Assembly (NCBI GenBank): GCA_030584065.1
Contig: CP129489.1
Location: 3,822,235-3,886,234, forward strand
Direction: 5' to 3'
Length of the DNA stretch: 64,000 nt
Source of the DNA: Flavobacteriales bacterium
GTDB lineage: Bacteria > Bacteroidota > Bacteroidia > Flavobacteriales_F > PHOS-HE28
Numbering within the stretch: the first letter of the stretch is position 1; the number at the start of each line of letters is the position of its first letter. A program made the position numbers and the translations under genes. A model generated the notes under the pieces. The model did not search any database and was not told the origin of the DNA. It saw only the letters and a program-made list of their open reading frames with translations. Positions 1 to 64,000 of this stretch are shown here, piece after piece.

Positions 1-1
1 C

Positions 2-550
2 ATCCACCTCTGCGGGGCCTTCACGGTGTTCTGCATGGTGCTCTGGACGGTCTTCGACATCCGGCTGGGGCGCAAGGGCTTCGCTCCGGAGCGGAGCCCT
101 GCGGGCGGCTGGGCACGTGGGCTGCTCGCATTGCTGGCGCTGCAGATCGTGTGGGGCGCCTTCACCGCCGGGCTCGATGCGGGCCGCATCTACAACACCT
201 GGCCGCTGATGAACGGCGCGTTCATGCCCGAGAACATCACGGCCTTCAGCTCACTCTGGCAGAACCTTGCCGACCACCGGGACGGGGTGCAATTCGTGCA
301 TCGCAACCTGGCCTGGCTGGTGGCCGCCGCCTTCGTGGGCTTTGCCTGGCGCTTCCGCACCGTGCCCGGCCTGCACTGGCGCTGGCTGATCGCCGCCGTC
401 GCCATGCAGTTCGTGCTGGGCGTACTCACCGTGCTCACCCATGTCAGCCTCGCCCTGGGCGTGCTGCACCAGTTCGGTGCACTCTTCCTGCTGGCGGTCC
501 TGGTCAGCGTGCTGCACGCTACCGGCCGGCCTGCGCCCAGCGCAACGTAG
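2..550 (+). CDS. ctaA: Heme A synthase, COX15/CtaA family (3' part only)
   Basis: Inner-membrane enzyme that oxidises the C8 methyl of heme O to give heme A for aa3-type cytochrome oxidases. The frame is open to the left window edge, so the N-terminal half is missing and 182 residues are visible. They hold about five membrane segments, the family motif GAFTAGLDAGRIYNTWP, and two histidine-bearing helices (FVHRNLAW and VLHQFGA) that match the C-terminal haem-binding histidine pair. Its 3' end overlaps the convergent gldD gene by 32 bases. The family call is firm; what lies upstream is unknown. Confidence 0.9.
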   Translation: MHLCGAFTVFCMVLWTVFDIRLGRKGFAPERSPAGGWARGLLALLALQIVWGAFTAGLDAGRIYNTWPLMNGAFMPENITAFSSLWQNLADHRDGVQFVHRNLAWLVAAAFVGFAWRFRTVPGLHWRWLIAAVAMQFVLGVLTVLTHVSLALGVLHQFGALFLLAVLVSVLHATGRPAPSAT

Positions 551-1094
551 CTGCGAAGTGGCGCATGTCAGCGCGCAGGCGCTCGGTCACCGGTGCCAGG
601 GAATCGGCGTTCGGCCGCGCATCGAAGTAGAGCGCCCCGTAGAGGAAGTGCTGCGCGCTGTCGGTGAGGTAGAACACGAAGGGGCTGGCCACATCGCCCT
701 CCACATCGAAGAGGGTGCCGAAGACGCGTTCATCGTGCCGCAGCACGCGCTCGCTCCGGATGCGGACGGCCTTCGCCTCGTGCTTGCGCTTGAAGTCGTG
801 GGCATCCTCGATCAGTGCGGGCAGGTCGCCGCGAACAGGGCTGTAGGTGAGGTGCACCGTTGCGCGCTGGCCCTTGAAGCGCAGGTCGTACCAGCGGGCA
901 CTGTCCTGCCGGGGGCGCTCCACGAGGCTGGCATAGGCCGGTCGTTCGGCCGTAAAGGCCGCTTCCGCCTGTTCCGCGTAGGCCACGGGAGGCAGGTCGA
1001 TGCGCGGCCAGCCCTTGGGCTTGGGCACCGGATCCTCGCCGCAGCCGATCAGCAGCGCCGCGAACAGCACCGGCAGGCTAGGAGCGGGCCTCAT
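519..1094 (-). CDS. gldD: Gliding motility lipoprotein GldD
   Basis: Lipoprotein of 191 residues required for gliding and type IX secretion in Flavobacterium; its biochemical role is not known. A short signal peptide ends in the lipobox LLIGC, and the mature part starts with a PKPKGWPRIDLP stretch characteristic of GldD. It follows gldE with a 17-base overlap, so the two are almost certainly co-translated; gldE-gldD adjacency is standard in the phylum. The 3' end overlaps the heme A synthase gene on the other strand. Identification rests on length, lipobox, the PKP-G motif and context. Confidence 0.9.
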   Translation of the reverse strand: MRPAPSLPVLFAALLIGCGEDPVPKPKGWPRIDLPPVAYAEQAEAAFTAERPAYASLVERPRQDSARWYDLRFKGQRATVHLTYSPVRGDLPALIEDAHDFKRKHEAKAVRIRSERVLRHDERVFGTLFDVEGDVASPFVFYLTDSAQHFLYGALYFDARPNADSLAPVTERLRADMRHFAATLRWAQAGR

Positions 1095-2409
1095 CGTTCA
1101 TGGTCAGCTTCACGCGGCGGATGCGCTTGTTGTCCGAGGCCTCGATGGCAAAGGTGAAGTTGCGCAGCGATACCACCTCGCCCTTCTTGGGGATGCGGCC
1201 CGTGAGCTCCAGCACGAAGCCCCCGAGGGTGCCGCTGTCGCCCTTGTGGTCCTCGAAGACCTGCCCGTCGATGCCCAGCACGCGGTACACATCGGTGAGG
1301 GGCGCCCTGCCCTCGAACACCCAGGTGCGGTCGTCGAGCTTGCTGTAGATGAGGTCCTCCTCATCGAACTCGTCGGTGATCTCGCCCACGATCTCCTCGA
1401 TCACGTCCTCCAAGGTGATGATGCCGCTGGTGCCCCCGTGCTCGTCCACCACCACGGCAAGGTGCACCTGCTCGGTCTGGAAATCCTTCAGCAGGTCGTC
1501 CAGCTTCTTGTTCTCCGGCACGAAGTAGGGCTCGCGCAGCAGCGCGTGCCAGTCGAAGTCCTCCTTGGCGATGTGGGGCAGCACGTCCTTGATGTAGAGG
1601 ATGCCGCTCACGCGGTCCAGGGTCTCCTCGTACACGGGCACGCGCGAGAAGCCGCTGTCCACGATGGCGGCCAGGAGCTGCTTGAAGGTGAGGTCGCGCT
1701 CGAATCCCACCACTTCGGTGCGCGGCCGCATGATCTGGCGCGCCTCGAAGTTGCCGAACTTCACGATGCCCCGCAGGATGCGCTGTTCCTCGGCGGTGGT
1801 GCTGGCATCCTTGGTGAGCTCCAGTGCATGGCCGAGGGCGTCGACTGAGATGCCCTGCGAAGCGCGCTTGCGGTAGCGCTTCTCGATCCAGGTGGTGCTG
1901 CGCACGAGTGTCTCGCTCACGGGCTTCAATGCCCAGCGCAGGGCGGTGAGGGGGCCGGCCATGTGCTGGGCCACGCGCATGGCGTTCGCTGTTGCATAGA
2001 CCTTGGGGAGCACCTCGCCCAGCAGCAGCAGCACGAAGGTGACCGCCAGCACCTGGATGATGAAGACCATGTAGCCGGGCATCCGGTCGATTTCCAGCAG
2101 CGAGGTGACGGCCACCGTGCTCAGGATGACGATGCCTACGTTGACGAAGTTGTTGGCGATGAGGATGGTGGCCAGCAGCCTGCGCGGCTTCGCGAGCAGG
2201 TCGAGCACGCGTTGGCCCCAAGCGCCGCCGCGCTCCTTCAAGTCGCGCAGCTGGGTGGGCGAGAGGGAGAACAGGGCCACCTCACTGGCGCTGAAGGCGG
2301 CGCTGCACACAAGCAGCAGCCCGATCACCACCAGGATGAGGGCCGTGGGGCCATCCAGGGGGCGCCAGTAGAGGGCGACGGTGAGCGGGAGGAAGGAGGG
2401 GGGCTCCAA
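1078..2409 (-). CDS. gldE: Gliding motility-associated protein GldE (CNNM/CBS/CorC family)
   Basis: Integral membrane protein of 443 residues with the architecture of CorC/HlyC transporters: an N-terminal CNNM membrane domain with about four hydrophobic segments (roughly residues 20-180), a CBS pair (about 215-335) including DEHGGTSGIITLEDVIEEI, and a C-terminal CorC_HlyC domain (about 350-435). In Flavobacterium GldE supports GldD function; an ion-transport role is inferred from the family. The best start is a TTG at 2409, 36 bases after the ssb stop, as no in-frame ATG lies near. gldD follows with overlap. Confidence 0.9.
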   Translation of the reverse strand: MEPPSFLPLTVALYWRPLDGPTALILVVIGLLLVCSAAFSASEVALFSLSPTQLRDLKERGGAWGQRVLDLLAKPRRLLATILIANNFVNVGIVILSTVAVTSLLEIDRMPGYMVFIIQVLAVTFVLLLLGEVLPKVYATANAMRVAQHMAGPLTALRWALKPVSETLVRSTTWIEKRYRKRASQGISVDALGHALELTKDASTTAEEQRILRGIVKFGNFEARQIMRPRTEVVGFERDLTFKQLLAAIVDSGFSRVPVYEETLDRVSGILYIKDVLPHIAKEDFDWHALLREPYFVPENKKLDDLLKDFQTEQVHLAVVVDEHGGTSGIITLEDVIEEIVGEITDEFDEEDLIYSKLDDRTWVFEGRAPLTDVYRVLGIDGQVFEDHKGDSGTLGGFVLELTGRIPKKGEVVSLRNFTFAIEASDNKRIRRVKLTMNDEARS

Positions 2410-2445
2410 CGGGGACGCGATGGGTTCTGCGCTGCGGGTGCCGGG

Positions 2446-2883
2446 CTAGAAGGGCAGGTCGTCCACTTCCATCTCCTGGGCGCCACCAGCCGCAGGGGCG
2501 GGCTGCGCCGCGGCAACGGATGCCGCCTGCTGCACCGGGGCGCCGGTGGAGGGCCGGTCCAGCATGGTCATCTCATCGGCGTGGATCTCGGTGGTGTAGC
2601 GGGTGTTGCCATCCTTGTCCTGCCACTGGCGGGTGCGGAGCTTGCCTTCCACGTACACCTTGCTGCCCTTGCGCAGGTAACGCTCGGTGATCTCGGCCAG
2701 CCCGCGCCAGGCCACGATATTGTGCCACTCGGTCTGCTCGCGCTTCTCGCCGGTCTGGCGGTCCTTGTAGGTCTCGCTGGTGGCAATGCGGAAGTTGGCC
2801 ACGGCTGCGCCGTTCTGCAGGTGCCGCACTTCGGGGTCGGCGCCGAGGTTGCCGATGAGGATCACTTTGTTCACGCCGGACAT
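2446..2883 (-). CDS. ssb: Single-stranded DNA-binding protein
   Basis: Binds and protects single-stranded DNA in replication, repair and recombination. The 145 residues show the OB-fold start ([20 protein letters not shown]), the middle motif [15 protein letters not shown], a low-complexity Pro/Ala/Gln linker after about residue 110, and the acidic tip EMEVDDLPF that recruits partner proteins. A TATCTTCG -7 box lies 23 bases upstream of the ATG. It sits between mutY and gldE, the usual Bacteroidota arrangement. Confidence 0.97.
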
Positions 2884-2906
2884 GGCTTGCTTCAGGATTG
2901 GAGGGT

Positions 2907-2914
2907 CGAAGATA
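2907..2914 (-). promoter_or_regulatory. Putative -7 promoter element for ssb-gldE-gldD
   Basis: Read on the minus strand this is TATCTTCG, one mismatch from the Bacteroidota -7 consensus TAnnTTTG, placed 23 bases before the ssb ATG in the short gap after mutY. No clear -33 TTTG is visible. Inferred from consensus and position only. Confidence 0.5.
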
Positions 2915-2922
2915 GCGGTTCC

Positions 2923-3987
2923 TCAGGGGTGGTTTTCCCCGTCGTCGGTCCGCAGGTAGCGCTCCACGAGCCGCGGCAGGGCATGCGTATCGAGGGCCGC
3001 CCAAGAGACCTGCTTCCAGTCCGTGGGCGGCGTGAAGCCCTTCGGAGGGGAGGCCTTCCAGAGCAGGGCGTGGATCACCTGATGGCTGAGCACGTGCTTC
3101 ACCGGACCCTGCATGGAGCCGATCGCCCATCCATGGCCAAGGACCGTACGCAGCCGGGCATGGAAGCTCCGCCGTGTCATGGGTGCCGTCGTCTCCACCA
3201 TGGGCAGCTCCCACAGGCCCTGCCAGATGTCCTTGTCCCTGCGCTGTCGGAGGTAGATGCCTCCCTGCGCCTCGATCAGCAGGTAATTGAAATGACGGGT
3301 GCGCGTCTTTGTCTTGCCCGCCTTCACAGGCAGCTCCCCGATGCGCCCTTCTGCCTTCGCGATGCATTTGCGCGCCAAGGGGCACTCGCCGCAGCGCGGG
3401 TTCCTGGGCGTACAGATTGTGGCGCCGAGCTCCATCACCGCCTGATTGTGGTCGCCGGGGTGCTCGCGGGAGATCAGTTCGCCGGCCAGCGCCCGGAACT
3501 CCTTCTTCCCGGCGGTGCTGTCGATGGGCGTGGCGATGCCGAAGACCCTGGCCAGTACCCGAAAGACATTGCCATCCACCACGGGCTCCGGGATGCCGAA
3601 GCAGATGCTGGCGATGGCCGAGGCGGTGTAATCCCCTATGCCCTTGAGCTTCAGCAGGGCGGCATGGTCGGCCGGGAACTGTCCGCCGTGCTCTTTCACC
3701 ACTTGCTGGGCGGCCGTGCGCAGGTTACGGGCGCGGCTGTAATAGCCCAGCCCTTGCCAGAGCCGAAGCACCTGGTCCTCAGAGGCCTTGGCCAGATGCG
3801 CCACGCTGGGATAGCGCTCCACGAAGCGGTGCCAATAGGCGGTCCCTTGGTCCACCCGGGTCTGCTGGAGGATGACCTCGCTGAGCCAGATGCGGTACGG
3901 ATCAAGCGTTTTGCGCCACGGCAAAGGGCGCTGATTCTCGCGGTACCAGGGCAGCAGGGCCTGGCTGAACCATGAACGGCTTGACAT
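2923..3987 (-). CDS. mutY: A/G-specific adenine glycosylase MutY
   Basis: Base-excision repair enzyme that removes adenine mispaired with 8-oxoguanine. The 354 residues carry the helix-hairpin-helix stretch LKGIGDYTASAIAS, the catalytic-Asp region PVVDGNVFRVLARVFG, a 4Fe-4S cluster with spacing C-x6-C-x2-C-x5-C (CTPRNPRCGECPLARKC), and a C-terminal NUDIX-like domain for 8-oxoG recognition. It is divergent from HU. A near-consensus -7 box (CATCTTTG, minus strand, 3995-4002) lies only 7 bases before the ATG, so its leader would be very short. Confidence 0.97.
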   Translation of the reverse strand: MSSRSWFSQALLPWYRENQRPLPWRKTLDPYRIWLSEVILQQTRVDQGTAYWHRFVERYPSVAHLAKASEDQVLRLWQGLGYYSRARNLRTAAQQVVKEHGGQFPADHAALLKLKGIGDYTASAIASICFGIPEPVVDGNVFRVLARVFGIATPIDSTAGKKEFRALAGELISREHPGDHNQAVMELGATICTPRNPRCGECPLARKCIAKAEGRIGELPVKAGKTKTRTRHFNYLLIEAQGGIYLRQRRDKDIWQGLWELPMVETTAPMTRRSFHARLRTVLGHGWAIGSMQGPVKHVLSHQVIHALLWKASPPKGFTPPTDWKQVSWAALDTHALPRLVERYLRTDDGENHP

Positions 3988-4004
3988 ACAGGCACAAAGA
4001 TGGG

Positions 4005-4034
4005 TTGCGAGTGCCGTTGATCCGGCTATATTTG
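4005..4034 (+). promoter_or_regulatory. Bacteroidota-type promoter of the HU gene
   Basis: TTG at 4005-4007 and a perfect TATATTTG (TAnnTTTG) at 4027-4034 are separated by 19 bases, fitting the -33/-7 arrangement used by the Bacteroidota primary sigma factor. The ATG of the HU gene follows at 4056. This is the only promoter in the window where I could pair a plausible -33 with a perfect -7. Confidence 0.7.
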
Positions 4035-4055
4035 CGCCCCCAAATCAATCGGGCT

Positions 4056-4355
4056 ATGACGAAGGCAGAGCTGGTGGGCATCATCTCCAAGAAGACCGGA
4101 ATCGAGCGCATGGTGGTGCTCGCCACGGTGGAAGCGTTCATGGATGAGGTGAAGAACCAGCTGGCCCACGGCGAGGCGGTCCACCTGCGCGGCTTCGGCA
4201 GCTTCGTGGTGAAGCACCGGGCGCAGAAGACCGGCCGCCTGCTGGCCAAGAACACCACCATCATCATCCCGGCGCACGACATCCCGGCCTTCAAGCCCGC
4301 CGATGTATTCGTGGACCAGGTGAAGAACCGGTCGCAGAAGCCTGAAGGCCAATGA
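4056..4355 (+). CDS. HU/IHF family nucleoid-associated protein
   Basis: Small DNA-bending protein of 99 residues. It shows the family core LRGFGSFVVKHRAQKTGR followed by the beta-arm with the Bacteroidota hallmark NTTIIIPAHDIPAFKPA, where the proline inserts at the DNA kink. The ATG at 4056 is chosen over upstream in-frame codons because it follows the promoter and begins MTKAELV, a typical HU start. The stop overlaps the ATG of the TPR gene (ATGA), so the two are translationally coupled. It sits divergent to mutY, as in flavobacteria. Confidence 0.95.
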   Translation: MTKAELVGIISKKTGIERMVVLATVEAFMDEVKNQLAHGEAVHLRGFGSFVVKHRAQKTGRLLAKNTTIIIPAHDIPAFKPADVFVDQVKNRSQKPEGQ

Positions 4356-4846
4356 TGGGTTTGGGCAAGCCGCAGTGGCTGGCTCTGGCCGGCGCCGCGG
4401 CGGTAGTCGTTCTTTTGGTACTGGTACCCCGGACACCTTCGGGGAAGCGCGAGGAAGCGGCGGCCATCACCCCCGCCAAGGCCCGCACCATGGAGGCGGT
4501 GGCCCTGGTGCAGGGTCAGGACCCCATGCGCGGCATCATGATGCTGCGCGAGATCGCCGAGCAGGAGCCCGACAATGCCGAGGCGCATTGGCACCTGGGG
4601 CTGTTCTCGGTGCAGAGCGGACAGATGGAGAAGGCGCTGGAGCGCTTCAAGAAGGTGCGCGACCTGGACGCCGAGGGCTTCCCCGATGTCTGGTTCTACC
4701 TGGGGCGCACCTATGCCACCTTGGACAGTACCGACCAGGCCATCGCCTGCCTGCACCGGTACCGCGAATTGGTTGACGATACGGCCATCACCCGCGTGGT
4801 GGATGGCTTCTTGTTGGAATTGGAAGGACACGTACACGAACACTGA
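4352..4846 (+). CDS. Membrane-anchored TPR protein
   Basis: A 164-residue protein with one N-terminal membrane segment (about residues 8-25) followed by three or so tetratricopeptide repeats, for example AEAHWHLGLFSVQSGQMEKA and the unit starting PDVWFYLGRTYATL. The soluble part probably lies outside the cytoplasm and mediates protein contacts; the partner is unknown. The start overlaps the HU stop by four bases (ATGA). A TPR gene between HU and RNase G is, from memory, a recurring flavobacterial arrangement. Confidence 0.8.
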   Translation: MMGLGKPQWLALAGAAAVVVLLVLVPRTPSGKREEAAAITPAKARTMEAVALVQGQDPMRGIMMLREIAEQEPDNAEAHWHLGLFSVQSGQMEKALERFKKVRDLDAEGFPDVWFYLGRTYATLDSTDQAIACLHRYRELVDDTAITRVVDGFLLELEGHVHEH

Positions 4847-4852
4847 GCACAC

Positions 4853-4948
4853 ATGCCCTGCGGAAAGAAGCGGAAGCGCCACAAGATGGCCACCCACAAG
4901 CGCAAGAAGCGCCTGCGGAAGAACCGCCACAAGAAGAAGATCCGGTAG
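4853..4948 (+). CDS. 31-residue basic protein, COX24/AURKAIP1 (mS38-like) domain
   Basis: A tiny gene six bases after the TPR stop. The protein starts MPCGKKRKRHKMATHKRKKR, is almost all Lys, Arg and His, and carries the KRKRHKxxTHKRKKRLRKNRHKKK core of the COX24/AURKAIP1 family. In mitochondria that domain belongs to small-subunit ribosomal protein mS38, so a ribosome-bound role is likely but inferred. The conserved core and tight spacing to the gene upstream argue that it is real despite its length. Confidence 0.85.
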   Translation: MPCGKKRKRHKMATHKRKKRLRKNRHKKKIR

Positions 4949-4969
4949 TAGCCGGTGACGCTGCTGCTG

Positions 4970-4992
4970 CCTGAGGGCCTTGGGTCCTCAGG
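4970..4992. terminator. Stem-loop between the small basic protein and RNase G
   Basis: CCTGAGG at 4970-4976 pairs perfectly with CCTCAGG at 4986-4992 around a 9-base loop. There is no T-run, so it could be a weak terminator, an attenuator or an mRNA-processing hairpin before rng. Confidence 0.4.
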
Positions 4993-5049
4993 GGCCGCTG
5001 TCGTGCGCACCCGCGTGCCTGCTTCCATGCATCATCACATCGCCATCGC

Positions 5050-6600
5050 GTGAGCGTAGACCTCGTCATCCGTTCGGCCGGGGGGGAGGTGGCCATTGCC
5101 CTGTTGAAGGACAGGGTGCTGAGCGAGCTCCACCGCGAGAGGACCGAGCGCGGCTTCGCCGTGGGCGATGTGTACCTGGCCAAGGTGCGCAAGGTGGCGC
5201 CCGGCCTCAACGCGGCGTTCGTGGATGTTGGGCACGAGAAGGACGCCTTCCTCCACTACTTCGACCTGGGCCCCCAGTACCGCAACAGCTACAAGTTCGC
5301 CAAGGGCGCGGTGGCGGGCACCGTCGCCAGCAGCCTGCTGGAGGACTGGAAGCTCGACCCCGACATCCCCAAGGACGGAAAGCTCTCCGACATCGTCAGC
5401 GCCAGCCAGAGCATCCTGGTGCAGATCGCCAAAGAGCCCATCAGCACCAAGGGCCCGCGCCTCACGGCCGAGGTCACCCTGGCAGGCCGCTACATGGTGC
5501 TGGTGCCCTTCATCAACAAGGTGAGCATCAGCAGCCGCATCACCGACGAGGCGGAGCGCAAGCGGCTGAAGGAATTGATGCAGGCCATCCGCCCGAAGAA
5601 CTTCGGCGTGATCATCCGCACCAACGCCGCCGAGAAGGACAGCGCCGACCTGGAGAATGACCTCAAGAACCTGCTCCAGCGCTGGGACGTGATGTTCAGC
5701 AACCTGCGCAGCGCCCAGCCGCCCAAGAAGGTGCTCGGCGAGGTGGACCGCACCAACGCCGTGCTGCGCGACGTGCTCAACAAGAGCTTCACCGGGATCC
5801 ACGTGGATGATGAGCTCCTCGCCGAGGACATCCGCACGACGCTGCAGAGCATCGCACCGGAGAAGGCGGGCATCGTCAAGCACTACAAAGGGAAGATCGA
5901 CATCTTCGACAGCTTCGGGATCAACAAGCAGATCAAGCAGGCCTTCGGTAAGCAGGTGATGCTGCCCAGCGGCGCCTACCTGATCATCGAGAAGACCGAG
6001 GCCATGCACGTCATCGACGTGAACAGCGGGAGCCGCAAAGGCGGCAGCCAGGCCCAGGAGAAGAACGCCCTCGACATCAACGTGGAGGCGGCCAAGGAGA
6101 TCGCCCGCCTGCTGCGGCTGCGCGACATGGGTGGCATCATCTGCGTGGATTTCATCGACCTCTATGAGCCCGAGAACCGCCGCCTGCTGCACAAGGCGCT
6201 GAAGGATGCCATGGAGGACGACAAGGCGAAGCACAACGTGCTGCCGCCCTCGCGCTTCGGCGTCATCGAGATGACCCGCCAGCGCGTGCGCCCCGAGACC
6301 GAGATCGAGACCGCCGAGAGCTGCCCCACCTGCAAGGGCACCGGCGAGGTGCAGGCGCCCGTGCTCATCATCGACGAGATCGAGAACGCGCTCAACTACC
6401 TGCACGGCGAGAAGGGCATGACCGGCCTCACGCTCTGCGTGCACCCCTTCATCCACGCCTTCCTCACCAAAGGCCTGCCCAGCATCCAGCACAAGTGGTA
6501 CCTGCGTTGGAGGAAATGGGTGAAGGTGAAGCCCGAGGGCGCCCTGCAGTACCTGGCGTACACCGTGCAGGATGACGCGGGGAACGAGGTGCCGGTGTGA
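5050..6600 (+). CDS. rng: Ribonuclease G (Rne/Rng family)
   Basis: Endoribonuclease of 516 residues that processes rRNA precursors and decays mRNA. It holds an S1 RNA-binding domain (about 35-125), the RNase E/G catalytic core with the Mg-binding region IDVNSGS and the acidic stretch IICVDFIDL, and the Zn-link CPTCKGTG near residue 425. The start is GTG (MSVDLVIRSAGG); no ATG or clear Shine-Dalgarno is nearby, and the product aligns with the family from its first residues. Length matches short RNase G, not RNase E. Confidence 0.95.
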   Translation: MSVDLVIRSAGGEVAIALLKDRVLSELHRERTERGFAVGDVYLAKVRKVAPGLNAAFVDVGHEKDAFLHYFDLGPQYRNSYKFAKGAVAGTVASSLLEDWKLDPDIPKDGKLSDIVSASQSILVQIAKEPISTKGPRLTAEVTLAGRYMVLVPFINKVSISSRITDEAERKRLKELMQAIRPKNFGVIIRTNAAEKDSADLENDLKNLLQRWDVMFSNLRSAQPPKKVLGEVDRTNAVLRDVLNKSFTGIHVDDELLAEDIRTTLQSIAPEKAGIVKHYKGKIDIFDSFGINKQIKQAFGKQVMLPSGAYLIIEKTEAMHVIDVNSGSRKGGSQAQEKNALDINVEAAKEIARLLRLRDMGGIICVDFIDLYEPENRRLLHKALKDAMEDDKAKHNVLPPSRFGVIEMTRQRVRPETEIETAESCPTCKGTGEVQAPVLIIDEIENALNYLHGEKGMTGLTLCVHPFIHAFLTKGLPSIQHKWYLRWRKWVKVKPEGALQYLAYTVQDDAGNEVPV

Positions 6601-6627
6601 GGCGTTTGCAGGTTCGGCAGGCTCCCC

Positions 6628-7092
6628 ATGCCGAAGAAGCCAACCATCTCCGACGCCCTTGCTAAAGCCCGCGCCTACTGCGCCCGGCAGGAGCGCGCCC
6701 AGCAGGAGGTGCGCGACAAGCTCTACGCATGGGAGGTGCCCGCCAAGGACATCGAGTCCATCATCAGCCAACTCATCGGTGAAGGCTTCCTCAACGAGGC
6801 GCGCTTCGCCGAGCACTTCGCGGTGAGCAAGCTGCGGCAGAAGGGCTGGGGGCTCCGCAAGATCGAGGCGGCCCTGAGGCAGCGGCAGGTGAGCGAGCCC
6901 TGCATCCGGGTGGCGCTCAAGGCCATCGACCGAGAGGAGCAGAGCGGAAAGCTGCGTGAGCTGGTGGTCAAGCGCTGGGCCAGGGAGAAGGAGCCCGATG
7001 CCTTCAGGAAGCGGCAGAAGGTGATGGCGTACTTCCTGCGACGCGGCTTTGCGTCGGAAGAGGTGAAGCGGGCGCTCGAGGGGCTGGCCTAG
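6628..7092 (+). CDS. recX: Regulatory protein RecX
   Basis: Modulator that binds RecA filaments and limits recombinase activity. The 154-residue protein is the usual three-helix-repeat RecX, with motifs such as [40 protein letters not shown] and [19 protein letters not shown]. It lies 27 bases after rng and is probably co-transcribed. RecA itself is not in the window. Confidence 0.93.
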
Positions 7093-7156
7093 GTGCCGCC
7101 CGCCCGCTGCCAAGGGCTGACAGCCAGCAACATGCAACGGACAGCCCCGCCCCAGC

Positions 7157-7164
7157 TACTTTCG
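7157..7164 (+). promoter_or_regulatory. Putative -7 element for prfB
   Basis: TACTTTCG, one mismatch from TAnnTTTG, ends 8 bases before the prfB ATG at 7173 and is followed by CGCCC, the same tail seen before the gene at 63959. The implied leader is only a few bases. Confidence 0.5.
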
Positions 7165-7172
7165 CGCCCGGA

Positions 7173-8270
7173 ATGATCACCATCGACAAGATCGGCGGCC
7201 TCGGTGAACGCCTGGAAGCGCTCAAGGGCTACCTCGAGATCGAGGACAAGCGCGGGCGTATCCTCGAGGAGGAGAAATACACCCACGACCCCGACTTCTG
7301 GAACGACCAGAAGAAGGCGCAGGCCACCATGAAGAAGATCCGCGAGCTGAAGCGCTGGGTGGCGCTCTGGGAAGATGTGAAGCGCGAGATAGACGATGTG
7401 GGCGTGATGTTCGACTTCTGGAAGGCGAAGGAGGTGAGCGAAGAGGAAGTGGAAGCGCAATTCGGCAAGGCGGAGAAGGCCTTGGAGGAGCTGGAGTTCA
7501 AGAATATGCTCAGCGCCGAGGAGGACCCCCTGAGCGCGGTGGTGCAGATCACCAGCGGTGCGGGCGGCACCGAGAGCAACGACTGGGCCTTGATGCTGCT
7601 GCGGATGTACCGCATGTGGGCGGAGAAGAGCGGCTACGCGGTGAAGGTGCTGGACTACCAGGACGGGGAAGCGGCGGGCATCAAGCAGGCCACGTTGGAG
7701 GTGGATGGCGAGTTCGCCTTCGGCATGCTGAAGGGCGAGAACGGCGTCCACCGGCTGGTGCGCATCAGCCCCTTCGACAGCAATGCGCGCCGCCACACGA
7801 GCTTCGTGAGCGTGTACGTGTATCCGCTGGTGGACGAGAGCATCGAGATCGACATCAACCCGGCGGACATCACGTGGGACACCTTCCGCAGCGGCGGTGC
7901 CGGCGGGCAGAACGTGAACAAGGTGGAGACCGGCGTGCGCCTGCGCCACGCGCCCACGGGCATCATCATCGAGAATACCGAGACGCGCAGCCAGCTGGAG
8001 AACAAGAACAAGGCGCTGCAGCTGCTGAAGTCGCAGCTGTACGAGGCCGAGCTGGAGCGCCGCCGCAGCAAGCGCAGCGAGATCGAGGCCGGCAAGAAGA
8101 AGATCGAGTGGGGCAGCCAGATCCGCAACTACGTGCTGCAGCCCTACAAGCTGGTGAAGGACGTGCGCACCGAGCACGAGACGAGCAGCGTGGATGATGT
8201 GCTGAACGGCGGGATCGATGAGTTCCTGAAGGCCTATCTGATGATGCACGGGCAGAGCCAGAAGGTCTGA
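7173..8270 (+). CDS. prfB: Peptide chain release factor 2
   Basis: Recognises UGA and UAA stop codons and triggers peptide release. The 365-residue frame contains the SPF stop-recognition tripeptide ([16 protein letters not shown], near residue 200) and the catalytic GGQ at residues 244-246. The coiled N-terminal domain is intact. The gene is read in one frame: the +1 programmed frameshift with an in-frame TGA near codon 26, common in prfB, is absent here (the site reads GYLEIED). The stop is itself TGA. A palindromic repeat begins right after it. Confidence 0.97.
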
Positions 8271-8284
8271 GAATGATGAACACA

Positions 8285-8354
8285 GAACATTGAATACCGA
8301 ATGTCGAAGGGAGGTAGACCCCGCTTCGATGTTGATAATGCGGTGTTCGATGTC
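8285..8354. repeat. Intergenic imperfect palindrome, family A (GAATGTCGAA-type words)
   Basis: Fills the gap between prfB and fumC. The left arm (8285-8309) is built of words such as GAATACCGAATGTCGAAG; the right arm (8324-8354) carries the complements, for example CTTCGATGTT and CGGTGTTCGATGTC. A unique, non-iterated loop separates them. It starts 14 bases after the prfB stop and ends 18 bases before the fumC ATG. AT-richer than the flanking genes. Not coding in any convincing frame. Confidence 0.8.
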
Positions 8355-8372
8355 AGAAATTGAAGCGAAGCC

Positions 8373-9770
8373 ATGAGCGACTACCGCATCGAGAAGGACA
8401 CCATGGGCGAGGTGAGGGTGCCCGCCGACAAGTACTGGGGCGCGCAGACCGAGCGCAGCCGCAATAACTTCCGCATCGGCCCGCCGGGCAGCATGCCGCG
8501 CGAGATCGTGCATGCCTTCGCCTACCTGAAGAAGGCCGCCGCGCTCACCAACCTGGAGCTGGGCAAGCTGCCGAAGGAGAAGTGCGACCTCATCGGCCGC
8601 GTGTGCGACGAGATCCTCACCGGGGCGCTGGATGACCAGTTCCCGCTGGTGATCTGGCAGACCGGCAGCGGCACCCAGAGCAACATGAACGTGAACGAGG
8701 TGATCGCCTACCGCGCGCACGTGCTCAACGGCGGCCAGCTCACAGACGAACAGAAGGTGCTCAACCCCAACGATGATGTGAACAAGAGCCAGAGCAGCAA
8801 CGACACCTATCCCACGGCCATGCACATCGCGGCCTACAAGCTGACGGTGGAGGTGACCATCCCGGGCGTGAAGAAACTGCGCGACACGCTGGCGAAGAAG
8901 GCTGAGGCCTTCAAGGGCGTGGTGAAGACCGGCCGCACGCACTTCATGGACGCCACGCCGCTAACGCTGGGCCAGGAGTTCAGCGGCTACGTGCAACAGC
9001 TCGACAACGGCCTCCGCGCCGTGAACAACGCACTGGAGATGGTGCGTGAGCTGGCGCTCGGCGGCACCGCCGTGGGCACCGGCCTCAACGCGCCGAAGGG
9101 CTACAGCGCGCTGGTGGCGAAGAAGATCGCCGAGCTCACGGGCCTGCCCTTCGTCACCGCGCCCAACAAGTTCGAGGCGCTGGCCGCCCACGATGCCATG
9201 GTGGAACTGAGCGGCGCGCTGAAGCGTCTCGCGGTCTCGCTCATGAAGATCGGCAACGACATCCGCATGCTCAGCAGCGGTCCCCGCAGCGGCATCGGCG
9301 AGATCGTGATCCCGGACAATGAGCCCGGTTCCAGCATCATGCCCGGCAAGGTGAACCCCACGCAGCCCGAGGCGCTCACCATGGTGGCCGCACAGGTGAT
9401 GGGTAATGATGTGGCCGTGAGCATCGGGGCCAGCAACGGTCATTTCGAGCTCAACGTGTTCAAGCCGCTCATCGCTGCGAACGTGCTGCAAAGCGCCCGC
9501 CTGATCGGCGATGCCTGCGTGAGCTTCAACGACAAGTGCGCCGAGGGCATCGAGCCGAACCGCCCGGTGATCAAGCGTCACCTGGAGAATTCGCTGATGC
9601 TCGTGACCAGCCTCAACCCGCACATCGGCTACTACAAGGCGGCCGAGATCGCGAAGAAGGCGCACAAGGAAGGCACCACGCTGAAGGAGGCCGCCATCGC
9701 GCTCGGCCACGTGAGCGCCGAGGATTTCGACAAGTGGGTGGACCCGGCCAAGATGACGAGCGAGGGATGA
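8373..9770 (+). CDS. fumC: Fumarate hydratase, class II
   Basis: TCA-cycle enzyme that interconverts fumarate and malate without an Fe-S cluster. The 465 residues begin [26 protein letters not shown], the usual class II start, and include the GTGTQSNMN-type motif ([13 protein letters not shown]), the catalytic-His region [12 protein letters not shown] and the signature [15 protein letters not shown] near residues 320-335. It is coupled by an ATGA overlap to the acetolactate decarboxylase gene. Confidence 0.97.
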
Positions 9771-10447
9771 GGCGTATCGCCCCTCTAGCGGTCGCTGTTT
9801 TCCTCGGTTTCCCCGGCAGCGCCCAAGTGATCGCCACGGGGGCGCTCAAGCGCACCATGTGGGATGGCCAATGCAGCGGACTCATCGCCATGGACACGCT
9901 GGGCCTGCCTGGCGTATATGGCATGGGACCGCTTGAGCATATGCGCGGCGAGATCACCTTGGTGGATGGCCGTTGCCATGTGGCGCGCGTCGACGGTGAC
10001 AGCTTGGTGGTGCAGGTGGACAGCACCGTCAAGGCGCCCTTCTTCGTGCATGCGCGGGTGGCGAGGTGGGAGGACGTGAAGCTGCCCCGTGAGGTGGCGG
10101 ATGATCGGCACCTGGATGCCTATCTCGATCAGCGGAGCGGGGATGAGCCCTTCTTTTTCCGGTTGGCCGGACGGTTCGATGCGGTGGATCTGCACGTCTG
10201 GGACCTGCCCGCTGATTCATCGTTCAGAGGGCCAGCGGAAGGCGCGCGCTACAAGCGCCAATTCAGCTTCAAGGACATTGAGGGCGAAGTGCTCGCTGTG
10301 TTCTCACGCCACCATCGCACGGTGTTCACGCACCACGATTCCTTCATCCATCTGCATTTCCTCGGCACCGATGGCCGCACGATGGGCCATGTGGATGGGC
10401 TCCGGTTCATCCCGGGCCGTGCCGGGCTTCAGGTGGGCAGGCCCTGA
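9767..10447 (+). CDS. budA: Alpha-acetolactate decarboxylase with N-terminal signal sequence
   Basis: Converts 2-acetolactate to acetoin. The 226-residue protein shows the family zinc site: H-x-H followed 11 residues later by H in [20 protein letters not shown], plus [17 protein letters not shown], where the family has a conserved acidic residue. The first 19 residues look like a cleavable signal peptide ending near SAQV, so the enzyme may act outside the cytoplasm. Its ATG overlaps the fumC stop (ATGA). No acetolactate synthase is nearby. The family call is good; the localisation is inferred. Confidence 0.85.
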
Positions 10448-10463
10448 CGTCACGAGAAGAGAA

Positions 10464-10485
10464 GCCCGGAGCTTTCGCCCCGGGC
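10464..10485. terminator. GC-rich hairpin between convergent genes
   Basis: GCCCGG (10464-10469) pairs with CCGGGC (10480-10485) over a 10-base loop, in the gap between the decarboxylase gene and the convergent rhodanese lipoprotein gene. Position suggests a two-way terminator; it has no strong T-run. Confidence 0.45.
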
Positions 10486-10511
10486 CCCCTCCTTGGGCAA
10501 TACCCGTGTGC

Positions 10512-10904
10512 CTACCTCACGACGGGCTTGCCATTGGCTGTCCAGGCCTGTATGCCTCCGGCCATATCCGTTACGTCCTTGAAACCGGCTTGCAGAAGCG
10601 CCTCACGCGCGGCGGCGCTCCTGCGGCCTGAGGCGCAGTACACCAGCACCGGTGCCTGCTTGTCGAGCGTGGCCATCCCGGCCTGCAGCTGGCCGTTCGT
10701 CCAATCAAGGTTCCGTGCGCCATCCAGGTGGCCCGAGGCGTATTCACTCGCGGTGCGGACATCGATGAGCTGGGCTTTCGGTGTGCCAAGGGCCTTCTCG
10801 AAGGCATCGGGACCGACGGCTGTTGCATTTCCGGCTTGGCCGGCCTGGCCGCAGGCAGTGAGCACCAGGATGCTCAGCAGGGGGATGATGGCAATGGTTC
10901 GCAT
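10512..10904 (-). CDS. Rhodanese-domain lipoprotein
   Basis: Single rhodanese domain of 130 residues, exported and lipid-anchored: the signal peptide ends in the lipobox VLTAC (Cys at residue 18). The domain shows LIDVRTASEYASGHLDGARN and the active loop CASGRRS, whose Cys would carry a persulfide. Probable role: sulfane-sulfur transfer in the periplasm. It is the last gene of the minus-strand sulfur island, 23 bases after the peroxiredoxin gene. Confidence 0.88.
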   Translation of the reverse strand: MRTIAIIPLLSILVLTACGQAGQAGNATAVGPDAFEKALGTPKAQLIDVRTASEYASGHLDGARNLDWTNGQLQAGMATLDKQAPVLVYCASGRRSAAAREALLQAGFKDVTDMAGGIQAWTANGKPVVR

Positions 10905-10927
10905 GCTATGGGTGTTCTTTGGCAGGT

Positions 10928-11572
10928 TCAGGCGAGCTGCTTCTTCGCCAGGTAGAAATCAACCTTCTCCAGCTTGTTGTCCGCATTGCGGGCATCGAGC
11001 TCGGCCAGCGTCTTGGGCGGGGGCACGATGACCTTCTCGCCCTTCTTCCAGTTCACCGGTATCGCGCATGCATGTGCATCGGTGGTCTGCATGGCCTCCA
11101 GCACGCGCATGATCTCCTCCATGTTGCGGCCCACGTTCAGCGGGTAGTACATGATGAGGCGGATGACGCCCTTGGGGTCGATGAAGAAGACAGCGCGCAC
11201 GGCGGCGGTATTGCTCGTGTTCTCGTGCAGCATGCCGTAGAGCTTCGCCACCTTCATGTCGATGTCCGCGATGATCGGGAAGTCCATGTATACACCGGTC
11301 TTCTCGCGCACGTTCTGCACCCAGGCCACGTGGCTGTGGATGCTGTCGATGCTCTCGCCCATGAGCTTCGTCTTCCGGGTGGCGAACCATTCCTTGTTGC
11401 GCGCGAACTCGGTGAGCTCTGTGGTGCATACGGGGGTGAAGTCAGCCGGATGGCTGAAGAGGATCACCCAATGGTCCTTGGCGAAGTCGCTGAAGCGGAG
11501 CACGCCGTGGGTGGTGTTGGCCTCGAAATCGGGCGCCTTGTCGCCGATGCGGGGCATCATGACTGGTTCCAT
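10928..11572 (-). CDS. Peroxiredoxin, 1-Cys (Prx6) type
   Basis: Thiol peroxidase of 214 residues. The peroxidatic Cys49 lies in HPADFTPVCTTEL, the signature of the Prx6 group, and the C-terminal arm (PVNWKKGEKVIVPPP) is typical of that group. It would reduce peroxides and perhaps persulfide-derived oxidants. It follows trxA by 39 bases, and thioredoxin is a plausible reductant. The start could also be one of two further Met codons (residues 5 and 6). Confidence 0.93.
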   Translation of the reverse strand: MEPVMMPRIGDKAPDFEANTTHGVLRFSDFAKDHWVILFSHPADFTPVCTTELTEFARNKEWFATRKTKLMGESIDSIHSHVAWVQNVREKTGVYMDFPIIADIDMKVAKLYGMLHENTSNTAAVRAVFFIDPKGVIRLIMYYPLNVGRNMEEIMRVLEAMQTTDAHACAIPVNWKKGEKVIVPPPKTLAELDARNADNKLEKVDFYLAKKQLA

Positions 11573-11611
11573 GCTGTTGGTGGTTTCGTGGTAGATGAAG
11601 GTTGGAGTCGC

Positions 11612-11926
11612 TCACATGAATGGTGCGATGACCTCCTGCAGCTGATCGGCGCTCATCACGCCGCTGCGCCGCCAAACGGGCTGCCCGTTCTTGAAGACGA
11701 TGAGCGTGGGCACGCCTTGGATGCGGTAGGCCTGCGCCGCCGCCGGGTTGCGGTCCACATCGATCTTGAGCACGGTGGCGTTCTCGCCTACACGGCGCTT
11801 GAAGTCCTCCAGGATGGGGCCCATCACGCGGCAAGGGCCGCACCATTCGGCGGAGAAGTCGACCAGCACCGGCTTGTCGCCGGCGATGATATCCTTGAAG
11901 CTCGTGGCTTTCTCTGAGGTTGTCAT
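11612..11926 (-). CDS. trxA: Thioredoxin
   Basis: Disulfide reductase of 104 residues with the classic WCGPC site (Cys29 and Cys32), the cis-proline loop [11 protein letters not shown] and no signal peptide, so cytoplasmic. Placed between a small membrane protein (ATGA overlap at its start) and the 1-Cys peroxiredoxin. It probably reduces that enzyme and clears protein persulfides in the sulfur island. Confidence 0.95.
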
Positions 11927-12150
11927 TTGATCTCTTGGTAGGTGGGTTCGTCGTCTTTGCCGGCTGCCCGCGCAGGTGTCGGGGCGCAGGTGCCGGCGAA
12001 GCAGCCGGTGTTCAGGATGGCCTGCAGGCTGAAGAAGGCCCCGGCTCCGTAGGCGAAGGCATCACCGCTGGCGAAGCCTTGTCCCAGGAATGCCATGCCT
12101 GCGAGCAGGCGCAGCCAGCGGGACCAGTGCCATTGGAGCAGCGCGCTCAA
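11923..12150 (-). CDS. Small membrane protein with C-terminal cysteine pair
   Basis: About 75 residues: two hydrophobic stretches ([15 protein letters not shown] and [13 protein letters not shown]), then [10 protein letters not shown] with two cysteines five residues apart, then a polar tail. I do not recognise a named family; similar small proteins often accompany rhodanese genes. No ATG fits. A TTG at 12150 overlaps the rhodanese stop as TTGA, so coupled translation from TTG is my best start; another TTG lies at 12177. The stop overlaps the trxA start. Confidence 0.7.
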
Positions 12151-12449
12151 CGCAGCAGGGCTTGCACGTTCTGCCAAGGGCCGCCATTGTAGGCCTCATA
12201 GCCGGCGCTCTTCAGCGCATCGGCGGCCATGCCGCTGCGGGCGCCGCTGCGGCAGCAGGTGATCACGGGCTTGTCCTTGCTGATCTTGCCCAGCTGCGAT
12301 TGCAGGCGGTCGAGCGGGATGTTCACCGCGCCCTTGGGGTGACCGGCGCGGAACTCGTCGGGTGTGCGCACATCGATGATCTGCGCGCCTTCCTTGATTT
12401 TCTGGCCGAGGTCCACCTTGGTGCCGAGGCCGAAGAGATTGCCGAACAT
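12147..12449 (-). CDS. Single-domain rhodanese, cytoplasmic
   Basis: Sulfurtransferase of 100 residues with IIDVRTPDEFRAGHPKGAVNIP and the active loop CCRSGARS, which carries two adjacent cysteines. No signal peptide. The ATG at 12449 (MFGNLFG) is preferred to upstream in-frame codons that fall in the gap after the porin gene. Likely carries sulfane sulfur between thiols, ahead of thioredoxin in the same transcript. Confidence 0.9.
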   Translation of the reverse strand: MFGNLFGLGTKVDLGQKIKEGAQIIDVRTPDEFRAGHPKGAVNIPLDRLQSQLGKISKDKPVITCCRSGARSGMAADALKSAGYEAYNGGPWQNVQALLR

Positions 12450-12524
12450 GGGAGGGATGTTGTTTGTGCCACAAAGGTCCGTATCCGCGGGACCGGCGTG
12501 GGTGACGCGCATCACCAAGGGCGC

Positions 12525-13958
12525 TCAGAAGGCGTAGTTCACGATGAGGTTCACGTGGTGCATGTCCACCTTGTTGAAGGCCTGGCGCTCATTAAGGTTC
12601 TGCTCATAGAGCGGCATCTTGTACAGATAGAGCAGCTGCACGGCCAATCCTTTCCAACCGCCACTGAACTGGTATTGGGTGTTCAGGGCGTAATGGGCGT
12701 AAGAGGGGAACGCGTACTTGTTCAATCGGACGTCGGAGATCGCCGGTAGCCAGTATGCGCCGCCATCAAGCTCTATGCGGAGACCCTTGACCGCATCGCG
12801 CAGGATGAGGTTGACGGTGGTGGCATGCACGTCGCCGAGGCCTTCGTTCCGTTCACGCGGGAGGAAGGTGAAGAATGGGTCGCGTCCCCATTCACGGGGC
12901 ATCAGATACCTGCCGCCGGCCGTGATCCGCGTATAGTTGAGCTGCCAGCGGAACTTGCCGGGCACGTGGCGGAGCCGGGCGCTGAAGGCCATGCTCTCCT
13001 CGCCTTCGGGCATGTAGGCCCGCTCGGGGTCGGCCAGGGAGCCTTGTGCTGCCGGGCTCTGTGCAAGGCCGAGCATGGAGAGGCTCCATCGGTCATCGCG
13101 CCTGCCCAGGTCGAACTGGAGCATCGCCGTGTTGAACATGTTCTCCACGTACACATCCCACAGGGTGACCGACATGTGCCGGCCGATCTGCTCTTTCGCC
13201 GACAGGGCGAAGATGCCCAGACTGTTCTGGTGATCGCCATGGGAGGATGGTTCACCCATGATGTTGCGGCCTGCGGGGTACAAGTGGGTGCTCTCCTCCA
13301 CATGGTACCACTTGCTCGTGCTTCGCGGTGCCACCCGGTACAGCCAGCCGCCCTGCACCGTGGTGCCATGTTTCAATTTGTGGCGCGCCCAGATGCCCTC
13401 GAACAAGGTGGGGTGCATGCGCCCGTCCTGTGGGTTCAGGAAGGGGGTGTTGAGCTCCTGCTTGCCGAACACCGCTTCGGTGCGACGGTCGCGACTGACG
13501 TAGTTCAACTGGAACTCGTGCAGGTAGGCGAGGTCCTCCACGTTCTTCGGGTCGGTCACATCGAACAGGCCGATCTCGTAACGGCTGGTGCCTCCTGTCA
13601 CCGGATCGATCTCCTCGAAGTCACTGGACGCGAGGTCGAACGTGAAGCCACCTGCCATCTTGAACTGAAGGCCATGCCACCGGTCCGAGGCGTAGCCCAG
13701 CACGCCGCCGAAGGCGACGACACAGTAATCCGCCGGAGCGCCTTCATTGACCGTGACCATGTTGTACTGGCGGAAGCGTCCTTCCAAGGTGCCGCGTTGC
13801 ATGATCTCGAACAGCTGGCTGTTCTGGCGCAGGCTGTCGGAATGCGGCAGGTCGTGCTCCTCGTGCTGAGCGGTGGCACCCATGGCCAGATGGGCCAGGA
13901 GTGCAACAGCGGCCATCCGGCTCCCTCGTGAAGCCTGGTGCAGTTCGTTATGATGCAT
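12525..13958 (-). CDS. Outer-membrane beta-barrel porin, OprD-like
   Basis: 477 residues with an N-terminal signal sequence ending near GATAQ, then a long run of alternating hydrophobic strands ending in aromatic NLIVNYAF, the usual barrel terminus. Features such as FGKQELNTPFLNPQDGRMHPTLFEG and WGRDPFFTF resemble the OprD/OprD-like porin group. Probable role: uptake of small anions, perhaps sulfur compounds, across the outer membrane. It is 3 bases after the DsrE gene in the sulfur island. Substrate unknown; a Met at residue 15 could be the true start. Confidence 0.7.
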   Translation of the reverse strand: MHHNELHQASRGSRMAAVALLAHLAMGATAQHEEHDLPHSDSLRQNSQLFEIMQRGTLEGRFRQYNMVTVNEGAPADYCVVAFGGVLGYASDRWHGLQFKMAGGFTFDLASSDFEEIDPVTGGTSRYEIGLFDVTDPKNVEDLAYLHEFQLNYVSRDRRTEAVFGKQELNTPFLNPQDGRMHPTLFEGIWARHKLKHGTTVQGGWLYRVAPRSTSKWYHVEESTHLYPAGRNIMGEPSSHGDHQNSLGIFALSAKEQIGRHMSVTLWDVYVENMFNTAMLQFDLGRRDDRWSLSMLGLAQSPAAQGSLADPERAYMPEGEESMAFSARLRHVPGKFRWQLNYTRITAGGRYLMPREWGRDPFFTFLPRERNEGLGDVHATTVNLILRDAVKGLRIELDGGAYWLPAISDVRLNKYAFPSYAHYALNTQYQFSGGWKGLAVQLLYLYKMPLYEQNLNERQAFNKVDMHHVNLIVNYAF

Positions 13959-13961
13959 GAC

Positions 13962-14381
13962 CTAGAAGCCTGCCTTGATGTAGCTCCAGCCCTGTTCCTG
14001 GCGTTCCACGATGTGGATGATTCCGGCCTTCACGAAGCCTGCATCCGGAAGCACCTTCGCGCGGTCCAGGTTCCGCTCCTTGATGGTGTTCTCACAGGCC
14101 AGGAACACGATGCCCTGCGCGGCGAACTCCTTCACCTTCGCCTGCACGATGCTGCGGTCGCCCATCAGCAGGTCCATGCCCGGGCCGTGGCACACGACCT
14201 CCAGCTCCATCTTGGGCGCGGCCTCCTTCATGTTGCGCAGCTGGCGCATCAGCCCCTTGTGCACCAATGTGTCGCCGCTCACGAGCTGCATCACGATGCG
14301 GTGCTTCATTGGCGTGTCCTGGGCCTTGAGGGAACCCAGTACGGAGAGAGCGAGGAGCAGGAGAAGAATGAGCTTTTTCAT
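13962..14381 (-). CDS. Exported DsrE family protein
   Basis: 139 residues: a signal peptide (MKKLILLLLLALSVLGSLKAQ) and one DsrE/DsrF-like domain with KMELEVVCHGPGMDLLMGD and GIVFLACENTIKERNL. The Cys in LACENT is at the position of the persulfide-carrying cysteine in this family. DsrE-like proteins relay sulfur atoms; here the relay would be periplasmic. The ATG at 14381 is chosen because the signal peptide starts there. Lies between the SoxB-like and porin genes. Confidence 0.85.
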   Translation of the reverse strand: MKKLILLLLLALSVLGSLKAQDTPMKHRIVMQLVSGDTLVHKGLMRQLRNMKEAAPKMELEVVCHGPGMDLLMGDRSIVQAKVKEFAAQGIVFLACENTIKERNLDRAKVLPDAGFVKAGIIHIVERQEQGWSYIKAGF

Positions 14382-14431
14382 GATCGAGGACAAAGGTGCC
14401 GCGGATGCCCGCAGTGCTTCAGTGACTCTGC

Positions 14432-16219
14432 TCACCGGAACTCATAATCGTACCCTTCCAGCTGGCTCAGCAGGGTCTGCGGCGCATCGGTTGCCGTGAT
14501 GCGGCCTTCCACCTTCGGTGCCACCGGGCTGAACTTGCCGAAGTACTCGCGCAGGATGGTGTGCATCGTGACGTTCGCACGGCGCGGGTTCTTCACCTTC
14601 TCCAGTCGGCACAGGGTGTCATCGGGATCGCCCTCGCGCTCGCACGCGGCGATCAGGTAGGTTTTGTTGCGGTCAATGGGCTTGCCGCCGATTTTGATCC
14701 AGTTGACGCGCTTGCCGAGGTCGTTGTGCATGGTGAAGTTGGCCGTCATGCCCTTGAAGCGCACCACCCAGCCGCCGAAGCGCTTGGCAGGATCCTTCGC
14801 GAACACGTTGTGCAGTTCCTTCTCCAGCCAGTTCCAGAGCTGTTCCCCCGTGGCCTCGCCGTACTTGGCCTCGCTGTCCACGGGGATCATGCTCCACAGG
14901 TCGTCGTTGGTGATGGGCGTAGGGTTCTTGCCGTCGGCCACGATCGGCGGGCAGAAGCGGAAGCCGTTGCTGATGGCCACATCGGGCTTCAGTTTCCACA
15001 TGATGGCGTCCGTGATCAGGTTGTCCATCGGGTTCTCGATCACGTAGTAGCGCACCAGTGTGTTCTTCGTGCTGCCCACCACCGTGCTGAGCTCCTCCTG
15101 GTAGGGCGCGCTCACTTCGTCCACGAGCTGCAGCATGCCCTTGTCGGCCGGGTACTTCTCGGGGTCCACATCGAGAAGTTCGTAGTGGCTGTCCTTCACC
15201 TGGCCGTTCTCCACCACCACGTCCAGCCGCGCCACGAACGAGCCGAAGGCACCGGGCTCCACCACCTTGCTGTACTTCGCTTCGATGGGCTTGCGCACGC
15301 GTTCGTGCGTGTCGGCGCCCAGGATGAGGTCGGCGCCCTCCACCTCGGGCTTGTTGGCCAGATCCACCTGCTGGGCCAGTCCCATGTGGGTGACGAGGAA
15401 GACCATGGCGCAGCCCTCGTAATCGCGCAGGATGCGGATGTAGCGCGCCACGTTCTGCTCGGGCTTGGTGAATTTGATGCCGCAGCTGTACGCCGGCGAC
15501 TGGCGTTTGGGCGTGAGGGGATCGTTGTAGCCGATGAAGCCGATCTTGACACCGGCCACAACCTTGGTCCAGTAAGGCTGGAAGATCATCTCGCCCGCCA
15601 TGTCGGCGGTGGGGTCCACCATGTCGCCGCAGTAGTCGGCCAGGGGCTCGTGCCACATGTTGGCGCAGATCTTCGCGCCCCGGTAGCCGCCCAGGTCCTT
15701 CAGCATGTTCTCCTTGCCGTACACCACCTCCCAGTTGCCGGGCAGGAGCAGGTCGTAGCCCACCTTGTTCATCAGGGGCACGATGGCGCGCCCCTCGCTC
15801 TTGGCCGCCACACCGCCGCCCTGGAAGCAGTCGCCACCGTCGATCACGATGGTGTTGGCCGGGTCCTCGTTGCGCAGCGTGTCGATCATGCTCTTCAGCA
15901 CACCGTAGCCGCCGCGCTTCTTGTACACGGGCTTGCCGTTCTCCAGGAAGAACTCGTCATGCGTGTGCAGCTGCGAGTGGATGTCGCTGGTGAAGAGGAT
16001 GGTGAACTTGCCGGCCTTGCCGCTCTGCACAGCGCGGCTGCCCACGAGCTCTTCGCGGCGTTGCGCATCGCCCATGGAGCCGAGCGCCACCGTGGGGCCG
16101 AGCGTGAGCCCCGCACCCAGCGCGCCGAGCGATCTCAGGGCCTGCCTTCGGCTGACCCCGTATGCCTTCTCATTGTGGGCGCCGCAGGTGCAGCCAGGGG
16201 GGTGGATGATCTCGCTCAT
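14432..16219 (-). CDS. SoxB-like metallophosphatase-fold hydrolase, Tat-exported
   Basis: 595 residues. A twin-arginine signal (SRRQALRSLGALGAG, residues 23-37) is followed by a two-metal site: DIHSQLH (Asp79, His81), the GGDCFQGG motif near 128-135, GNWE at 161-164 where SoxB proteins have GHWEF, then THMG and GADTHERV. The C-terminal half is a 5'-nucleotidase-type domain. In Sox systems SoxB releases sulfate from SoxYZ-bound sulfur; no SoxYZ, XA or CD is in the window, so the substrate is open. It overlaps the TsdA-like gene by ATGA. The alternative is a plain 5'-nucleotidase. Confidence 0.75.
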   Translation of the reverse strand: MSEIIHPPGCTCGAHNEKAYGVSRRQALRSLGALGAGLTLGPTVALGSMGDAQRREELVGSRAVQSGKAGKFTILFTSDIHSQLHTHDEFFLENGKPVYKKRGGYGVLKSMIDTLRNEDPANTIVIDGGDCFQGGGVAAKSEGRAIVPLMNKVGYDLLLPGNWEVVYGKENMLKDLGGYRGAKICANMWHEPLADYCGDMVDPTADMAGEMIFQPYWTKVVAGVKIGFIGYNDPLTPKRQSPAYSCGIKFTKPEQNVARYIRILRDYEGCAMVFLVTHMGLAQQVDLANKPEVEGADLILGADTHERVRKPIEAKYSKVVEPGAFGSFVARLDVVVENGQVKDSHYELLDVDPEKYPADKGMLQLVDEVSAPYQEELSTVVGSTKNTLVRYYVIENPMDNLITDAIMWKLKPDVAISNGFRFCPPIVADGKNPTPITNDDLWSMIPVDSEAKYGEATGEQLWNWLEKELHNVFAKDPAKRFGGWVVRFKGMTANFTMHNDLGKRVNWIKIGGKPIDRNKTYLIAACEREGDPDDTLCRLEKVKNPRRANVTMHTILREYFGKFSPVAPKVEGRITATDAPQTLLSQLEGYDYEFR

Positions 16220-17325
16220 GGTTTCTTGTAGTAGGAGGCGATGGGTCCGAACGGGCCGTATTTGTGCTGCTTCTCGGGGAACTTGTCGGCGTAGGGCCCG
16301 AACGGGTGGTCCACGGGTTTCTTGCTGATGTCGGGCCAATCACCGGTGAGGTCCTTGGCGGGTCGGGGCTGGGAGTTCACATAGGCGGCCACATCCCAGG
16401 CCTCCTCGTCGGTGAGCTGCGGGGTCTCCCACGTGGCGCCCTGGGGCATGTTGGCCTTCACGTAGCCGGCGAACCGGCTCATTCGGAAAAGGCCGGCGCC
16501 CTGGTTGTAGCTGCCGTCGCCCCAGAGCGGCGGGTAGATGTGCGTGACGCCATCGGCCTTCAGCATGCCCTGGCCATCCTTGCCGTGGCACGACATGCAC
16601 TTGGCCTCGAACACGGCCTGCCCGCGCTTGGGGTCGGCCGGGCGGTCCAAGAAGGCCAGCTCCACGATGCCGCTGCCTTTGGGCTTCTTCTCCTTGGCGA
16701 TGCCCGTGCCCAGCCATTGCATGTAGGCGAGGATAGCCTGCATCTCGCGGCCGGTGCTGTCCAGCGCGGTTCCGTTGAGGCTGCGCTCCACGCAATCGTT
16801 CACGCGCTTCACCACCGTCTCGGTGGCTCCGCTGCGCGCCCTGAACTTCGGGTAGGTGCTCCAGACCGCGCCGTAATTGTTGCCCCACGGGCGCGTTCCG
16901 GCGTCGAGGTGGCAGTTCTGGCAATTGAGCGCGTTCGTGTTCCGCATCACCGTGCCATTGGGGCCGATGTAGTGCGCGGTGTTCGCGATGAGCTCCCGCC
17001 CGTAACGGATCAGCTCCTCCTGGGCATCATCCAGGAAGGCCAGCCGGCTGGTATCGGCGCCAGCCCAGAGGCTGTCTGCCGCGTAGATGGCTGTTTGCGG
17101 CAAGGGCTCGGGCGGCGGCGGCTTGGGCTCGAACGCTCCCGGGGGGATGAAGAACTGCGCGACCACCAGCACGAGCAGCACCCAGGTGATGCGCTTGCTC
17201 CAGCTCAGGCCCGTTCTGCGCGGGTTCCCCATGCGCTCCTGGAGCGTGGCCACGGCATCGTCGAGCACGTGCAGCACGACGAGCACGAGCAGCGTGGCGA
17301 TGAGGACGACGACCGGGATGAGCAT
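16216..17325 (-). CDS. TsdA-like dihaem cytochrome c (thiosulfate dehydrogenase family)
   Basis: 369 residues with two N-terminal membrane segments (about 3-20 and 46-62) and two haem c sites, CQNCH (135-139) and CMSCH (243-247). Cys178 in KRVNDCVERSLNG lies 39 residues after the first haem His, fitting the unusual His/Cys ligation of TsdA. PPLWGDGSYNQGAGL and DEEAWDVAAYVNSQPRP also match TsdA. The family joins two thiosulfates to tetrathionate, or does the reverse. Membrane anchoring would let it pass electrons locally. Coupled to the SoxB-like gene. Confidence 0.85.
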   Translation of the reverse strand: MLIPVVVLIATLLVLVVLHVLDDAVATLQERMGNPRRTGLSWSKRITWVLLVLVVAQFFIPPGAFEPKPPPPEPLPQTAIYAADSLWAGADTSRLAFLDDAQEELIRYGRELIANTAHYIGPNGTVMRNTNALNCQNCHLDAGTRPWGNNYGAVWSTYPKFRARSGATETVVKRVNDCVERSLNGTALDSTGREMQAILAYMQWLGTGIAKEKKPKGSGIVELAFLDRPADPKRGQAVFEAKCMSCHGKDGQGMLKADGVTHIYPPLWGDGSYNQGAGLFRMSRFAGYVKANMPQGATWETPQLTDEEAWDVAAYVNSQPRPAKDLTGDWPDISKKPVDHPFGPYADKFPEKQHKYGPFGPIASYYKKP

Positions 17326-17335
17326 GGCGCGGTGT

Positions 17336-17854
17336 TCAGTGGGGGAGCTTGTCGCGGATGACACCATACACGTACGTGCCCGCCCAAGCGCTGAGGAAGG
17401 TGACGATGATGACCGAGTAGCCTGCGCCGATTTGCGCGAACAGCGGCCCTGGGCAGGCACCGGTGATGGCCCAGCCCAGACCGAACAGCAGGCCGCCGTA
17501 GATCTGGCCCTTGTTGAAGGTCTTGTTGGGGATCACCACGGCTTCGCCCTGCACGGTCTTGATGCCGAAGCGCTTGATCAGCTGCACGCTGATCAGCCCC
17601 ACCACCACGGCGGTGCCGATCACGCCGTACATGTGGAAGCTCTCGAAGCGGAACATCTCCTGGATGCGGAACCAGCTGATGATCTCGGCCTTGAAGAAGA
17701 CGATGCCGAAGAGCACGCCCCAGGCGCTGTACTTCAGGTTATCCCACCAGGGCCGCTCCACCTGGCTCTCGTTCACGCACATGGTGTCCAGCGAGCGTAC
17801 CTCGAAGTCGGTGTTCGTTTCCACCGCCGGGGTCTTGTTTATGGTCTTTTCCAT
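17336..17854 (-). CDS. YeeE/YedE-type sulfur transporter, second half (DUF6691)
   Basis: 172-residue membrane protein with about four helices and the family motif FGLGWAITGACPGPLFAQIG near residue 130, including the conserved Cys. In the YeeE/YedE family paired cysteines pass thiosulfate or related anions through the membrane. Here the usual two-lobed protein is split; the other half is the gene just upstream, 6 bases away. An N-terminal polar extension of about 40 residues includes a Cys (TMCVNES). Confidence 0.85.
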   Translation of the reverse strand: MEKTINKTPAVETNTDFEVRSLDTMCVNESQVERPWWDNLKYSAWGVLFGIVFFKAEIISWFRIQEMFRFESFHMYGVIGTAVVVGLISVQLIKRFGIKTVQGEAVVIPNKTFNKGQIYGGLLFGLGWAITGACPGPLFAQIGAGYSVIIVTFLSAWAGTYVYGVIRDKLPH

Positions 17855-17860
17855 GGGGCG

Positions 17861-18424
17861 TCAGAGGGTCAGGAGGTAGGGGAGGATGAACCACGTCATG
17901 AGGATGCCGCCGACCATGAACATCACGGTGGCGATGAGGCTGGGCCACTGCAGGCTGCTGAGGCCCATGATGGCGTGGCCGCTGGTGCAGCCGCCGGCGT
18001 AGCGGGTGCCGAAGCCGACCATGAAGCCGCCGACCACGAAGAAGATCAGGCCGCGCAGCGTGAAGAGCTGTTCCCAGCTGAAGATCTCGGCGGGCAGCAG
18101 GTGACTGGTATCCGTGATGCCTTTGCTCGCGAGGTATTCCTGCGTGCCTTCAGCCAGCATGATCGGGTTGGGGTCGCTGAGGAAAGTGGCGGCCAGGAAG
18201 GCGCCCACGGCGATGCCACCCACGAAGAACAGGTTCCAGGCCTCCTTCTTCCAGTCATACTTGAAGAACTTCACATCGCCGGGGATGCAGGCGGCGCAGA
18301 GGTGGCGCAGCGAGCTGCTGATGCCGAAGGTCTTGTTGCCCACGAGCAGCAGGTAGGGCACGGTGAGGCCGATGAGGGCGCCGGCCAAGTACCACGGCCA
18401 CGGTTGTTTCAGGGTCTCGAGCAT
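17861..18424 (-). CDS. YeeE/YedE-type sulfur transporter, first half
   Basis: 187-residue membrane protein with four to five helices and the motif GTRYAGGCTSGHAIMGLSSLQWPS, the Cys-containing signature of the family. HLCAACIP adds two more cysteines. With the adjacent half-gene it should form one thiosulfate or sulfane-sulfur transporter. The ATG at 18424 is chosen because codons further upstream translate the palindromic repeat at 18441-18517. Confidence 0.87.
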   Translation of the reverse strand: MLETLKQPWPWYLAGALIGLTVPYLLLVGNKTFGISSSLRHLCAACIPGDVKFFKYDWKKEAWNLFFVGGIAVGAFLAATFLSDPNPIMLAEGTQEYLASKGITDTSHLLPAEIFSWEQLFTLRGLIFFVVGGFMVGFGTRYAGGCTSGHAIMGLSSLQWPSLIATVMFMVGGILMTWFILPYLLTL

Positions 18425-18440
18425 GATGTTGGGGGATCTT

Positions 18441-18517
18441 GGTGAATGGTCGTTGGCGAATGGTGAATGGGAATGCCTGTTCGGCGCCCCATTCACCATT
18501 GACCATTCACCATTCGC
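18441..18517. repeat. Intergenic imperfect palindrome, family B (GAATGGT words)
   Basis: The left arm (18441-18471) iterates GGTGAATGGT-type words; the right arm (18488-18517) iterates their complement CCATTCACCATT. A 16-base unique loop (18472-18487) separates them. It begins a few bases after the stop of the persulfide dioxygenase gene (minus strand) and ends 17 bases before the next start. A second copy of this family lies at 37721-37817. Confidence 0.85.
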
Positions 18518-18523
18518 TTCGGT

Positions 18524-19939
18524 TTACTTCTTCAAGGTGCTCGGGCAGACGTAGTCCGTCACCTTCACGTCCGTGTTGTTCTTGATGGCGTTGAAGCCAC
18601 CCGCCACATCCACGATGTTGTGCCAGCCGCGGGCCTTCAGCAGGCTTGCCGCGATCATGCTGCGGTAGCCGCCGGCGCAGTGGATGTAGTTGGTCTCCTC
18701 CTTGCTGAAGGCGGCCAGGTTCTGGTTGATGTACTGCAGCGAGGCATGCCAGGCGCCGTCCACGTGCTCGGCCTCGTATTCGCCGTCCTTGCGCACGTCC
18801 ACCACGCGCAGCTTGTTCGCGTGGAAGCGCTTCGCGAACTCCTCGGCGGGGATGCTCTCGATGGTGTCCACGTCCTTGCCGCTCGCCTTCCAAGCGCTGA
18901 TGCCGCCCTTCAGGTAACCGAACACGTTGTCGTAGCCCACGCGGGCCAGACGCGTCACTACCTCGTCCTCCATGCCTTCATCGGTCACCAGCAGCAGCGG
19001 GTGCTTCACATCGGGGATCATGGCGCCCACCCAGGGAGCGAAGTCGCCCTTGATGCCGATGTTGATGCTACGGGGCACGAAGCCGTCCTTGAAGGTCTGC
19101 GCACCGCGCGTGTCGAGCACCAGGGCCCCTTCGGTCTCGGCTACCAGCTCGAACTGGTCGGGGGTGAGGGCACGCATGCCGCGCTCCTTCACGCTGTCCA
19201 CGCTCTCGATCACGCCCTTGTTCATGGCCACGTTCTGGGGGAAGTAGGCGGGCGGCGGCAGCAGGCCATCGGTCACCTCCTTGATGAACTGCTCCTTGGT
19301 CGCGGCCTTCAGCGCGTAGTTGGTCTGCTTCTGGTTGCCCAGCGTGTCCCAGGTCTCCTTGCTCATGTTCTTGCCGCAGGCGCTGCCGGCCCCGTGCGCG
19401 GGGTACACCAGCACGTCATCGGGCAGGGACATGATCTTGGTGTGCAGGCTCTCGTACAGGTAGCCGGCCAGGTCCTCCTGCGTCAGCGAGCCCATCTTCT
19501 GCGCGAGGTCGGGGCGGCCCACATCGCCGATGAAGAGGGTATCACCGGTGAAGATGGCGTGCGGCTTGCCGCTCTCATCCTTCAGCAGGTAGGTGGTGCT
19601 CTCCATGGTGTGGCCCGGCGTGTGCAGCACGGTGATGGTCACCTTGCCCACCTTCAGCACCTCACCATCGGTGGCGATGTGCGCATCGAACTGCGGGTTC
19701 GCATTGGGGCCGTACACGATGGGTGCACCGGTCTTCTTGGAGAGGTCCAGGTGGCCGCTCACGAAGTCGGCGTGGAAGTGCGTCTCGAGCACGTACTTGA
19801 TGCGCGCTCCGCTTTGCTTGGCGCGGTCCAGATAAGGCTGGGTCTCCCGCAGCGGGTCGATGATGACGGCCTCGCCGTCGCTCTCGATGTAGTAGGCGCC
19901 TTGCGCCAGGCAGCCGGTGTAGATCTGTTCGATCTTCAT
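18524..19939 (-). CDS. Persulfide dioxygenase-rhodanese fusion (MBL plus two rhodanese domains)
   Basis: 471 residues. The N-terminal MBL domain (1 to about 250) has the ETHE1/CstB metal motif HFHADFVSGH (54-63), HTPGHT and FTGDTLFIGDVGRPDL, and would oxidise glutathione- or CoA-type persulfides to sulfite. Two rhodanese domains follow. The first (about 265-365) has no Cys in its active loop (LLLVTDEGMEDE), so it is degenerate; the second has Cys421 in HCAGGYRS. The architecture matches CstB of Gram-positive bacteria. Sulfite made here could leave by the adjacent TauE-type exporter. Confidence 0.9.
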   Translation of the reverse strand: MKIEQIYTGCLAQGAYYIESDGEAVIIDPLRETQPYLDRAKQSGARIKYVLETHFHADFVSGHLDLSKKTGAPIVYGPNANPQFDAHIATDGEVLKVGKVTITVLHTPGHTMESTTYLLKDESGKPHAIFTGDTLFIGDVGRPDLAQKMGSLTQEDLAGYLYESLHTKIMSLPDDVLVYPAHGAGSACGKNMSKETWDTLGNQKQTNYALKAATKEQFIKEVTDGLLPPPAYFPQNVAMNKGVIESVDSVKERGMRALTPDQFELVAETEGALVLDTRGAQTFKDGFVPRSINIGIKGDFAPWVGAMIPDVKHPLLLVTDEGMEDEVVTRLARVGYDNVFGYLKGGISAWKASGKDVDTIESIPAEEFAKRFHANKLRVVDVRKDGEYEAEHVDGAWHASLQYINQNLAAFSKEETNYIHCAGGYRSMIAASLLKARGWHNIVDVAGGFNAIKNNTDVKVTDYVCPSTLKK

Positions 19940-19995
19940 GATGGGGGTTGTTTTGCGTGTTGGGTGGGTCCGGGCGATGGGAGGATGCCCGTGAG

Positions 19996-20808
19996 TTAGC
20001 TGAGGTTGGAGAGTTCGCGGGCGATGATATACACGCCCATGACCAGCACGAACCAGCCGAAGGCGGGCTTGAGCTTCTCGTTCGGTATGCGTTTGCTGAG
20101 CAGGCTGCCGGCGATGATGCCCACCACCGCGATAGCGGAGAACACCAGCAGGAAGTTCCAGTCGATGAGCTCGTCGCCGCCCAGGTCGCCGGTGAAGCCG
20201 ATGAGGCTCTTGGCGGCGATGATGATGAGGGAGGTGCCCACCGCCTGCTTCATCGGCAGCTTGGCCAGCAGCACCAAGGCGGGGATGATGAGGAAGCCGC
20301 CGCCTGCGCCTACCAGCCCGGTGATGGTGCCCACCACCGCGCCTTCCACCAGGATGAGTGGGTAGTTGAAGCTCACCTTGCCGCCTTCAATGCCGTTCGC
20401 CTTGGCCCTTGGCTTGCGGATCATGCTGTAGGCCGCGGACACCATCAGCAGCGCGAACAGGATGAGCATGCCGAGCGCCTTGCTCACCGCCAGGTCGCCT
20501 AATGTGAGGAGGGGGTCGGGGAGGGCTGGCACCAGGAATGCCCGGGTGGCGTAAACGGCCAGGATGCTCGGGATGCCGAACACAATGGCCGTGCGCCAAT
20601 GGATGTTGCCCAAGCGCATGTGGCTGAAGGAGCCGATGAGGCTGGTGAGCCCCACGATGAAGAGCGAATAGGCCGTGGCCAGCACCGCATCGATGCTGAA
20701 CAGGTAGACGAGGATGGGCACGGTGAGGATGCTGCCGCCGCCGCCGATGAGGCCGAGGGACAAGCCCATGAGGATGGCGCCGATGTAACCGAGGATCTCC
20801 ATGTGCAT
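19996..20808 (-). CDS. TauE/SafE family permease, probable sulfite exporter
   Basis: 270-residue membrane protein with about eight helices in two repeats, each with a glycine-rich family motif (SLGLIGGGGSILTVPIL and TGLVGAGGGFLIIPALVLL). Known members export sulfite, sulfoacetate or related anions. Its start overlaps the repressor stop by one base, and the persulfide dioxygenase gene follows, so export of sulfite from that reaction is the natural reading. A second ATG lies two codons in. Confidence 0.9.
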   Translation of the reverse strand: MHMEILGYIGAILMGLSLGLIGGGGSILTVPILVYLFSIDAVLATAYSLFIVGLTSLIGSFSHMRLGNIHWRTAIVFGIPSILAVYATRAFLVPALPDPLLTLGDLAVSKALGMLILFALLMVSAAYSMIRKPRAKANGIEGGKVSFNYPLILVEGAVVGTITGLVGAGGGFLIIPALVLLAKLPMKQAVGTSLIIIAAKSLIGFTGDLGGDELIDWNFLLVFSAIAVVGIIAGSLLSKRIPNEKLKPAFGWFVLVMGVYIIARELSNLS

Positions 20809-21134
20809 CAGAGCTTATCGCAGCAGTTCTCGAGGCAGTTGACGATGCGCAGGAATTCCGGCCGGCGCAGGGTCCAGTGGGTGAACTTGCCTTCCTTCCG
20901 GCAATCCAGAAGGCCTTTATCGCGCATGAGGGTGAGGTGCTGGCTCAGGATGGCCTGTTCGATCCCCAGCATGACCTGAAGCTCCCTGTTGCACAGATGG
21001 GTGTGCTGCCCCAGCGCATCCAGGATGGCCAAGCGCTGCGGGTGGGCTGCTGCACGCAGCAGTTCGCTTGCCCGATTGAGCTTGTCCGAGCCGATGCGCT
21101 CGTCTAGCGTTGTTGCGGCCATGATGTTGGTCAT
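20808..21134 (-). CDS. ArsR/SmtB-type repressor, probably thiol or persulfide responsive
   Basis: About 108 residues of winged-helix DNA-binding protein: helix-turn-helix LQVMLGIEQAILSQHLTLMRDKGLL and wing CRKEGKFTHWTLRR. Cysteines stand before the recognition helix (HLCNRE), in LLDC and near the C-terminus (NCLENCC). Two Cys sites resemble the SqrR/BigR persulfide sensors, but a metal site is possible. A GTG at 21143 lies inside the -7 box and cannot be the start; ATG at 21134 or 21122 remain. It is the first gene of the sulfur island and probably represses it. Confidence 0.88.
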   Translation of the reverse strand: MTNIMAATTLDERIGSDKLNRASELLRAAAHPQRLAILDALGQHTHLCNRELQVMLGIEQAILSQHLTLMRDKGLLDCRKEGKFTHWTLRRPEFLRIVNCLENCCDKL

Positions 21135-21142
21135 CGATGGCA

Positions 21143-21165
21143 CAAACGTATAGCTATATAGCTAT
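21143..21165 (-). promoter_or_regulatory. Promoter and palindromic operator of the sulfur island
   Basis: On the minus strand TACGTTTG (21143-21150) is a perfect TAnnTTTG -7 box. Directly upstream, sharing its last base, is a perfect 16-bp palindrome ATAGCTATATAGCTAT (21150-21165), strikingly AT-rich for this genome. A dimeric repressor bound there would block the -7/-33 spacer. The gene just downstream is the ArsR-type repressor, so autoregulation is the simplest inference. Confidence 0.75.
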
Positions 21166-21209
21166 GCGAAGGGTGACTTTGCTCACATCTGGACCTACCC
21201 TCGGCTCTT

Positions 21210-22334
21210 TCAGAGCGCCTGCAACAGCGCCTCGCCGAATAGCCGGGTTTGATATCGGCGCATGCCGGGCAGGCGTGACAGGGCCTCCAAATCACCCGGC
21301 AGGGTGCGGGCGATTTCCGTGAGCATCTGGTTGCTGGCCACGATGCCCAGTCTCAGGTCATGCTCAGCCGTGAGCCGGTCGCGTACTTGCTTCAATCGCT
21401 TGAGCCGCTCGTCGAAATCTGGGTCGCGGGGCCAGCGCTTGGGGCGGGGAACCTGCGGCCATTGGTCCTTGGGCAGCTCCAGGCCGCGCTGGATGGCTTT
21501 CATCAGGTCCCGCCCATGGCGCTCGAGGAAGCGGTCACCGACGCCTTTGCGTCGCCCGAGCTCCTGCAGGCTGCCGGGCGGGTCGGTGGCCAGCTGCAGC
21601 AGAACCTCGTTGCCCACCACCATGAAGGGCGCGCGGTCCATGCGCTCGGCTATCTGCTCGCGCAGCGCGTGCACCTCGCGAAGGATGGCCAATTGGTGCG
21701 GCTTCAGGAGTTTCGCGGTCTTCAGCTTGAGGTAGGCCGGTTCATCATCGGCAGCCAGGTTGAAAGGCGCATCGGTAAGGAGGGCGAATTCCTCCTCGGC
21801 CCAGGGCCAACGCCCCTTCTCGGTCAGCAGGTCTTTCAACTGGTCGCGCAGCGCGATCAGATGGCTGGTGTCGCCGGCGGCGTAGGCGAGCATGTCAGCC
21901 GGCAGCGGCCGCTTGCTCCAGTCCGCTTTCTGGAACCTCTTGTCCACCTGTACGCCTTGATACTTCTTCAGCAGTGAGGCCAGGCCGATTTCCGGCTCGT
22001 TGAGCAGTTCGGCGGCGACCAGGGTGTCGAAGACGTTCTCCACCCGGATGCCATGGTACTTGGCCAGGATCCGCAGGTCATAGTCCGCATCGTGTATGAC
22101 CACTTCCATGGAGGGATCGGCGAGCAGTCTGCCCAAGGGGGCCAGGTCGGGCACGGCCAGCGGGTCCACGAGCAAGGTGGAGGCGCGGGTGCTGAGCTGC
22201 ACCAGGCACACCCGTTCCCGGTAGCGGTGGAAGCTGCTGGCCTCGGTATCGAGTGCGATGACCTGTGCACCCGCGAGCCCTGCGCAATGCGCGGCCAGGG
22301 CTTCCTGGCCGGTGATCAGTTCGAATGCGCTCAC
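21210..22334 (-). CDS. rnd: Ribonuclease D
   Basis: 3'-5' exoribonuclease of 374 residues acting on tRNA and other structured RNA ends. The DEDD catalytic residues are visible in VIALDTEAS, HDADYDLRIL and the YAAGDTSHL segment; a C-terminal HRDC domain follows (KPHQLAILREVHALREQIAERMDR). The start is GTG at 22334, giving MSAFELITG; no ATG is suitable. A TATTTTGG sequence about 20 bases upstream may be a weak -7 element. Confidence 0.93.
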   Translation of the reverse strand: MSAFELITGQEALAAHCAGLAGAQVIALDTEASSFHRYRERVCLVQLSTRASTLLVDPLAVPDLAPLGRLLADPSMEVVIHDADYDLRILAKYHGIRVENVFDTLVAAELLNEPEIGLASLLKKYQGVQVDKRFQKADWSKRPLPADMLAYAAGDTSHLIALRDQLKDLLTEKGRWPWAEEEFALLTDAPFNLAADDEPAYLKLKTAKLLKPHQLAILREVHALREQIAERMDRAPFMVVGNEVLLQLATDPPGSLQELGRRKGVGDRFLERHGRDLMKAIQRGLELPKDQWPQVPRPKRWPRDPDFDERLKRLKQVRDRLTAEHDLRLGIVASNQMLTEIARTLPGDLEALSRLPGMRRYQTRLFGEALLQAL

Positions 22335-22393
22335 GGATGCGGGCTGGCAGGCGCCAAAATAAACCTGATCATGGGGCGGTTCCGCGCATCCTA

Positions 22394-23485
22394 TCAGATG
22401 TAGCGCTCGCCACTCTCGGCGGTGAGGTCGGTCACGAACTGCTTGATCTGCTGCTCGTCCCGCTTCCGGCACACCAGCAGCGCGTCGTGGGTGCTCACCA
22501 CGATGTAGTCATCCAGCCCCTGAAGCACCAGCAGCCGGCCATCGTGCGCATGCACCACATTGCCGCTGCAGCCGTAGAGCTTCACAGCGCTGCCGATGGC
22601 GGCATTCCCGCTGTCATCCTTCGGCAGGTGGGTGTACAGGCTGCCCCAAGTGCCCAGGTCGCTCCAGCCGAAGTCGCCTGCCACGGTGTAGACGTTGTCC
22701 GCCTTCTCCATGATTCCGTAATCGATGCTCTCGCTCTCGCATTCGGCATAGACGGCCGCCACGGCTTCCGTGAACCGGTCACCGGCCAGGTCCTTCTCCC
22801 TGTCGGTGAAGGCCTTTGCCAAGGCCGGCAGGTGGCGCTTCATGGCGCGGTCGATGCTCTTCAGCGTCCAGATGAAGATCCCGGCGTTCCAGAGGAAATC
22901 TCCGCTCTCCAGGAACCGGAGCGCGGTTTCGTGGTCGGGCTTCTCGGTGAAGGTGCGCACCTTCTTCACCCTGGGGTGGCTCGATGCGCCGTCCTCGGCG
23001 AACTGGATGTAGCCGTACCCGGTGTCGGGCCGGCTCGGGAGTATCCCGAGCGTCACCAGGCAATCGGCGGAGACGGCTTGGTCAAGGGCGGTTCGGAGGG
23101 TGCCGAGGAAGGCCTCCTCCTTCAGCACGAGGTGGTCGCTGGGGGCGACGATGATGGCGGCTTCGGGGTCGCGCCGTGCGATGACGGCATTGGCAAACGC
23201 CACGCAAGGTGCCGTGTTGCGGCGACCGGGCTCCTCCAGCACCTGCCATGGCTCAAGGTCGGGCAGCTGCTCGCGCACGATGGCGGCGTAGCGCGCATTG
23301 GTCACCACCAGGATGCGTTCCTTGCCGCAGAGCGGAAGGAAGCGGTCGTAGGTCTGCTGCAGAAGCGTGCGGCCCAGCCCGAGGAAATCGAGGAACTGCT
23401 TCGGATAGGCGCTCCGGCTCATCGGCCAGAATCGGCTCCCCACGCCACCGGCCATGATTACGCACCAAGTGTGTTCGGTCTTCAT
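22394..23485 (-). CDS. manC: Mannose-1-phosphate guanylyltransferase
   Basis: Makes GDP-mannose from GTP and mannose-1-phosphate for surface polysaccharides. The 363-residue protein has the nucleotide-binding start CVIMAGGVGSRFWPMSRSAYPKQFL, then RNTAPC, VAPSDHLV, GYGYIQ, FTEKPD and GDFGWSDLGTW, all signatures of this family. It lacks the isomerase domain of the bifunctional enzymes. The ATG overlaps the SprT stop (ATGA). Confidence 0.95.
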   Translation of the reverse strand: MKTEHTWCVIMAGGVGSRFWPMSRSAYPKQFLDFLGLGRTLLQQTYDRFLPLCGKERILVVTNARYAAIVREQLPDLEPWQVLEEPGRRNTAPCVAFANAVIARRDPEAAIIVAPSDHLVLKEEAFLGTLRTALDQAVSADCLVTLGILPSRPDTGYGYIQFAEDGASSHPRVKKVRTFTEKPDHETALRFLESGDFLWNAGIFIWTLKSIDRAMKRHLPALAKAFTDREKDLAGDRFTEAVAAVYAECESESIDYGIMEKADNVYTVAGDFGWSDLGTWGSLYTHLPKDDSGNAAIGSAVKLYGCSGNVVHAHDGRLLVLQGLDDYIVVSTHDALLVCRKRDEQQIKQFVTDLTAESGERYI

Positions 23486-24135
23486 CCGTGGCGCAAGGTA
23501 CTGGGGTTGGCCCAAGCGGCATCCAACCGCGCGGGGGACGCGGCATCCACCTCGATGAGCGGGTGCATGAGGTAGTTGCGGCGGTTGCTGAGGCAGGCGC
23601 AGCGGAACCGTTTCCGCAGCCGAGGGCCCTTCACGTACACGGCTCCGTTGAACCGGAACACGGCGCGTTCGGGCAGCCGCTCCAGCAGGAGCCCGGGGGC
23701 GGGGTCGTGCCGGTGCAGCGCACGCATGAGCTGGGGGTCGGCGCAGCTGCTGGCCGGTGCCTTCCTGAGGTGGGTATGCAGCGCGGCCAGCACGTCTGCG
23801 GGCAGCACCGCAGGGGACAGGTAGGGGCGCATGAGCCGCTGGTAGGCAGCCCGCCATTCCGGCCCATGCGGTTCCGCCCGCCTGGCGCGGAGGAAGGTGT
23901 CGTGATGGGCGAATTCATGCACCAGCGTCACCAGGAACGCGAAGGGGTTGAGATTGCCGTTCACGGTGATCCTGGGCAAGCCGCCATCAGCGGTGTTGCG
24001 GTAGTCGCCGAGCTTGGTGCGCCTGGCCCGCACCACCCGTACCTGCACCGGATGGGCCCTGAGCCACTCGGCCACCGGAGGCCATGCGCCTTCGGGCAGG
24101 CGGCGGCGCAGCGCATCCAATCCCCCGGGTGCCAT
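23482..24135 (-). CDS. SprT-like zinc metalloprotease-domain protein
   Basis: 217 residues with the SprT zinc motif HEFAHH in LVTLVHEFAHHDTFLRARR, and a C-terminal zinc-ribbon-like region (KRFRCACLSNRRN) where some family cysteines appear reduced to one CAC. Relatives include the DNA-protein crosslink protease Spartan, but the bacterial role is unproven. Starts 7 bases after the small lipoprotein stop and is coupled to manC. An upstream Met at 24183 is possible but would overlap the lipoprotein gene. Confidence 0.85.
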   Translation of the reverse strand: MAPGGLDALRRRLPEGAWPPVAEWLRAHPVQVRVVRARRTKLGDYRNTADGGLPRITVNGNLNPFAFLVTLVHEFAHHDTFLRARRAEPHGPEWRAAYQRLMRPYLSPAVLPADVLAALHTHLRKAPASSCADPQLMRALHRHDPAPGLLLERLPERAVFRFNGAVYVKGPRLRKRFRCACLSNRRNYLMHPLIEVDAASPARLDAAWANPSTLRHG

Positions 24136-24142
24136 GGCGGGC

Positions 24143-24337
24143 TCAGCCGAGCAGGCCTCCCCCTTCCGGCCAATGCCAGGCATGTTCTCCGGCGGGGCGT
24201 GCGGGCGCCTGGTTCCACTTCGGGCAATCGCACCCCCGCTTCTTCCGGTACTTCTTCGGGCCGCTCGCGCATCCTGCGGCCAGCAGCCCGATGGCCAGCA
24301 CGAGCAGGGTGCGGGAGGCGATGATGCGCGGTTGCAC
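24143..24337 (-). CDS. Small lipoprotein with KKRGCDCPKW motif
   Basis: 64 residues: a signal peptide with lipobox LLAAGC (Cys at residue 23), then the basic stretch KKYRKKRGCDCPKWNQ and a short tail. The CDC motif is reminiscent of small unnamed Bacteroidota lipoproteins; function unknown. The only suitable start is GTG at 24337, six bases after a TACCTTCG box. It is the first gene of the sprT-manC run and lies divergent from mlaE. Confidence 0.65.
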   Translation of the reverse strand: MQPRIIASRTLLVLAIGLLAAGCASGPKKYRKKRGCDCPKWNQAPARPAGEHAWHWPEGGGLLG

Positions 24338-24342
24338 GGGCC

Positions 24343-24350
24343 CGAAGGTA
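24343..24350 (-). promoter_or_regulatory. Putative -7 element of the lipoprotein-sprT-manC run
   Basis: TACCTTCG on the minus strand, one mismatch from TAnnTTTG, followed by GGCCC and then the GTG start. Back to back with the mlaE promoter 36 bases away. Confidence 0.5.
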
Positions 24351-24385
24351 GGTGCCCGGGGCGCCGCGCGGTGGGGATCAAGGCC

Positions 24386-24393
24386 TACTTTTG
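24386..24393 (+). promoter_or_regulatory. Putative -7 element for mlaE-mlaF
   Basis: TACTTTTG is a perfect TAnnTTTG match, followed by GCCG. The TTG start of mlaE lies 11 bases on, nearly the same spacing as for the genes at 34857 and 36436. No -33 is evident. Confidence 0.6.
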
Positions 24394-24404
24394 GCCGCAT
24401 CGCC

Positions 24405-25145
24405 TTGGGCATCCTCTTCCATATCGGCCGGTACTTCCTCCTGCTGCGCGACACCTTCGGCAAGCCGGAGCGGTTCAGCATCTATGTGAGGCGCACGGTG
24501 GAGGAGATGGACCTGCTGGGGGTGAAGAGCGTGGGCATCGTGGCCCTGCTCTCGGCCTTCATGGGGGCGGTGATCACGATCCAGACAAGGACGAACATCG
24601 ACAGCCCGCTCATTCAGGCCTGGGTGGTGGGATTCGCCACCCGGCAGAGCACCATCCTGGAGTTCAGCCCCACAGTGATCTCCCTGATCCTGGCCGGTAA
24701 GGTGGGCAGCAACATCGCCGCCGAGATCGGATCCATGCGGGTGAAGGAGCAGATCGACGCGCTGGACATCATGGGCGTGAACTCGGCGGGCTACCTCATC
24801 CTCCCGAAGATCGCAGCCACCATGCTCATCAATCCGTTCCTGGTGATGATCAGCATGTTCCTGGGCATCTTCGGAGGCTGGCTGGCCGGGGTGCAGACCG
24901 GCGTGGTGGCCAGCGATGATTTCATCCTGGGCATCCAGCTCGGATTCAAGCCCTACCACGTGGTCTACGCCCTGATCAAGACGGTGGTGTTCGCCTTCAT
25001 CATCACCACGGTGAGCGCCTACCAGGGATACTACACCAGGGGCGGCACGCGCGAGGTGGGCATCAGCAGCACGCGCGCGGTGGTATACAGCAATGTGGTG
25101 ATCCTCCTGGCCAACCTCGTGCTCACGCAAGCCCTGCTGCTATGA
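24405..25145 (+). CDS. mlaE: MlaE-type ABC transporter permease
   Basis: Inner-membrane permease for phospholipid traffic between the membranes. About 246 residues with five to six helices and the family motifs LSAFMGAVITIQ, AGKVGSNIAAEIGSMRVKEQIDAL (the conserved cytoplasmic loop) and ISAFxGY-like VSAYQGYYTRGG. No ATG is present near the N-terminus; a TTG at 24405 gives MGILFHIGRYFLLL, matching family N-termini. Coupled to mlaF by ATGA. The substrate-binding MlaD partner is not in the window. Confidence 0.92.
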   Translation: MGILFHIGRYFLLLRDTFGKPERFSIYVRRTVEEMDLLGVKSVGIVALLSAFMGAVITIQTRTNIDSPLIQAWVVGFATRQSTILEFSPTVISLILAGKVGSNIAAEIGSMRVKEQIDALDIMGVNSAGYLILPKIAATMLINPFLVMISMFLGIFGGWLAGVQTGVVASDDFILGIQLGFKPYHVVYALIKTVVFAFIITTVSAYQGYYTRGGTREVGISSTRAVVYSNVVILLANLVLTQALLL

Positions 25146-25906
25146 TCGCGGTGGAGGGCCTGGGCAAGCGCTTCGGCGAGGTGCAGGTCCTCCAGGGCAT
25201 CGATGCGGTGTTCCAGCGCGGCAAGGTGAACCAGATCATCGGCCGCAGCGGATCGGGCAAGAGCGTGCTGGCCAAGTGCATGGTGGGCCTCCACAGGCCA
25301 GAGGAGGGGCGCGTGCTCTACGAGGGGCGCTCCTTCCATGACCTGGATGCCGAGGAGAAGCGCGTGATCCGCCAGCGCATCGGCATGCTCTTCCAGGGCT
25401 CTGCGCTCTTCGATAGCCTCACGGTCATCGAGAACGTGATGTTCCCGCTGCGCATGTTCGGGCGCATGGCGCGCAGCGAGATGGCCGACCGCGCGCACTC
25501 CTGCCTGAGGCGCGTGAACATCGTGGACAAGGACGGTCTCTATCCGGCTGAGCTGAGCGGCGGCATGCAGAAGCGGGTGGGCATCGCGCGCGCGATCGCC
25601 ATGGAGCCCGAGTACCTCTTCTGCGATGAGCCGAACAGCGGCCTCGACCCGCAGACGAGCATCGTCATCGACGACCTGATCAAGGAGATCACCGAGGAGT
25701 TCAACACCACCACCATCGTCATCACGCACGACATGAACAGCGTGATGGAGACCGGCGAGCACATCGTCTTCATCCACAAGGGGCGCAAGTGGTGGGAAGG
25801 CGATCGCGAAGCGCTCATGCACAGCGACAACCAGGAGCTGAACGAGTTCGTCTTCGCCGGCAATCTGATGCGACAGGTGAAGCGCTCCCTCTCGGGCGGG
25901 CGCTGA
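25142..25906 (+). CDS. mlaF: MlaF-type ABC transporter ATP-binding protein
   Basis: ATPase of the phospholipid transporter formed with MlaE. 254 residues with Walker A GRSGSGKSVLAK, signature ELSGGMQKRVGIARAI, Walker B YLFCDEPNSGLDP and switch His in VITHDMNS. SGGMQKR is the form typical of MlaF. Its ATG overlaps the mlaE stop. A perfect hairpin terminator lies 20 bases beyond the stop. Confidence 0.95.
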   Translation: MIAVEGLGKRFGEVQVLQGIDAVFQRGKVNQIIGRSGSGKSVLAKCMVGLHRPEEGRVLYEGRSFHDLDAEEKRVIRQRIGMLFQGSALFDSLTVIENVMFPLRMFGRMARSEMADRAHSCLRRVNIVDKDGLYPAELSGGMQKRVGIARAIAMEPEYLFCDEPNSGLDPQTSIVIDDLIKEITEEFNTTTIVITHDMNSVMETGEHIVFIHKGRKWWEGDREALMHSDNQELNEFVFAGNLMRQVKRSLSGGR

Positions 25907-25925
25907 TCCATTCCGGCGCGCCGTA

Positions 25926-25965
25926 AAGCAAGAGCCCCCGTGCCATGGCACGGGGGCTCTTGCTT
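25926..25965. terminator. Perfect 40-bp palindrome, two-way terminator
   Basis: Positions 25926-25945 are the exact reverse complement of 25946-25965. The core is GAGCCCCCGTGCC and its complement, and A-rich and T-rich ends (AAGCAA, TTGCTT) frame the hairpin in both directions. It lies between mlaF and a convergent T9SS gene, the expected place for a bidirectional intrinsic terminator. Confidence 0.85.
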
Positions 25966-25979
25966 CGGGAAGGCTCCCT

Positions 25980-27851
25980 TTAGTTCAGCGTGATCCGTTG
26001 CACGGTGCTCGCCTGGCCGTCGGTGATGCGCACCAGATACAATCCGGCGGCGTTTCCGCGGAGGTCGAGTGTAGCGCTGCCGTTGCTACGGGTGCTCAGC
26101 ACCTCGCGGCCCAAGGGGTCGAGCACCTGGATGGCGTAGTTGCCGAAGGCCTCGGTGCGGAAGTTCACGATCCCGTTGGCGGGGTTCGGGTAGAGCGATA
26201 CGCCAGTGAGCTCCTGCTCGGGCATGCCAACGGCGCTGTTCAGCGCCAAGCGGATGTGGTAGGCGTTGCCGTTGCTGTACACCTGGTCCGCAGGGCCGGG
26301 GATGTCGATGCCGCTGGCAAGGCCCGGCTGGGGCACGGTGAGGTCGTCCACCACGCGCAGGTTGTTGGCGCCGCCGTTGCTGTACATCTGGATGCCGAAG
26401 AAGTAGCCGCCGGGCTGCATGTTCTGCGCCTCGGGGAAGATCACGGTCACCTTGCCGGCATCGATGTGGGCCTGGGTGATGTCGATCACGTCCGTCGAGT
26501 AAAGGGGCACATCGAGGTGGGTGTCGGCAGTGAGGGTGGTGTCATAGATGGAGGCGATGAAGTAGGAGCCCACCTGCGAGGTGCTGGTGATGCCGATCTC
26601 CATGCCGTAGACCATCTGCGCGGTGCGGAACTCGTAGTAGTTGAACAGCACCAGGCCGTCGGTGGCATCGGTGAAGCTGTTCGTTCCGGCAGAGGTGAGG
26701 GCCTCGTAGCCGGCGGGGTGGTTGCCGATGCCGTCGAGGGTATACCAATCGTTGTTCACCTCGAAGTTCCGGAGGTAGGCGTTGTTCAGAACGTCTTCCT
26801 CCTGATCGCTCTCGGCACCGGCCAGCGCGAACACGGCATTATACACGCCAGGCGCCAAGGCACCGCCGTTCGGAAGGGTAACATCCTGATCCATGGCGCT
26901 TTCCACGCCGCTGTTCAGGTCCACCGGGGTGCTGCTGGCGTTGAAGGGGGAGGCGCCAGCGACCGTCATGCTCAGTGCCACATTGGTCATCGGGTTCACG
27001 CCGAAGTTGAAGAAGTCGCCACCCACGCGCATGGTGGGGTTCAACTGGCCGGACGGAACTCGGCCATACTCCTCGCCATTTCCCGTGTGGGAGAGGAAGC
27101 CGTTCTGCAGCACCAGATCGTAGGCTGGCTGCTCGAGCACCTTCACGTCGTCCACATACCAGGTGTAGCCCCAAATGCCCACGAAGAGGAAGCGGATCCA
27201 CACCTGCGGCTGGTCGCCTGCTGCGGAGGAGATGTTGATCCGCCTGGTCACCGGGTTGCCGGGGGAGACGCCCTGGGTCAGCTCGCCGGGCGCGAACACG
27301 TGGAACACATTCGTCAGGCCGCTGATGTCAGTGCCGGGCTCAAGGTTGGTAGGCCAATCGGTGTTGTTGGTGCTCACCACCAGAAAGGTCTGCTCATTGT
27401 TGAAGCGGCGGTACTGGGTCTGGAACTCCACGATGACGTTCGGGTAGCCCGCCGTGCTGAATGAGGCAGCGTTGGTGATGTGGGCATACTCGAAGTTGCC
27501 AGAGGTGTTCACCCCGGCATCCGAATCATACATCGCGTAGCCGTTGGCGGCCGTTGTGCTCTCAATGGCGGGAGTTGGATAATCCCCGGTGCTGGCCAGA
27601 CCGGTGCCAATCTGCCAGTCGAGGTTTACCGGGCCGTCATGCGCGATGGCCCAATCGCCAGGAGCGGAGAAATCGCTCTCCCAGAGCACTTCGCTGCGCG
27701 CACCGCTCGCGGCGGGACCAACGGTTACGGCAGGGTCAAGTGAGCGCTTCACGGGCACGCGCGGACCCGCATACGGGGTCTTGCTCTGCGCCATCACGTT
27801 GCCGGCAAGGGCCACGGACAGCAGCAGCATCGTCGAGTAGATCTTCTTCAT
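25980..27851 (-). CDS. T9SS-sorted secreted protein, choice-of-anchor-J-like (623 aa)
   Basis: Secreted protein with a signal peptide (MKKIYSTMLLLSVALAGNVMAQ), an N-terminal jellyroll-like domain (WESDFSAPGDWAIAHDG onward, with ISSAAGDQPQVWIRF and WYVDDVKV), further beta domains, and a C-terminal type A sorting domain of about 75 residues (LYPNPANGIVNF ... GLYLVRITDG ... QRITLN). It should cross the outer membrane by the type IX system and be surface-bound or released. Function unknown. The start at 27851 is set by the signal peptide. Same architecture as the next two cargo genes. Confidence 0.85.
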   Translation of the reverse strand: MKKIYSTMLLLSVALAGNVMAQSKTPYAGPRVPVKRSLDPAVTVGPAASGARSEVLWESDFSAPGDWAIAHDGPVNLDWQIGTGLASTGDYPTPAIESTTAANGYAMYDSDAGVNTSGNFEYAHITNAASFSTAGYPNVIVEFQTQYRRFNNEQTFLVVSTNNTDWPTNLEPGTDISGLTNVFHVFAPGELTQGVSPGNPVTRRINISSAAGDQPQVWIRFLFVGIWGYTWYVDDVKVLEQPAYDLVLQNGFLSHTGNGEEYGRVPSGQLNPTMRVGGDFFNFGVNPMTNVALSMTVAGASPFNASSTPVDLNSGVESAMDQDVTLPNGGALAPGVYNAVFALAGAESDQEEDVLNNAYLRNFEVNNDWYTLDGIGNHPAGYEALTSAGTNSFTDATDGLVLFNYYEFRTAQMVYGMEIGITSTSQVGSYFIASIYDTTLTADTHLDVPLYSTDVIDITQAHIDAGKVTVIFPEAQNMQPGGYFFGIQMYSNGGANNLRVVDDLTVPQPGLASGIDIPGPADQVYSNGNAYHIRLALNSAVGMPEQELTGVSLYPNPANGIVNFRTEAFGNYAIQVLDPLGREVLSTRSNGSATLDLRGNAAGLYLVRITDGQASTVQRITLN

Positions 27852-28018
27852 CGTTCGTTGGGTTTCTGAGGGATTTACCACGAGGGGTTCGACCTGCAAA
27901 TGAAACGCTGCATCACGGCTTTTCCAAGGACGAAACGTTACGGATCGGCAGTCATCCTTGGGGGGCCGAGGAAGGCATGGATTCCTTCGGTGAAGGGGGA
28001 GGCCAGGCTCCGGAACGA

Positions 28019-28045
28019 AGCGGGGCGCCCATTGGGCGCCCCGCT
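28019..28045. terminator. GC-rich hairpin after the second T9SS cargo gene
   Basis: AGCGGGGCGCCCA (28019-28031) and its exact complement (28033-28045) around one base. It lies 29 bases beyond the stop of the gene at 28075-29988 and is probably its terminator, though no T-run follows. The rest of the 27852-28074 gap holds no gene I can support. Confidence 0.6.
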
Positions 28046-28074
28046 CAGGAATCCTGGCTTGAATGGCGAGCGGC

Positions 28075-29988
28075 CTAGCGCTCTACGGCCATCCGCTTGG
28101 TCACGCTGGCATCGCCGGCGCGCAGGGTGTAGAAGTACAGGCCCTCGGTGAGGTCCTGCACGTTCAGCTGCGTGCGGTAGGTGCCGGCCGGGCGGAAGCC
28201 CTCAGCGATGCGCTGCACCAGCTTGCCGCTCACGTCGTGGAGCTCGATCACCACGTTCGCGGCGGTCTCCAGCGTGTAGGGGATGGTGGTGTTCAGGCGG
28301 CTGGGGTTGGGGATGTTCTGCCCGAGGCCGATGCCGCTGGCGCGGTCGATGGAGGTGATGCTGGCGGTGGGGTCGAAGTTCATGCGCACCATCGGGGTGG
28401 CGGTGGTGTAGAACCAGTCCTCGCCTTGGGTCGGGCTGATGTAATAGATGAAGGAGGTCTGCTCCTCGCTCTCGCCGCTCACGCCGATGCGGATGTTGCC
28501 GAAGCAGCGGATGGTCACCATGTAGTCCGTGTTGGCGTCCAGCGCCACGGGCAGGTCGAACAGGGCCTTGGTGAAGTTGCTGCTGCCGGTGCCGCCCAGC
28601 ATGCTTTGCGTCACCACCACCTCTGGCGTCGTAGCAATCACGGGGAAGTCGGCTTCGTTGGGATTGCGCAACTCACCCACGAAGATCGCGCCCACCTCGG
28701 AGCCGTTGTTCAGGGCCACGTCGATGGAGTGCAGGTCCACCGCATTGGCGATGTAGAAGGTGTTGCCAAGGATCAGCACGCTGCCGTCACCAGCGCCATC
28801 CTCGAAGGTGGCAATGGTGCCATTGTCGCGGGCGTAGATGAACTGGCTCACGCCGAAGCTGCCCGTACCGGTATTGTCGGCGGGGGTGTTGTCCGGGTCA
28901 GCGGCCGAGATGGCGAAGGCGACATTGTAGGTGCCAGCCTCAGCGGGAGGGATGAAGGAGGGGTTCACCCACACCTTCTGCTCAGAGGGGCAGAGCGGGA
29001 AGTCGCCGAGATCCTGATCCTGGTTCAGCACCTCCGTGCCCTGGCGGGTCACGGTGAAATTCGCCACGGTGCCGGCCTGCGGGATGGTGCTGTTGTTCAG
29101 CACCGTCATGTTCAGGGGCACGGGACGAAGCTGGCTGTAGGGGAAGAGGGTGTACTTCAGCGAGTCGTAGCTGATGGCCAGGTCGAGGTCGAAGGCCGAG
29201 GTGCTGGTGCTGGTGACGCGCAGGTCGTGATCGTAGAGCTCCACGATCCGCACATCGTCGATCTGCCAGTGGTAGTGCGAGGTGCCGGCATCGCCATCAT
29301 GGCGGAAACGGAACTTCACGTTGGCCGGGTTGGCCTGGATGGCGCAGCTGAGGTTGATCTTGCGGGTCTGGGTGCTGGGGGTGCCGCCGGAGTTCACGGC
29401 GATGCCCGTGGCGGTGTTGAAGCGCTCGGGCCAGGTGAGGCCGCCGTCGGTGCTCACCTCCACGAAGTGGGGCGAGTTATCGCAGCAGTACCGCAGGCGC
29501 TGCTGGAACTCGAGCTCCACGTAAGGCGTGGCGCTGAGGTCGAGCACGGGCGACTCCAGGCTGCCTTCCCATGCGGTGAACTGATCCACGGGCAATGCCG
29601 TGGGGGTGCCGCCGGACCAGGTGCAGTTGGCGCTGTCGCTATTGAACAGCATGTAGCCATTGGTCACCGTTGTGGACTGGATGCGCTCGGTGGTGCCGGT
29701 GTAGGCACCTAGGGGGCCGGTGGTCTTGCGGCGCCAGATGTCGCCGTTGGGGCCCGAGGTCGTCCAGGCACCGATGCCGTTGTTCCCGGCCAAGCCGTTG
29801 GCAAAGTCCTCGGAGAAGACCACATCGCCGCCGGCGCGGTCGTTGCCGCTCGCAGGGATATCCTGGGTGGTGGTGGCGTTGGTCATGGCCGGACGGAAGT
29901 CCTTCCGCACCGGGCGCTGGGTGGCCAGCTGTGCGAACGACGCACCAGCCACCAGCAGGGCAGGGAGAATCAAGTAACGTTGGTTCAT
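28075..29988 (-). CDS. T9SS-sorted secreted protein (637 aa)
   Basis: Signal peptide (MNQRYLILPALLVAGASFAQ), then FSEDFANGLAGNNGIGAWTTSG opening a jellyroll-like domain with two neighbouring cysteines (RYCCDN), HWQIDDVRIVELYDHDL, a repeat-like middle section, and a type A sorting domain (QNIPNPSRLNTTIPYTLE ... GLYFYTLRAGD ... KRMAVER). Parallels the gene at 25980 in layout, so likely an old duplication. Role unknown; adhesin or structural surface protein are possibilities. Confidence 0.85.
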   Translation of the reverse strand: MNQRYLILPALLVAGASFAQLATQRPVRKDFRPAMTNATTTQDIPASGNDRAGGDVVFSEDFANGLAGNNGIGAWTTSGPNGDIWRRKTTGPLGAYTGTTERIQSTTVTNGYMLFNSDSANCTWSGGTPTALPVDQFTAWEGSLESPVLDLSATPYVELEFQQRLRYCCDNSPHFVEVSTDGGLTWPERFNTATGIAVNSGGTPSTQTRKINLSCAIQANPANVKFRFRHDGDAGTSHYHWQIDDVRIVELYDHDLRVTSTSTSAFDLDLAISYDSLKYTLFPYSQLRPVPLNMTVLNNSTIPQAGTVANFTVTRQGTEVLNQDQDLGDFPLCPSEQKVWVNPSFIPPAEAGTYNVAFAISAADPDNTPADNTGTGSFGVSQFIYARDNGTIATFEDGAGDGSVLILGNTFYIANAVDLHSIDVALNNGSEVGAIFVGELRNPNEADFPVIATTPEVVVTQSMLGGTGSSNFTKALFDLPVALDANTDYMVTIRCFGNIRIGVSGESEEQTSFIYYISPTQGEDWFYTTATPMVRMNFDPTASITSIDRASGIGLGQNIPNPSRLNTTIPYTLETAANVVIELHDVSGKLVQRIAEGFRPAGTYRTQLNVQDLTEGLYFYTLRAGDASVTKRMAVER

Positions 29989-30019
29989 GTTGTGTTGGGT
30001 TTCTGTTCCGAAAGGGCTA

Positions 30020-30027
30020 CGAAGCTA
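30020..30027 (-). promoter_or_regulatory. Putative -7 element for the 28075-29988 cargo gene
   Basis: TAGCTTCG on the minus strand, one mismatch from TAnnTTTG, 31 bases before the ATG at 29988. The remainder of the 29989-30143 gap shows nothing I recognise. Confidence 0.4.
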
Positions 30028-30143
30028 ACGATTGGGTAGAGTTAAGACATGCCCTTTCTCCGTCGCGTTGTTCGTCCCTAGGGGCCGATGGATGAAAGGT
30101 CGCCCAGGTGCAGGGCGCGGCGGTCTTTGGGTAGGCAACGGAA

Positions 30144-31922
30144 TCACCGAGCCACCACCAGAGGCAGGCGCATGGACCGTTCGCCCATGGTGAGGCGCAG
30201 CGCATGAGGGCCGGGGGCGACCGACCGCAGGTCGAGCAGCAGCTGCTGGTGCCCGGCTGAGAGCGGGACAGGTGCCCCTTGGAGCACGATGCGGCCGGCA
30301 ATGTCCAAGAGTGTCCATCCCACCAGGGCTCCTGAGGCAAGCTCGAACTCCACCCGGGCCGATTCGCTCACGGGCATGGGGTGGATGGCCGCCTCTGTGA
30401 TGACCGGTTGAGGCTCCTGCAGGCCGACCCCGAAGGGAGCCAGGTGCAGCCGCACCATCGGGCAGCCGGTGATCCAGGAAACGTCGAAGGTGAGACCCTC
30501 GAGGAGGGCAGCCCCGCCGACGGGTACGTGCCCGCTCAAGGCCACGCCAACGGGGCCTTGGCCCGTTAGTCGCTGGAGGCCAACGAAATAATCGCCAGGA
30601 GGGAGCTCGGGCGCGGAGGCGAGGGGCAGGTAGAGCGCGCCATTGCCCGAAGCCAAGGACAGGTCCTCGGCCGTGATGGCATGCCGAAGGGAGGTGTCGA
30701 TGAAGGCGAAACTGGCGTCGAACAGAATGGCTCGAACGAATTCGCCTTCCGTGGAGCTGGCATCCAGCACGGCGCTCACTCCTTCGGCACGGCTACCGGG
30801 TTCGGTCAATTCCAAGCGAACGGCCGCAATGAAATTGTCAGAACGGCTGATCACCCCTTGTGGGATGCCGCCATCGCAGCCCATGGCCGAATAGCCTGCG
30901 TCCCAACCCGGGCCTGTGATGCGCACTGGGGCATCAAGGGTGTTGTCAGTTGCGTCCTCGTCCGTCTGCTGAGCGCTTGCCACGCAGCGGAGCATCAGTT
31001 CGCCCACCCCTGTCGGCGCAGGGATCCCTTGGACCATGAAGGTCATTTGGTCGCCCGGGGCCATGTCCACCGCTGCGCTCGCTTGTGCCACGCCCAAGCT
31101 GGTGCCATTCAAGAAGGCCTCACAGCTGACCGAGACGCCGGTAAGCGCTTGCGTACCCCGATTTAGTACCTGCGACGTAACGGATGAAGTGCCCGCCTGT
31201 TCCAGCGGCAGGCGGCTGTAGCCCAGGCTTCGCGTGCTGGGGTCGAAGGCCGAGGCCACGGCATCCCCCGGGCTCACCGCCTCCATGGATAGGTCATGGG
31301 CCAGCCGCTCGCGCAGGCACAGGTCATCCACGGCGAAGCCGGAGGACCAGCCCCCGCCATCGCTCCACCGGAACCGGAGCCACATGGCGTCCTGGCCATC
31401 ATAGTCCGAGAGGTCGACAAAGAACCGCTGCCACTGACCGGAAGCCGGCGGCAGTGTGATCAGGGGCCAGAACGTGGTGCCATCGGTGCTCGCCTCGATC
31501 CGCGCCTCTCCGGCACCGAGCGTCATCTCATGGAATGCGCGTCCTTCCAAGGCTACTCCAGCGCGTCCGGTAAGGTCGATGGGCGCCGTGGTAAGGGTGG
31601 CGTCGTTCATGGCGCAGTTGCAGGGCGCGGCATCGTCGTTGGCCATGACGAAGCGGTTGCCGATCGGCAGGTCGGTCACAGGGAAGAAGCCGTTGGCATT
31701 GGCATCCATGGCTGTTCCGATCGCGAATGCGGGAACGGTCTCCCCCAAACCGGTGCCCTCGGGCGTCTGTCGCTCCACGGGGTTGGTCACCCAGCCCGCT
31801 GGCCATGCACCATCCTCGAAATCAGCGCTCCAGAAGCAGGCCGCCGCCTTGGAACCGCCCTGACCCATGCCAAGCGTCGGCAGCGTAATCGCTGTGAAGG
31901 CCAGGAGAAGCGCCTTGTTCAT
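30144..31922 (-). CDS. T9SS-sorted secreted protein coupled to gcvP (592 aa)
   Basis: Signal peptide ([21 protein letters not shown]), then [22 protein letters not shown] opening a jellyroll-like domain ([16 protein letters not shown]), a CARDB-like middle part ([20 protein letters not shown]), and a C-terminal sorting domain ([16 protein letters not shown] ... [18 protein letters not shown]). The ATG at 31922 overlaps the gcvP stop as ATGA, so it is translated after a metabolic enzyme, an unexpected pairing. Function unknown. Confidence 0.8.
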
Positions 31923-34780
31923 GCTTCGGCCGAGGCGTACTCCTCGATGGGTGGGCAGGTGCACACCAGGTTGCGGTCGCCATAGGCGTTGTCCACGCGG
32001 CTCACGGTGGGCCAGTACTTCCAGTCGCGGTTCACGCTCACCGGGAAGGCGGCCTTCTCGCGGCCGTAAACATGGCTCCACGTGTCGGCGCAGACCTCGT
32101 CGCTGGTGTGGGGTGCCATCTTCAGCACGTTGTCCGCCTTGTCGGCCTTGCCGCTCTCTATCTCGGCGATCTCGTGGCGGATGCCGATCATGGCCTCGAC
32201 GAAGCGGTCCAGTTCGGGCTTGGCTTCGCTCTCGGTGGGCTCCACCATCAGCGTGCCCGCCACCGGGAAGCTCACGGTCGGTGCGTGGAAGCCGTAGTCC
32301 ATCAGGCGCTTGGCGATGTCCTCCACTTCCACACCAGCGGTGCGCTTGAACTCGCGGCAGTCCAGGATCATCTCGTGCGCCACCATGCCCTGGTCGCCCA
32401 GGTAGAGGATCGGATAGTGCTTCTCCAGCTTCGCCTTGATGTAATTGGCGTTGAGGATGGCGTAGCGCGTGGCGTCGGTGAGGCCGTTGCCGCCGAGCAT
32501 CCTGCTGTAGCCGTAGCTGATCAGCAGGATCAGCGCGCTGCCCCAGGGCGCCGCGCTCACGGCGGGGATCGCCTTCTCACCACCGGTCTTCACCAACGGA
32601 TGGCCGGGCAGGAAGGGCTTCAGCTTGTCGTTCACGCAGATGGGGCCCATGCCGGGCCCGCCGCCGCCGTGCGGGATGGCGAAAGTCTTGTGCAGGTTGA
32701 GGTGGCACACGTCGGCGCCGATCTCGCCCGGGCTGGTGAGGCCCACCTGCGCGTTCATGTTGGCGCCGTCCATGTACACCAGGCCGCCGTTCGCGTGGAT
32801 GGTGCCGGTCACCTCCTTGATCGCGGCCTCGTACACGCCGTGCGTGCTGGGGTAGGTCACCATCAGGCAGCTCAGGGTGTCCTTGTACTGCCCGGCCTTG
32901 GCCTTCAGGTCGGCCACGTCGATCTGGCCGTCCTCGGTGGCCCTCACCACCACCACCTGCATGCCGGCCATCACCGCGCTGGCGGGATTGGTGCCGTGCG
33001 CGCTGCTGGGGATCAGGGCGATGTTGCGGTGCTTGTCGCCGCGCGCCTCATGGTAGGCGCGGATCACCATCAGGCCGGCGTACTCACCCTGGGCACCGCT
33101 GTTGGGTTGCAGGCTCACGGCGCTGAAGCCGGTGGCCTTGGCCAGGATGTCGCTCAGCTCGCGGAACAGCTCCTGGTAGCCCTCGGTCTGGTCCACCGGT
33201 GCGAAGGGATGGAGCGCGTTCCACTCAGGCCAGCTCAGCGGCATCAGCGTGCTGGCGGCGTTCAGCTTCATGGTGCACGAGCCCAGCGGGATCATGCCGT
33301 GCATCAGGCTGAAGTCCTTGTTCTCAAGCTTCTTGATGTACCGCTGCAGCTCCAGCTCGGTGTGGTGCGTGTTGAACACCGGGTGGGTGAGTATCCCGCT
33401 CTTGCGCTGGAGGTCGGCGGGCACCGCCATGCTGGCACCGTTGCCGCTGAGCGCCGGAGCGGGTTTGCCCAGGGCCTCGGCCAGGGCCGCCACCACGTCG
33501 TTCGCATCGCTCATGCGCACCGTCTCGTCGAGCGAGATGCTCACATGGCCGCCATCATAGCGGAAGTTGATCCCGCGCTTCTCGGCCGCGGCGCGCACCT
33601 TGTTCACATCGCCACCGCTGAGGGTGATGGTGTCGAAGAAGCTGCCGTTGGCCACGGTGTAGCCCAGCGCCTTCGCGGCCTCGGCCACATTGCGGGTGTG
33701 GGCATGCACGTTGCGGGCGATGCGCTTCAGGCCATCGGGACCGTGGTACACGCCGTACATGCCGGCCATCACGGCGAGCAGGGCCTGTGCGGTGCAGATG
33801 TTGCTCGTGGCCTTGTCGCGGCGGATGTGCTGTTCCCGTGTCTGCAACGCCATGCGCAGGCCACGACGGCCGCGTCGGTCCTGGCTCACACCGATGATGC
33901 GGCCGGGGATGAGTCGCTTGAAGTCCTCGGTGGTGCAGAAGAACGCAGCGTGCGGGCCACCGTAGCCCATGGGCACCCCGAAGCGCTGGCTGTTGCCCAC
34001 GCACACGTCGGCGCCCCACTCGCCCGGAGGCGCCAGCAGCACCAGCGAGAGCAGGTCGGCGCACACGGCGGTCTTCACGCCGGCCGCCTTGGCCTTGGCC
34101 ACGATGGCGCGGTGGTCGTTCACGCTGCCGTCGATGGCGGGGTACTGCAGCGCGATGCCGAAGTAGCCGTCGGCGGGATCGAGCGTGTTCACATCGCCCA
34201 CCACCAGTTCCACGCCGATGGGCGCGCAACGGGTGCGCAGCACGTCGATGTTCTGTGGGTAGAGGCCCTTGTCGGCGAAGAACTTGTGTGCGTTGGCCAG
34301 TTCCTTCGGACGCGCCGCGTACAGCATGTGCATGGCCTCGGCGATGGCGGTGGCCTCATCGAGCAGGCTGGCGTTGGCGATGGGCAGGCCGGTGAGGTCG
34401 CTGCACATCGTCTGGAAGTTGAGCAGCGCCTCCAGGCGGCCCTGCGCGATCTCGGCCTGGTAGGGCGTATAGGCCGTGTACCATCCGGGGTTCTCGAAGA
34501 TGTTGCGCAGGATGGGCGGCGGGGTCACCGTGCCGCTGAAGCCGAGCCCGATGTAGCTGCGGAACACCTTGTTCTTTGCGCCCAGCGCCTTCATGTGCTC
34601 CAGGTGCTCACGCTCGGTGAGCGCCTCGCCGGTGGCCAGCGGATGCGCGGCGCGGATGCCGGCCGGCACGGTGCGCTGGATCAGTTCATCGAGCGATGTC
34701 ACGCCGATGGCCTTCAACATGGCCTGGGTGTCCGCTGCGTGGGGTCCGATGTGACGCTCGTGATAGGTGACGGATTCCAT
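31919..34780 (-). CDS. gcvP: Glycine dehydrogenase (decarboxylating), P-protein
   Basis: PLP enzyme of the glycine cleavage system: decarboxylates glycine and passes aminomethyl to the H-protein. 953 residues, the full-length fused form, with the PLP lysine in [19 protein letters not shown]. The N-terminal half has [18 protein letters not shown]. The ATG at 34780 follows a perfect TATATTTG box by 24 bases. Other glycine cleavage genes are not in the window. The T9SS gene downstream is coupled by overlap. Confidence 0.97.
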
Positions 34781-34804
34781 GATGGGTGCGCTGTGGAAAG
34801 CGCG

Positions 34805-34812
34805 CAAATATA
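34805..34812 (-). promoter_or_regulatory. -7 promoter element of gcvP
   Basis: TATATTTG on the minus strand, a perfect TAnnTTTG, 24 bases before the gcvP ATG. It stands back to back with the plus-strand box at 34839-34846. Confidence 0.65.
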
Positions 34813-34838
34813 CCCTTGGGGTACCTGCGGCACCCTCC

Positions 34839-34846
34839 TACCTTTG
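34839..34846 (+). promoter_or_regulatory. -7 promoter element of the secreted-protein gene at 34857
   Basis: TACCTTTG, a perfect TAnnTTTG, followed by GCCG; the ATG is 11 bases after the box starts its tail (34857). Implies a leader of only a few bases. Confidence 0.6.
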
Positions 34847-34856
34847 GCCGCACTGC

Positions 34857-35501
34857 ATGCGTTCGCTGGCTTTCCTTCTCTCCGTTGCCTTCGGGTGGGC
34901 GGCTTGCGCGCAATCGCCCTTTCGTCCGGACCGCATCCTGCTGATGAACGGGGAGATCATCGAGACGAAAGTACTCGGGCAGAGCACCTTGGAGATCCGC
35001 TACCTGGAGTTCCCTCGCAAAGGAGTGGCGAAGGAACGGTCCGAGCCCACCGAGAATGTGTTCAGTGTCACCGACAGCCTGGGTCGCGAGCGCATCTGGT
35101 ACTTCCACGACACGGTGTTCGGCAATGAGCTGACGGTGCAGGAGATGCGATGGTTCATCAAAGGCGAGCAGGATGCCCGAGCAGCCTACCGCCCGCGCAT
35201 CGCCACGTGGGGCGGCTTTGTTTTCGGTGCCGGAGCGAGCATTGCGGCCAATCTCGAGGTGAACGCCCTGTTCCTTCCCCCTGTGTACGCCGCAGCCATG
35301 ATCCTGCCTCGGGTGCATGTCACCAGGGGCTCCCTCAGCGATCCCTACCTGGAGGGCGAGCCCAACTATGCGTACGGGTATGCCAAGGTGGGCCGCACCA
35401 AGCGTGTGGTCAGGTCGCTGCTAAGCACGGCAGCCGGCATCGCCGTAGGCGTAGGGGTGCGCCAGTTCCTCATCAATCCGAACCTGGAGGGCTACGATTA
35501 G
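34857..35501 (+). CDS. Secreted or membrane-associated protein of unknown function
   Basis: 214 residues. Signal peptide (MRSLAFLLSVAFGWAACAQ), then a small beta-rich region that reads like a surface-exposed repeat domain (ILLMNGEIIETKVLGQSTLEIRY), and a glycine- and alanine-rich hydrophobic stretch (WGGFVFGAGASIAANLEV) plus a second (LLSTAAGIAVGVGV) that may insert in a membrane. I do not recognise the family. Four bases separate it from the UbiA-like gene, suggesting an operon. Confidence 0.6.
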   Translation: MRSLAFLLSVAFGWAACAQSPFRPDRILLMNGEIIETKVLGQSTLEIRYLEFPRKGVAKERSEPTENVFSVTDSLGRERIWYFHDTVFGNELTVQEMRWFIKGEQDARAAYRPRIATWGGFVFGAGASIAANLEVNALFLPPVYAAAMILPRVHVTRGSLSDPYLEGEPNYAYGYAKVGRTKRVVRSLLSTAAGIAVGVGVRQFLINPNLEGYD

Positions 35502-35504
35502 TCC

Positions 35505-36386
35505 ATGAACGGGCTCGGGAACCCGGTACTGGGGTCCATGGTGCGCGGCCACCTGCTTCTGGCGCTCGGCGCCGCGGCGCAGGTGCGCTGGCTCGGAGAG
35601 CATTGGTTCTTCGCCCCGTCGTGGTCGCGCCCGGTGGCTGCCTTCCTCGCCGTGCTTGCTTGCTACGGGTGGATGCGGCGGCTGCGCTCACGTGATGAAG
35701 GCGGATACAACGCGCCCTTCCTCGCTTGGTACAGGGTGCACCCGCGTGCCGCGGCATGGCTCGCCGCCGGTGCTGCGGCCGGTTCATGCCTGGCGCTCGG
35801 GGATGCGTGGCTGGATGTGATCGTTCGGCTCCTGCCTGTGGTGCTGCCCGCGGCCTTGTATATCACCCCTTGGCGCTCTAGGAGCGGCGCCCGGATCGGC
35901 CTTCGTGGAATCCCATTCCTCAAATCACTGTTGGTCGCCTGGGTGTGGGCGGCGGGCACCGTGCTGCTCGCCCACCCGGGTACCGACCGGGCTGATGGCT
36001 TGGGCCCGTTGCTGATCGCAGTGTTCTTCGGTTTCTACCTGGCGATCGCCATCGCGTTCGATCTCCGCGACCTGCCATTCGATCCGCCCGCTCTGCGCAC
36101 GCTGCCGCAGGTGCTTGGGCCCATGGGCGCCAGGGCGTTGGCGTTGCTGGCGCTGGCTCCGCTTGCGGTGATGCTGCTGGTGGCGCTGACGGTTTCGAGC
36201 CTGCCGTCTGAACCAGGCGGACCCGCCGCTGTTGATTGGTCCTTTGCCTTGCCATGGCTGGTGCTGCCCGGATTGGCAGTCCTTATCGCACGGTCGTCCC
36301 CGGGCCGGGCCGTGTGGCATTGGTTGATGCTCGACGCCTCCATAGTACTCCTCCCGTTGCTGGCCTGGGCTGGAAGCCTGTTGTGA
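35505..36386 (+). CDS. UbiA-like polytopic membrane protein, degenerate
   Basis: 293 residues with eight or nine membrane segments. The loop FDLRDLPFDPPALRTLPQ resembles the second Asp-rich motif (DxxDxxxD) of UbiA prenyltransferases. The expected first motif (NDxxD) is not visible; the equivalent loop seems to read YNAPFLAWYRVHP. It may be a divergent UbiA-fold enzyme or a non-catalytic relative. Prenyltransferase activity is therefore doubtful. Confidence 0.5.
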   Translation: MNGLGNPVLGSMVRGHLLLALGAAAQVRWLGEHWFFAPSWSRPVAAFLAVLACYGWMRRLRSRDEGGYNAPFLAWYRVHPRAAAWLAAGAAAGSCLALGDAWLDVIVRLLPVVLPAALYITPWRSRSGARIGLRGIPFLKSLLVAWVWAAGTVLLAHPGTDRADGLGPLLIAVFFGFYLAIAIAFDLRDLPFDPPALRTLPQVLGPMGARALALLALAPLAVMLLVALTVSSLPSEPGGPAAVDWSFALPWLVLPGLAVLIARSSPGRAVWHWLMLDASIVLLPLLAWAGSLL

Positions 36387-36417
36387 CGCCGCTCAAGAGC
36401 CGCCTGCAGCAGGCCGC

Positions 36418-36425
36418 TACTTTTG
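36418..36425 (+). promoter_or_regulatory. -7 promoter element of kynU
   Basis: TACTTTTG, a perfect TAnnTTTG, followed by GCCG, 10 bases before the ATG. Same sequence and almost the same spacing as the mlaE box. Confidence 0.6.
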
Positions 36426-36435
36426 GCCGAGTCAC

Positions 36436-37710
36436 ATGAGCACCTTCGAGAACAGCCTTGCCTTCGCCCAAGCCCGTGATGCTGCCGATCCACTGCGCAC
36501 CTTCCGCACCGAGTTCCGCTTCCCCCAGCACGAAGGCCGGGATGTGCTGTACTTCACCGGCAATTCCCTCGGACTGCAGCCGAAGGCAGCTGCCGATGCA
36601 TTGAAGCAGGAGCTGGACGATTGGGCCCGCTTCGGGGTGGAGGGGCATTTCCACGCGAAGCACCCGTGGTACAGCTACCATGAGGAGCTCACCCCTTCGC
36701 TCGCGCGGCTGGCGGGTGCCCTGCCGGAAGAGGTGGTGGCGATGAACCAGCTCACCAGCAACCTGCACTTCCTGATGGTGAGCTTCTATCGGCCTAGTGG
36801 AAAGAGGAAGAAGATCCTCACCGAAACGCGGCCCTTCCCCAGCGACACCTATGCCTTCGCCTCGCAGATCGCCTTCCACGGCGGTGATCCGGAGGCCGAT
36901 CTGGTCGAAGTGCAACCCCGCGCCGGTGAGCACACCCTGCGCACGGAGGACATCATCGCGAAGATCAACGACCTCGGCGAGGAGCTGGCCCTGGTCTGTT
37001 TCGGTGGTGTGAACTTCTACACCGGCCAGGCCTTCGACATGGCTGCGATCACCAAGGCTGCGCATGCGGTGGGCGCCATTGCCGGCTTCGACCTGGCACA
37101 TGCCGCTGGCAACCTGCACCTGCAGCTGCACGACTGGAACGTGGATTTCGCCTGCTGGTGCAGCTACAAATACCTGAACAGCGGACCGGGCAGTGTGGCG
37201 GGCGCCTTCGTGCACGAACGTCACCTGGGGAAGGACCTGCCGCTGTTCGCAGGCTGGTGGGGCCACGACAAGAGCGAGCGCTTCAAGATGGAGCGCACCT
37301 TCAAGCCCATGCCCACGGCCGAGGCCTGGCAGGTGAGCAACGCACCGGTGTTCAGCATGGCCTTGCACCGCGCGGCGCTCGAGCAGTTCGATCGCGCGGG
37401 GATCGCCAACCTGCGTGCGAAGAGCGAACAATTGACGGCCTACCTCGCTTTCATCATCGCCGAGGTCGCACAGCGAACCGGCACGCACCTCGAAGTGATC
37501 ACCCCGAGCGACCCGATGCAACGTGGCTGCCAGCTGAGCATCCTGGCCCACGGCCACGGCAAGGCCCTGTTCAACCGCATCACCGAGCGCGGTGTGGTGG
37601 CCGACTGGCGCGAGCCGAACGTGATCCGCGTGGCGCCGGTGCCCTTGTACAACAGCTTCGAGGATGTGTGGCGCTTCGGGGAGATCCTAACGGAATGTTT
37701 GAACGGGTGA
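36436..37710 (+). CDS. kynU: Kynureninase
   Basis: PLP enzyme that cleaves kynurenine or 3-hydroxykynurenine to anthranilate or 3-hydroxyanthranilate plus alanine. 424 residues; PLP-binding Lys245 lies in CWCSYKYLNSGPG, and YFTGNSLGLQP and LFAGWWGHDKSERF are family signatures. It is followed by kynurenine 3-monooxygenase, so the substrate is probably 3-hydroxykynurenine. That route feeds quinolinate and de novo NAD synthesis in many Bacteroidota. A palindromic repeat follows its stop. Confidence 0.96.
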   Translation: MSTFENSLAFAQARDAADPLRTFRTEFRFPQHEGRDVLYFTGNSLGLQPKAAADALKQELDDWARFGVEGHFHAKHPWYSYHEELTPSLARLAGALPEEVVAMNQLTSNLHFLMVSFYRPSGKRKKILTETRPFPSDTYAFASQIAFHGGDPEADLVEVQPRAGEHTLRTEDIIAKINDLGEELALVCFGGVNFYTGQAFDMAAITKAAHAVGAIAGFDLAHAAGNLHLQLHDWNVDFACWCSYKYLNSGPGSVAGAFVHERHLGKDLPLFAGWWGHDKSERFKMERTFKPMPTAEAWQVSNAPVFSMALHRAALEQFDRAGIANLRAKSEQLTAYLAFIIAEVAQRTGTHLEVITPSDPMQRGCQLSILAHGHGKALFNRITERGVVADWREPNVIRVAPVPLYNSFEDVWRFGEILTECLNG

Positions 37711-37720
37711 TGAAATGCAG

Positions 37721-37817
37721 GCGAATGGTCAATGGTGAATAGCGAATAGGAAATGCCGTAGGCGCATTCGATGTCCGGTTCTGCTACCCATTCACCAATG
37801 ACCATTCGCCATTCACC
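37721..37817. repeat. Intergenic imperfect palindrome, family B (second copy)
   Basis: The left arm (37721-37750) reads GCGAATGGTCAATGGTGAAT and on; the right arm (about 37785-37817) carries CCATTCACC, GACCATTCGC and CCATTCACC. A unique central part of about 34 bases separates them. Same words as the element at 18441-18517 but different loop. It starts 10 bases after the kynU stop. Confidence 0.85.
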
Positions 37818-37870
37818 TCTTGAGCTCCACCGATGAATTACCGTTACCTCCCGCAACGCATCTGAACACC

Positions 37871-39217
37871 ATGAAGCACATCACCATCGTCGGCGGAGGC
37901 CTTGTCGGAAGCCTGCTGGCCGTGTTCCTGGCTAAGCGCGGGCACAAGGTCAATGTGTTCGAGCGCAGGGCGGATCCCCGGAAGACCAACGTGTATGCGG
38001 GGCGCAGCATCAACCTGGTGGTGAGCCATCGCGGATGGACCGCCTTGAAGGCGGCCGGGGTGCATGAGGCCGTGGAGCGCATCGTGGTGCCCGTGCATGC
38101 GCGCATGACGCACGACCGCGATGGCAAGCTGACGCGCCTGCCCTACAGCATCGATGAGCGTGCCATCCACAGCGTGAGCCGCGGCGAGCTGAACAAGGTG
38201 ATGCTGAACGAGGCGGAGGGGTTTCCCAACGTCAAGCTGCACTTCGAGCACCGCTGCACCGGCGTGCACCTCGATACCGGTACCTGCACCTTCCTCAACG
38301 AGGCCACCGGCGAGGCCAGCGCCGTGCCGGCCGATGTGGTCTTCGGCAGCGACGGCGCCCCGAGCGCGGTGCGGCAGGAGTTCATGAAGCACCGCTTCAC
38401 CTTCAGCCAGACCTACATCGAGCACGACTACAAGGAGATCGCCTTCGCGCCCAGCGCCGATGGCACGCCGCAGATGGACCCGCATTGCCTGCACATCTGG
38501 CCGCGCCGCTATTTCATGATGATGGGCCTCGCCAACACCGATGGCGGCTTCACCGGCACGCTCTTCATGCCGCATGAGGGCGAGTTCTCCTTCGATGACA
38601 TCAAGGATGAGCAGGACCTCATGCGCTTCTTCGAGGCGCACTTCAAGGATGCCATCCCCATGCTGCCCGACCTGGCCGAGCAGTACTTCCGCAACCCGCA
38701 GAGCAACCTCGCCATCATCCGCTGCTCGCCGTGGACCTACAAGGACAAGGTGGCGCTGATCGGCGATGCGGCGCATGCCATCGTGCCCTTCTATGGGGAA
38801 GGCATGAACGCCGGCTACGAGGACTGCAAGGTGCTCAACGACCTGCTCGACAAGCACGGCGACGACAACTGGGCCACCGTGCTCGACGCCTACCATAAGG
38901 CGCGCAAGCCCAATGGGGACGCCATCGCCGACCTCTCGCTCCGCAACTTCGTGGAAATGCGCGACCTGGTGGCCGACCCGAAGTTCATCCTGCGCAAGAA
39001 GATCGAAGGCCGCCTGCAGGCCCGTCACCCGGACAAGTGGATCCCGCTGTACAGCCAGGTGAAGTTCAGCGACATCGGCTACAAGGCCGCGTGGGATGAG
39101 GGCCTACGCCACGACCGCATCATGGAGCAGGTGCTGGCCATGCCGGGTATTGAAGAGCGGTGGGAGAGCGAGGAGGTGGAGAAGTTGGCGCTGGAGCTGC
39201 TGGAGGCGACCGCCTGA
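37871..39217 (+). CDS. kmo: Kynurenine 3-monooxygenase
   Basis: FAD enzyme that hydroxylates kynurenine to 3-hydroxykynurenine with NADPH and oxygen. 448 residues with the Rossmann start ITIVGGGLVGSLLAVFLAKRGH, the segment RKTNVYAGRSINLVVSHRG, and the FAD motif VALIGDAAHAIVPFYGEGMNAGYEDC. The ATG at 37871 is taken because it begins the Rossmann strand; the upstream codons run back toward the repeat. A hydrophobic membrane anchor, seen in eukaryotic enzymes, is absent. Confidence 0.96.
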   Translation: MKHITIVGGGLVGSLLAVFLAKRGHKVNVFERRADPRKTNVYAGRSINLVVSHRGWTALKAAGVHEAVERIVVPVHARMTHDRDGKLTRLPYSIDERAIHSVSRGELNKVMLNEAEGFPNVKLHFEHRCTGVHLDTGTCTFLNEATGEASAVPADVVFGSDGAPSAVRQEFMKHRFTFSQTYIEHDYKEIAFAPSADGTPQMDPHCLHIWPRRYFMMMGLANTDGGFTGTLFMPHEGEFSFDDIKDEQDLMRFFEAHFKDAIPMLPDLAEQYFRNPQSNLAIIRCSPWTYKDKVALIGDAAHAIVPFYGEGMNAGYEDCKVLNDLLDKHGDDNWATVLDAYHKARKPNGDAIADLSLRNFVEMRDLVADPKFILRKKIEGRLQARHPDKWIPLYSQVKFSDIGYKAAWDEGLRHDRIMEQVLAMPGIEERWESEEVEKLALELLEATA

Positions 39218-39225
39218 AATGATCC

Positions 39226-39759
39226 TCAGTGGTCGAGGAAGCGGTATTCGGTGAACACCGGCCTGCCTTCGCGCAGCAGCTGATCAGGCGATACGAATTG
39301 AACGGTGATGTTCCTGGTCGTTGTGCGCGATGAGCGTTCATGCTCATCATGAAGCAGGACCTCGAGCTCGCGACGGTGAAGACCATGGCCCAGATCGCCC
39401 AATCGTGCGGTCACGCGTTGCTTGAACGATGCACGGTCCTCGGCATCGCCGACATGGAACTTGGCGTTGAACAGCAGGTCGCAGCGCTTGTGGTAGCGGA
39501 TGAACTCGGCCATCACCTCGGGATGGTCTGCCATGAAGCGTTCCAGCTCAAAACGGTCCCTCTTACTGATGGGGCTGATCAATGAGATGTGGAAGCTCGA
39601 CCGATCGAAGGCCCGCTTGTAGCGGTCATTCACCAGCCGTTTGCAGAAGGCGATGCGGCCGTCGCTTTCGGTCCCTTGGTCCAGCTGATGGTCGATGCGT
39701 TCGATCTGCCAGATGCCGGGATCCATGGTCCTTACCCAATGCCCAGGTTCAGGTTCCAT
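39226..39759 (-). CDS. Protein of unknown function (177 aa)
   Basis: Soluble, charged protein with no signal peptide or membrane segment and no motif I recognise. Features: RYKRAFDRSSFHISLISPISKRDRFELERF, a Cys in YHKRCDLLFN, and LEVLLHDEHERSSR. Codon use looks like its neighbours. The start may be Met1 at 39759 or Met12 at 39726. It is convergent with kmo, 8 bases apart. Confidence 0.55.
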   Translation of the reverse strand: MEPEPGHWVRTMDPGIWQIERIDHQLDQGTESDGRIAFCKRLVNDRYKRAFDRSSFHISLISPISKRDRFELERFMADHPEVMAEFIRYHKRCDLLFNAKFHVGDAEDRASFKQRVTARLGDLGHGLHRRELEVLLHDEHERSSRTTTRNITVQFVSPDQLLREGRPVFTEYRFLDH

Positions 39760-39831
39760 GCAGGGTCATGTTTGCGCTACGCTCCCAAAATAGGCTCCCG
39801 AGGGCATCGGTGGTCGCGTGGCTATTCATCA

Positions 39832-41691
39832 TCAATACCCCACCACCGCCGGCTGCGTGAATGCGAAATCCGCCAAGCGAGGGGTGAAGTCGGTGTACCG
39901 TCCCGCATCCAGCACCCAGCCATCCTCCTCGGGCACGTACGGGTAGAAGCTCAGCGATACCTCGAAGGTCTTCACCAGCAGGTTCTCGTTGCGTACCAGG
40001 ATGCCCAAACCGAGCGCGTTGTGGATGCGGCCGCTGAAGAGCGGGTCGTAAGACTCGCCGATGGTGCCGAAGCCCGCCAGCAGCACAGGGGCGAAGCGGA
40101 AGCCCAGCACGTGCCACGGGGCGTAGGCCACGGTTTCGAGCCGGAGCAGTTCGCGGTGCGTGCCGCTCACCAGCGCGCTGCGGAAGCCATAGAGCTGGTC
40201 CCCGTTCAGGTTCAGGCGTTCGGTGGGCAGCTTGCGGGTGATGGACGTGGCGGAAAGCGCCGCGAACTGGCGCAGGTACCAGCGTCCCACCCGCAGGAGA
40301 CCGGTGAAATAGCGCAGGTCGGCCCGGTAGGTATCGTCGGTGGCCACGCCCCGGTCCCAGTAGGCGCCTAAACCCAGGGAGACGGCGGCATAGCCGAAGC
40401 GCCTGTAGTGTCGGCCGCGCGAGAGCTCGATGCCCGTGTAAGCGAGCCGTCGCTCATTCTCGCGCTGCCGGAAGCCGCCCGTGAGCTTCACCAACAGGCC
40501 TTCCGGCACATCCTCGACCGCCCCGAAGCGGTACAGATAGCGGTCCCGGTAATACTGGCGCACGCTAAGACCGGTGGCTAGCAACAGCGAAGCGCCGTGC
40601 GGATGACGCTGGACGCCGGACGTGTCGATGGCCGGCCGTTCCGGGTACCGCGTGCGCTGGTAGCGGATGCCCGAGACGAGGGCGCTGCTGCGTGCGGCCG
40701 TGGTCCGTTCGCGGGTGAGCGGGAAGCTGCGGCCCGCCCAAAGGTCGGTCTCGCGCGCTACAACAAGCTCATGGCCATCGGCTTGGCGCGGTCCGTCCGT
40801 GACCGGGTCCTCCGTTCGTGCGCGCGCGATGGCCGCAGCGCCTGCCCAGCGCGTGAGCGGCGAGTAGAAGGGGCGGTCGAGCCGCAGGCTCAGCCGCTCG
40901 TTCCGCTCATCCCGCGCATAGTCGATGAGCGAGGTGATGTAGGTGCCCCTGATGTTGTACACGGCATGCCGCGCGTCGAGGCGCTCCAGGGCGAGGTCGG
41001 TACCGAAGGTCGGCCGCGCCTGAAGCTCCTGGCCCAGCCCGAGGAGGTTACGGTCGAGCACCGTGGCGCGCGCGGCGCCGCCCGTGAAGTCGACCCAGGC
41101 CTCCAGGCTCCATTTGTCGAGCACCAGCACCACCACATCAACGGAATCGCCGTGCTCCGCCGCTGGCTGCACGAAGAGGCGCGCATCGTTCACCATGGGC
41201 GACGCGCGCAGCAGACGCTCCGATTCGGCTGCCGCCAGGGCATCGAACGGCCGTCCGTGCTTCACCAGGACGAATTCCCGAACGAGGTACTCCCGCGTGG
41301 TGCGGTGGATGGCGTTGGCCGTGCGCTGCGCCCAGGCCATCTGCAGGGATGCGCTGTTAGCAAGGTCGAATCCGAAGGGGTCGAGCACCTTCACCGTGAC
41401 CGTGCGCACGGGGCGGCCGGTGAATGGAAGCAGCGGATTCGACCGCCGCTGCGGAGTGCCCGGCGCGGGGGATTCCTCGTTGCGTTGCGGCGCTACGAAC
41501 AGGGAGCCATGCACCCAGCGGGTGAAGCGGTGCTTCTCCGCGGCGCGCGCCAGCCTCTGATAGACCGTTGCGGTATCCTGCGACCGCCCTGCCATGGGCC
41601 CTGCAACGAGCAGCAGGAGCAGCAGTGGCCGCACCAGGTTGGCGGTCCGGCCAAGCCGATGCGTGCCAGAGGGGCACTCCGCCGGTTGCAT
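39832..41691 (-). CDS. Outer-membrane protein with POTRA-like domain and beta-barrel
   Basis: About 619 residues. Signal region (VRPLLLLLLVAGPMAGRSQ), then a POTRA-like segment beginning VRTVTVKVLDPFGFD and ending DVVVLVLDKWSLEAW, then a long barrel of alternating strands with tyrosine-rich turns and final FTQPAVVGY. Related to the BamA/TamA surface-antigen superfamily, but its job (assembly factor or transporter) is unknown. The ATG at 41691 precedes the signal region most plausibly; GTG codons further upstream are possible. Confidence 0.65.
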   Translation of the reverse strand: MQPAECPSGTHRLGRTANLVRPLLLLLLVAGPMAGRSQDTATVYQRLARAAEKHRFTRWVHGSLFVAPQRNEESPAPGTPQRRSNPLLPFTGRPVRTVTVKVLDPFGFDLANSASLQMAWAQRTANAIHRTTREYLVREFVLVKHGRPFDALAAAESERLLRASPMVNDARLFVQPAAEHGDSVDVVVLVLDKWSLEAWVDFTGGAARATVLDRNLLGLGQELQARPTFGTDLALERLDARHAVYNIRGTYITSLIDYARDERNERLSLRLDRPFYSPLTRWAGAAAIARARTEDPVTDGPRQADGHELVVARETDLWAGRSFPLTRERTTAARSSALVSGIRYQRTRYPERPAIDTSGVQRHPHGASLLLATGLSVRQYYRDRYLYRFGAVEDVPEGLLVKLTGGFRQRENERRLAYTGIELSRGRHYRRFGYAAVSLGLGAYWDRGVATDDTYRADLRYFTGLLRVGRWYLRQFAALSATSITRKLPTERLNLNGDQLYGFRSALVSGTHRELLRLETVAYAPWHVLGFRFAPVLLAGFGTIGESYDPLFSGRIHNALGLGILVRNENLLVKTFEVSLSFYPYVPEEDGWVLDAGRYTDFTPRLADFAFTQPAVVGY

Positions 41692-41900
41692 TCCGGAAAG
41701 GTCGCCAAAGTCCTGCTGACCTTGGCTGACGATCGCCTCCCCGCCAAGTGGAGGGCGCCTGCCGGCCTGGCCCGCTGTTGCGCGCGCACGGCGTTGCTGT
41801 CCACGGTCGAACGCGGGAGGCGGGGTTTGCACGATCACGGGTTGACACTATCGGCGGCCGGGTGGCGTTTGCTTCATGGCTGCTGCCCCACCTTTCGTCC

Positions 41901-42752
41901 ATGCGTCACCTCCTGTTCCTGCTGGGCCTGCTGGGCGTCCTGTCGGAGCTCAGCGCGCAGCGCATCTATCAGCGCAAGCGCCCGGATATCATCCCGCTCG
42001 AGGGCCAGGCCAAGCGCATCGGCTGGTTCATCGCGCCGGGCATCACCTACACACTGCCGCGTTTCAAGGACAGCGAGGAGGAGGTATGGCGCACCGATAC
42101 GCTGCGCTACCGGGCTACCTACGACCCCAAAGGCAAGGTGGGGCTCTACCTGGAAGCCGGCGCCACCTGGTTCACCCGCGACCCGGTGGTGGTGGACTAC
42201 TTCGATCTCGGCTTGGCCTACAAGAACCTCCGCGGTGCCGAGGCGCTCGCGGGGGTATGGATGCGGGGCGATACGGCCGCGCCAATTGCCGCTGAAGGCG
42301 ATTTCGCGGAGCGCTTCCTCACCCTGGCGGTCAATGCCAACAAGTTCTTCCAGACCGGTAACTACCAGTTCATCCAGCTGAGCCTGGGCGCCAACGCAGA
42401 TTGGCGGTTGGGGAGCTCCTACAGCCATACCGGAGGCGCTCTGTTCAACCGGCACGCCTTCCCGCCCGACCTGGTGACGCAGCTGCACATGAAGCTAGGC
42501 TACGGCTTCAAGGTCACGGGGCGCATGCTGGTAATACCCGCTGTGGAGTCCCCGGTCTTCAGCTTCACGCCGGCCGATGAGGGGTTCGGGAGGTTGCAGT
42601 GGTTCAGCAGCCGGTATCGGCCCTTGATCCTCAGTGTACGCTTCCTCTTCCTGCGAGCCCGCAGCGGCTTTGATTGCCCGCCGCCCATCAAGCACAACGA
42701 ATTCGAGCGCGGTCGGCAGAAGACCTACAAGCCCGATTCCTACCACCCGTAG
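41901..42752 (+). CDS. Exported protein, probable outer-membrane barrel (283 aa)
   Basis: Signal peptide (MRHLLFLLGLLGVLSELSAQ), then IYQRKRPDIIPLEGQAKRIGWFIAPGITYTLPRF and repeated amphipathic strands (YLEAGATWFTRDPVVVDYFDLGLAYKNL, YQFIQLSLGANADWRLG) ending in a polar tail. The pattern suggests a small beta-barrel. No family recognised. It is divergent from the POTRA/barrel gene; the 41692-41900 gap shows no further gene. Confidence 0.6.
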   Translation: MRHLLFLLGLLGVLSELSAQRIYQRKRPDIIPLEGQAKRIGWFIAPGITYTLPRFKDSEEEVWRTDTLRYRATYDPKGKVGLYLEAGATWFTRDPVVVDYFDLGLAYKNLRGAEALAGVWMRGDTAAPIAAEGDFAERFLTLAVNANKFFQTGNYQFIQLSLGANADWRLGSSYSHTGGALFNRHAFPPDLVTQLHMKLGYGFKVTGRMLVIPAVESPVFSFTPADEGFGRLQWFSSRYRPLILSVRFLFLRARSGFDCPPPIKHNEFERGRQKTYKPDSYHP

Positions 42753-42768
42753 GGAAGGTGAGCGCCGC

Positions 42769-43404
42769 TCAGCGGAGGAAGGGATTCGAGCGCCGCTCGC
42801 GCCCGATGGTGGTGTCCGGACCATGACCGCAATACACGCGCACATCGTCGCCCAAGGGCAGCAGCCGATCCCGGATGCTGCGCAAGAGCGTATCGGTGTC
42901 ACCGCCCGGCAGGTCGGTGCGGCCCACGCTGTCCTTGAACAGCACATCACCGGCGATCACGAAGCGGCCCGCCTCACTGTACAGGGCGATGTGCCCGGGC
43001 GAATGACCCGGGACGAAGAGCACCTTCAGTTCATCGTCGCCCAGCCGGATGGCGTCGCCCTCCCCGATGAAGCGCTGCGGCTCCGGTGATGGTTCGCAGG
43101 GCACCCCGTACAGCTGGCCCTGCCGCGGTGCCATCTGGAGCAGCGCAAGGTCATTGCGGTGCAGCTCGGGCAGCAGGCCATAGCGCCGATGCGCCCATGC
43201 GCAGCCAAGCACATGGTCGATGTGGGCGTGGGTGAGCACCAGGCGGGCGGGCAGCAGCCCCTGTTCCGCCAGCCAGCCCTCCAGATCGCGCTCCTCGGCG
43301 GTGTTCCAGCACCCAGGGTCGATGAGCAGGGCCTGCGAACCATCGTGAACCACGAAGGTGTTTTCCTGGAAGGGGTTGAACGTGAAGGAAGCGATGCGGA
43401 GCAT
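42769..43404 (-). CDS. MBL-fold metallo-hydrolase, glyoxalase II-like
   Basis: 211 residues with the metal motif THAHIDHVLG, then PGHSPGHIALY, AGDVLFKDSVGRTDLPGGD and CGHGPDTTIGRERRSNPFL, all typical of the small MBL hydrolases annotated as hydroxyacylglutathione hydrolase-like. Acts on a thioester or related ester; the substrate is unknown. It is divergent from the large propeller/barrel gene. Confidence 0.88.
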   Translation of the reverse strand: MLRIASFTFNPFQENTFVVHDGSQALLIDPGCWNTAEERDLEGWLAEQGLLPARLVLTHAHIDHVLGCAWAHRRYGLLPELHRNDLALLQMAPRQGQLYGVPCEPSPEPQRFIGEGDAIRLGDDELKVLFVPGHSPGHIALYSEAGRFVIAGDVLFKDSVGRTDLPGGDTDTLLRSIRDRLLPLGDDVRVYCGHGPDTTIGRERRSNPFLR

Positions 43405-43474
43405 GTCTCGAATTGCCGGAACTTCGCACCACGGACGGCCCCGACCCGGGTCGCAAAGTAGCTACCTTCCCCTC

Positions 43475-46400
43475 GTGCCGGCACGTCTCCTGCCCCGTTC
43501 CATTGTCCTCCTCCTGGCCCTCCTGGCGGGTGGGGCGATCGTGCGGGCCCAGTTCTATTCCGGTTCGCAACAGGAATACGGGAAGAACCGCGTGCAGTAC
43601 CAGGACTTCCTCTGGCAGCAGTACCGGTTCCAGGACATGGAGGTCTTCTTCTATAAGGAGGGCCGCGACCTCGCGCGCTATACGGCCCAGGCGGCGCAGC
43701 GGCACCTGAAGGAGCTGGAGGCCTCATTCGACTTCGCCATCGATGAACGGCTGCAGTTCGTGGTGTACAACTCGCTCACCGACTTCCGCCAGAGCAACAT
43801 CGGGCTGGAGGGCATGACGGGCCAGAACAACATCGGCGGACTCACCCGCATCGTGGGCACCAAGATCTTCGTCTATTACGAGGGCGACCACGCGCTGCTC
43901 GACCAGCAGATCCGCTCGGGCATCGCCCACGTGATCATCGACCAGATGATGTTCGGCGGCAACTGGCGCGAGATCCTCCGCAGCTCCACCTTCCTCAGCC
44001 TGCCGCCCTGGTTCACCGAGGGCATCATCAGCTACCACTCCCGGCCATGGGATGCGCCCATGTCCAACCGTGTGCGGGATGCGGTGCTCAGCGGCCGCTT
44101 CGACAAGTTCAACCGTCTCCAAGGCGAGGATGCGAGGCTTGCCGGCCACATGGTGTGGCGCTACGTGGCCGAGGTGTACGGTCCGGGCGTGATTCCCAAC
44201 ATCCTCTACATGACCCGCGTGAGCCGCAATCCGGAGAGCGGCTACCTCTTCGTGCTCGGCGTGTCGCTCAAGACCCTCCTGGCCGAATGCCTTGACCATT
44301 ACAAGGGGCGCTTCACGGATGAGGACCGCTACCGGCAGGACATCCCCTTGGAGCCGCTGCCCATCCGCACCCGGAAGCAGCGCACCTACGCCCAGTTCCA
44401 GCAGAGCCCCGACGGCCGCTGGGTGGCCTGGACGAGCAACGAGCTGGGGCAGTACAAGGTGTGGGTGATGGAGCTGGCCAGCGGCAAGGTGAAGCGCATC
44501 GTGAAGGGGGAGAAGAAGATCGACCGCATCATCGACCGCAGCTATCCGGTGCTGGCCTGGCATCCGAGCAGCAAGGCGCTCAGCTATGCCATCGAGCGCA
44601 AGGGTGAGCTCTTCCTGCGCACCTGGACCCTGGACGATGGCAAGACCGCGGAGCGGCCGGTGCTGATGCTGGAGAAGGTGCTGAGCATGGATTATTCCGC
44701 CGATGGCCGCACGATGGTGATCAGCGGGGTGCGCGAAGGGCGGGCCGACCTCTACCTCTACCATGTGGTGGGGAACCGCAGCGAGCAGCTCACCGACGAC
44801 CAATGGGACGACCTTGAGCCCCGCTTCGTGGACGGCGACCGGCGCATCATCTTCAGCAGCGACCGTGCGGATGATACGCTGCGGACCTTCAAGGACGTGG
44901 CGCTCATCCACGGCACGAAGGACATCTTCCTCCTCGACCTGGCGAACCGTGGCCGCGTGCTCACGCGCCTCAGCAGCACGCCCGGCGTGAATGAGACGCA
45001 GCCCTTCCAGCTCGATAGCGCCAGCTACACCTACCTGAGCGATGCCGACGGCGTGGTGAACCGCTACCGGGTCCGCTACGACAGCACCATCAGCCACATC
45101 GACACCACCGTTCACTACCGGTACTTCGCAGTGGAGGAGCGTCTCTCAGACCTGCGGCGGGGCGTGCTGGAGCAGCATGTGGAGCCGCAACGCAACCGCT
45201 ACACGCTGCTGCAGCTGAAGGATGGCCGCTACCGGTTCTTCACCGGTCGCACCGGCGAGCCGCAGGCCACCGGGGCGGAGCGCCCGGGCGAAGCCCCGCA
45301 GCCCGGGCGCGCGCCGGCCAATCCTTCCATCACCACCGACGACATGAGCGCGGTGGTGAAGGTGCCGCCGCAACTGCCGCGCAGTTCCGGCGAGGAGGCC
45401 TTCGATGTCCGGCGCTACGCGTTCACGGACGAACCGTCGGGGCCCCCTCCGGCCGCACCGCCGGCACGCCCGCAGCAGGCGCGGCCATCGCCGGCCGCTG
45501 CTTCCGCCGACAGCGCTGCAAGCAAGCCGTTCGCCTATCCCGAGCAGCGCAACTACAACGTCAACTTCACCGTGGATCAGGTGGTGACGCAGGTGGACAA
45601 CAGCTACTCCAACCAGTTCTATCAGCCGCTCACCGGGCAGGGCGGACTCAATCCCGGACTCAGCGGCCTCACGCGGATGGGCGCCACCGACCTCTTCGAG
45701 GACCATCGCGTGGTGGGCGGCTTCCGCCTGGCGCTCGACCTCAATAACAACGACTACCTGCTGATGTACGAGAACCTCAAGCACCGGCTCGACCGGCGCA
45801 TCTCGTTCCAGCGGCAGGCCTATCAGGGCATCGCGGGCAATGGCATCGTGAAGGTGCACTCGCACAACGTGCGCTACCAGGTGAGCTGGCCCTTCAGCGA
45901 GCTCGCCAGCCTGCGCGCTTCGGTCATGTACCGCAACGACCGGTTCGTGCAGCAGAGCATCGACCCCGTGAGCCTCACCACGCCCAGTGCATTCGACCAT
46001 ATGGCAGGCGCCAAGCTGGAGTGGGTGTACGACAGCTCCCTCCCGCGCGGCCTCAACCTCTGGACGGGCTGGAAGCTGAAGGTCTTCGGCGAGTACTACC
46101 AGCATCCCGAGCGCAAGGGCGACATGCAGGTGCTCGGCCTCGACCTGCGCCACTCCCTCAAGGTGCACCGCGACCTCATCTGGGTGACCAGACTGGCTGG
46201 ATCCACCTCGCTGGGCAGCCGCCGCATCCTCCATTTCCTCGGGGGCGTGGACAACTGGATGTTCGCGCGGTACGACGACAGCGTGCCCATCGACTTCGCG
46301 CAGAATTACCAGTACCAGGCCCTGAGCACGCCCATGCGGGGCTTCTTCTATAACGCGCGCAACGGCACCAGCTTCGGCGTGGTGAACACCGAGCTCCGCG

Positions 46401-46726
46401 TGCCCATCCTGCGCTACCTCATCAACCGGCCCATCAAGTCCGACTTCCTCAATCACTTGCAGGTGGCCGGCTTCGGCGATGTGGGCGCCGCCTGGACCGG
46501 CAGCGACCCGTACTCAGCCGACAACACCTTCAATCGCATCGTCGTGAGCCGCAATCCGCTCACCATCACGCTCGACAGCAAGCGCGAACCCATCATCGCG
46601 GGCTACGGCTTCGGCCTGCGGTCGCGGCTGCTCGGCTATTTCGTGCGCGCCGATTGGGCCTGGGGGATCGATGACGGCGTGACGCTGCCGCGCGTCTTCC
46701 ACTTCTCTCTCAGCCTCGACATCTGA
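43475..46726 (+). CDS. Large exported protein: peptidase-MA-like domain, TolB-type propeller, C-terminal barrel
   Basis: 1083 residues. Signal peptide, then a domain like MA-clan peptidases (about 30-300) in which the zinc helix reads GIAHVIIDQMM, without the HExxH residues, so catalysis is unlikely. PPWFTEGIISYHS matches the family's downstream helix. Next come WD40-like PD40 repeats (FQQSPDGRWVAWTSN, AWHPSSKALSYAI, DDLEPRFVDGDRRIIFSSD; about 340-560), a Pro/Ala-rich linker, and a surface-antigen-like barrel ending FHFSLSLDI. The start is GTG at 43475. Related proteins are often labelled TolB-like; role unknown. Confidence 0.75.
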   Translation: MPARLLPRSIVLLLALLAGGAIVRAQFYSGSQQEYGKNRVQYQDFLWQQYRFQDMEVFFYKEGRDLARYTAQAAQRHLKELEASFDFAIDERLQFVVYNSLTDFRQSNIGLEGMTGQNNIGGLTRIVGTKIFVYYEGDHALLDQQIRSGIAHVIIDQMMFGGNWREILRSSTFLSLPPWFTEGIISYHSRPWDAPMSNRVRDAVLSGRFDKFNRLQGEDARLAGHMVWRYVAEVYGPGVIPNILYMTRVSRNPESGYLFVLGVSLKTLLAECLDHYKGRFTDEDRYRQDIPLEPLPIRTRKQRTYAQFQQSPDGRWVAWTSNELGQYKVWVMELASGKVKRIVKGEKKIDRIIDRSYPVLAWHPSSKALSYAIERKGELFLRTWTLDDGKTAERPVLMLEKVLSMDYSADGRTMVISGVREGRADLYLYHVVGNRSEQLTDDQWDDLEPRFVDGDRRIIFSSDRADDTLRTFKDVALIHGTKDIFLLDLANRGRVLTRLSSTPGVNETQPFQLDSASYTYLSDADGVVNRYRVRYDSTISHIDTTVHYRYFAVEERLSDLRRGVLEQHVEPQRNRYTLLQLKDGRYRFFTGRTGEPQATGAERPGEAPQPGRAPANPSITTDDMSAVVKVPPQLPRSSGEEAFDVRRYAFTDEPSGPPPAAPPARPQQARPSPAAASADSAASKPFAYPEQRNYNVNFTVDQVVTQVDNSYSNQFYQPLTGQGGLNPGLSGLTRMGATDLFEDHRVVGGFRLALDLNNNDYLLMYENLKHRLDRRISFQRQAYQGIAGNGIVKVHSHNVRYQVSWPFSELASLRASVMYRNDRFVQQSIDPVSLTTPSAFDHMAGAKLEWVYDSSLPRGLNLWTGWKLKVFGEYYQHPERKGDMQVLGLDLRHSLKVHRDLIWVTRLAGSTSLGSRRILHFLGGVDNWMFARYDDSVPIDFAQNYQYQALSTPMRGFFYNARNGTSFGVVNTELRVPILRYLINRPIKSDFLNHLQVAGFGDVGAAWTGSDPYSADNTFNRIVVSRNPLTITLDSKREPIIAGYGFGLRSRLLGYFVRADWAWGIDDGVTLPRVFHFSLSLDI

Positions 46727-46729
46727 CCG

Positions 46730-47098
46730 ATGGATACGCAGACCATCGCGCTGCTCGTCGCCGTAGGGCTGCTCGCGGGCATCCTCAGCGGCTTCGTAGG
46801 CGTGGGCGGCGGCATCATCATGGTGCCGGCCCTCGTCTGGCTGCTCGGCTACAACCAGCATCAGGCGCAGGGCACCAGCCTGGCCGTGCTCATGCTGCCC
46901 GTGGTCTTCCTGGCCGTGCGCAACTATTGGAAAGAGGGCCATATCGACTGGCGGGTGGTGGGTGTTATCGCCGCGGCCTTCGTGGCTGGAGGCTATCTAG
47001 GCAGCAAGGGCGCGCTGGCCCTCCCCGCCGACACGGTGAAGCGCGTCTTCGGCGTGGTGCTGCTCTTCGTGGCCATCAAGCTCATCCTCGGCAAGTGA
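46730..47098 (+). CDS. Half-size TauE/SafE family membrane protein
   Basis: 122 residues, four helices, only one glycine-rich repeat (GILSGFVGVGGGIIMVPALVWLLG), so half the normal length. It probably works as a dimer. The substrate cannot be read from the sequence. It starts 3 bases after the large barrel gene stop and its TGA overlaps the ATG of the amidohydrolase gene. Confidence 0.85.
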   Translation: MDTQTIALLVAVGLLAGILSGFVGVGGGIIMVPALVWLLGYNQHQAQGTSLAVLMLPVVFLAVRNYWKEGHIDWRVVGVIAAAFVAGGYLGSKGALALPADTVKRVFGVVLLFVAIKLILGK

Positions 47099-48306
47099 TG
47101 CCCCGCATCCAGGAAGCCATCGCCGCCCTTCAGCCGCACATGGTGGAATGGCGCCGTCACCTGCACCGGCATCCGGAACTCTCGTTCCAGGAGCATGGCA
47201 CGGCGGCTTTCGTGGCCGAGGTGCTGAAGCGCGAGGGCATCGAGGTGCGAGCGGGCGTGGCGAAGCTGACTTCGGATGCGAGGGGCACCGGATTGATTGC
47301 CGTGGTGCGTGGAACGAAGGGCATCAGCGAGCGATGCATCGCGCTCCGCGCCGACATGGACGCGCTGCCCATCCAGGAGGTGGGCAAGCCGGACTACTGC
47401 TCGGCGAATGCGGGCGTGATGCACGCCTGCGGCCATGATGCGCACACCGCCATGTTGCTGGGCGCGGGCATCGCGTTGCACCGCGCGCGAGCCGAGTGGA
47501 GCGGGAGCGTGATGCTGGTGTTCCAGCCTGGAGAGGAGAAGGAGCCCGGCGGTGCCTCGCTGCTGGTGAAGGAAGGCGTGCTCACCGATCCGAAGCCGGC
47601 CGGCATCATCGGTCAGCACGTGACGCCGGAGCTCTCCGTAGGCACCCTCGGATTCCGCAGCGGGCCCTTCATGGCGGCGGCCGATGAGCTGTACCTCACC
47701 GTGAAGGGTAGGGGCGGACATGCCTCGGTGCGCGACCGGCTCGTGGATCCGATCATGATCGCGGCGCGCATGCTGCCACGCCTCTATGACGAAGCCCGGG
47801 CTGCCGTTCCAGCCGACGAGCCCATGGTGCTCAGCTTCGGCAAGGTGATTGCGAACGGCGCCACCAACATCGTCCCGGATACGGTGACGATCGACGGCAC
47901 CCTGCGGACCTTCAACGAGGAGCTCCGTGCGTGCTTGCATGAGCTGCTGCCGCGCATCGCCACCGAGGTGGCGCGGGGCATGAACGGCGAATGCGAGTTC
48001 CGGCTGGTGAAGGGCTCACCCGTGGTGAAGAACGATTCCGAGCTGACCGCACGCTTGCGGCGTGTGGCCGTTGACCTGGTGGGTGCGGAGAATGTCGTTG
48101 ACATGGACATCCGCATGGGCGCGGAGGACTTCGCCTACTACACGCACGTGATGCCGGGTTGCTTCTTCAGGTTGGGCACAGGCAATCCTGCGAAGCCCGG
48201 GACCCAGAGCGGACTTCATACGGCGGTCTTCGATGTGGACGAGGATGCACTGCGGATCGGCGCAGCGATGATGGCAGCGGGGGCACTGAGCGAGCTGGTT
48301 GCCTGA
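47098..48306 (+). CDS. M20 family amidohydrolase (N-acyl-amino-acid type)
   Basis: Cytoplasmic metallohydrolase of 402 residues. Metal-binding motifs: RADMDALPIQE, HACGHDAHTAMLLGAG, FQPGEEKEPGGA, and a late His in SGLHTAVFDVDEDAL. The dimerisation domain is present (GRGGHASVRDRLVDPI). Members remove acyl groups from amino acids or cleave auxin-type conjugates; substrate not predictable. The ATG overlaps the previous stop by one base. Confidence 0.92.
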   Translation: MPRIQEAIAALQPHMVEWRRHLHRHPELSFQEHGTAAFVAEVLKREGIEVRAGVAKLTSDARGTGLIAVVRGTKGISERCIALRADMDALPIQEVGKPDYCSANAGVMHACGHDAHTAMLLGAGIALHRARAEWSGSVMLVFQPGEEKEPGGASLLVKEGVLTDPKPAGIIGQHVTPELSVGTLGFRSGPFMAAADELYLTVKGRGGHASVRDRLVDPIMIAARMLPRLYDEARAAVPADEPMVLSFGKVIANGATNIVPDTVTIDGTLRTFNEELRACLHELLPRIATEVARGMNGECEFRLVKGSPVVKNDSELTARLRRVAVDLVGAENVVDMDIRMGAEDFAYYTHVMPGCFFRLGTGNPAKPGTQSGLHTAVFDVDEDALRIGAAMMAAGALSELVA

Positions 48307-48311
48307 GCGGC

Positions 48312-48647
48312 TCAGCTCACGATGATATCCTCCAGCACGACCTCTGGCCTTCCATCGCGCAACCGAACCATCAGCTCCGCTGTGCTGCCGGAGCGTCCGC
48401 CTTTGGTCCACAGGTCGAGGCTCAGTTCGTAGGCGTCTGGCACATTTCGCACCGTGCGTGCCTTCAGTTCGCGCCAGGCGTTCTCCGGTGGCATCACCAG
48501 GGCCGAGCCGATGTCGTCCACGGCTCCTTCCATATCGTCAGCGCTGAGGCCGCCCCCGCCCGAGGCTTCTTCCAGCTCCTCGAACCGCCGCTCCACGAGC
48601 AGCTTCATCACGTGTCTCGCGACGAGGGTGAGGTCGTTGGGGCTCAT
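48312..48647 (-). CDS. Small protein of unknown function (111 aa)
   Basis: Acidic, soluble: MSPNDLTLVARHVMKLLVERRFEELEE, a glycine patch, DMEGAVDDIGSALVMPPENAW, then a beta-rich C-terminal half (ELSLDLWTKGGRSGSTAELMVRLRD). It resembles uncharacterised small-domain proteins, but I cannot name the family with confidence. The ATG at 48647 is chosen; codons upstream translate the repeat at 48662-48740. It follows recQ on the same strand. Confidence 0.65.
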   Translation of the reverse strand: MSPNDLTLVARHVMKLLVERRFEELEEASGGGGLSADDMEGAVDDIGSALVMPPENAWRELKARTVRNVPDAYELSLDLWTKGGRSGSTAELMVRLRDGRPEVVLEDIIVS

Positions 48648-48661
48648 GGGTGTTGCGGAAT

Positions 48662-48740
48662 GCAGGAGGCAGGGGCAGGAGGCGGGAGCAGTAGGCAAGG
48701 GCAGGAGCAACTGATGCACTTGCTACTGCCTACTGCCTAC
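48662..48740. repeat. Intergenic imperfect palindrome, family D (GGCAGTAGGCAG words)
   Basis: A long left arm (48662-48710) of GCAGGAGGCAGGGGCAGGAGG-type words and a shorter right arm (48720-48740) of CTACTGCCTACTGCCTAC, around a 9-base loop (48711-48719). It starts 4 bases after the recQ stop (minus strand) and ends 14 bases before the start of the 111-residue gene. Confidence 0.85.
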
Positions 48741-48744
48741 TTCT

Positions 48745-50931
<2,187 letters not shown>

Positions 50932-51067
50932 CGATGGAATCGCCGGTGCTACGGTCTGCTGGTTGAATGCTTAAAAGTACGGCGTGCAACGCATTCGTGC
51001 CGCCGGATGTTGCCAACGTTCGTTAAGCGCGATTTCCGTCGGTCGGGCGTGGATAAGTGGTCGCGCC

Positions 51068-51085
51068 CGGGCGCCGGGGCGCCCG
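51068..51085. repeat. Short GC-rich inverted repeat upstream of tatC
   Basis: CGGGCGCC (51068-51075) and GGCGCCCG (51078-51085) separated by GG, ending 12 bases before the tatC -7 box. It could be an operator or a chance product of base composition. Confidence 0.35.
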
Positions 51086-51097
51086 ATGGGCGGCGGC

Positions 51098-51105
51098 TAT
51101 CTTTG
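51098..51105 (+). promoter_or_regulatory. -7 promoter element of tatC
   Basis: TATCTTTG, a perfect TAnnTTTG followed by GCCGG. The tatC ATG lies 53 bases on, the longest leader of the boxes found here. Confidence 0.6.
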
Positions 51106-51158
51106 GCCGGGGCCCACAGGCGGCCCGTTCCCGACGATTGGCACGGACCGGAAGTGAA

Positions 51159-51977
51159 ATGACATTCCTGGAGCACCTGGAGGAGCTCCGATGGACACTG
51201 GTGCGCTCCGCAATCGCGGTGACCGTCGGCTTCGTGCTGGCCTTCGTCTTCAAGTCATTCGTCTTCGAGAATGTGGTGCTCGCCGCCCGGAATCCGCGGT
51301 TCGTCACCTACAGGGGCTTCTGCCGCATCGGCGAATGGTTGGGTATGCCGGGCCTTTGCATCCGTGAACTGGGCTTCACCCTGCAGAACCTGCCCGTGAG
51401 CGGCCAATTCATGACCCACATGACCGTGGCCTTCGTGGTGGGCATCATCATCGCCTTCCCCTACATCCTTTGGGAGCTCTGGCGCTTCATCGCGCCGGGG
51501 CTGCACGAGCGGGAGCGGAGGGCCACGCGCCACTTCGTGCTCGCCGGCTCCTTCCTCTTCGCTTGCGGGGTGCTGTTCGGCTACTTCCTGCTGTCGCCCC
51601 TCAGCGTTCAGTTCTTCGGCAACTACCAGGTGAGCCCGAGCGTGGCCAACAACTTCGCGCTCGAGAGCTTCATCGGGATCGTCACCCAGGTTACGCTCTG
51701 GACGGGCCTGGTCTTCGAGATGCCGCTGGTGGTGCAGGTGCTCAGCCGCATGGGCCTCATCGGCCCATCCGTGCTGAGGCGGTACAGGCGCCACTCCTAC
51801 GTGGGCATCCTGGTGCTCGCCGCCATCCTCACGCCGCCGGACATCATCAGCCAGCTCATCGTGGCCGGCCCGCTCATGCTGCTCTATGAGGCGAGCATCC
51901 TGATCAGCGCGCGCACCGAGCGCGCCATGCTGCGCGAGGCGCGCGCGGCTGCCCTCCCGAACGCCGCCCGCCCATGA
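51159..51977 (+). CDS. tatC: Twin-arginine translocase subunit TatC
   Basis: Receptor subunit for folded proteins with RR signals, such as the SoxB-like hydrolase in this window. 272 residues, six helices, with the N-terminal signature MTFLEHLEELRWTLVRS and FPYILWELWRFIAPGLHERER, including the conserved Glu and Pro. The ATG at 51159 matches the family N-terminus exactly. The stop overlaps the DUF5686 gene start (ATGA). tatA is not in the window. Confidence 0.96.
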   Translation: MTFLEHLEELRWTLVRSAIAVTVGFVLAFVFKSFVFENVVLAARNPRFVTYRGFCRIGEWLGMPGLCIRELGFTLQNLPVSGQFMTHMTVAFVVGIIIAFPYILWELWRFIAPGLHERERRATRHFVLAGSFLFACGVLFGYFLLSPLSVQFFGNYQVSPSVANNFALESFIGIVTQVTLWTGLVFEMPLVVQVLSRMGLIGPSVLRRYRRHSYVGILVLAAILTPPDIISQLIVAGPLMLLYEASILISARTERAMLREARAAALPNAARP

Positions 51978-54469
51978 TGCGAGCCCTGCTCCGACCGCTG
52001 CTCCTGCTGCTGCCGATCGCCATGGCGGCGGTGGCGCCGGCCCAGAGCACCCGCATCTCAGGCACGGTCACCGATGCCGCCACCGGCGAGACGCTGCCGG
52101 CCGTGAACATCGTGTTCCGCGACAGCCGGGTGGGCACCACCACCGGCATCGATGGCCGCTATGCCATCGATACCTACTACGCCACCGACAGCCTGGTCTT
52201 CTCCTTCATCGGCTACGTGCCGCGCAAGGTGGCGGTGCGCAAGGACCGCACGCAGGTGATCGATGTGAAGCTCGAGCCCAGTGCCACGGCCCTGGCCGAG
52301 GTGGAGGTGCGCCCCACGGGCGAGAATCCCGCCCTGGAGATCCTGCGCCGCGTGGTGCGCCACAAGCCCGCCAACAACCGCGAGAAGCTCAGCGCCTACC
52401 AGTACGAGGCTTACAACAAGGTGGAGTTCGACCTCAACAACATCACCGAGGAGTTCACCCAGAAGAAGCTCTTCAGGCCCTTCGCCTTCATCTTCGACAA
52501 CATCGACAGCACCGATGCGAAGCCCTACCTGCCCATCTTCATGACCGAGAGCCTTTCGGAGGTCTACTACCGCCAGAAGCCCAAGGCGCGCAAGGAGTTC
52601 ATCCGCGGCACCAAGGTGAGCGGTGTGGAGAACGAGAGCATCTCCCAGTTCATGGGCGACATGTACCAGAACGTCAACATCTACGAGAACTTCCTGGTCA
52701 TCTTCGGTCGCAACTTCATCAGCCCGATCGCCGACGGGGGCAAGGGCTACTACGACTACTACCTCACGGACAGCGCCTATGTGGGCAGGCACTGGTGCTA
52801 CCGGCTCGATTTCAAGCCCAAGCGGCCGCAGGAGCTCGCCTTCCAGGGCACCATGTGGGTGAACGACACCACCTATGCCGTTCGGCGGATCGAGGCGGGC
52901 ATCCCTGACAAGGCCAACCTCAACTTCGTGCAGGGCTTCCTGGTGCGCCAGGAGTACGATCAGGTGGCCCGCGAGGTGTGGATGCTCGTGCGCGATGAGC
53001 TGGTGGTGGACCTCAACGTCATCAAGGACACCGGCAAGCCGAACAAGAACCATGTGCAGGGCCTGTACGGCCGCCGGACGGCCACCTACCGCGACTTCGC
53101 CATCAACCAGGAGCGCGATGAGGCCTTCTATTCCGGCAGCGAAGAGGTGGTGGTGGCCATCGATCCGCTGAGCCTGGGCTCCGACTACTGGGACACCCAC
53201 CGCCACGTGCCGCTCACGAAGAAGGAGCATGCGATCTACCACATGGTGGACACGATGAAGACGATCCCGCGGTTCCGCACCTACATCGACATCGTGAATA
53301 CCGTGGTCACGGGCTATTACCCGCTGGGCGATGTGGAACTGGGGCCCTACTTCACCACCTACAGCTTCAACCCGGTGGAGGGCAATCGCTTCCGCGCCGG
53401 GCTGCGCACCAGCAGCCAGTGGAGCCGGCGCTTTGAGATGGAGGGCTACCTGGCCTATGGAACGCTCGACCAGGAGTTCAAGTACGGCGTGGGCGGCCGG
53501 GGCTTCATCACCAAGGAGCCGCGGCTCATCGCAGGCCTCTACTACAAGCAGGACCTGGAGCAGCTCGGGCAGAGCACCGATGCCTTCCGCCAGGACAATA
53601 TCCTCTCCAGCGCATTCCGGCGCACGCCGAACAACAAGCTCACCTTGGTGGAGGAGTACAAGGCCTACCTGGACCGCGAGTGGTTCATGGGCTTCAGCAG
53701 CATGATGATGCTGCGCCACCGGCGGTTGGCGCCCCGCGGCACCCTGGAGTACATCGTGCCCACCGATGCGGAGGAGAAGACCGCGCGGATCAGCCAGCTC
53801 ATCACCACCGAGGCCGTGCTCTACACGCGCTTCGCGTACAAGGAGAAGTACGTGGCCGGCGACTTCACGCGGGTGAGCCTGGGCACGCGCTACCCGGCGC
53901 TGGAGCTCAGCGTGGCCAAGGGCCTTCAGGGCGTGATCGACGGCCAGTTCGACTACACCAAGGTCACCGCCCGGCTCTACCACCGCCAGCCCCTGGGCAC
54001 CTTCGGCTTCCTGCGCTACTGGGTCACCGCCGGGCAGCTCTACAGCGAGCCTTTGCCCTACCCGCTGCTCATCCTGCATGCGGGGAACGAGACCTTCTAC
54101 TTCGACGAGCTCGCGTTCAATACCATGAACTTCTTCGAGTTCGTGAGCGACCGCTATGCCAGCCTCTACCTCGACCATCATTTCGACGGCCTCTTCCTCA
54201 ACCGCATCCCGCTCTTCCGCCGCCTCAAGTGGCGCGAGGTGGTGGGCGCCAAGGCCGTCGTCGGCGCGCTCGACCGCAAGCACGAGCAGGAGATGGTGCT
54301 GCTGCCCTTCACCTACGACCTCAGCGGCGGGCCCTTCGCCGAGGTCAGCCTGGGGGTGGAGAACATCCTGAAGATGCTGCGCGTGGACATGGTGCGCCGC
54401 CTGTCCTACCTCGATCACCCCAACACCAAGCCCTGGGCCTTCAGGGTGCGGATGAACGTAACCTTCTGA
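51974..54469 (+). CDS. DUF5686 outer-membrane protein with carboxypeptidase-like N-terminal domain
   Basis: 831 residues: signal peptide, a CarboxypepD_reg-like beta-sandwich ([21 protein letters not shown] ... [11 protein letters not shown], about 27-110), the DUF5686 region ([33 protein letters not shown]), then a long barrel ending in VRMNVTF. Common in Bacteroidota; likely an outer-membrane protein but its role is unknown. It is locked between tatC and lptB by overlapping stops and starts. Confidence 0.88.
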
Positions 54470-55197
54470 TGCTGCGCACGGAGAACATCGTGAAGCGCTA
54501 CAAGGGCCGCACCGTGGTGGGCGGCGTGAGCGTGGAGGTCGGCCAGGGCGAGATCGTGGGCCTGCTGGGGCCCAATGGAGCGGGCAAGACCACCACCTTC
54601 TACACCATCGTTGGCCTCATCAAGCCCAATGACGGCAGGGTGCTGCTCGACGATACGGACATCACCGCGCTGCCGATGTACAAGCGCGCCAAGCTGGGCA
54701 TCGGCTATCTGCCCCAGGAGGCCAGCGTATTCCGCAAGCTGAGCGTGGAGGACAACATCCGCGCGATCCTGGAGATGACCGGCCGGAGCAAGGCCGAGCA
54801 GGCCGCCAAGCTGGAGACGCTCCTGGATGAATTCAGCCTGCAGCACGTGCGCAGGAACATGGGCGACGTGCTCAGCGGCGGCGAGCGCCGGCGCACCGAG
54901 ATCGCGCGCGCACTGGCCAACGAGCCACGCTTCATCCTCCTCGATGAGCCCTTCGCGGGCGTGGACCCCATCGCAGTGGAGGACATCCAGAGCATCGTGG
55001 CGCAGCTCAAGCAGCGCAACATCGGCGTGCTCATCACCGACCACAACGTGCAGGAGACCCTGAGCATCACGGACCGTGCCTACCTGCTCATCGAGGGCAG
55101 CATCTTCAGGCAGGGCACCGCTGAGGAGCTGGCCGGCGATGAGCAGGTGCGCCTGCGCTACCTAGGCAAGAGCTTCGAGCTCAAGCGCAAGCGCTGA
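54469..55197 (+). CDS. lptB: LPS export ABC transporter ATP-binding protein LptB
   Basis: ATPase driving lipopolysaccharide extraction from the inner membrane with LptFG. 242 residues with Walker [13 protein letters not shown], the LptB hallmark [21 protein letters not shown], signature [15 protein letters not shown], Walker [17 protein letters not shown] and switch His in [10 protein letters not shown]. The start at 54469 shares one base with the DUF5686 stop. Confidence 0.96.
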
Positions 55198-55201
55198 GGG
55201 G

Positions 55202-56392
55202 TCATGCCGCCGTGGTGCGCATGCGGCGGCGCGCAAGCACGAGCGCCGCGATCAACCCCAGCTCGGCGATTAGCCATTCGTGGAAGAGGCTGTCCTCTTC
55301 GATTCCGGTGGAAGGCTCGAACAGGCTGAACACGGCGAAGGAGACCAGGAGGAGCAGCGCAGCGAGAACGGCGGCGGTGCGGTAGTTCCGCATCAGGGCC
55401 GTCAATCCGCGCCAACCGCCCGCCTGGCGGAGCTCCGCCCGCAGCGCACCGCCCAGCAGCGGCCAGCCGAGCAGCAAGGGCAGTGCGAACAGCCGGGCCT
55501 CGCGCGCCAGCGCAGCGGAGAGGACCACGGTGGTATTCAACGCCAGTGCGACCAGGAAGCCGGTCACCAGGCGCCTGTGCGGCTCCGGCGCCTGCCCGCG
55601 AAGCCGCACGAGCAGGTACGTAGGGAGCGCCAGCACCAGGACCAGATAGGCCACGGTCTCGCCTAGGCGCGCGGGGCCCAGGTTCAGCGCCAGGCAGTCA
55701 GCACGGCGCAGCAGGTCGCCAGGCCATGCGTCGAGGCCCGGATCGCCGTGCAGCAGCAGGAAGACCGCGTAAAGCAGCAGAGGCGCCGCCAGCAGGGCCG
55801 CTCGCTGCCGCTGCGGCGCCAGCAGGAGCAGCGCAGGGAGCAGGAGCGCGCTGGTTTCGCGGGCGATGAGGGCCGCCGTAAGCGCCAACGCAGCGGCGGC
55901 CCACCGCTGGCGGAGCAGCCAAAGGATGCCCAGTGAGAGAGCCAGGTACTGCAGCGGCTCATCGTAGGTGTAGAGCGGATTGAACCATGCGAAGAGCACG
56001 GTGGGCGAGGCGTGGAACAGCGCCTGCGACAACAGTGCTTCAGCAGGGGAGGCGCCCAGCCGCAGCGCGATGCGGTGGATGAGCAGCCCCGTGAGCAGGA
56101 AGCCCGTGAGACCGACAGCTATGAAAGCCCCGTTCACGGGCACCCCGAGCAGGGCGAGCGCATCAATGCTCCACGTGGTGAGCGGGCGGCGGGCGAAGGC
56201 GGGATCGGCGCCCCCGCGGTGCTCGGCCACGCAATGCGCCAGGTAGTCGTGCGGCAGCGGATGGCCCAGCCAGTCCTGCGCCCCGCGGTTGAGCATGGTC
56301 ACCCACACGGGCGCCAGGTGCAGCGCCAGGGTGAGCGCGCTGAAAGCGAGGCCGAGCAGCAGGGGGGCCTGCCGCCCGTGGGTGCGGACCAT
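55202..56392 (-). CDS. Polytopic membrane protein, GT-C-like
   Basis: 396 residues, about ten membrane segments, very rich in Leu and Ala. An early extracytoplasmic loop (HPLPHDYLAHCVAEHRGGADPAFARRPLTTW) with acidic residues and the pattern of helices resemble GT-C glycosyltransferases, but no diagnostic motif is clear. It could add sugars to a lipid-linked substrate; equally it may be an unrelated transporter. Convergent with lptB, 4 bases apart. Confidence 0.5.
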   Translation of the reverse strand: MVRTHGRQAPLLLGLAFSALTLALHLAPVWVTMLNRGAQDWLGHPLPHDYLAHCVAEHRGGADPAFARRPLTTWSIDALALLGVPVNGAFIAVGLTGFLLTGLLIHRIALRLGASPAEALLSQALFHASPTVLFAWFNPLYTYDEPLQYLALSLGILWLLRQRWAAAALALTAALIARETSALLLPALLLLAPQRQRAALLAAPLLLYAVFLLLHGDPGLDAWPGDLLRRADCLALNLGPARLGETVAYLVLVLALPTYLLVRLRGQAPEPHRRLVTGFLVALALNTTVVLSAALAREARLFALPLLLGWPLLGGALRAELRQAGGWRGLTALMRNYRTAAVLAALLLLVSFAVFSLFEPSTGIEEDSLFHEWLIAELGLIAALVLARRRMRTTAA

Positions 56393-56428
56393 GTTGCGAA
56401 CTTAGGCCCGGTGTGCGAGGGCCGGTGC

Positions 56429-56683
56429 TCAGGCCTCCTCCACGGAGAAGCTGAATTTCTCCATCACCTGGTTGGCCAAGAGCTTTTTACAGGCCTCCTC
56501 CACTTTGGCTTCGGCGGCCTTCTTATCGCCGGCCTCAACCTGCAGGGTGATGTGCTTGCCGATGCGCACGCCGGTGATCTCGGGCAGGCCCAGATTGCCC
56601 ATGGCACCGGTCACCGCCTTGCCTTGCGGGTCCAGCAGGTTGTCGTGGGGCATCACGTCGATGGAGGCGCGGAAGGTCTTCAT
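56429..56683 (-). CDS. purS: Phosphoribosylformylglycinamidine synthase subunit PurS
   Basis: Small subunit (84 residues) that bridges PurL and PurQ in purine synthesis, converting FGAR to FGAM. Motifs: VMPHDNLLDPQGKAVTGAMGNLG and VRIGKHITLQV, then EEACKKLLANQVMEKFSFSV. It lies downstream of pssA on the same strand, separated by the family E repeat. PurL and PurQ are not in the window. Confidence 0.93.
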   Translation of the reverse strand: MKTFRASIDVMPHDNLLDPQGKAVTGAMGNLGLPEITGVRIGKHITLQVEAGDKKAAEAKVEEACKKLLANQVMEKFSFSVEEA

Positions 56684-56694
56684 GGTCTTTTGGA

Positions 56695-56781
56695 TTCACC
56701 ACAGAGGCACAGAGGAATGCTGACCGTCCATGTGGTGCTATAGCTTGATTTTCTCCGTGTTCTCGGTGCCTCTGTGGTGAA
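56695..56781. repeat. Intergenic palindrome, family E (CACAGAGGCACAGAG words), entering pssA
   Basis: The left arm (56695-56715) reads TTCACCACAGAGGCACAGAG; the right arm (56761-56781) is its near-perfect complement, CTCGGTGCCTCTGTGGTGAA, with CTCCGTGTT just before. The loop is about 45 bases. The right arm lies inside the pssA coding region, so the element supplies that gene's last codons and stop. It ends 12 bases before the purS start. Confidence 0.85.
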
Positions 56782-57565
56782 CTGATCTTCCCCAGAGCGG
56801 GCTGAGCAGATACACGATCAGGATCAAAGGAACGGCGAGAATGCCGTAGAGCACAACAAGCCCTGCGCCAAGGCCGAGCAGCAGGTAGACCACCTCATTG
56901 CCTTTCCATCTCATATGCTTGAACTTCAGGGAGGGGAGCGGGATGGAGGAGAGCATGAGGGCCGCGAGCACGACGCTCAGGATGAGCTTATGGACGGGGT
57001 TGGCCATGAAGGCGGCGATATGGTTCTGCATCTCGTTGGCGCCTGGGCCGAATCGGACCCCGATGCCCCAGGAGATGCTGCCGAAGGCCGCCCACAGCAG
57101 CGCGTTCGCGGGTGTGGCCAGGCCGAGGAAACCGCTCGTCTGCCGGGTGTCGATGTTGAATCGGGCCAGTCGCCACATGGAGGCGATGGCGATGACCATC
57201 GCGCAGGCCGCTGATGCCCAGAGCGGCTCGCCGAACAGGTCGCCGGTGCGCACGGTCGAGGGACCGAAATCTCGATGCGCATCAAGGGTGAGCTGGAGCG
57301 CCTTCCACGGGATTACGGCCGAGATGAACCCCGGCGCCACCCCGAAGGTCACCATGTCCGCCAGGCTGTCGAGCTGCCTGCCCAATTCGCTGCCGCCGCC
57401 CAAGGCCCGGGCCGCCAGCCCATCGAACACATCGAACAGCGCTCCGGCGAACACCAGCCAACACGCGATCGTTAGCTGCCCTTGGGAGGCCATTAGGATG
57501 GATGCGACCCCGCAGCCTAGGTTCGCCGTGGTGAGCAGGTCGGGGAGGCGGGGGAACCGGGCCAT
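56738..57565 (-). CDS. pssA: CDP-diacylglycerol-serine O-phosphatidyltransferase
   Basis: Makes phosphatidylserine from CDP-diacylglycerol and serine. 275 residues with about seven helices and the CDP-alcohol transferase motif DGLAARALGGGSELGRQLD (D-G-x2-A-R-x8-G-x3-D-x3-D). The final 14 residues, VHHRGTENTEKIKL, are translated from the palindromic repeat at 56695-56781 and are not part of the family, so the original stop codon has been lost or displaced. The ATG at 57565 (MARFPRLPDLLTTANL) matches family starts. Confidence 0.92.
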   Translation of the reverse strand: MARFPRLPDLLTTANLGCGVASILMASQGQLTIACWLVFAGALFDVFDGLAARALGGGSELGRQLDSLADMVTFGVAPGFISAVIPWKALQLTLDAHRDFGPSTVRTGDLFGEPLWASAACAMVIAIASMWRLARFNIDTRQTSGFLGLATPANALLWAAFGSISWGIGVRFGPGANEMQNHIAAFMANPVHKLILSVVLAALMLSSIPLPSLKFKHMRWKGNEVVYLLLGLGAGLVVLYGILAVPLILIVYLLSPLWGRSVHHRGTENTEKIKL

Positions 57566-57585
57566 TGCCGGGGCCGAAGTTGGGA

Positions 57586-57593
57586 TAATTTCG
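57586..57593 (+). promoter_or_regulatory. Putative -7 element for the porV-like/porU2 pair
   Basis: TAATTTCG, one mismatch from TAnnTTTG, 51 bases before the ATG at 57645 in the gap shared with divergent pssA. Confidence 0.4.
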
Positions 57594-57644
57594 GGGCAAT
57601 GATCCAGGCCACCGTCCGTTGATGGCTGCGTCAATACGAAGCAG

Positions 57645-58748
57645 ATGAAGAGCTTGATGACGAAGGGGATGCGCAGCCTTTTGCTGGCCGTTGCGGTGGC
57701 GTGCGCCACCGCCGCTCGGGCCCAGACCGATGCGCCCAAGTACAGCAACGAGTTCCTGGCCGTCGGGGTGGGAGCGAGGGCCTTGGGCATGGGCAATGCC
57801 TTCACGGCGGTGACCAACGACGTCACCAGCGGCTACTGGAACCCCGCAGGGCTGCTGGGGGTGAAAGGCGACCTTCAGGTGGGCGCCATGCACAGCGAGT
57901 ACTTCGCCGGCATCGCCAAGTACGATTACATCGGGCTGGCCAAGCCCATCGATTCGGTGAGCACCATCGGCTTCAGCTTCATCCGATTCGGCATCGACAA
58001 CATCCCCAACACCATCGACCTCATCGATCCCAGTGGCAACATCGACTACGACCGCATCACCACCTTCAGCAGCGCCGATCATGCCTTCATCCTCAGCTAC
58101 GCGCGCAAGCTCAGCATCCCGGGCCTGCGCGTGGGCGGCAATGCCAAGGTGATCTATCGCCGCGTGGGGGAGTTCGGCAAGGCCTGGGGCTTCGGGCTCG
58201 ATGCCGGTGCGCACTACCACCGCGACCGCTGGCGCTTCAGCGCCGTGGCGCGCGACATCACCGGCACCTTCAACGCCTGGAGCTACACCCTTGATCAGCG
58301 CACCATCGACGTGTTCGAGCAGACCAACAACGAGCTGCCGCAGAACAGCGTGGAGGTGACCCTGCCGCGCCTGATGCTCGGTGCCGCGCGCGAGTTCAAG
58401 TTCGGCAAGAAGTTCGACCTCATCGCCGCGGTGGACCTGGAGAACACCTTCGATGGGCGCCGGAACACCCTCATCCAGAGCAGCGCCATCAGCGTGGACC
58501 CCCGCTTGGGCCTGGAGCTCGGCTACGCTGGTATCGTGTACGTGCGGGCAGGGATGAGCAACATCCAGTACGTCACCGAGATCACGGATGAGAAGCGCCT
58601 CACCGTGCAGCCCAACATCGGCATCGGATTGCGCATCAAGAGCGTCTCGCTGGACTACGCGCTCACCGACATCGGCGACAACAGCGTGGCCCTCTACTCC
58701 AACGTCTTCTCCCTGCGGTTCGACCTGTACAAGCGGCCCGGCTCATGA
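57645..58748 (+). CDS. PorV/PorQ family outer-membrane protein
   Basis: 367 residues: signal peptide (MRSLLLAVAVACATAARAQ), then the family start EFLAVGVGARALGMGNAFTAVTNDVTSGYWNPAGL, followed by barrel strands ending VFSLRFDLYKRPGS. PorV-type proteins carry T9SS cargo from the translocon to the sortase complex. The gene next door encodes a PorU2-type sortase and overlaps it by ATGA, so they are expected to act together. Whether it is PorV or PorQ cannot be settled by eye. Confidence 0.88.
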   Translation: MKSLMTKGMRSLLLAVAVACATAARAQTDAPKYSNEFLAVGVGARALGMGNAFTAVTNDVTSGYWNPAGLLGVKGDLQVGAMHSEYFAGIAKYDYIGLAKPIDSVSTIGFSFIRFGIDNIPNTIDLIDPSGNIDYDRITTFSSADHAFILSYARKLSIPGLRVGGNAKVIYRRVGEFGKAWGFGLDAGAHYHRDRWRFSAVARDITGTFNAWSYTLDQRTIDVFEQTNNELPQNSVEVTLPRLMLGAAREFKFGKKFDLIAAVDLENTFDGRRNTLIQSSAISVDPRLGLELGYAGIVYVRAGMSNIQYVTEITDEKRLTVQPNIGIGLRIKSVSLDYALTDIGDNSVALYSNVFSLRFDLYKRPGS

Positions 58749-61700
58749 AGAGACTGCTCCTGTCGGTGGTGACCCTTGCGCATGCCGCGGCCTTGCTGGC
58801 CCAGCTGCATGGCAATGAATGGATCGACCACGACAGGCGCTATTGGAAGTTCGAGGTGGCCGCCGATGGGGTGTACCGCATCGATTCGGCCACGCTGGCG
58901 CAGAGCGGCTTCCCCATCGCCACCGTGGATGCCCGGCACCTGATGCTCTTCGGGAAGGAGCAGCAGGTGCCCATCTATGTCCATGGCGAGTCCGATGGCG
59001 TGCTCAACGCGGGCGACTACATCGAGTTCCATGCCACCAAGGCCGACGGCCAGGTGGACAAGCGGATGTATCCCTATCCGGACGCGAACCCCAATCCCTA
59101 CGTGAGCCTCTACGGCGATTCGGTGCGCTACTACCTCACGTGGGACGAGACGGCTCCTGCGCTGCACATGGGCGCCTATGCCAATGCCGACTACGCCAGC
59201 CATGCGCCGCGCCCCTGGGCCTGGTTCGAGGGCATACAGACCTACAACCTCATCTACTGGGCGGGGCTGCTGGAGCCCACGCTGCAGCAGATCGGCATCG
59301 GCACCAGCCTCAGCCCCATGCTCGAGAGCGAGGGCTTCGGCGGGCTGCCGCTCTACAACGATGGGAGTACCAATCTGCTCGACATCCAGGATGCCGTGGT
59401 GGTCACCCCGGGCGTGTATCCCGGCCCCGATGCACCGGACGCCACGGTGACCGCCACCGTGGCGGCGCAGAACAACCCCGGCAACAGCTCCCTCTTCAAC
59501 CACCATACGCGGTGGCTCTATGGGCCTGCGCTCAATACCGTGGGCCGCGATACCATCTACAGCGGCGCCCGCACCATCCGTGGCATCTTCGACATACCGG
59601 TGTCGGTGATGGGGCCCGCCACCACCATCCGCTACAACGCACCGCACGATCTGGATGGGCCGGGCCAGGTAGGCGCGGGGCTGCCCAATTACCTCGACTG
59701 GCAGGTGGTGAGCAACGTGCGCATCCGCTATCCACGGTCGCTGGCCATCGGTGGAGGCGGGCCGCTGCGCATGGAGGTGCCCGGCAGCGCCGACCCCATG
59801 GTGCGCCTCGATGTGTCGGCCTTCGTGGGCACGCCGGTCATCTACGCTTACGGCGACAGTGTGCGGCGGGTGGCCGGCACCTTCAACGGCAGCGCGTGGC
59901 AGTTCCTCTTCCCGGCGGCCTTGGCCCAGGGCCTCACACCGGTCGTCGTCTTCGGCCAGGAGACGGTGCAGCCGATCACCGGGCTGCGGCCGGTGACCCC
60001 CTCCGGCTACTTCACGGACTTCGCCGCCATGGACATCGACTCGGCGATGCTCATCGTCACGCACGCCAGCCTGATGAGCAGCGCAGCCCTCTATGCCAAC
60101 TACCGCGAGAACCAGAGCCCCAACCGCTACAACACGCTGGTGGCCGATGTGGATGAGCTCTACGACCAGTTCGGCGGCGGCATCCCCAAGCAGGCCTATG
60201 CCATCCGTGCCTTCTGCCGGTACCTCATCCAGCAATGGAGCACTCGGCCGCGTGCGCTCTTCCTCATCGGGAAGTCGGTGAACACCTGGTCGGCCTTCTT
60301 CTCGGGGCTGCCGAGCATCAACCCCGATGCCGGCGGCGCCCGCGCACGGTGCCTGGTGCCCAGCTACGGGTATCCCAGCAGCGATCAGGCCTTCACCACA
60401 GGCCTGGAGCTCGATACCCGGCGCATGGACATCCCCGTGGGCCGGCTCAGCGCCAATACCAACGCCGAAGTGCTCGCCTACCTGGCCAAGGTGCAGGCCA
60501 CCGAGGCACAGCCGCCGGCCATCTGGCAGAAGAACATCCTGCATTTCGCCGGAGGATTCAGCCCGCAGGAGGTGAACAACATGGCCGGTTGGCTGGGCAG
60601 CCTGGCCGCCATCGCCACCGACACAGCCGCCTACCTGGGCGGTAACGTGGTCACCTTCAAGAAGCTCGGCAGCGATGTCATCGTGCAGGCCAGCGCCGAT
60701 TCCGTGCGCCATTACATCGAGGATCAGGGTGTAACGCTGATGACCTTCCTGGCCCATGCCTATAGCGCCAGCTTCGACATCACCATCGACGAGCCCGAGA
60801 ACTACGACTGGAACGGCAAGCATCCGGTGATCCTGGGCAACTCCTGCTACATCGGCAACTTCCACGGCAACGGTGCCACCAGCGCCAGCGAGCGATGGGT
60901 GCTGATGCCGGATGCGGGCCCCATCGCCTTCATCGCGGCTGCGGAGCAGGGCTTCACCGGCTGGCTGCTCAATTACTCCTCGCCCTTCTACGACAGCTTC
61001 GCCCGCGTGAACCATGGAGGCAGCATAGGCGAGCACATGAAGCACGCCGGCCTCACCTGCCAGGTGATCTCGCCCACCAGCTACATGGCGTGGAACGTGC
61101 AGAACTTCGCGCTGCAGGGCGACCCCACGATCACGCTCAATTCGCACCGGCAGCCGGATTACACGGTGAGCGCGGACCGCATCCTCATCGAGCCGGCCAA
61201 TGTGACGGCCGATGTGGACAGCTTCACGGTGAAGGTGGCCGTGGAGAACATCGGGCGCGCGGTGAACGCCACCATCAACGTGGAACTCAAGCGGTCGAAT
61301 CCCGGGCTCGGCGCCAACCCCGTCAGCTACTTCACCACGCTGAGCGATGTGGACCTGCGAGACACCGCCGTGTTCCGGGTCCCGACGCTCGGATTCAGCG
61401 GCGGCCAGGGCACCAACCAGCTGCAGGTCCTCGTGGACCTGGAGCCCGACCAGGTGGATGAGCTGGTGGACGATGCGAACAACACGGCCAGCACCGCGCT
61501 CTTCATCGCCAGCGGCGACCTCGTGCCGGCTTGGCCCTACGACTTCGCCATCGTGCCCGAGCCCACGGTGACGCTGAAGGCCAGCACGGGCGATCCGCTC
61601 GCTCCGGTGCGGACGTATGTCTTCCAGATCGACACCACGGACCTCTTCAACAGCCCGATCCGGGAGACGCACACCCTGCAGGCCCCCGGCGGCGTGGTGA

Positions 61701-63922
61701 GCTGGCAGCCCCAATCCATCTTCGCGCTGAATGCGCTGCAGGACAGCACGGTGTTCTACTGGCGCTGCAGCATCGATAGCGCCTCCTCAGGCAACGGCCA
61801 GTTCAACTGGTACGAGCGCTCGTTCCAGTACATCCCGCAGCGTTGGGGCTGGGGGCAGGCGCACTACTTCCAGTTCAAGAACGACGTCTATTCCGGCATC
61901 CGCTACGACCGGCCGGCACGTGACTTCGACTTCGAGGAGGGGCAGCGCTTGCTGCGCGCCACCGTGCTGGGCAACGTGGGCGGCCCCGCAACGGCCTGGT
62001 TCATGGAGCTGAGCCCGCAGGACTATGGCGGCTGCGGACCCGCGGCATGGCATGTGGCGGTGGTCGATCCGGTCTCCTTCGAGCCCTGGGGCACCTACTA
62101 CGTGAACCCGACAACCGGCCAGGTCTACTATCCGGAGAACCAGTTCGGCAACTACAACAACGCCGGCGGCTGCCGTAATCGGCCTGAGGGCTATTTCGGA
62201 TTCCACACCAGCTCGGCTGCGCAGCTCACCGGGCTGCAGGGCATGCTCAGCGGCCCCAACGCCATCCCTGCCGGGCATCATGTGCTCATGTACACCTGGC
62301 TCTACCTGGACAAGGACGGCATGGCGGCCAGCAATCCGGCCCTGATGCCCTACCTGGAGAGCATCGGATTCCCCAGCTTCGCCGCCCTGCCTGATAGCGT
62401 GCCCTACATCGCCTATTTCAGGCAGGGCGATCCCTCCACGTTCCGCGATACCGTGGGCGCCGCCATCACCGACCAGATCAGCCTGAGCGCATGGGTGAGC
62501 ACCGCCTTCGCCCAGGGCACCATCACCACCATGGACGCCGGCCCCGCATCGAGCTGGCACGGGCTCTACTGGAACGAGCTACCTGCAGTGCCGACGGACA
62601 GCACGCGGATCAAGCTTTTCGGCATCGGCCCGGCCGGCGGCGCGCCGGTGCCGCTGGCCGACCTGCACAGCCCGCTCGATTCCCTGCCCGACCTCGGTGA
62701 CCTGGTGGATGCGCAGCAGTACCCCATCCTGCGCATCCGCGGCGAGTTCAGGGACAACGTGAACGGCGAGGCCGTGCCAGCCCAGCTGGAACGCTGGCAG
62801 CTGCTCTTCAGCCCGGTTCCCGAATGCGCCATCCATCCGCCCCTGGGCCTCTATAATGGGCTGGAGGGCCATGCCGAGGGTCAGCAGGCCGCGGTGGCGG
62901 TAGCCGTGCAGAACATCAGCCCGTTCGATATGGACAGCCTGCTGCTGACTGCATGGGTGGTGAACCGCGCCAACGTGAGGCACCGCGTCCATTACCGGCT
63001 GAACGCGCCCCTGCCAGCGGGCGCATGGCTGGTGGACACGGTGCGGTTCAGCACGGTCGGCTTCGGCGGATGGAACACCCTCATGATCGAGGCCAACCCC
63101 GTCGATACCCTCACCGGCCGCTACCACCAGGCAGAGCAGTACCGGTTCAACAACATCGCCCAATGGCGCTTCGAGGTGGATGAGGATCGCGAGAACCCGC
63201 TGCTCGATGTGACCTTCGATGGGCGGTTCATCCTCGATGGCGACATCGTTTCGGCGAGGCCCGAGATCGAGATCAGCCTCGATGACGAGAACACGATCCG
63301 CCTGCTGGATTCACCTGCCGACACCGCGAGCTTCAAGGTCTTCCTCACGCGCCCCGGCGCCGGGCAGCAGCGCATCCACTTCCGCGATGGCGCAGGGAAC
63401 GAGGTCATGCGCTTCCAGCCCGCATCGGGAACCGACAACATCGCCCGCATCCGCTACAGCCCGCGTTTCGATTCGGACGGCCGGTATTGCCTGACGGTGC
63501 AAGCCTCGGACCTCAGCGGCAACGCGAGCGGCGACAACGATTACAAGGTGTGCTTCGAGGTGGTGAATCGGACCACCATCACCGATGTGCTCAACTACCC
63601 GAACCCCTTCACCACGAGCACGCGCTTCGTGTTCACGCTCACCGGCTCCGAGCCGCCCTCGCAGATGCGGATCCAGATCCTCACCGTTACCGGCAAGGTG
63701 GTGCGCGAGGTGAGCATGGCCGAGCTGGGCCCGATACATGTCGGGCGCAACATCACCGAGTTCGCCTGGGACGGCACGGACCAGTTCGGCGACCGCCTGG
63801 CGCGCGGCGTGTACCTCTATCGCGTGATGGCCCGCCTCAATGGGGAGGACATCGAGGTGCGCGAGACACAGGCCTCCCAGTACTTCACCAAGGGCTTCGG
63901 CAAGATGTACCTGCTGCGGTAG
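58745..63922 (+). CDS. porU2: Putative type IX secretion sortase PorU2 (C25 cysteine peptidase)
   Basis: 1725 residues, longer than classical PorU. The C25 (gingipain-like) catalytic domain shows His671 (FLAHAYSASFDI) and Cys701 (VILGNSCYIGNFHG), 30 residues apart as in C25 enzymes. CARDB-like domains follow (VKVAVENIGRAVNATINV), then a long middle part and a C-terminal FlgD/CTD-like domain (LNYPNPFTTSTRFVFTL ... ARGVYLYRV). Sortases of this class cleave cargo sorting domains and attach them to surface lipid. Coupled to the PorV-like gene by ATGA. Confidence 0.85.
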   Translation: MKRLLLSVVTLAHAAALLAQLHGNEWIDHDRRYWKFEVAADGVYRIDSATLAQSGFPIATVDARHLMLFGKEQQVPIYVHGESDGVLNAGDYIEFHATKADGQVDKRMYPYPDANPNPYVSLYGDSVRYYLTWDETAPALHMGAYANADYASHAPRPWAWFEGIQTYNLIYWAGLLEPTLQQIGIGTSLSPMLESEGFGGLPLYNDGSTNLLDIQDAVVVTPGVYPGPDAPDATVTATVAAQNNPGNSSLFNHHTRWLYGPALNTVGRDTIYSGARTIRGIFDIPVSVMGPATTIRYNAPHDLDGPGQVGAGLPNYLDWQVVSNVRIRYPRSLAIGGGGPLRMEVPGSADPMVRLDVSAFVGTPVIYAYGDSVRRVAGTFNGSAWQFLFPAALAQGLTPVVVFGQETVQPITGLRPVTPSGYFTDFAAMDIDSAMLIVTHASLMSSAALYANYRENQSPNRYNTLVADVDELYDQFGGGIPKQAYAIRAFCRYLIQQWSTRPRALFLIGKSVNTWSAFFSGLPSINPDAGGARARCLVPSYGYPSSDQAFTTGLELDTRRMDIPVGRLSANTNAEVLAYLAKVQATEAQPPAIWQKNILHFAGGFSPQEVNNMAGWLGSLAAIATDTAAYLGGNVVTFKKLGSDVIVQASADSVRHYIEDQGVTLMTFLAHAYSASFDITIDEPENYDWNGKHPVILGNSCYIGNFHGNGATSASERWVLMPDAGPIAFIAAAEQGFTGWLLNYSSPFYDSFARVNHGGSIGEHMKHAGLTCQVISPTSYMAWNVQNFALQGDPTITLNSHRQPDYTVSADRILIEPANVTADVDSFTVKVAVENIGRAVNATINVELKRSNPGLGANPVSYFTTLSDVDLRDTAVFRVPTLGFSGGQGTNQLQVLVDLEPDQVDELVDDANNTASTALFIASGDLVPAWPYDFAIVPEPTVTLKASTGDPLAPVRTYVFQIDTTDLFNSPIRETHTLQAPGGVVSWQPQSIFALNALQDSTVFYWRCSIDSASSGNGQFNWYERSFQYIPQRWGWGQAHYFQFKNDVYSGIRYDRPARDFDFEEGQRLLRATVLGNVGGPATAWFMELSPQDYGGCGPAAWHVAVVDPVSFEPWGTYYVNPTTGQVYYPENQFGNYNNAGGCRNRPEGYFGFHTSSAAQLTGLQGMLSGPNAIPAGHHVLMYTWLYLDKDGMAASNPALMPYLESIGFPSFAALPDSVPYIAYFRQGDPSTFRDTVGAAITDQISLSAWVSTAFAQGTITTMDAGPASSWHGLYWNELPAVPTDSTRIKLFGIGPAGGAPVPLADLHSPLDSLPDLGDLVDAQQYPILRIRGEFRDNVNGEAVPAQLERWQLLFSPVPECAIHPPLGLYNGLEGHAEGQQAAVAVAVQNISPFDMDSLLLTAWVVNRANVRHRVHYRLNAPLPAGAWLVDTVRFSTVGFGGWNTLMIEANPVDTLTGRYHQAEQYRFNNIAQWRFEVDEDRENPLLDVTFDGRFILDGDIVSARPEIEISLDDENTIRLLDSPADTASFKVFLTRPGAGQQRIHFRDGAGNEVMRFQPASGTDNIARIRYSPRFDSDGRYCLTVQASDLSGNASGDNDYKVCFEVVNRTTITDVLNYPNPFTTSTRFVFTLTGSEPPSQMRIQILTVTGKVVREVSMAELGPIHVGRNITEFAWDGTDQFGDRLARGVYLYRVMARLNGEDIEVRETQASQYFTKGFGKMYLLR

Positions 63923-63945
63923 GGCCTCTGCTCGCCCGGCCCGGG

Positions 63946-63953
63946 TACTTTCG
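63946..63953 (+). promoter_or_regulatory. Putative -7 element for the gene at the right edge
   Basis: TACTTTCG followed by CGCCC, the same octamer and tail as before prfB, 5 bases before an ATG at 63959. The short spacing implies an almost leaderless message. Confidence 0.5.
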
Positions 63954-63958
63954 CGCCC

Positions 63959-64000
63959 ATGCCGTCGCTGCGCGCCCGGATTCTGCTGTGGTCATCCCTG
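63959..64000 (+). CDS. Start of a gene cut by the window edge
   Basis: ATG at 63959 opens MPSLRARILLWSSL, which looks like the start of a signal peptide (basic residues then hydrophobic). Fourteen codons are visible. It follows a TACTTTCG box by 5 bases. Identity cannot be told; in related genomes genes next to porV/porU-type genes are often T9SS components. Confidence 0.45.
   Translation, partial: MPSLRARILLWSSL

Follow-up and report, generated by a model that had tools for sequence, protein, structure and literature searches.

A palindromic repeat forms the predicted C-terminus of a bacterial PssA, and its arms bracket GxxExxY nuclease genes in other genomes

How does a membrane enzyme come to end inside a repeat? 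The question is raised by pssA in a 64,000-nucleotide stretch of the genome of a Flavobacteriales bacterium (contig CP129489.1), referred to here as the window, where the last codons and the stop codon of the gene lie within a palindromic element that separates it from purS (Table 1). Comparison with relatives shows the junction in its element-free state and indicates that the element supplies the last 14 residues of the predicted PssA together with its stop codon.

The start of pssA was placed at the ATG at position 57565 by the segment MARxPRLPDLLTTANL, which is conserved in relatives, and this gives a protein of 275 residues. The 362-residue open reading frame listed for the gene begins too far upstream relative to the start in relatives and was rejected. 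Translation of the minus strand ends in ...SPLWGRS-VHHRGTENTEKIKL. The DNA of the tail reads, from 56782 to 56738 of the minus strand, GTT CAC CAC AGA GGC ACC GAG AAC ACG GAG AAA ATC AAG CTA TAG. The first base of the valine codon belongs to the flank, and the remaining bases belong to the element. The first-pass annotation had read all 14 residues as the translation of one arm of the element, with the stop codon in its loop. The stop codon is indeed in the loop, but the conserved arm of about 33 nt encodes only the 11 residues V-H-H-R-G-T-E-N-T-E-K, and the final I-K-L is encoded, like the TAG, by a loop that is particular to the pssA locus. Genes resembling PorV- and PorU-type type IX secretion proteins, as judged by eye, adjoin pssA (57645-63922).

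Table 1. Features of the pssA-purS junction, in coordinates of the window
Feature	Position	Strand	Remarks
purS (PF02700)	56429..56683	-	downstream, co-directional; Pfam match
TCCAAAAGACC, probable remnant of native last codons	56684..56694	-	resembles codons of the empty sites
Family E palindromic element, 87 bp	56695..56781	.	one of 13 paired copies in the genome
purS-proximal arm TTCACCACAGAGGCACAGAG	56695..56714	+	9 nt shorter than in the G063 copy
Locus-specific loop TCAAGCTATAG-CACCACATGGACGG-TCAGCATTC	56715..56748	-	holds the stop codon; common only to the pssA copies of G063 and G023
pssA-proximal arm TTCACCACAGAGGCACCGAGAACACGGAGAAAA	56749..56781	-	three degenerate units of about 9 nt
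Tail codons and TAG stop (15 codons, VHHRGTENTEKIKL)	56738..56782	-	absent in element-free relatives
pssA (CDP-alcohol phosphatidyltransferase, PF01066)	56738..57565	-	275 aa, terminates within the element; Pfam match

The element belongs to a group of repeats called family E. The source genome, a single Bacteroidota contig of 3.92 Mb, contains 13 forward and 13 reverse matches to the arm pattern, which pair up as palindromes, 13 in all and about 73-132 bp long; a control search with the reversed pattern had 0 matches. The arms are conserved between the copies. They consist of three degenerate units of about 9 nt and read, with some variation, TTCACCACAGAG-GCACAGAG-GACACAGAG-AAA; the copies end in TTCACC...GGTGAA. 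Their loops vary. At pssA, complementarity between the 20-nt arms at the two ends (56695-56714 and 56762-56781) is 95%, and the predicted RNA hairpin has an energy of -38.1 kcal/mol (z -4.9), which was equalled by 0 of 200 shuffled sequences. None of the three inward reading frames of the arms contains a stop codon, and the encoded peptides are of the FTTEAQR-, SPQRHRG- or HHRGTE-type. Therefore, an in-frame tail requires no special luck.

The exact arm is present in most genomes of the genus and in 4 of 395 sampled Bacteroidota, a count that includes the source genome. It also occurs in records of Acidobacteriota, Chloroflexota, Cyanobacteria, Planctomycetota, Verrucomicrobiota, Gemmatimonadota, Pseudomonadota, and the former Deltaproteobacteria, and the cultured strains that contain it include Baaleninema simplex PCC 7105 and Reyranella sp. 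CPCC 100927. Some family E copies that are seemingly orthologous across species retain similar loops (L024/L113/L145; L003/L148/L168). A search of Rfam with the element gave only a sub-threshold chance match, and a literature search of partial coverage with the tail peptide and arm sequences found no paper describing them.

PssA was located in 42 of the 45 genomes of the genus. At 15 of these loci the protein ends in ...SPLWGKLFPKxx or similar, the element is absent, and there is a four-base overlap between the TGA of pssA and the ATG of purS. The tail is found in the genus only together with the element: in the source genome (G000) and G098, which are of the same species, in G063 (IFHHRGTENTEKIKL), and in G023 (ILHHRGSGNTEKMKH). 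The remaining complete PssA ends seen in the genus are different, mostly ...GK/RLFPKxx, and in G026 and G022 family E copies with other loops sit just past the stop codon of pssA. No tail conserved independently of the repeat was met among the PssA ends compared. A conserved PssA terminus with no more than a likeness to the repeat has next to no probability: three species share a similar tail, but the 12 other copies match the pssA element at the DNA level in both of its arms, also in the one that is not coding, and the other PssA proteins end differently, which refutes this reading for the genus. The element-free state of the relatives also bears out the earlier proposal that the element came to the end of an existing gene, of which the window alone is no proof.

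The position of the insertion can be given more closely. An insertion at the gene end is upheld, and it lies inside the last codons of pssA and not after the stop codon. The empty sites read CTCTTTCC[A/G]AAGACC-ATG, in which the native codons are TTTCC(A/G)AAGACC, and a similar segment, TCCAAAAGACC, is found between the element and purS. When aligned to the 15 empty sites, the segment from G000 beats 99% of shuffles (p about 0.01). The corresponding match is short and reaches p 0.04 in G063 (beats 96% of shuffles) and p 0.28, which is not significant, in G023. Remnants of the native codons thus seem to lie 3' of the element, which supports the reading that it was probably inserted within the final pssA codons and that the native end was pushed in the 3' direction, where it would be untranslated. 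No target-site duplication is visible by eye at the pssA site or at the metH site described below.

The element at pssA appears to have moved between species after its insertion. In the tree of PssA and PurS, G063 clusters with G062 and G021, both of which are without the element, and G023 clusters with G026. The DNA identity of G000 and G063 is 0.60-0.78 in the body of pssA. It climbs to 0.83-0.95 in a stretch made up of the gene's end, the element, and the greater part of purS, and past that stretch it is lower again. The loop of the pssA element is identical in G000 and G063, and 14 of its bases are common to G023. Independent site-specific insertions in G000 and G063, suggested by the identical loops, were considered and set aside, since a recombination tract explains the identity profile better than two insertions. 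The pssA element of G023 is an older copy, and the profile supports the view that the element and purS were later passed between species in a short recombination tract.

The junction also carries other repeats. In other species (L033-L060, L091-L100), the gap between pssA and purS contains unrelated repeats of the types CGCAACG, CTCTGCG..TTTGCG, CAAGTGACAAG, and GGCGAGT, as well as GGGTCGACCC palindromes. The junction seems to be either a hot spot for palindromes or a place where they do little harm.

These comparisons bear on whether the tail and hairpin are selected, with an intercistronic RNA hairpin setting the pssA:purS ratio or a polar tail aiding PssA. Such a function would fit the strong predicted hairpin, the loop that is identical in G000 and G063 despite the diverged pssA bodies, and the occurrence, in different species, of several elements whose loops are similar and whose loci are seemingly the same. 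We consider it improbable, because a plain stop-start overlap takes the place of the element at 15 loci of the genus, because a recent recombination tract would be expected to give the identity with G063 that spans the pssA end and purS, and because the junction carries several unrelated repeat families in other species. The PssA tail is most likely a tolerated by-product, since the element-free relatives manage without it.

Repeat-derived tails are rare among the element copies examined, about 100-111 units from the genus and from G068, which belongs to another family of the class. Many open reading frames that enter elements look like tails, but the codon-position GC content identified most of them as antisense artefacts. 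Two cases are clearly coding: pssA, and a gene for a DUF2851 protein (PF11013) in G058, which ends in ...LLKQNA-FTTEAQRARRRSG inside an element. The latter places a repeat-derived tail at the end of an unrelated gene. In the sister genome G027 the element is decayed and the protein ends in ...LLKRNA-FSTKAQKSLEGGG; in other species DUF2851 proteins end at LLKxx, and several of their genes overlap the next start codon. L228 and L194 also gave tail candidates, which were left out of the count because the trimmed sequences have no Pfam domain. PssA of G033 and G025 (L035/L100) ends in KPQVARDT/K, apparently from an unrelated CAAG-type repeat, a parallel capture of a tail.

The arms of family E also occur around a gene. 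In G062, G023, and G031, they bracket a gene of about 140 codons located between two metH genes, and its product is a GxxExxY protein (TIGR04256, E about 1e-43; PF13366 PDDEXK_3). The name that NCBI gives to this family refers to nothing but a motif, and the nuclease is little studied. The GxxExxY proteins score above the cut-off of the HMM, and the catalytic D and ExK of the PD-(D/E)XK fold are conserved in at least 35 of 37 of them. Within the genus, family E arms surround GxxExxY genes at L112, L118, L130, and L161. The 119 arm-bearing loci from public genomes include four GxxExxY genes, and all four (4/4) have family E arms on both sides within about 110 nt. The genes bracketed in this way belong to the genus and to several further phyla. 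GxxExxY genes are present in half of Bacteroidota, so the co-occurrence of arm and gene is weak evidence by itself and was not used as the main evidence.

The association of GxxExxY genes with inverted repeats extends beyond family E. With a flanking repeat called at a local alignment score of 13 or more, inverted repeats flank 26 of 29 GxxExxY genes in the genus as against 3 of 152 control genes and 0.7% of shuffles. In arm-bearing genomes of many phyla, 26 of 28 GxxExxY genes are flanked as against 10 of 159 control open reading frames; two of the 28 loci come from G497, whose GxxExxY coordinates equal those of genus member G059. At Bacteroidota loci that were not chosen for arms, the counts are 26 of 40 and 1 of 31, respectively, and 2-6% of control genes overall lie between inverted repeats. 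The types of arm differ between GxxExxY genes (ACCACAGAGGCACAGAG, CCACAGATGACGCAGATG, ACAGGATGAACAGGAT, and ACCGCAAAGGCGCGAAG, among others). The flanks of a given gene are closer matches to each other than to the flanks of other genes. Mapped on the nuclease tree, arm type, which was assigned by eye and corrected for L290 after inspection, changes 8 times, compared with 21.8 expected and a minimum of 16 in 2000 shuffles. This supports the view that arm type follows the GxxExxY phylogeny and that arm and nuclease are probably inherited together. Many of the arm families (for example CACAGAGGN, CAGATGNCG, ACAGGATNA) resemble direct repeats of a degenerate unit of about 9 nt, three to an arm, as if they were read by one repeated DNA-binding surface. 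An 883-codon open frame contains the GxxExxY domain at G121:C9:91044-91385, G147:C1:72354-72692, and G133:C22:338277-338615, where the usual frame has about 140 codons.

The junction between the metH genes (L319-L348) varies by species in a manner that resembles the variation at the pssA-purS junction: the genes overlap in some, and in others the site is occupied by an E-armed GxxExxY gene or by palindromes of other types. In G021 and others the orthologous site is without a palindrome, and the comparison does not fix the order of events. The source genome has two GxxExxY genes, neither of which has family E arms, so its 13 copies are now without a cognate partner there.

It could be that the GxxExxY genes are passengers, or that they home into pre-existing palindromes in the manner of homing endonucleases and have no role in making the short elements. 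The short elements do outnumber the GxxExxY copies, and 13 family E palindromes occur in a genome that has no E-type GxxExxY gene. We regard homing as unlikely, although it is the strongest of the rival readings, because arm type follows the nuclease phylogeny and the paired sides of a gene match best mutually, as expected of ends that are inherited together. An ordinary REP/RAYT system, with palindromes moved by an IS200-like (Y1) transposase, is less probable still. The genome has three loci matching Y1_Tnp, one of them RAYT-like, and REPs near gene ends are well known (PMC3733652), but the nearest Y1 locus is 15 kb from an arm and none adjoins one, the arms are without GTAG or CGTC tags, and tblastn of the three Y1 proteins against the fetched arm loci found no relative.

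The account that we hold with good confidence joins two supported parts, insertion of the element in the final pssA codons and its kinship to GxxExxY elements as a form without a gene, with an inferred one, a possible copying of arms driven by the nuclease. According to this account, the pssA element would be a gene-less, MITE-like relative of GxxExxY elements, as its arms suggest. The GxxExxY nuclease, acting in trans or from the same element, may cut DNA at or near arm-like sites, and the cutting may lead to the copying of arms to new places. An element that entered the final codons of pssA would leave their remnants just upstream of purS, and entry of an arm would always add a short polar tail terminating in the loop. 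Insertions at tight operon junctions such as pssA-purS may survive because their cost is only a short tail and an intercistronic hairpin, and the loss of the native LFPKxx end may be tolerated because the tail follows the last membrane helix. Three observations count against the account or its simplest forms. The source genome has no E-armed GxxExxY gene, the loops differ within the genome, a feature that copying of entire elements would not in itself produce, and the lack of a visible target duplication goes against a simple MITE model.

A broader proposal, which we put forward tentatively and judge to fall a little short of an even chance, is that GxxExxY PD-(D/E)XK nucleases, together with the iteron-like inverted arms cognate to them, are a class of mobile elements that has yet to be described and that extends across many phyla. 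The short palindromes of environmental genomes, including that of pssA, would then be gene-less derivatives moved by the nuclease. Short palindromes of such a kind are common in environmental genomes, and their mover is not known. The tight physical and phylogenetic tie to one nuclease family provides a concrete candidate mover and suggests a function for GxxExxY proteins. The newness of the link is provisional: a literature search of partial coverage found nothing that connects GxxExxY to repeats, and two papers mention GxxExxY only in passing.

Palindromic repeats that are translated have precedents. The Rickettsia palindromic elements (Ogata et al. 2000, cited in PMC10969869 and PMC3733652) are translated inside proteins, mostly as internal in-frame inserts, and have a CGTC end according to PMC3733652. 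Family E is similar in that its palindromes are predicted to be translated as parts of unrelated proteins, the tails of PssA and DUF2851. It differs in that the PssA tail is C-terminal and ends in the loop, any frame serves, and there is no CGTC end. Slightly over 10% of the intragenic GTAG/CGTC REPs are located at the ends of coding regions, where they often supply the stop codon (PMC3733652). Since both the supply of stop codons by REPs and the translation of Rickettsia elements are already known, the PssA tail is a new case of a known phenomenon. The case is small and clean and comes with empty sites: a repeat has rewritten how a membrane enzyme ends, and a hairpin has taken the place of a translational stop-start overlap.

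With REPs, REPINs, and their RAYT transposases, family E shares the form of small dispersed palindromes near the 3' ends of genes, but it has three-unit arms, no GTAG/CGTC end or adjacent Y1 gene, and a link to a PD-(D/E)XK gene. The TIRtrons with their TIRYT enzymes (PMC3733652) also combine a gene between long inverted repeats with solo repeats elsewhere in the genome; their enzyme is an HUH tyrosine transposase and not, as in the present case, a GxxExxY protein of the PD-(D/E)XK kind. Bacterial MITEs are non-autonomous elements of 70-300 bp with terminal inverted repeats, mostly intergenic and with occasional fusions to open reading frames (PMC10969869). Family E, with 13 paired copies of about 73-132 bp, resembles them in size, terminal inverted repeats, and the many dispersed copies, and differs from them by copy-specific interiors, by the absence of a seen target-site duplication, and by an autonomous partner that would be a nuclease. 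The E-armed GxxExxY genes of other genomes, which have the same ends, are candidate autonomous relatives of the element at pssA.
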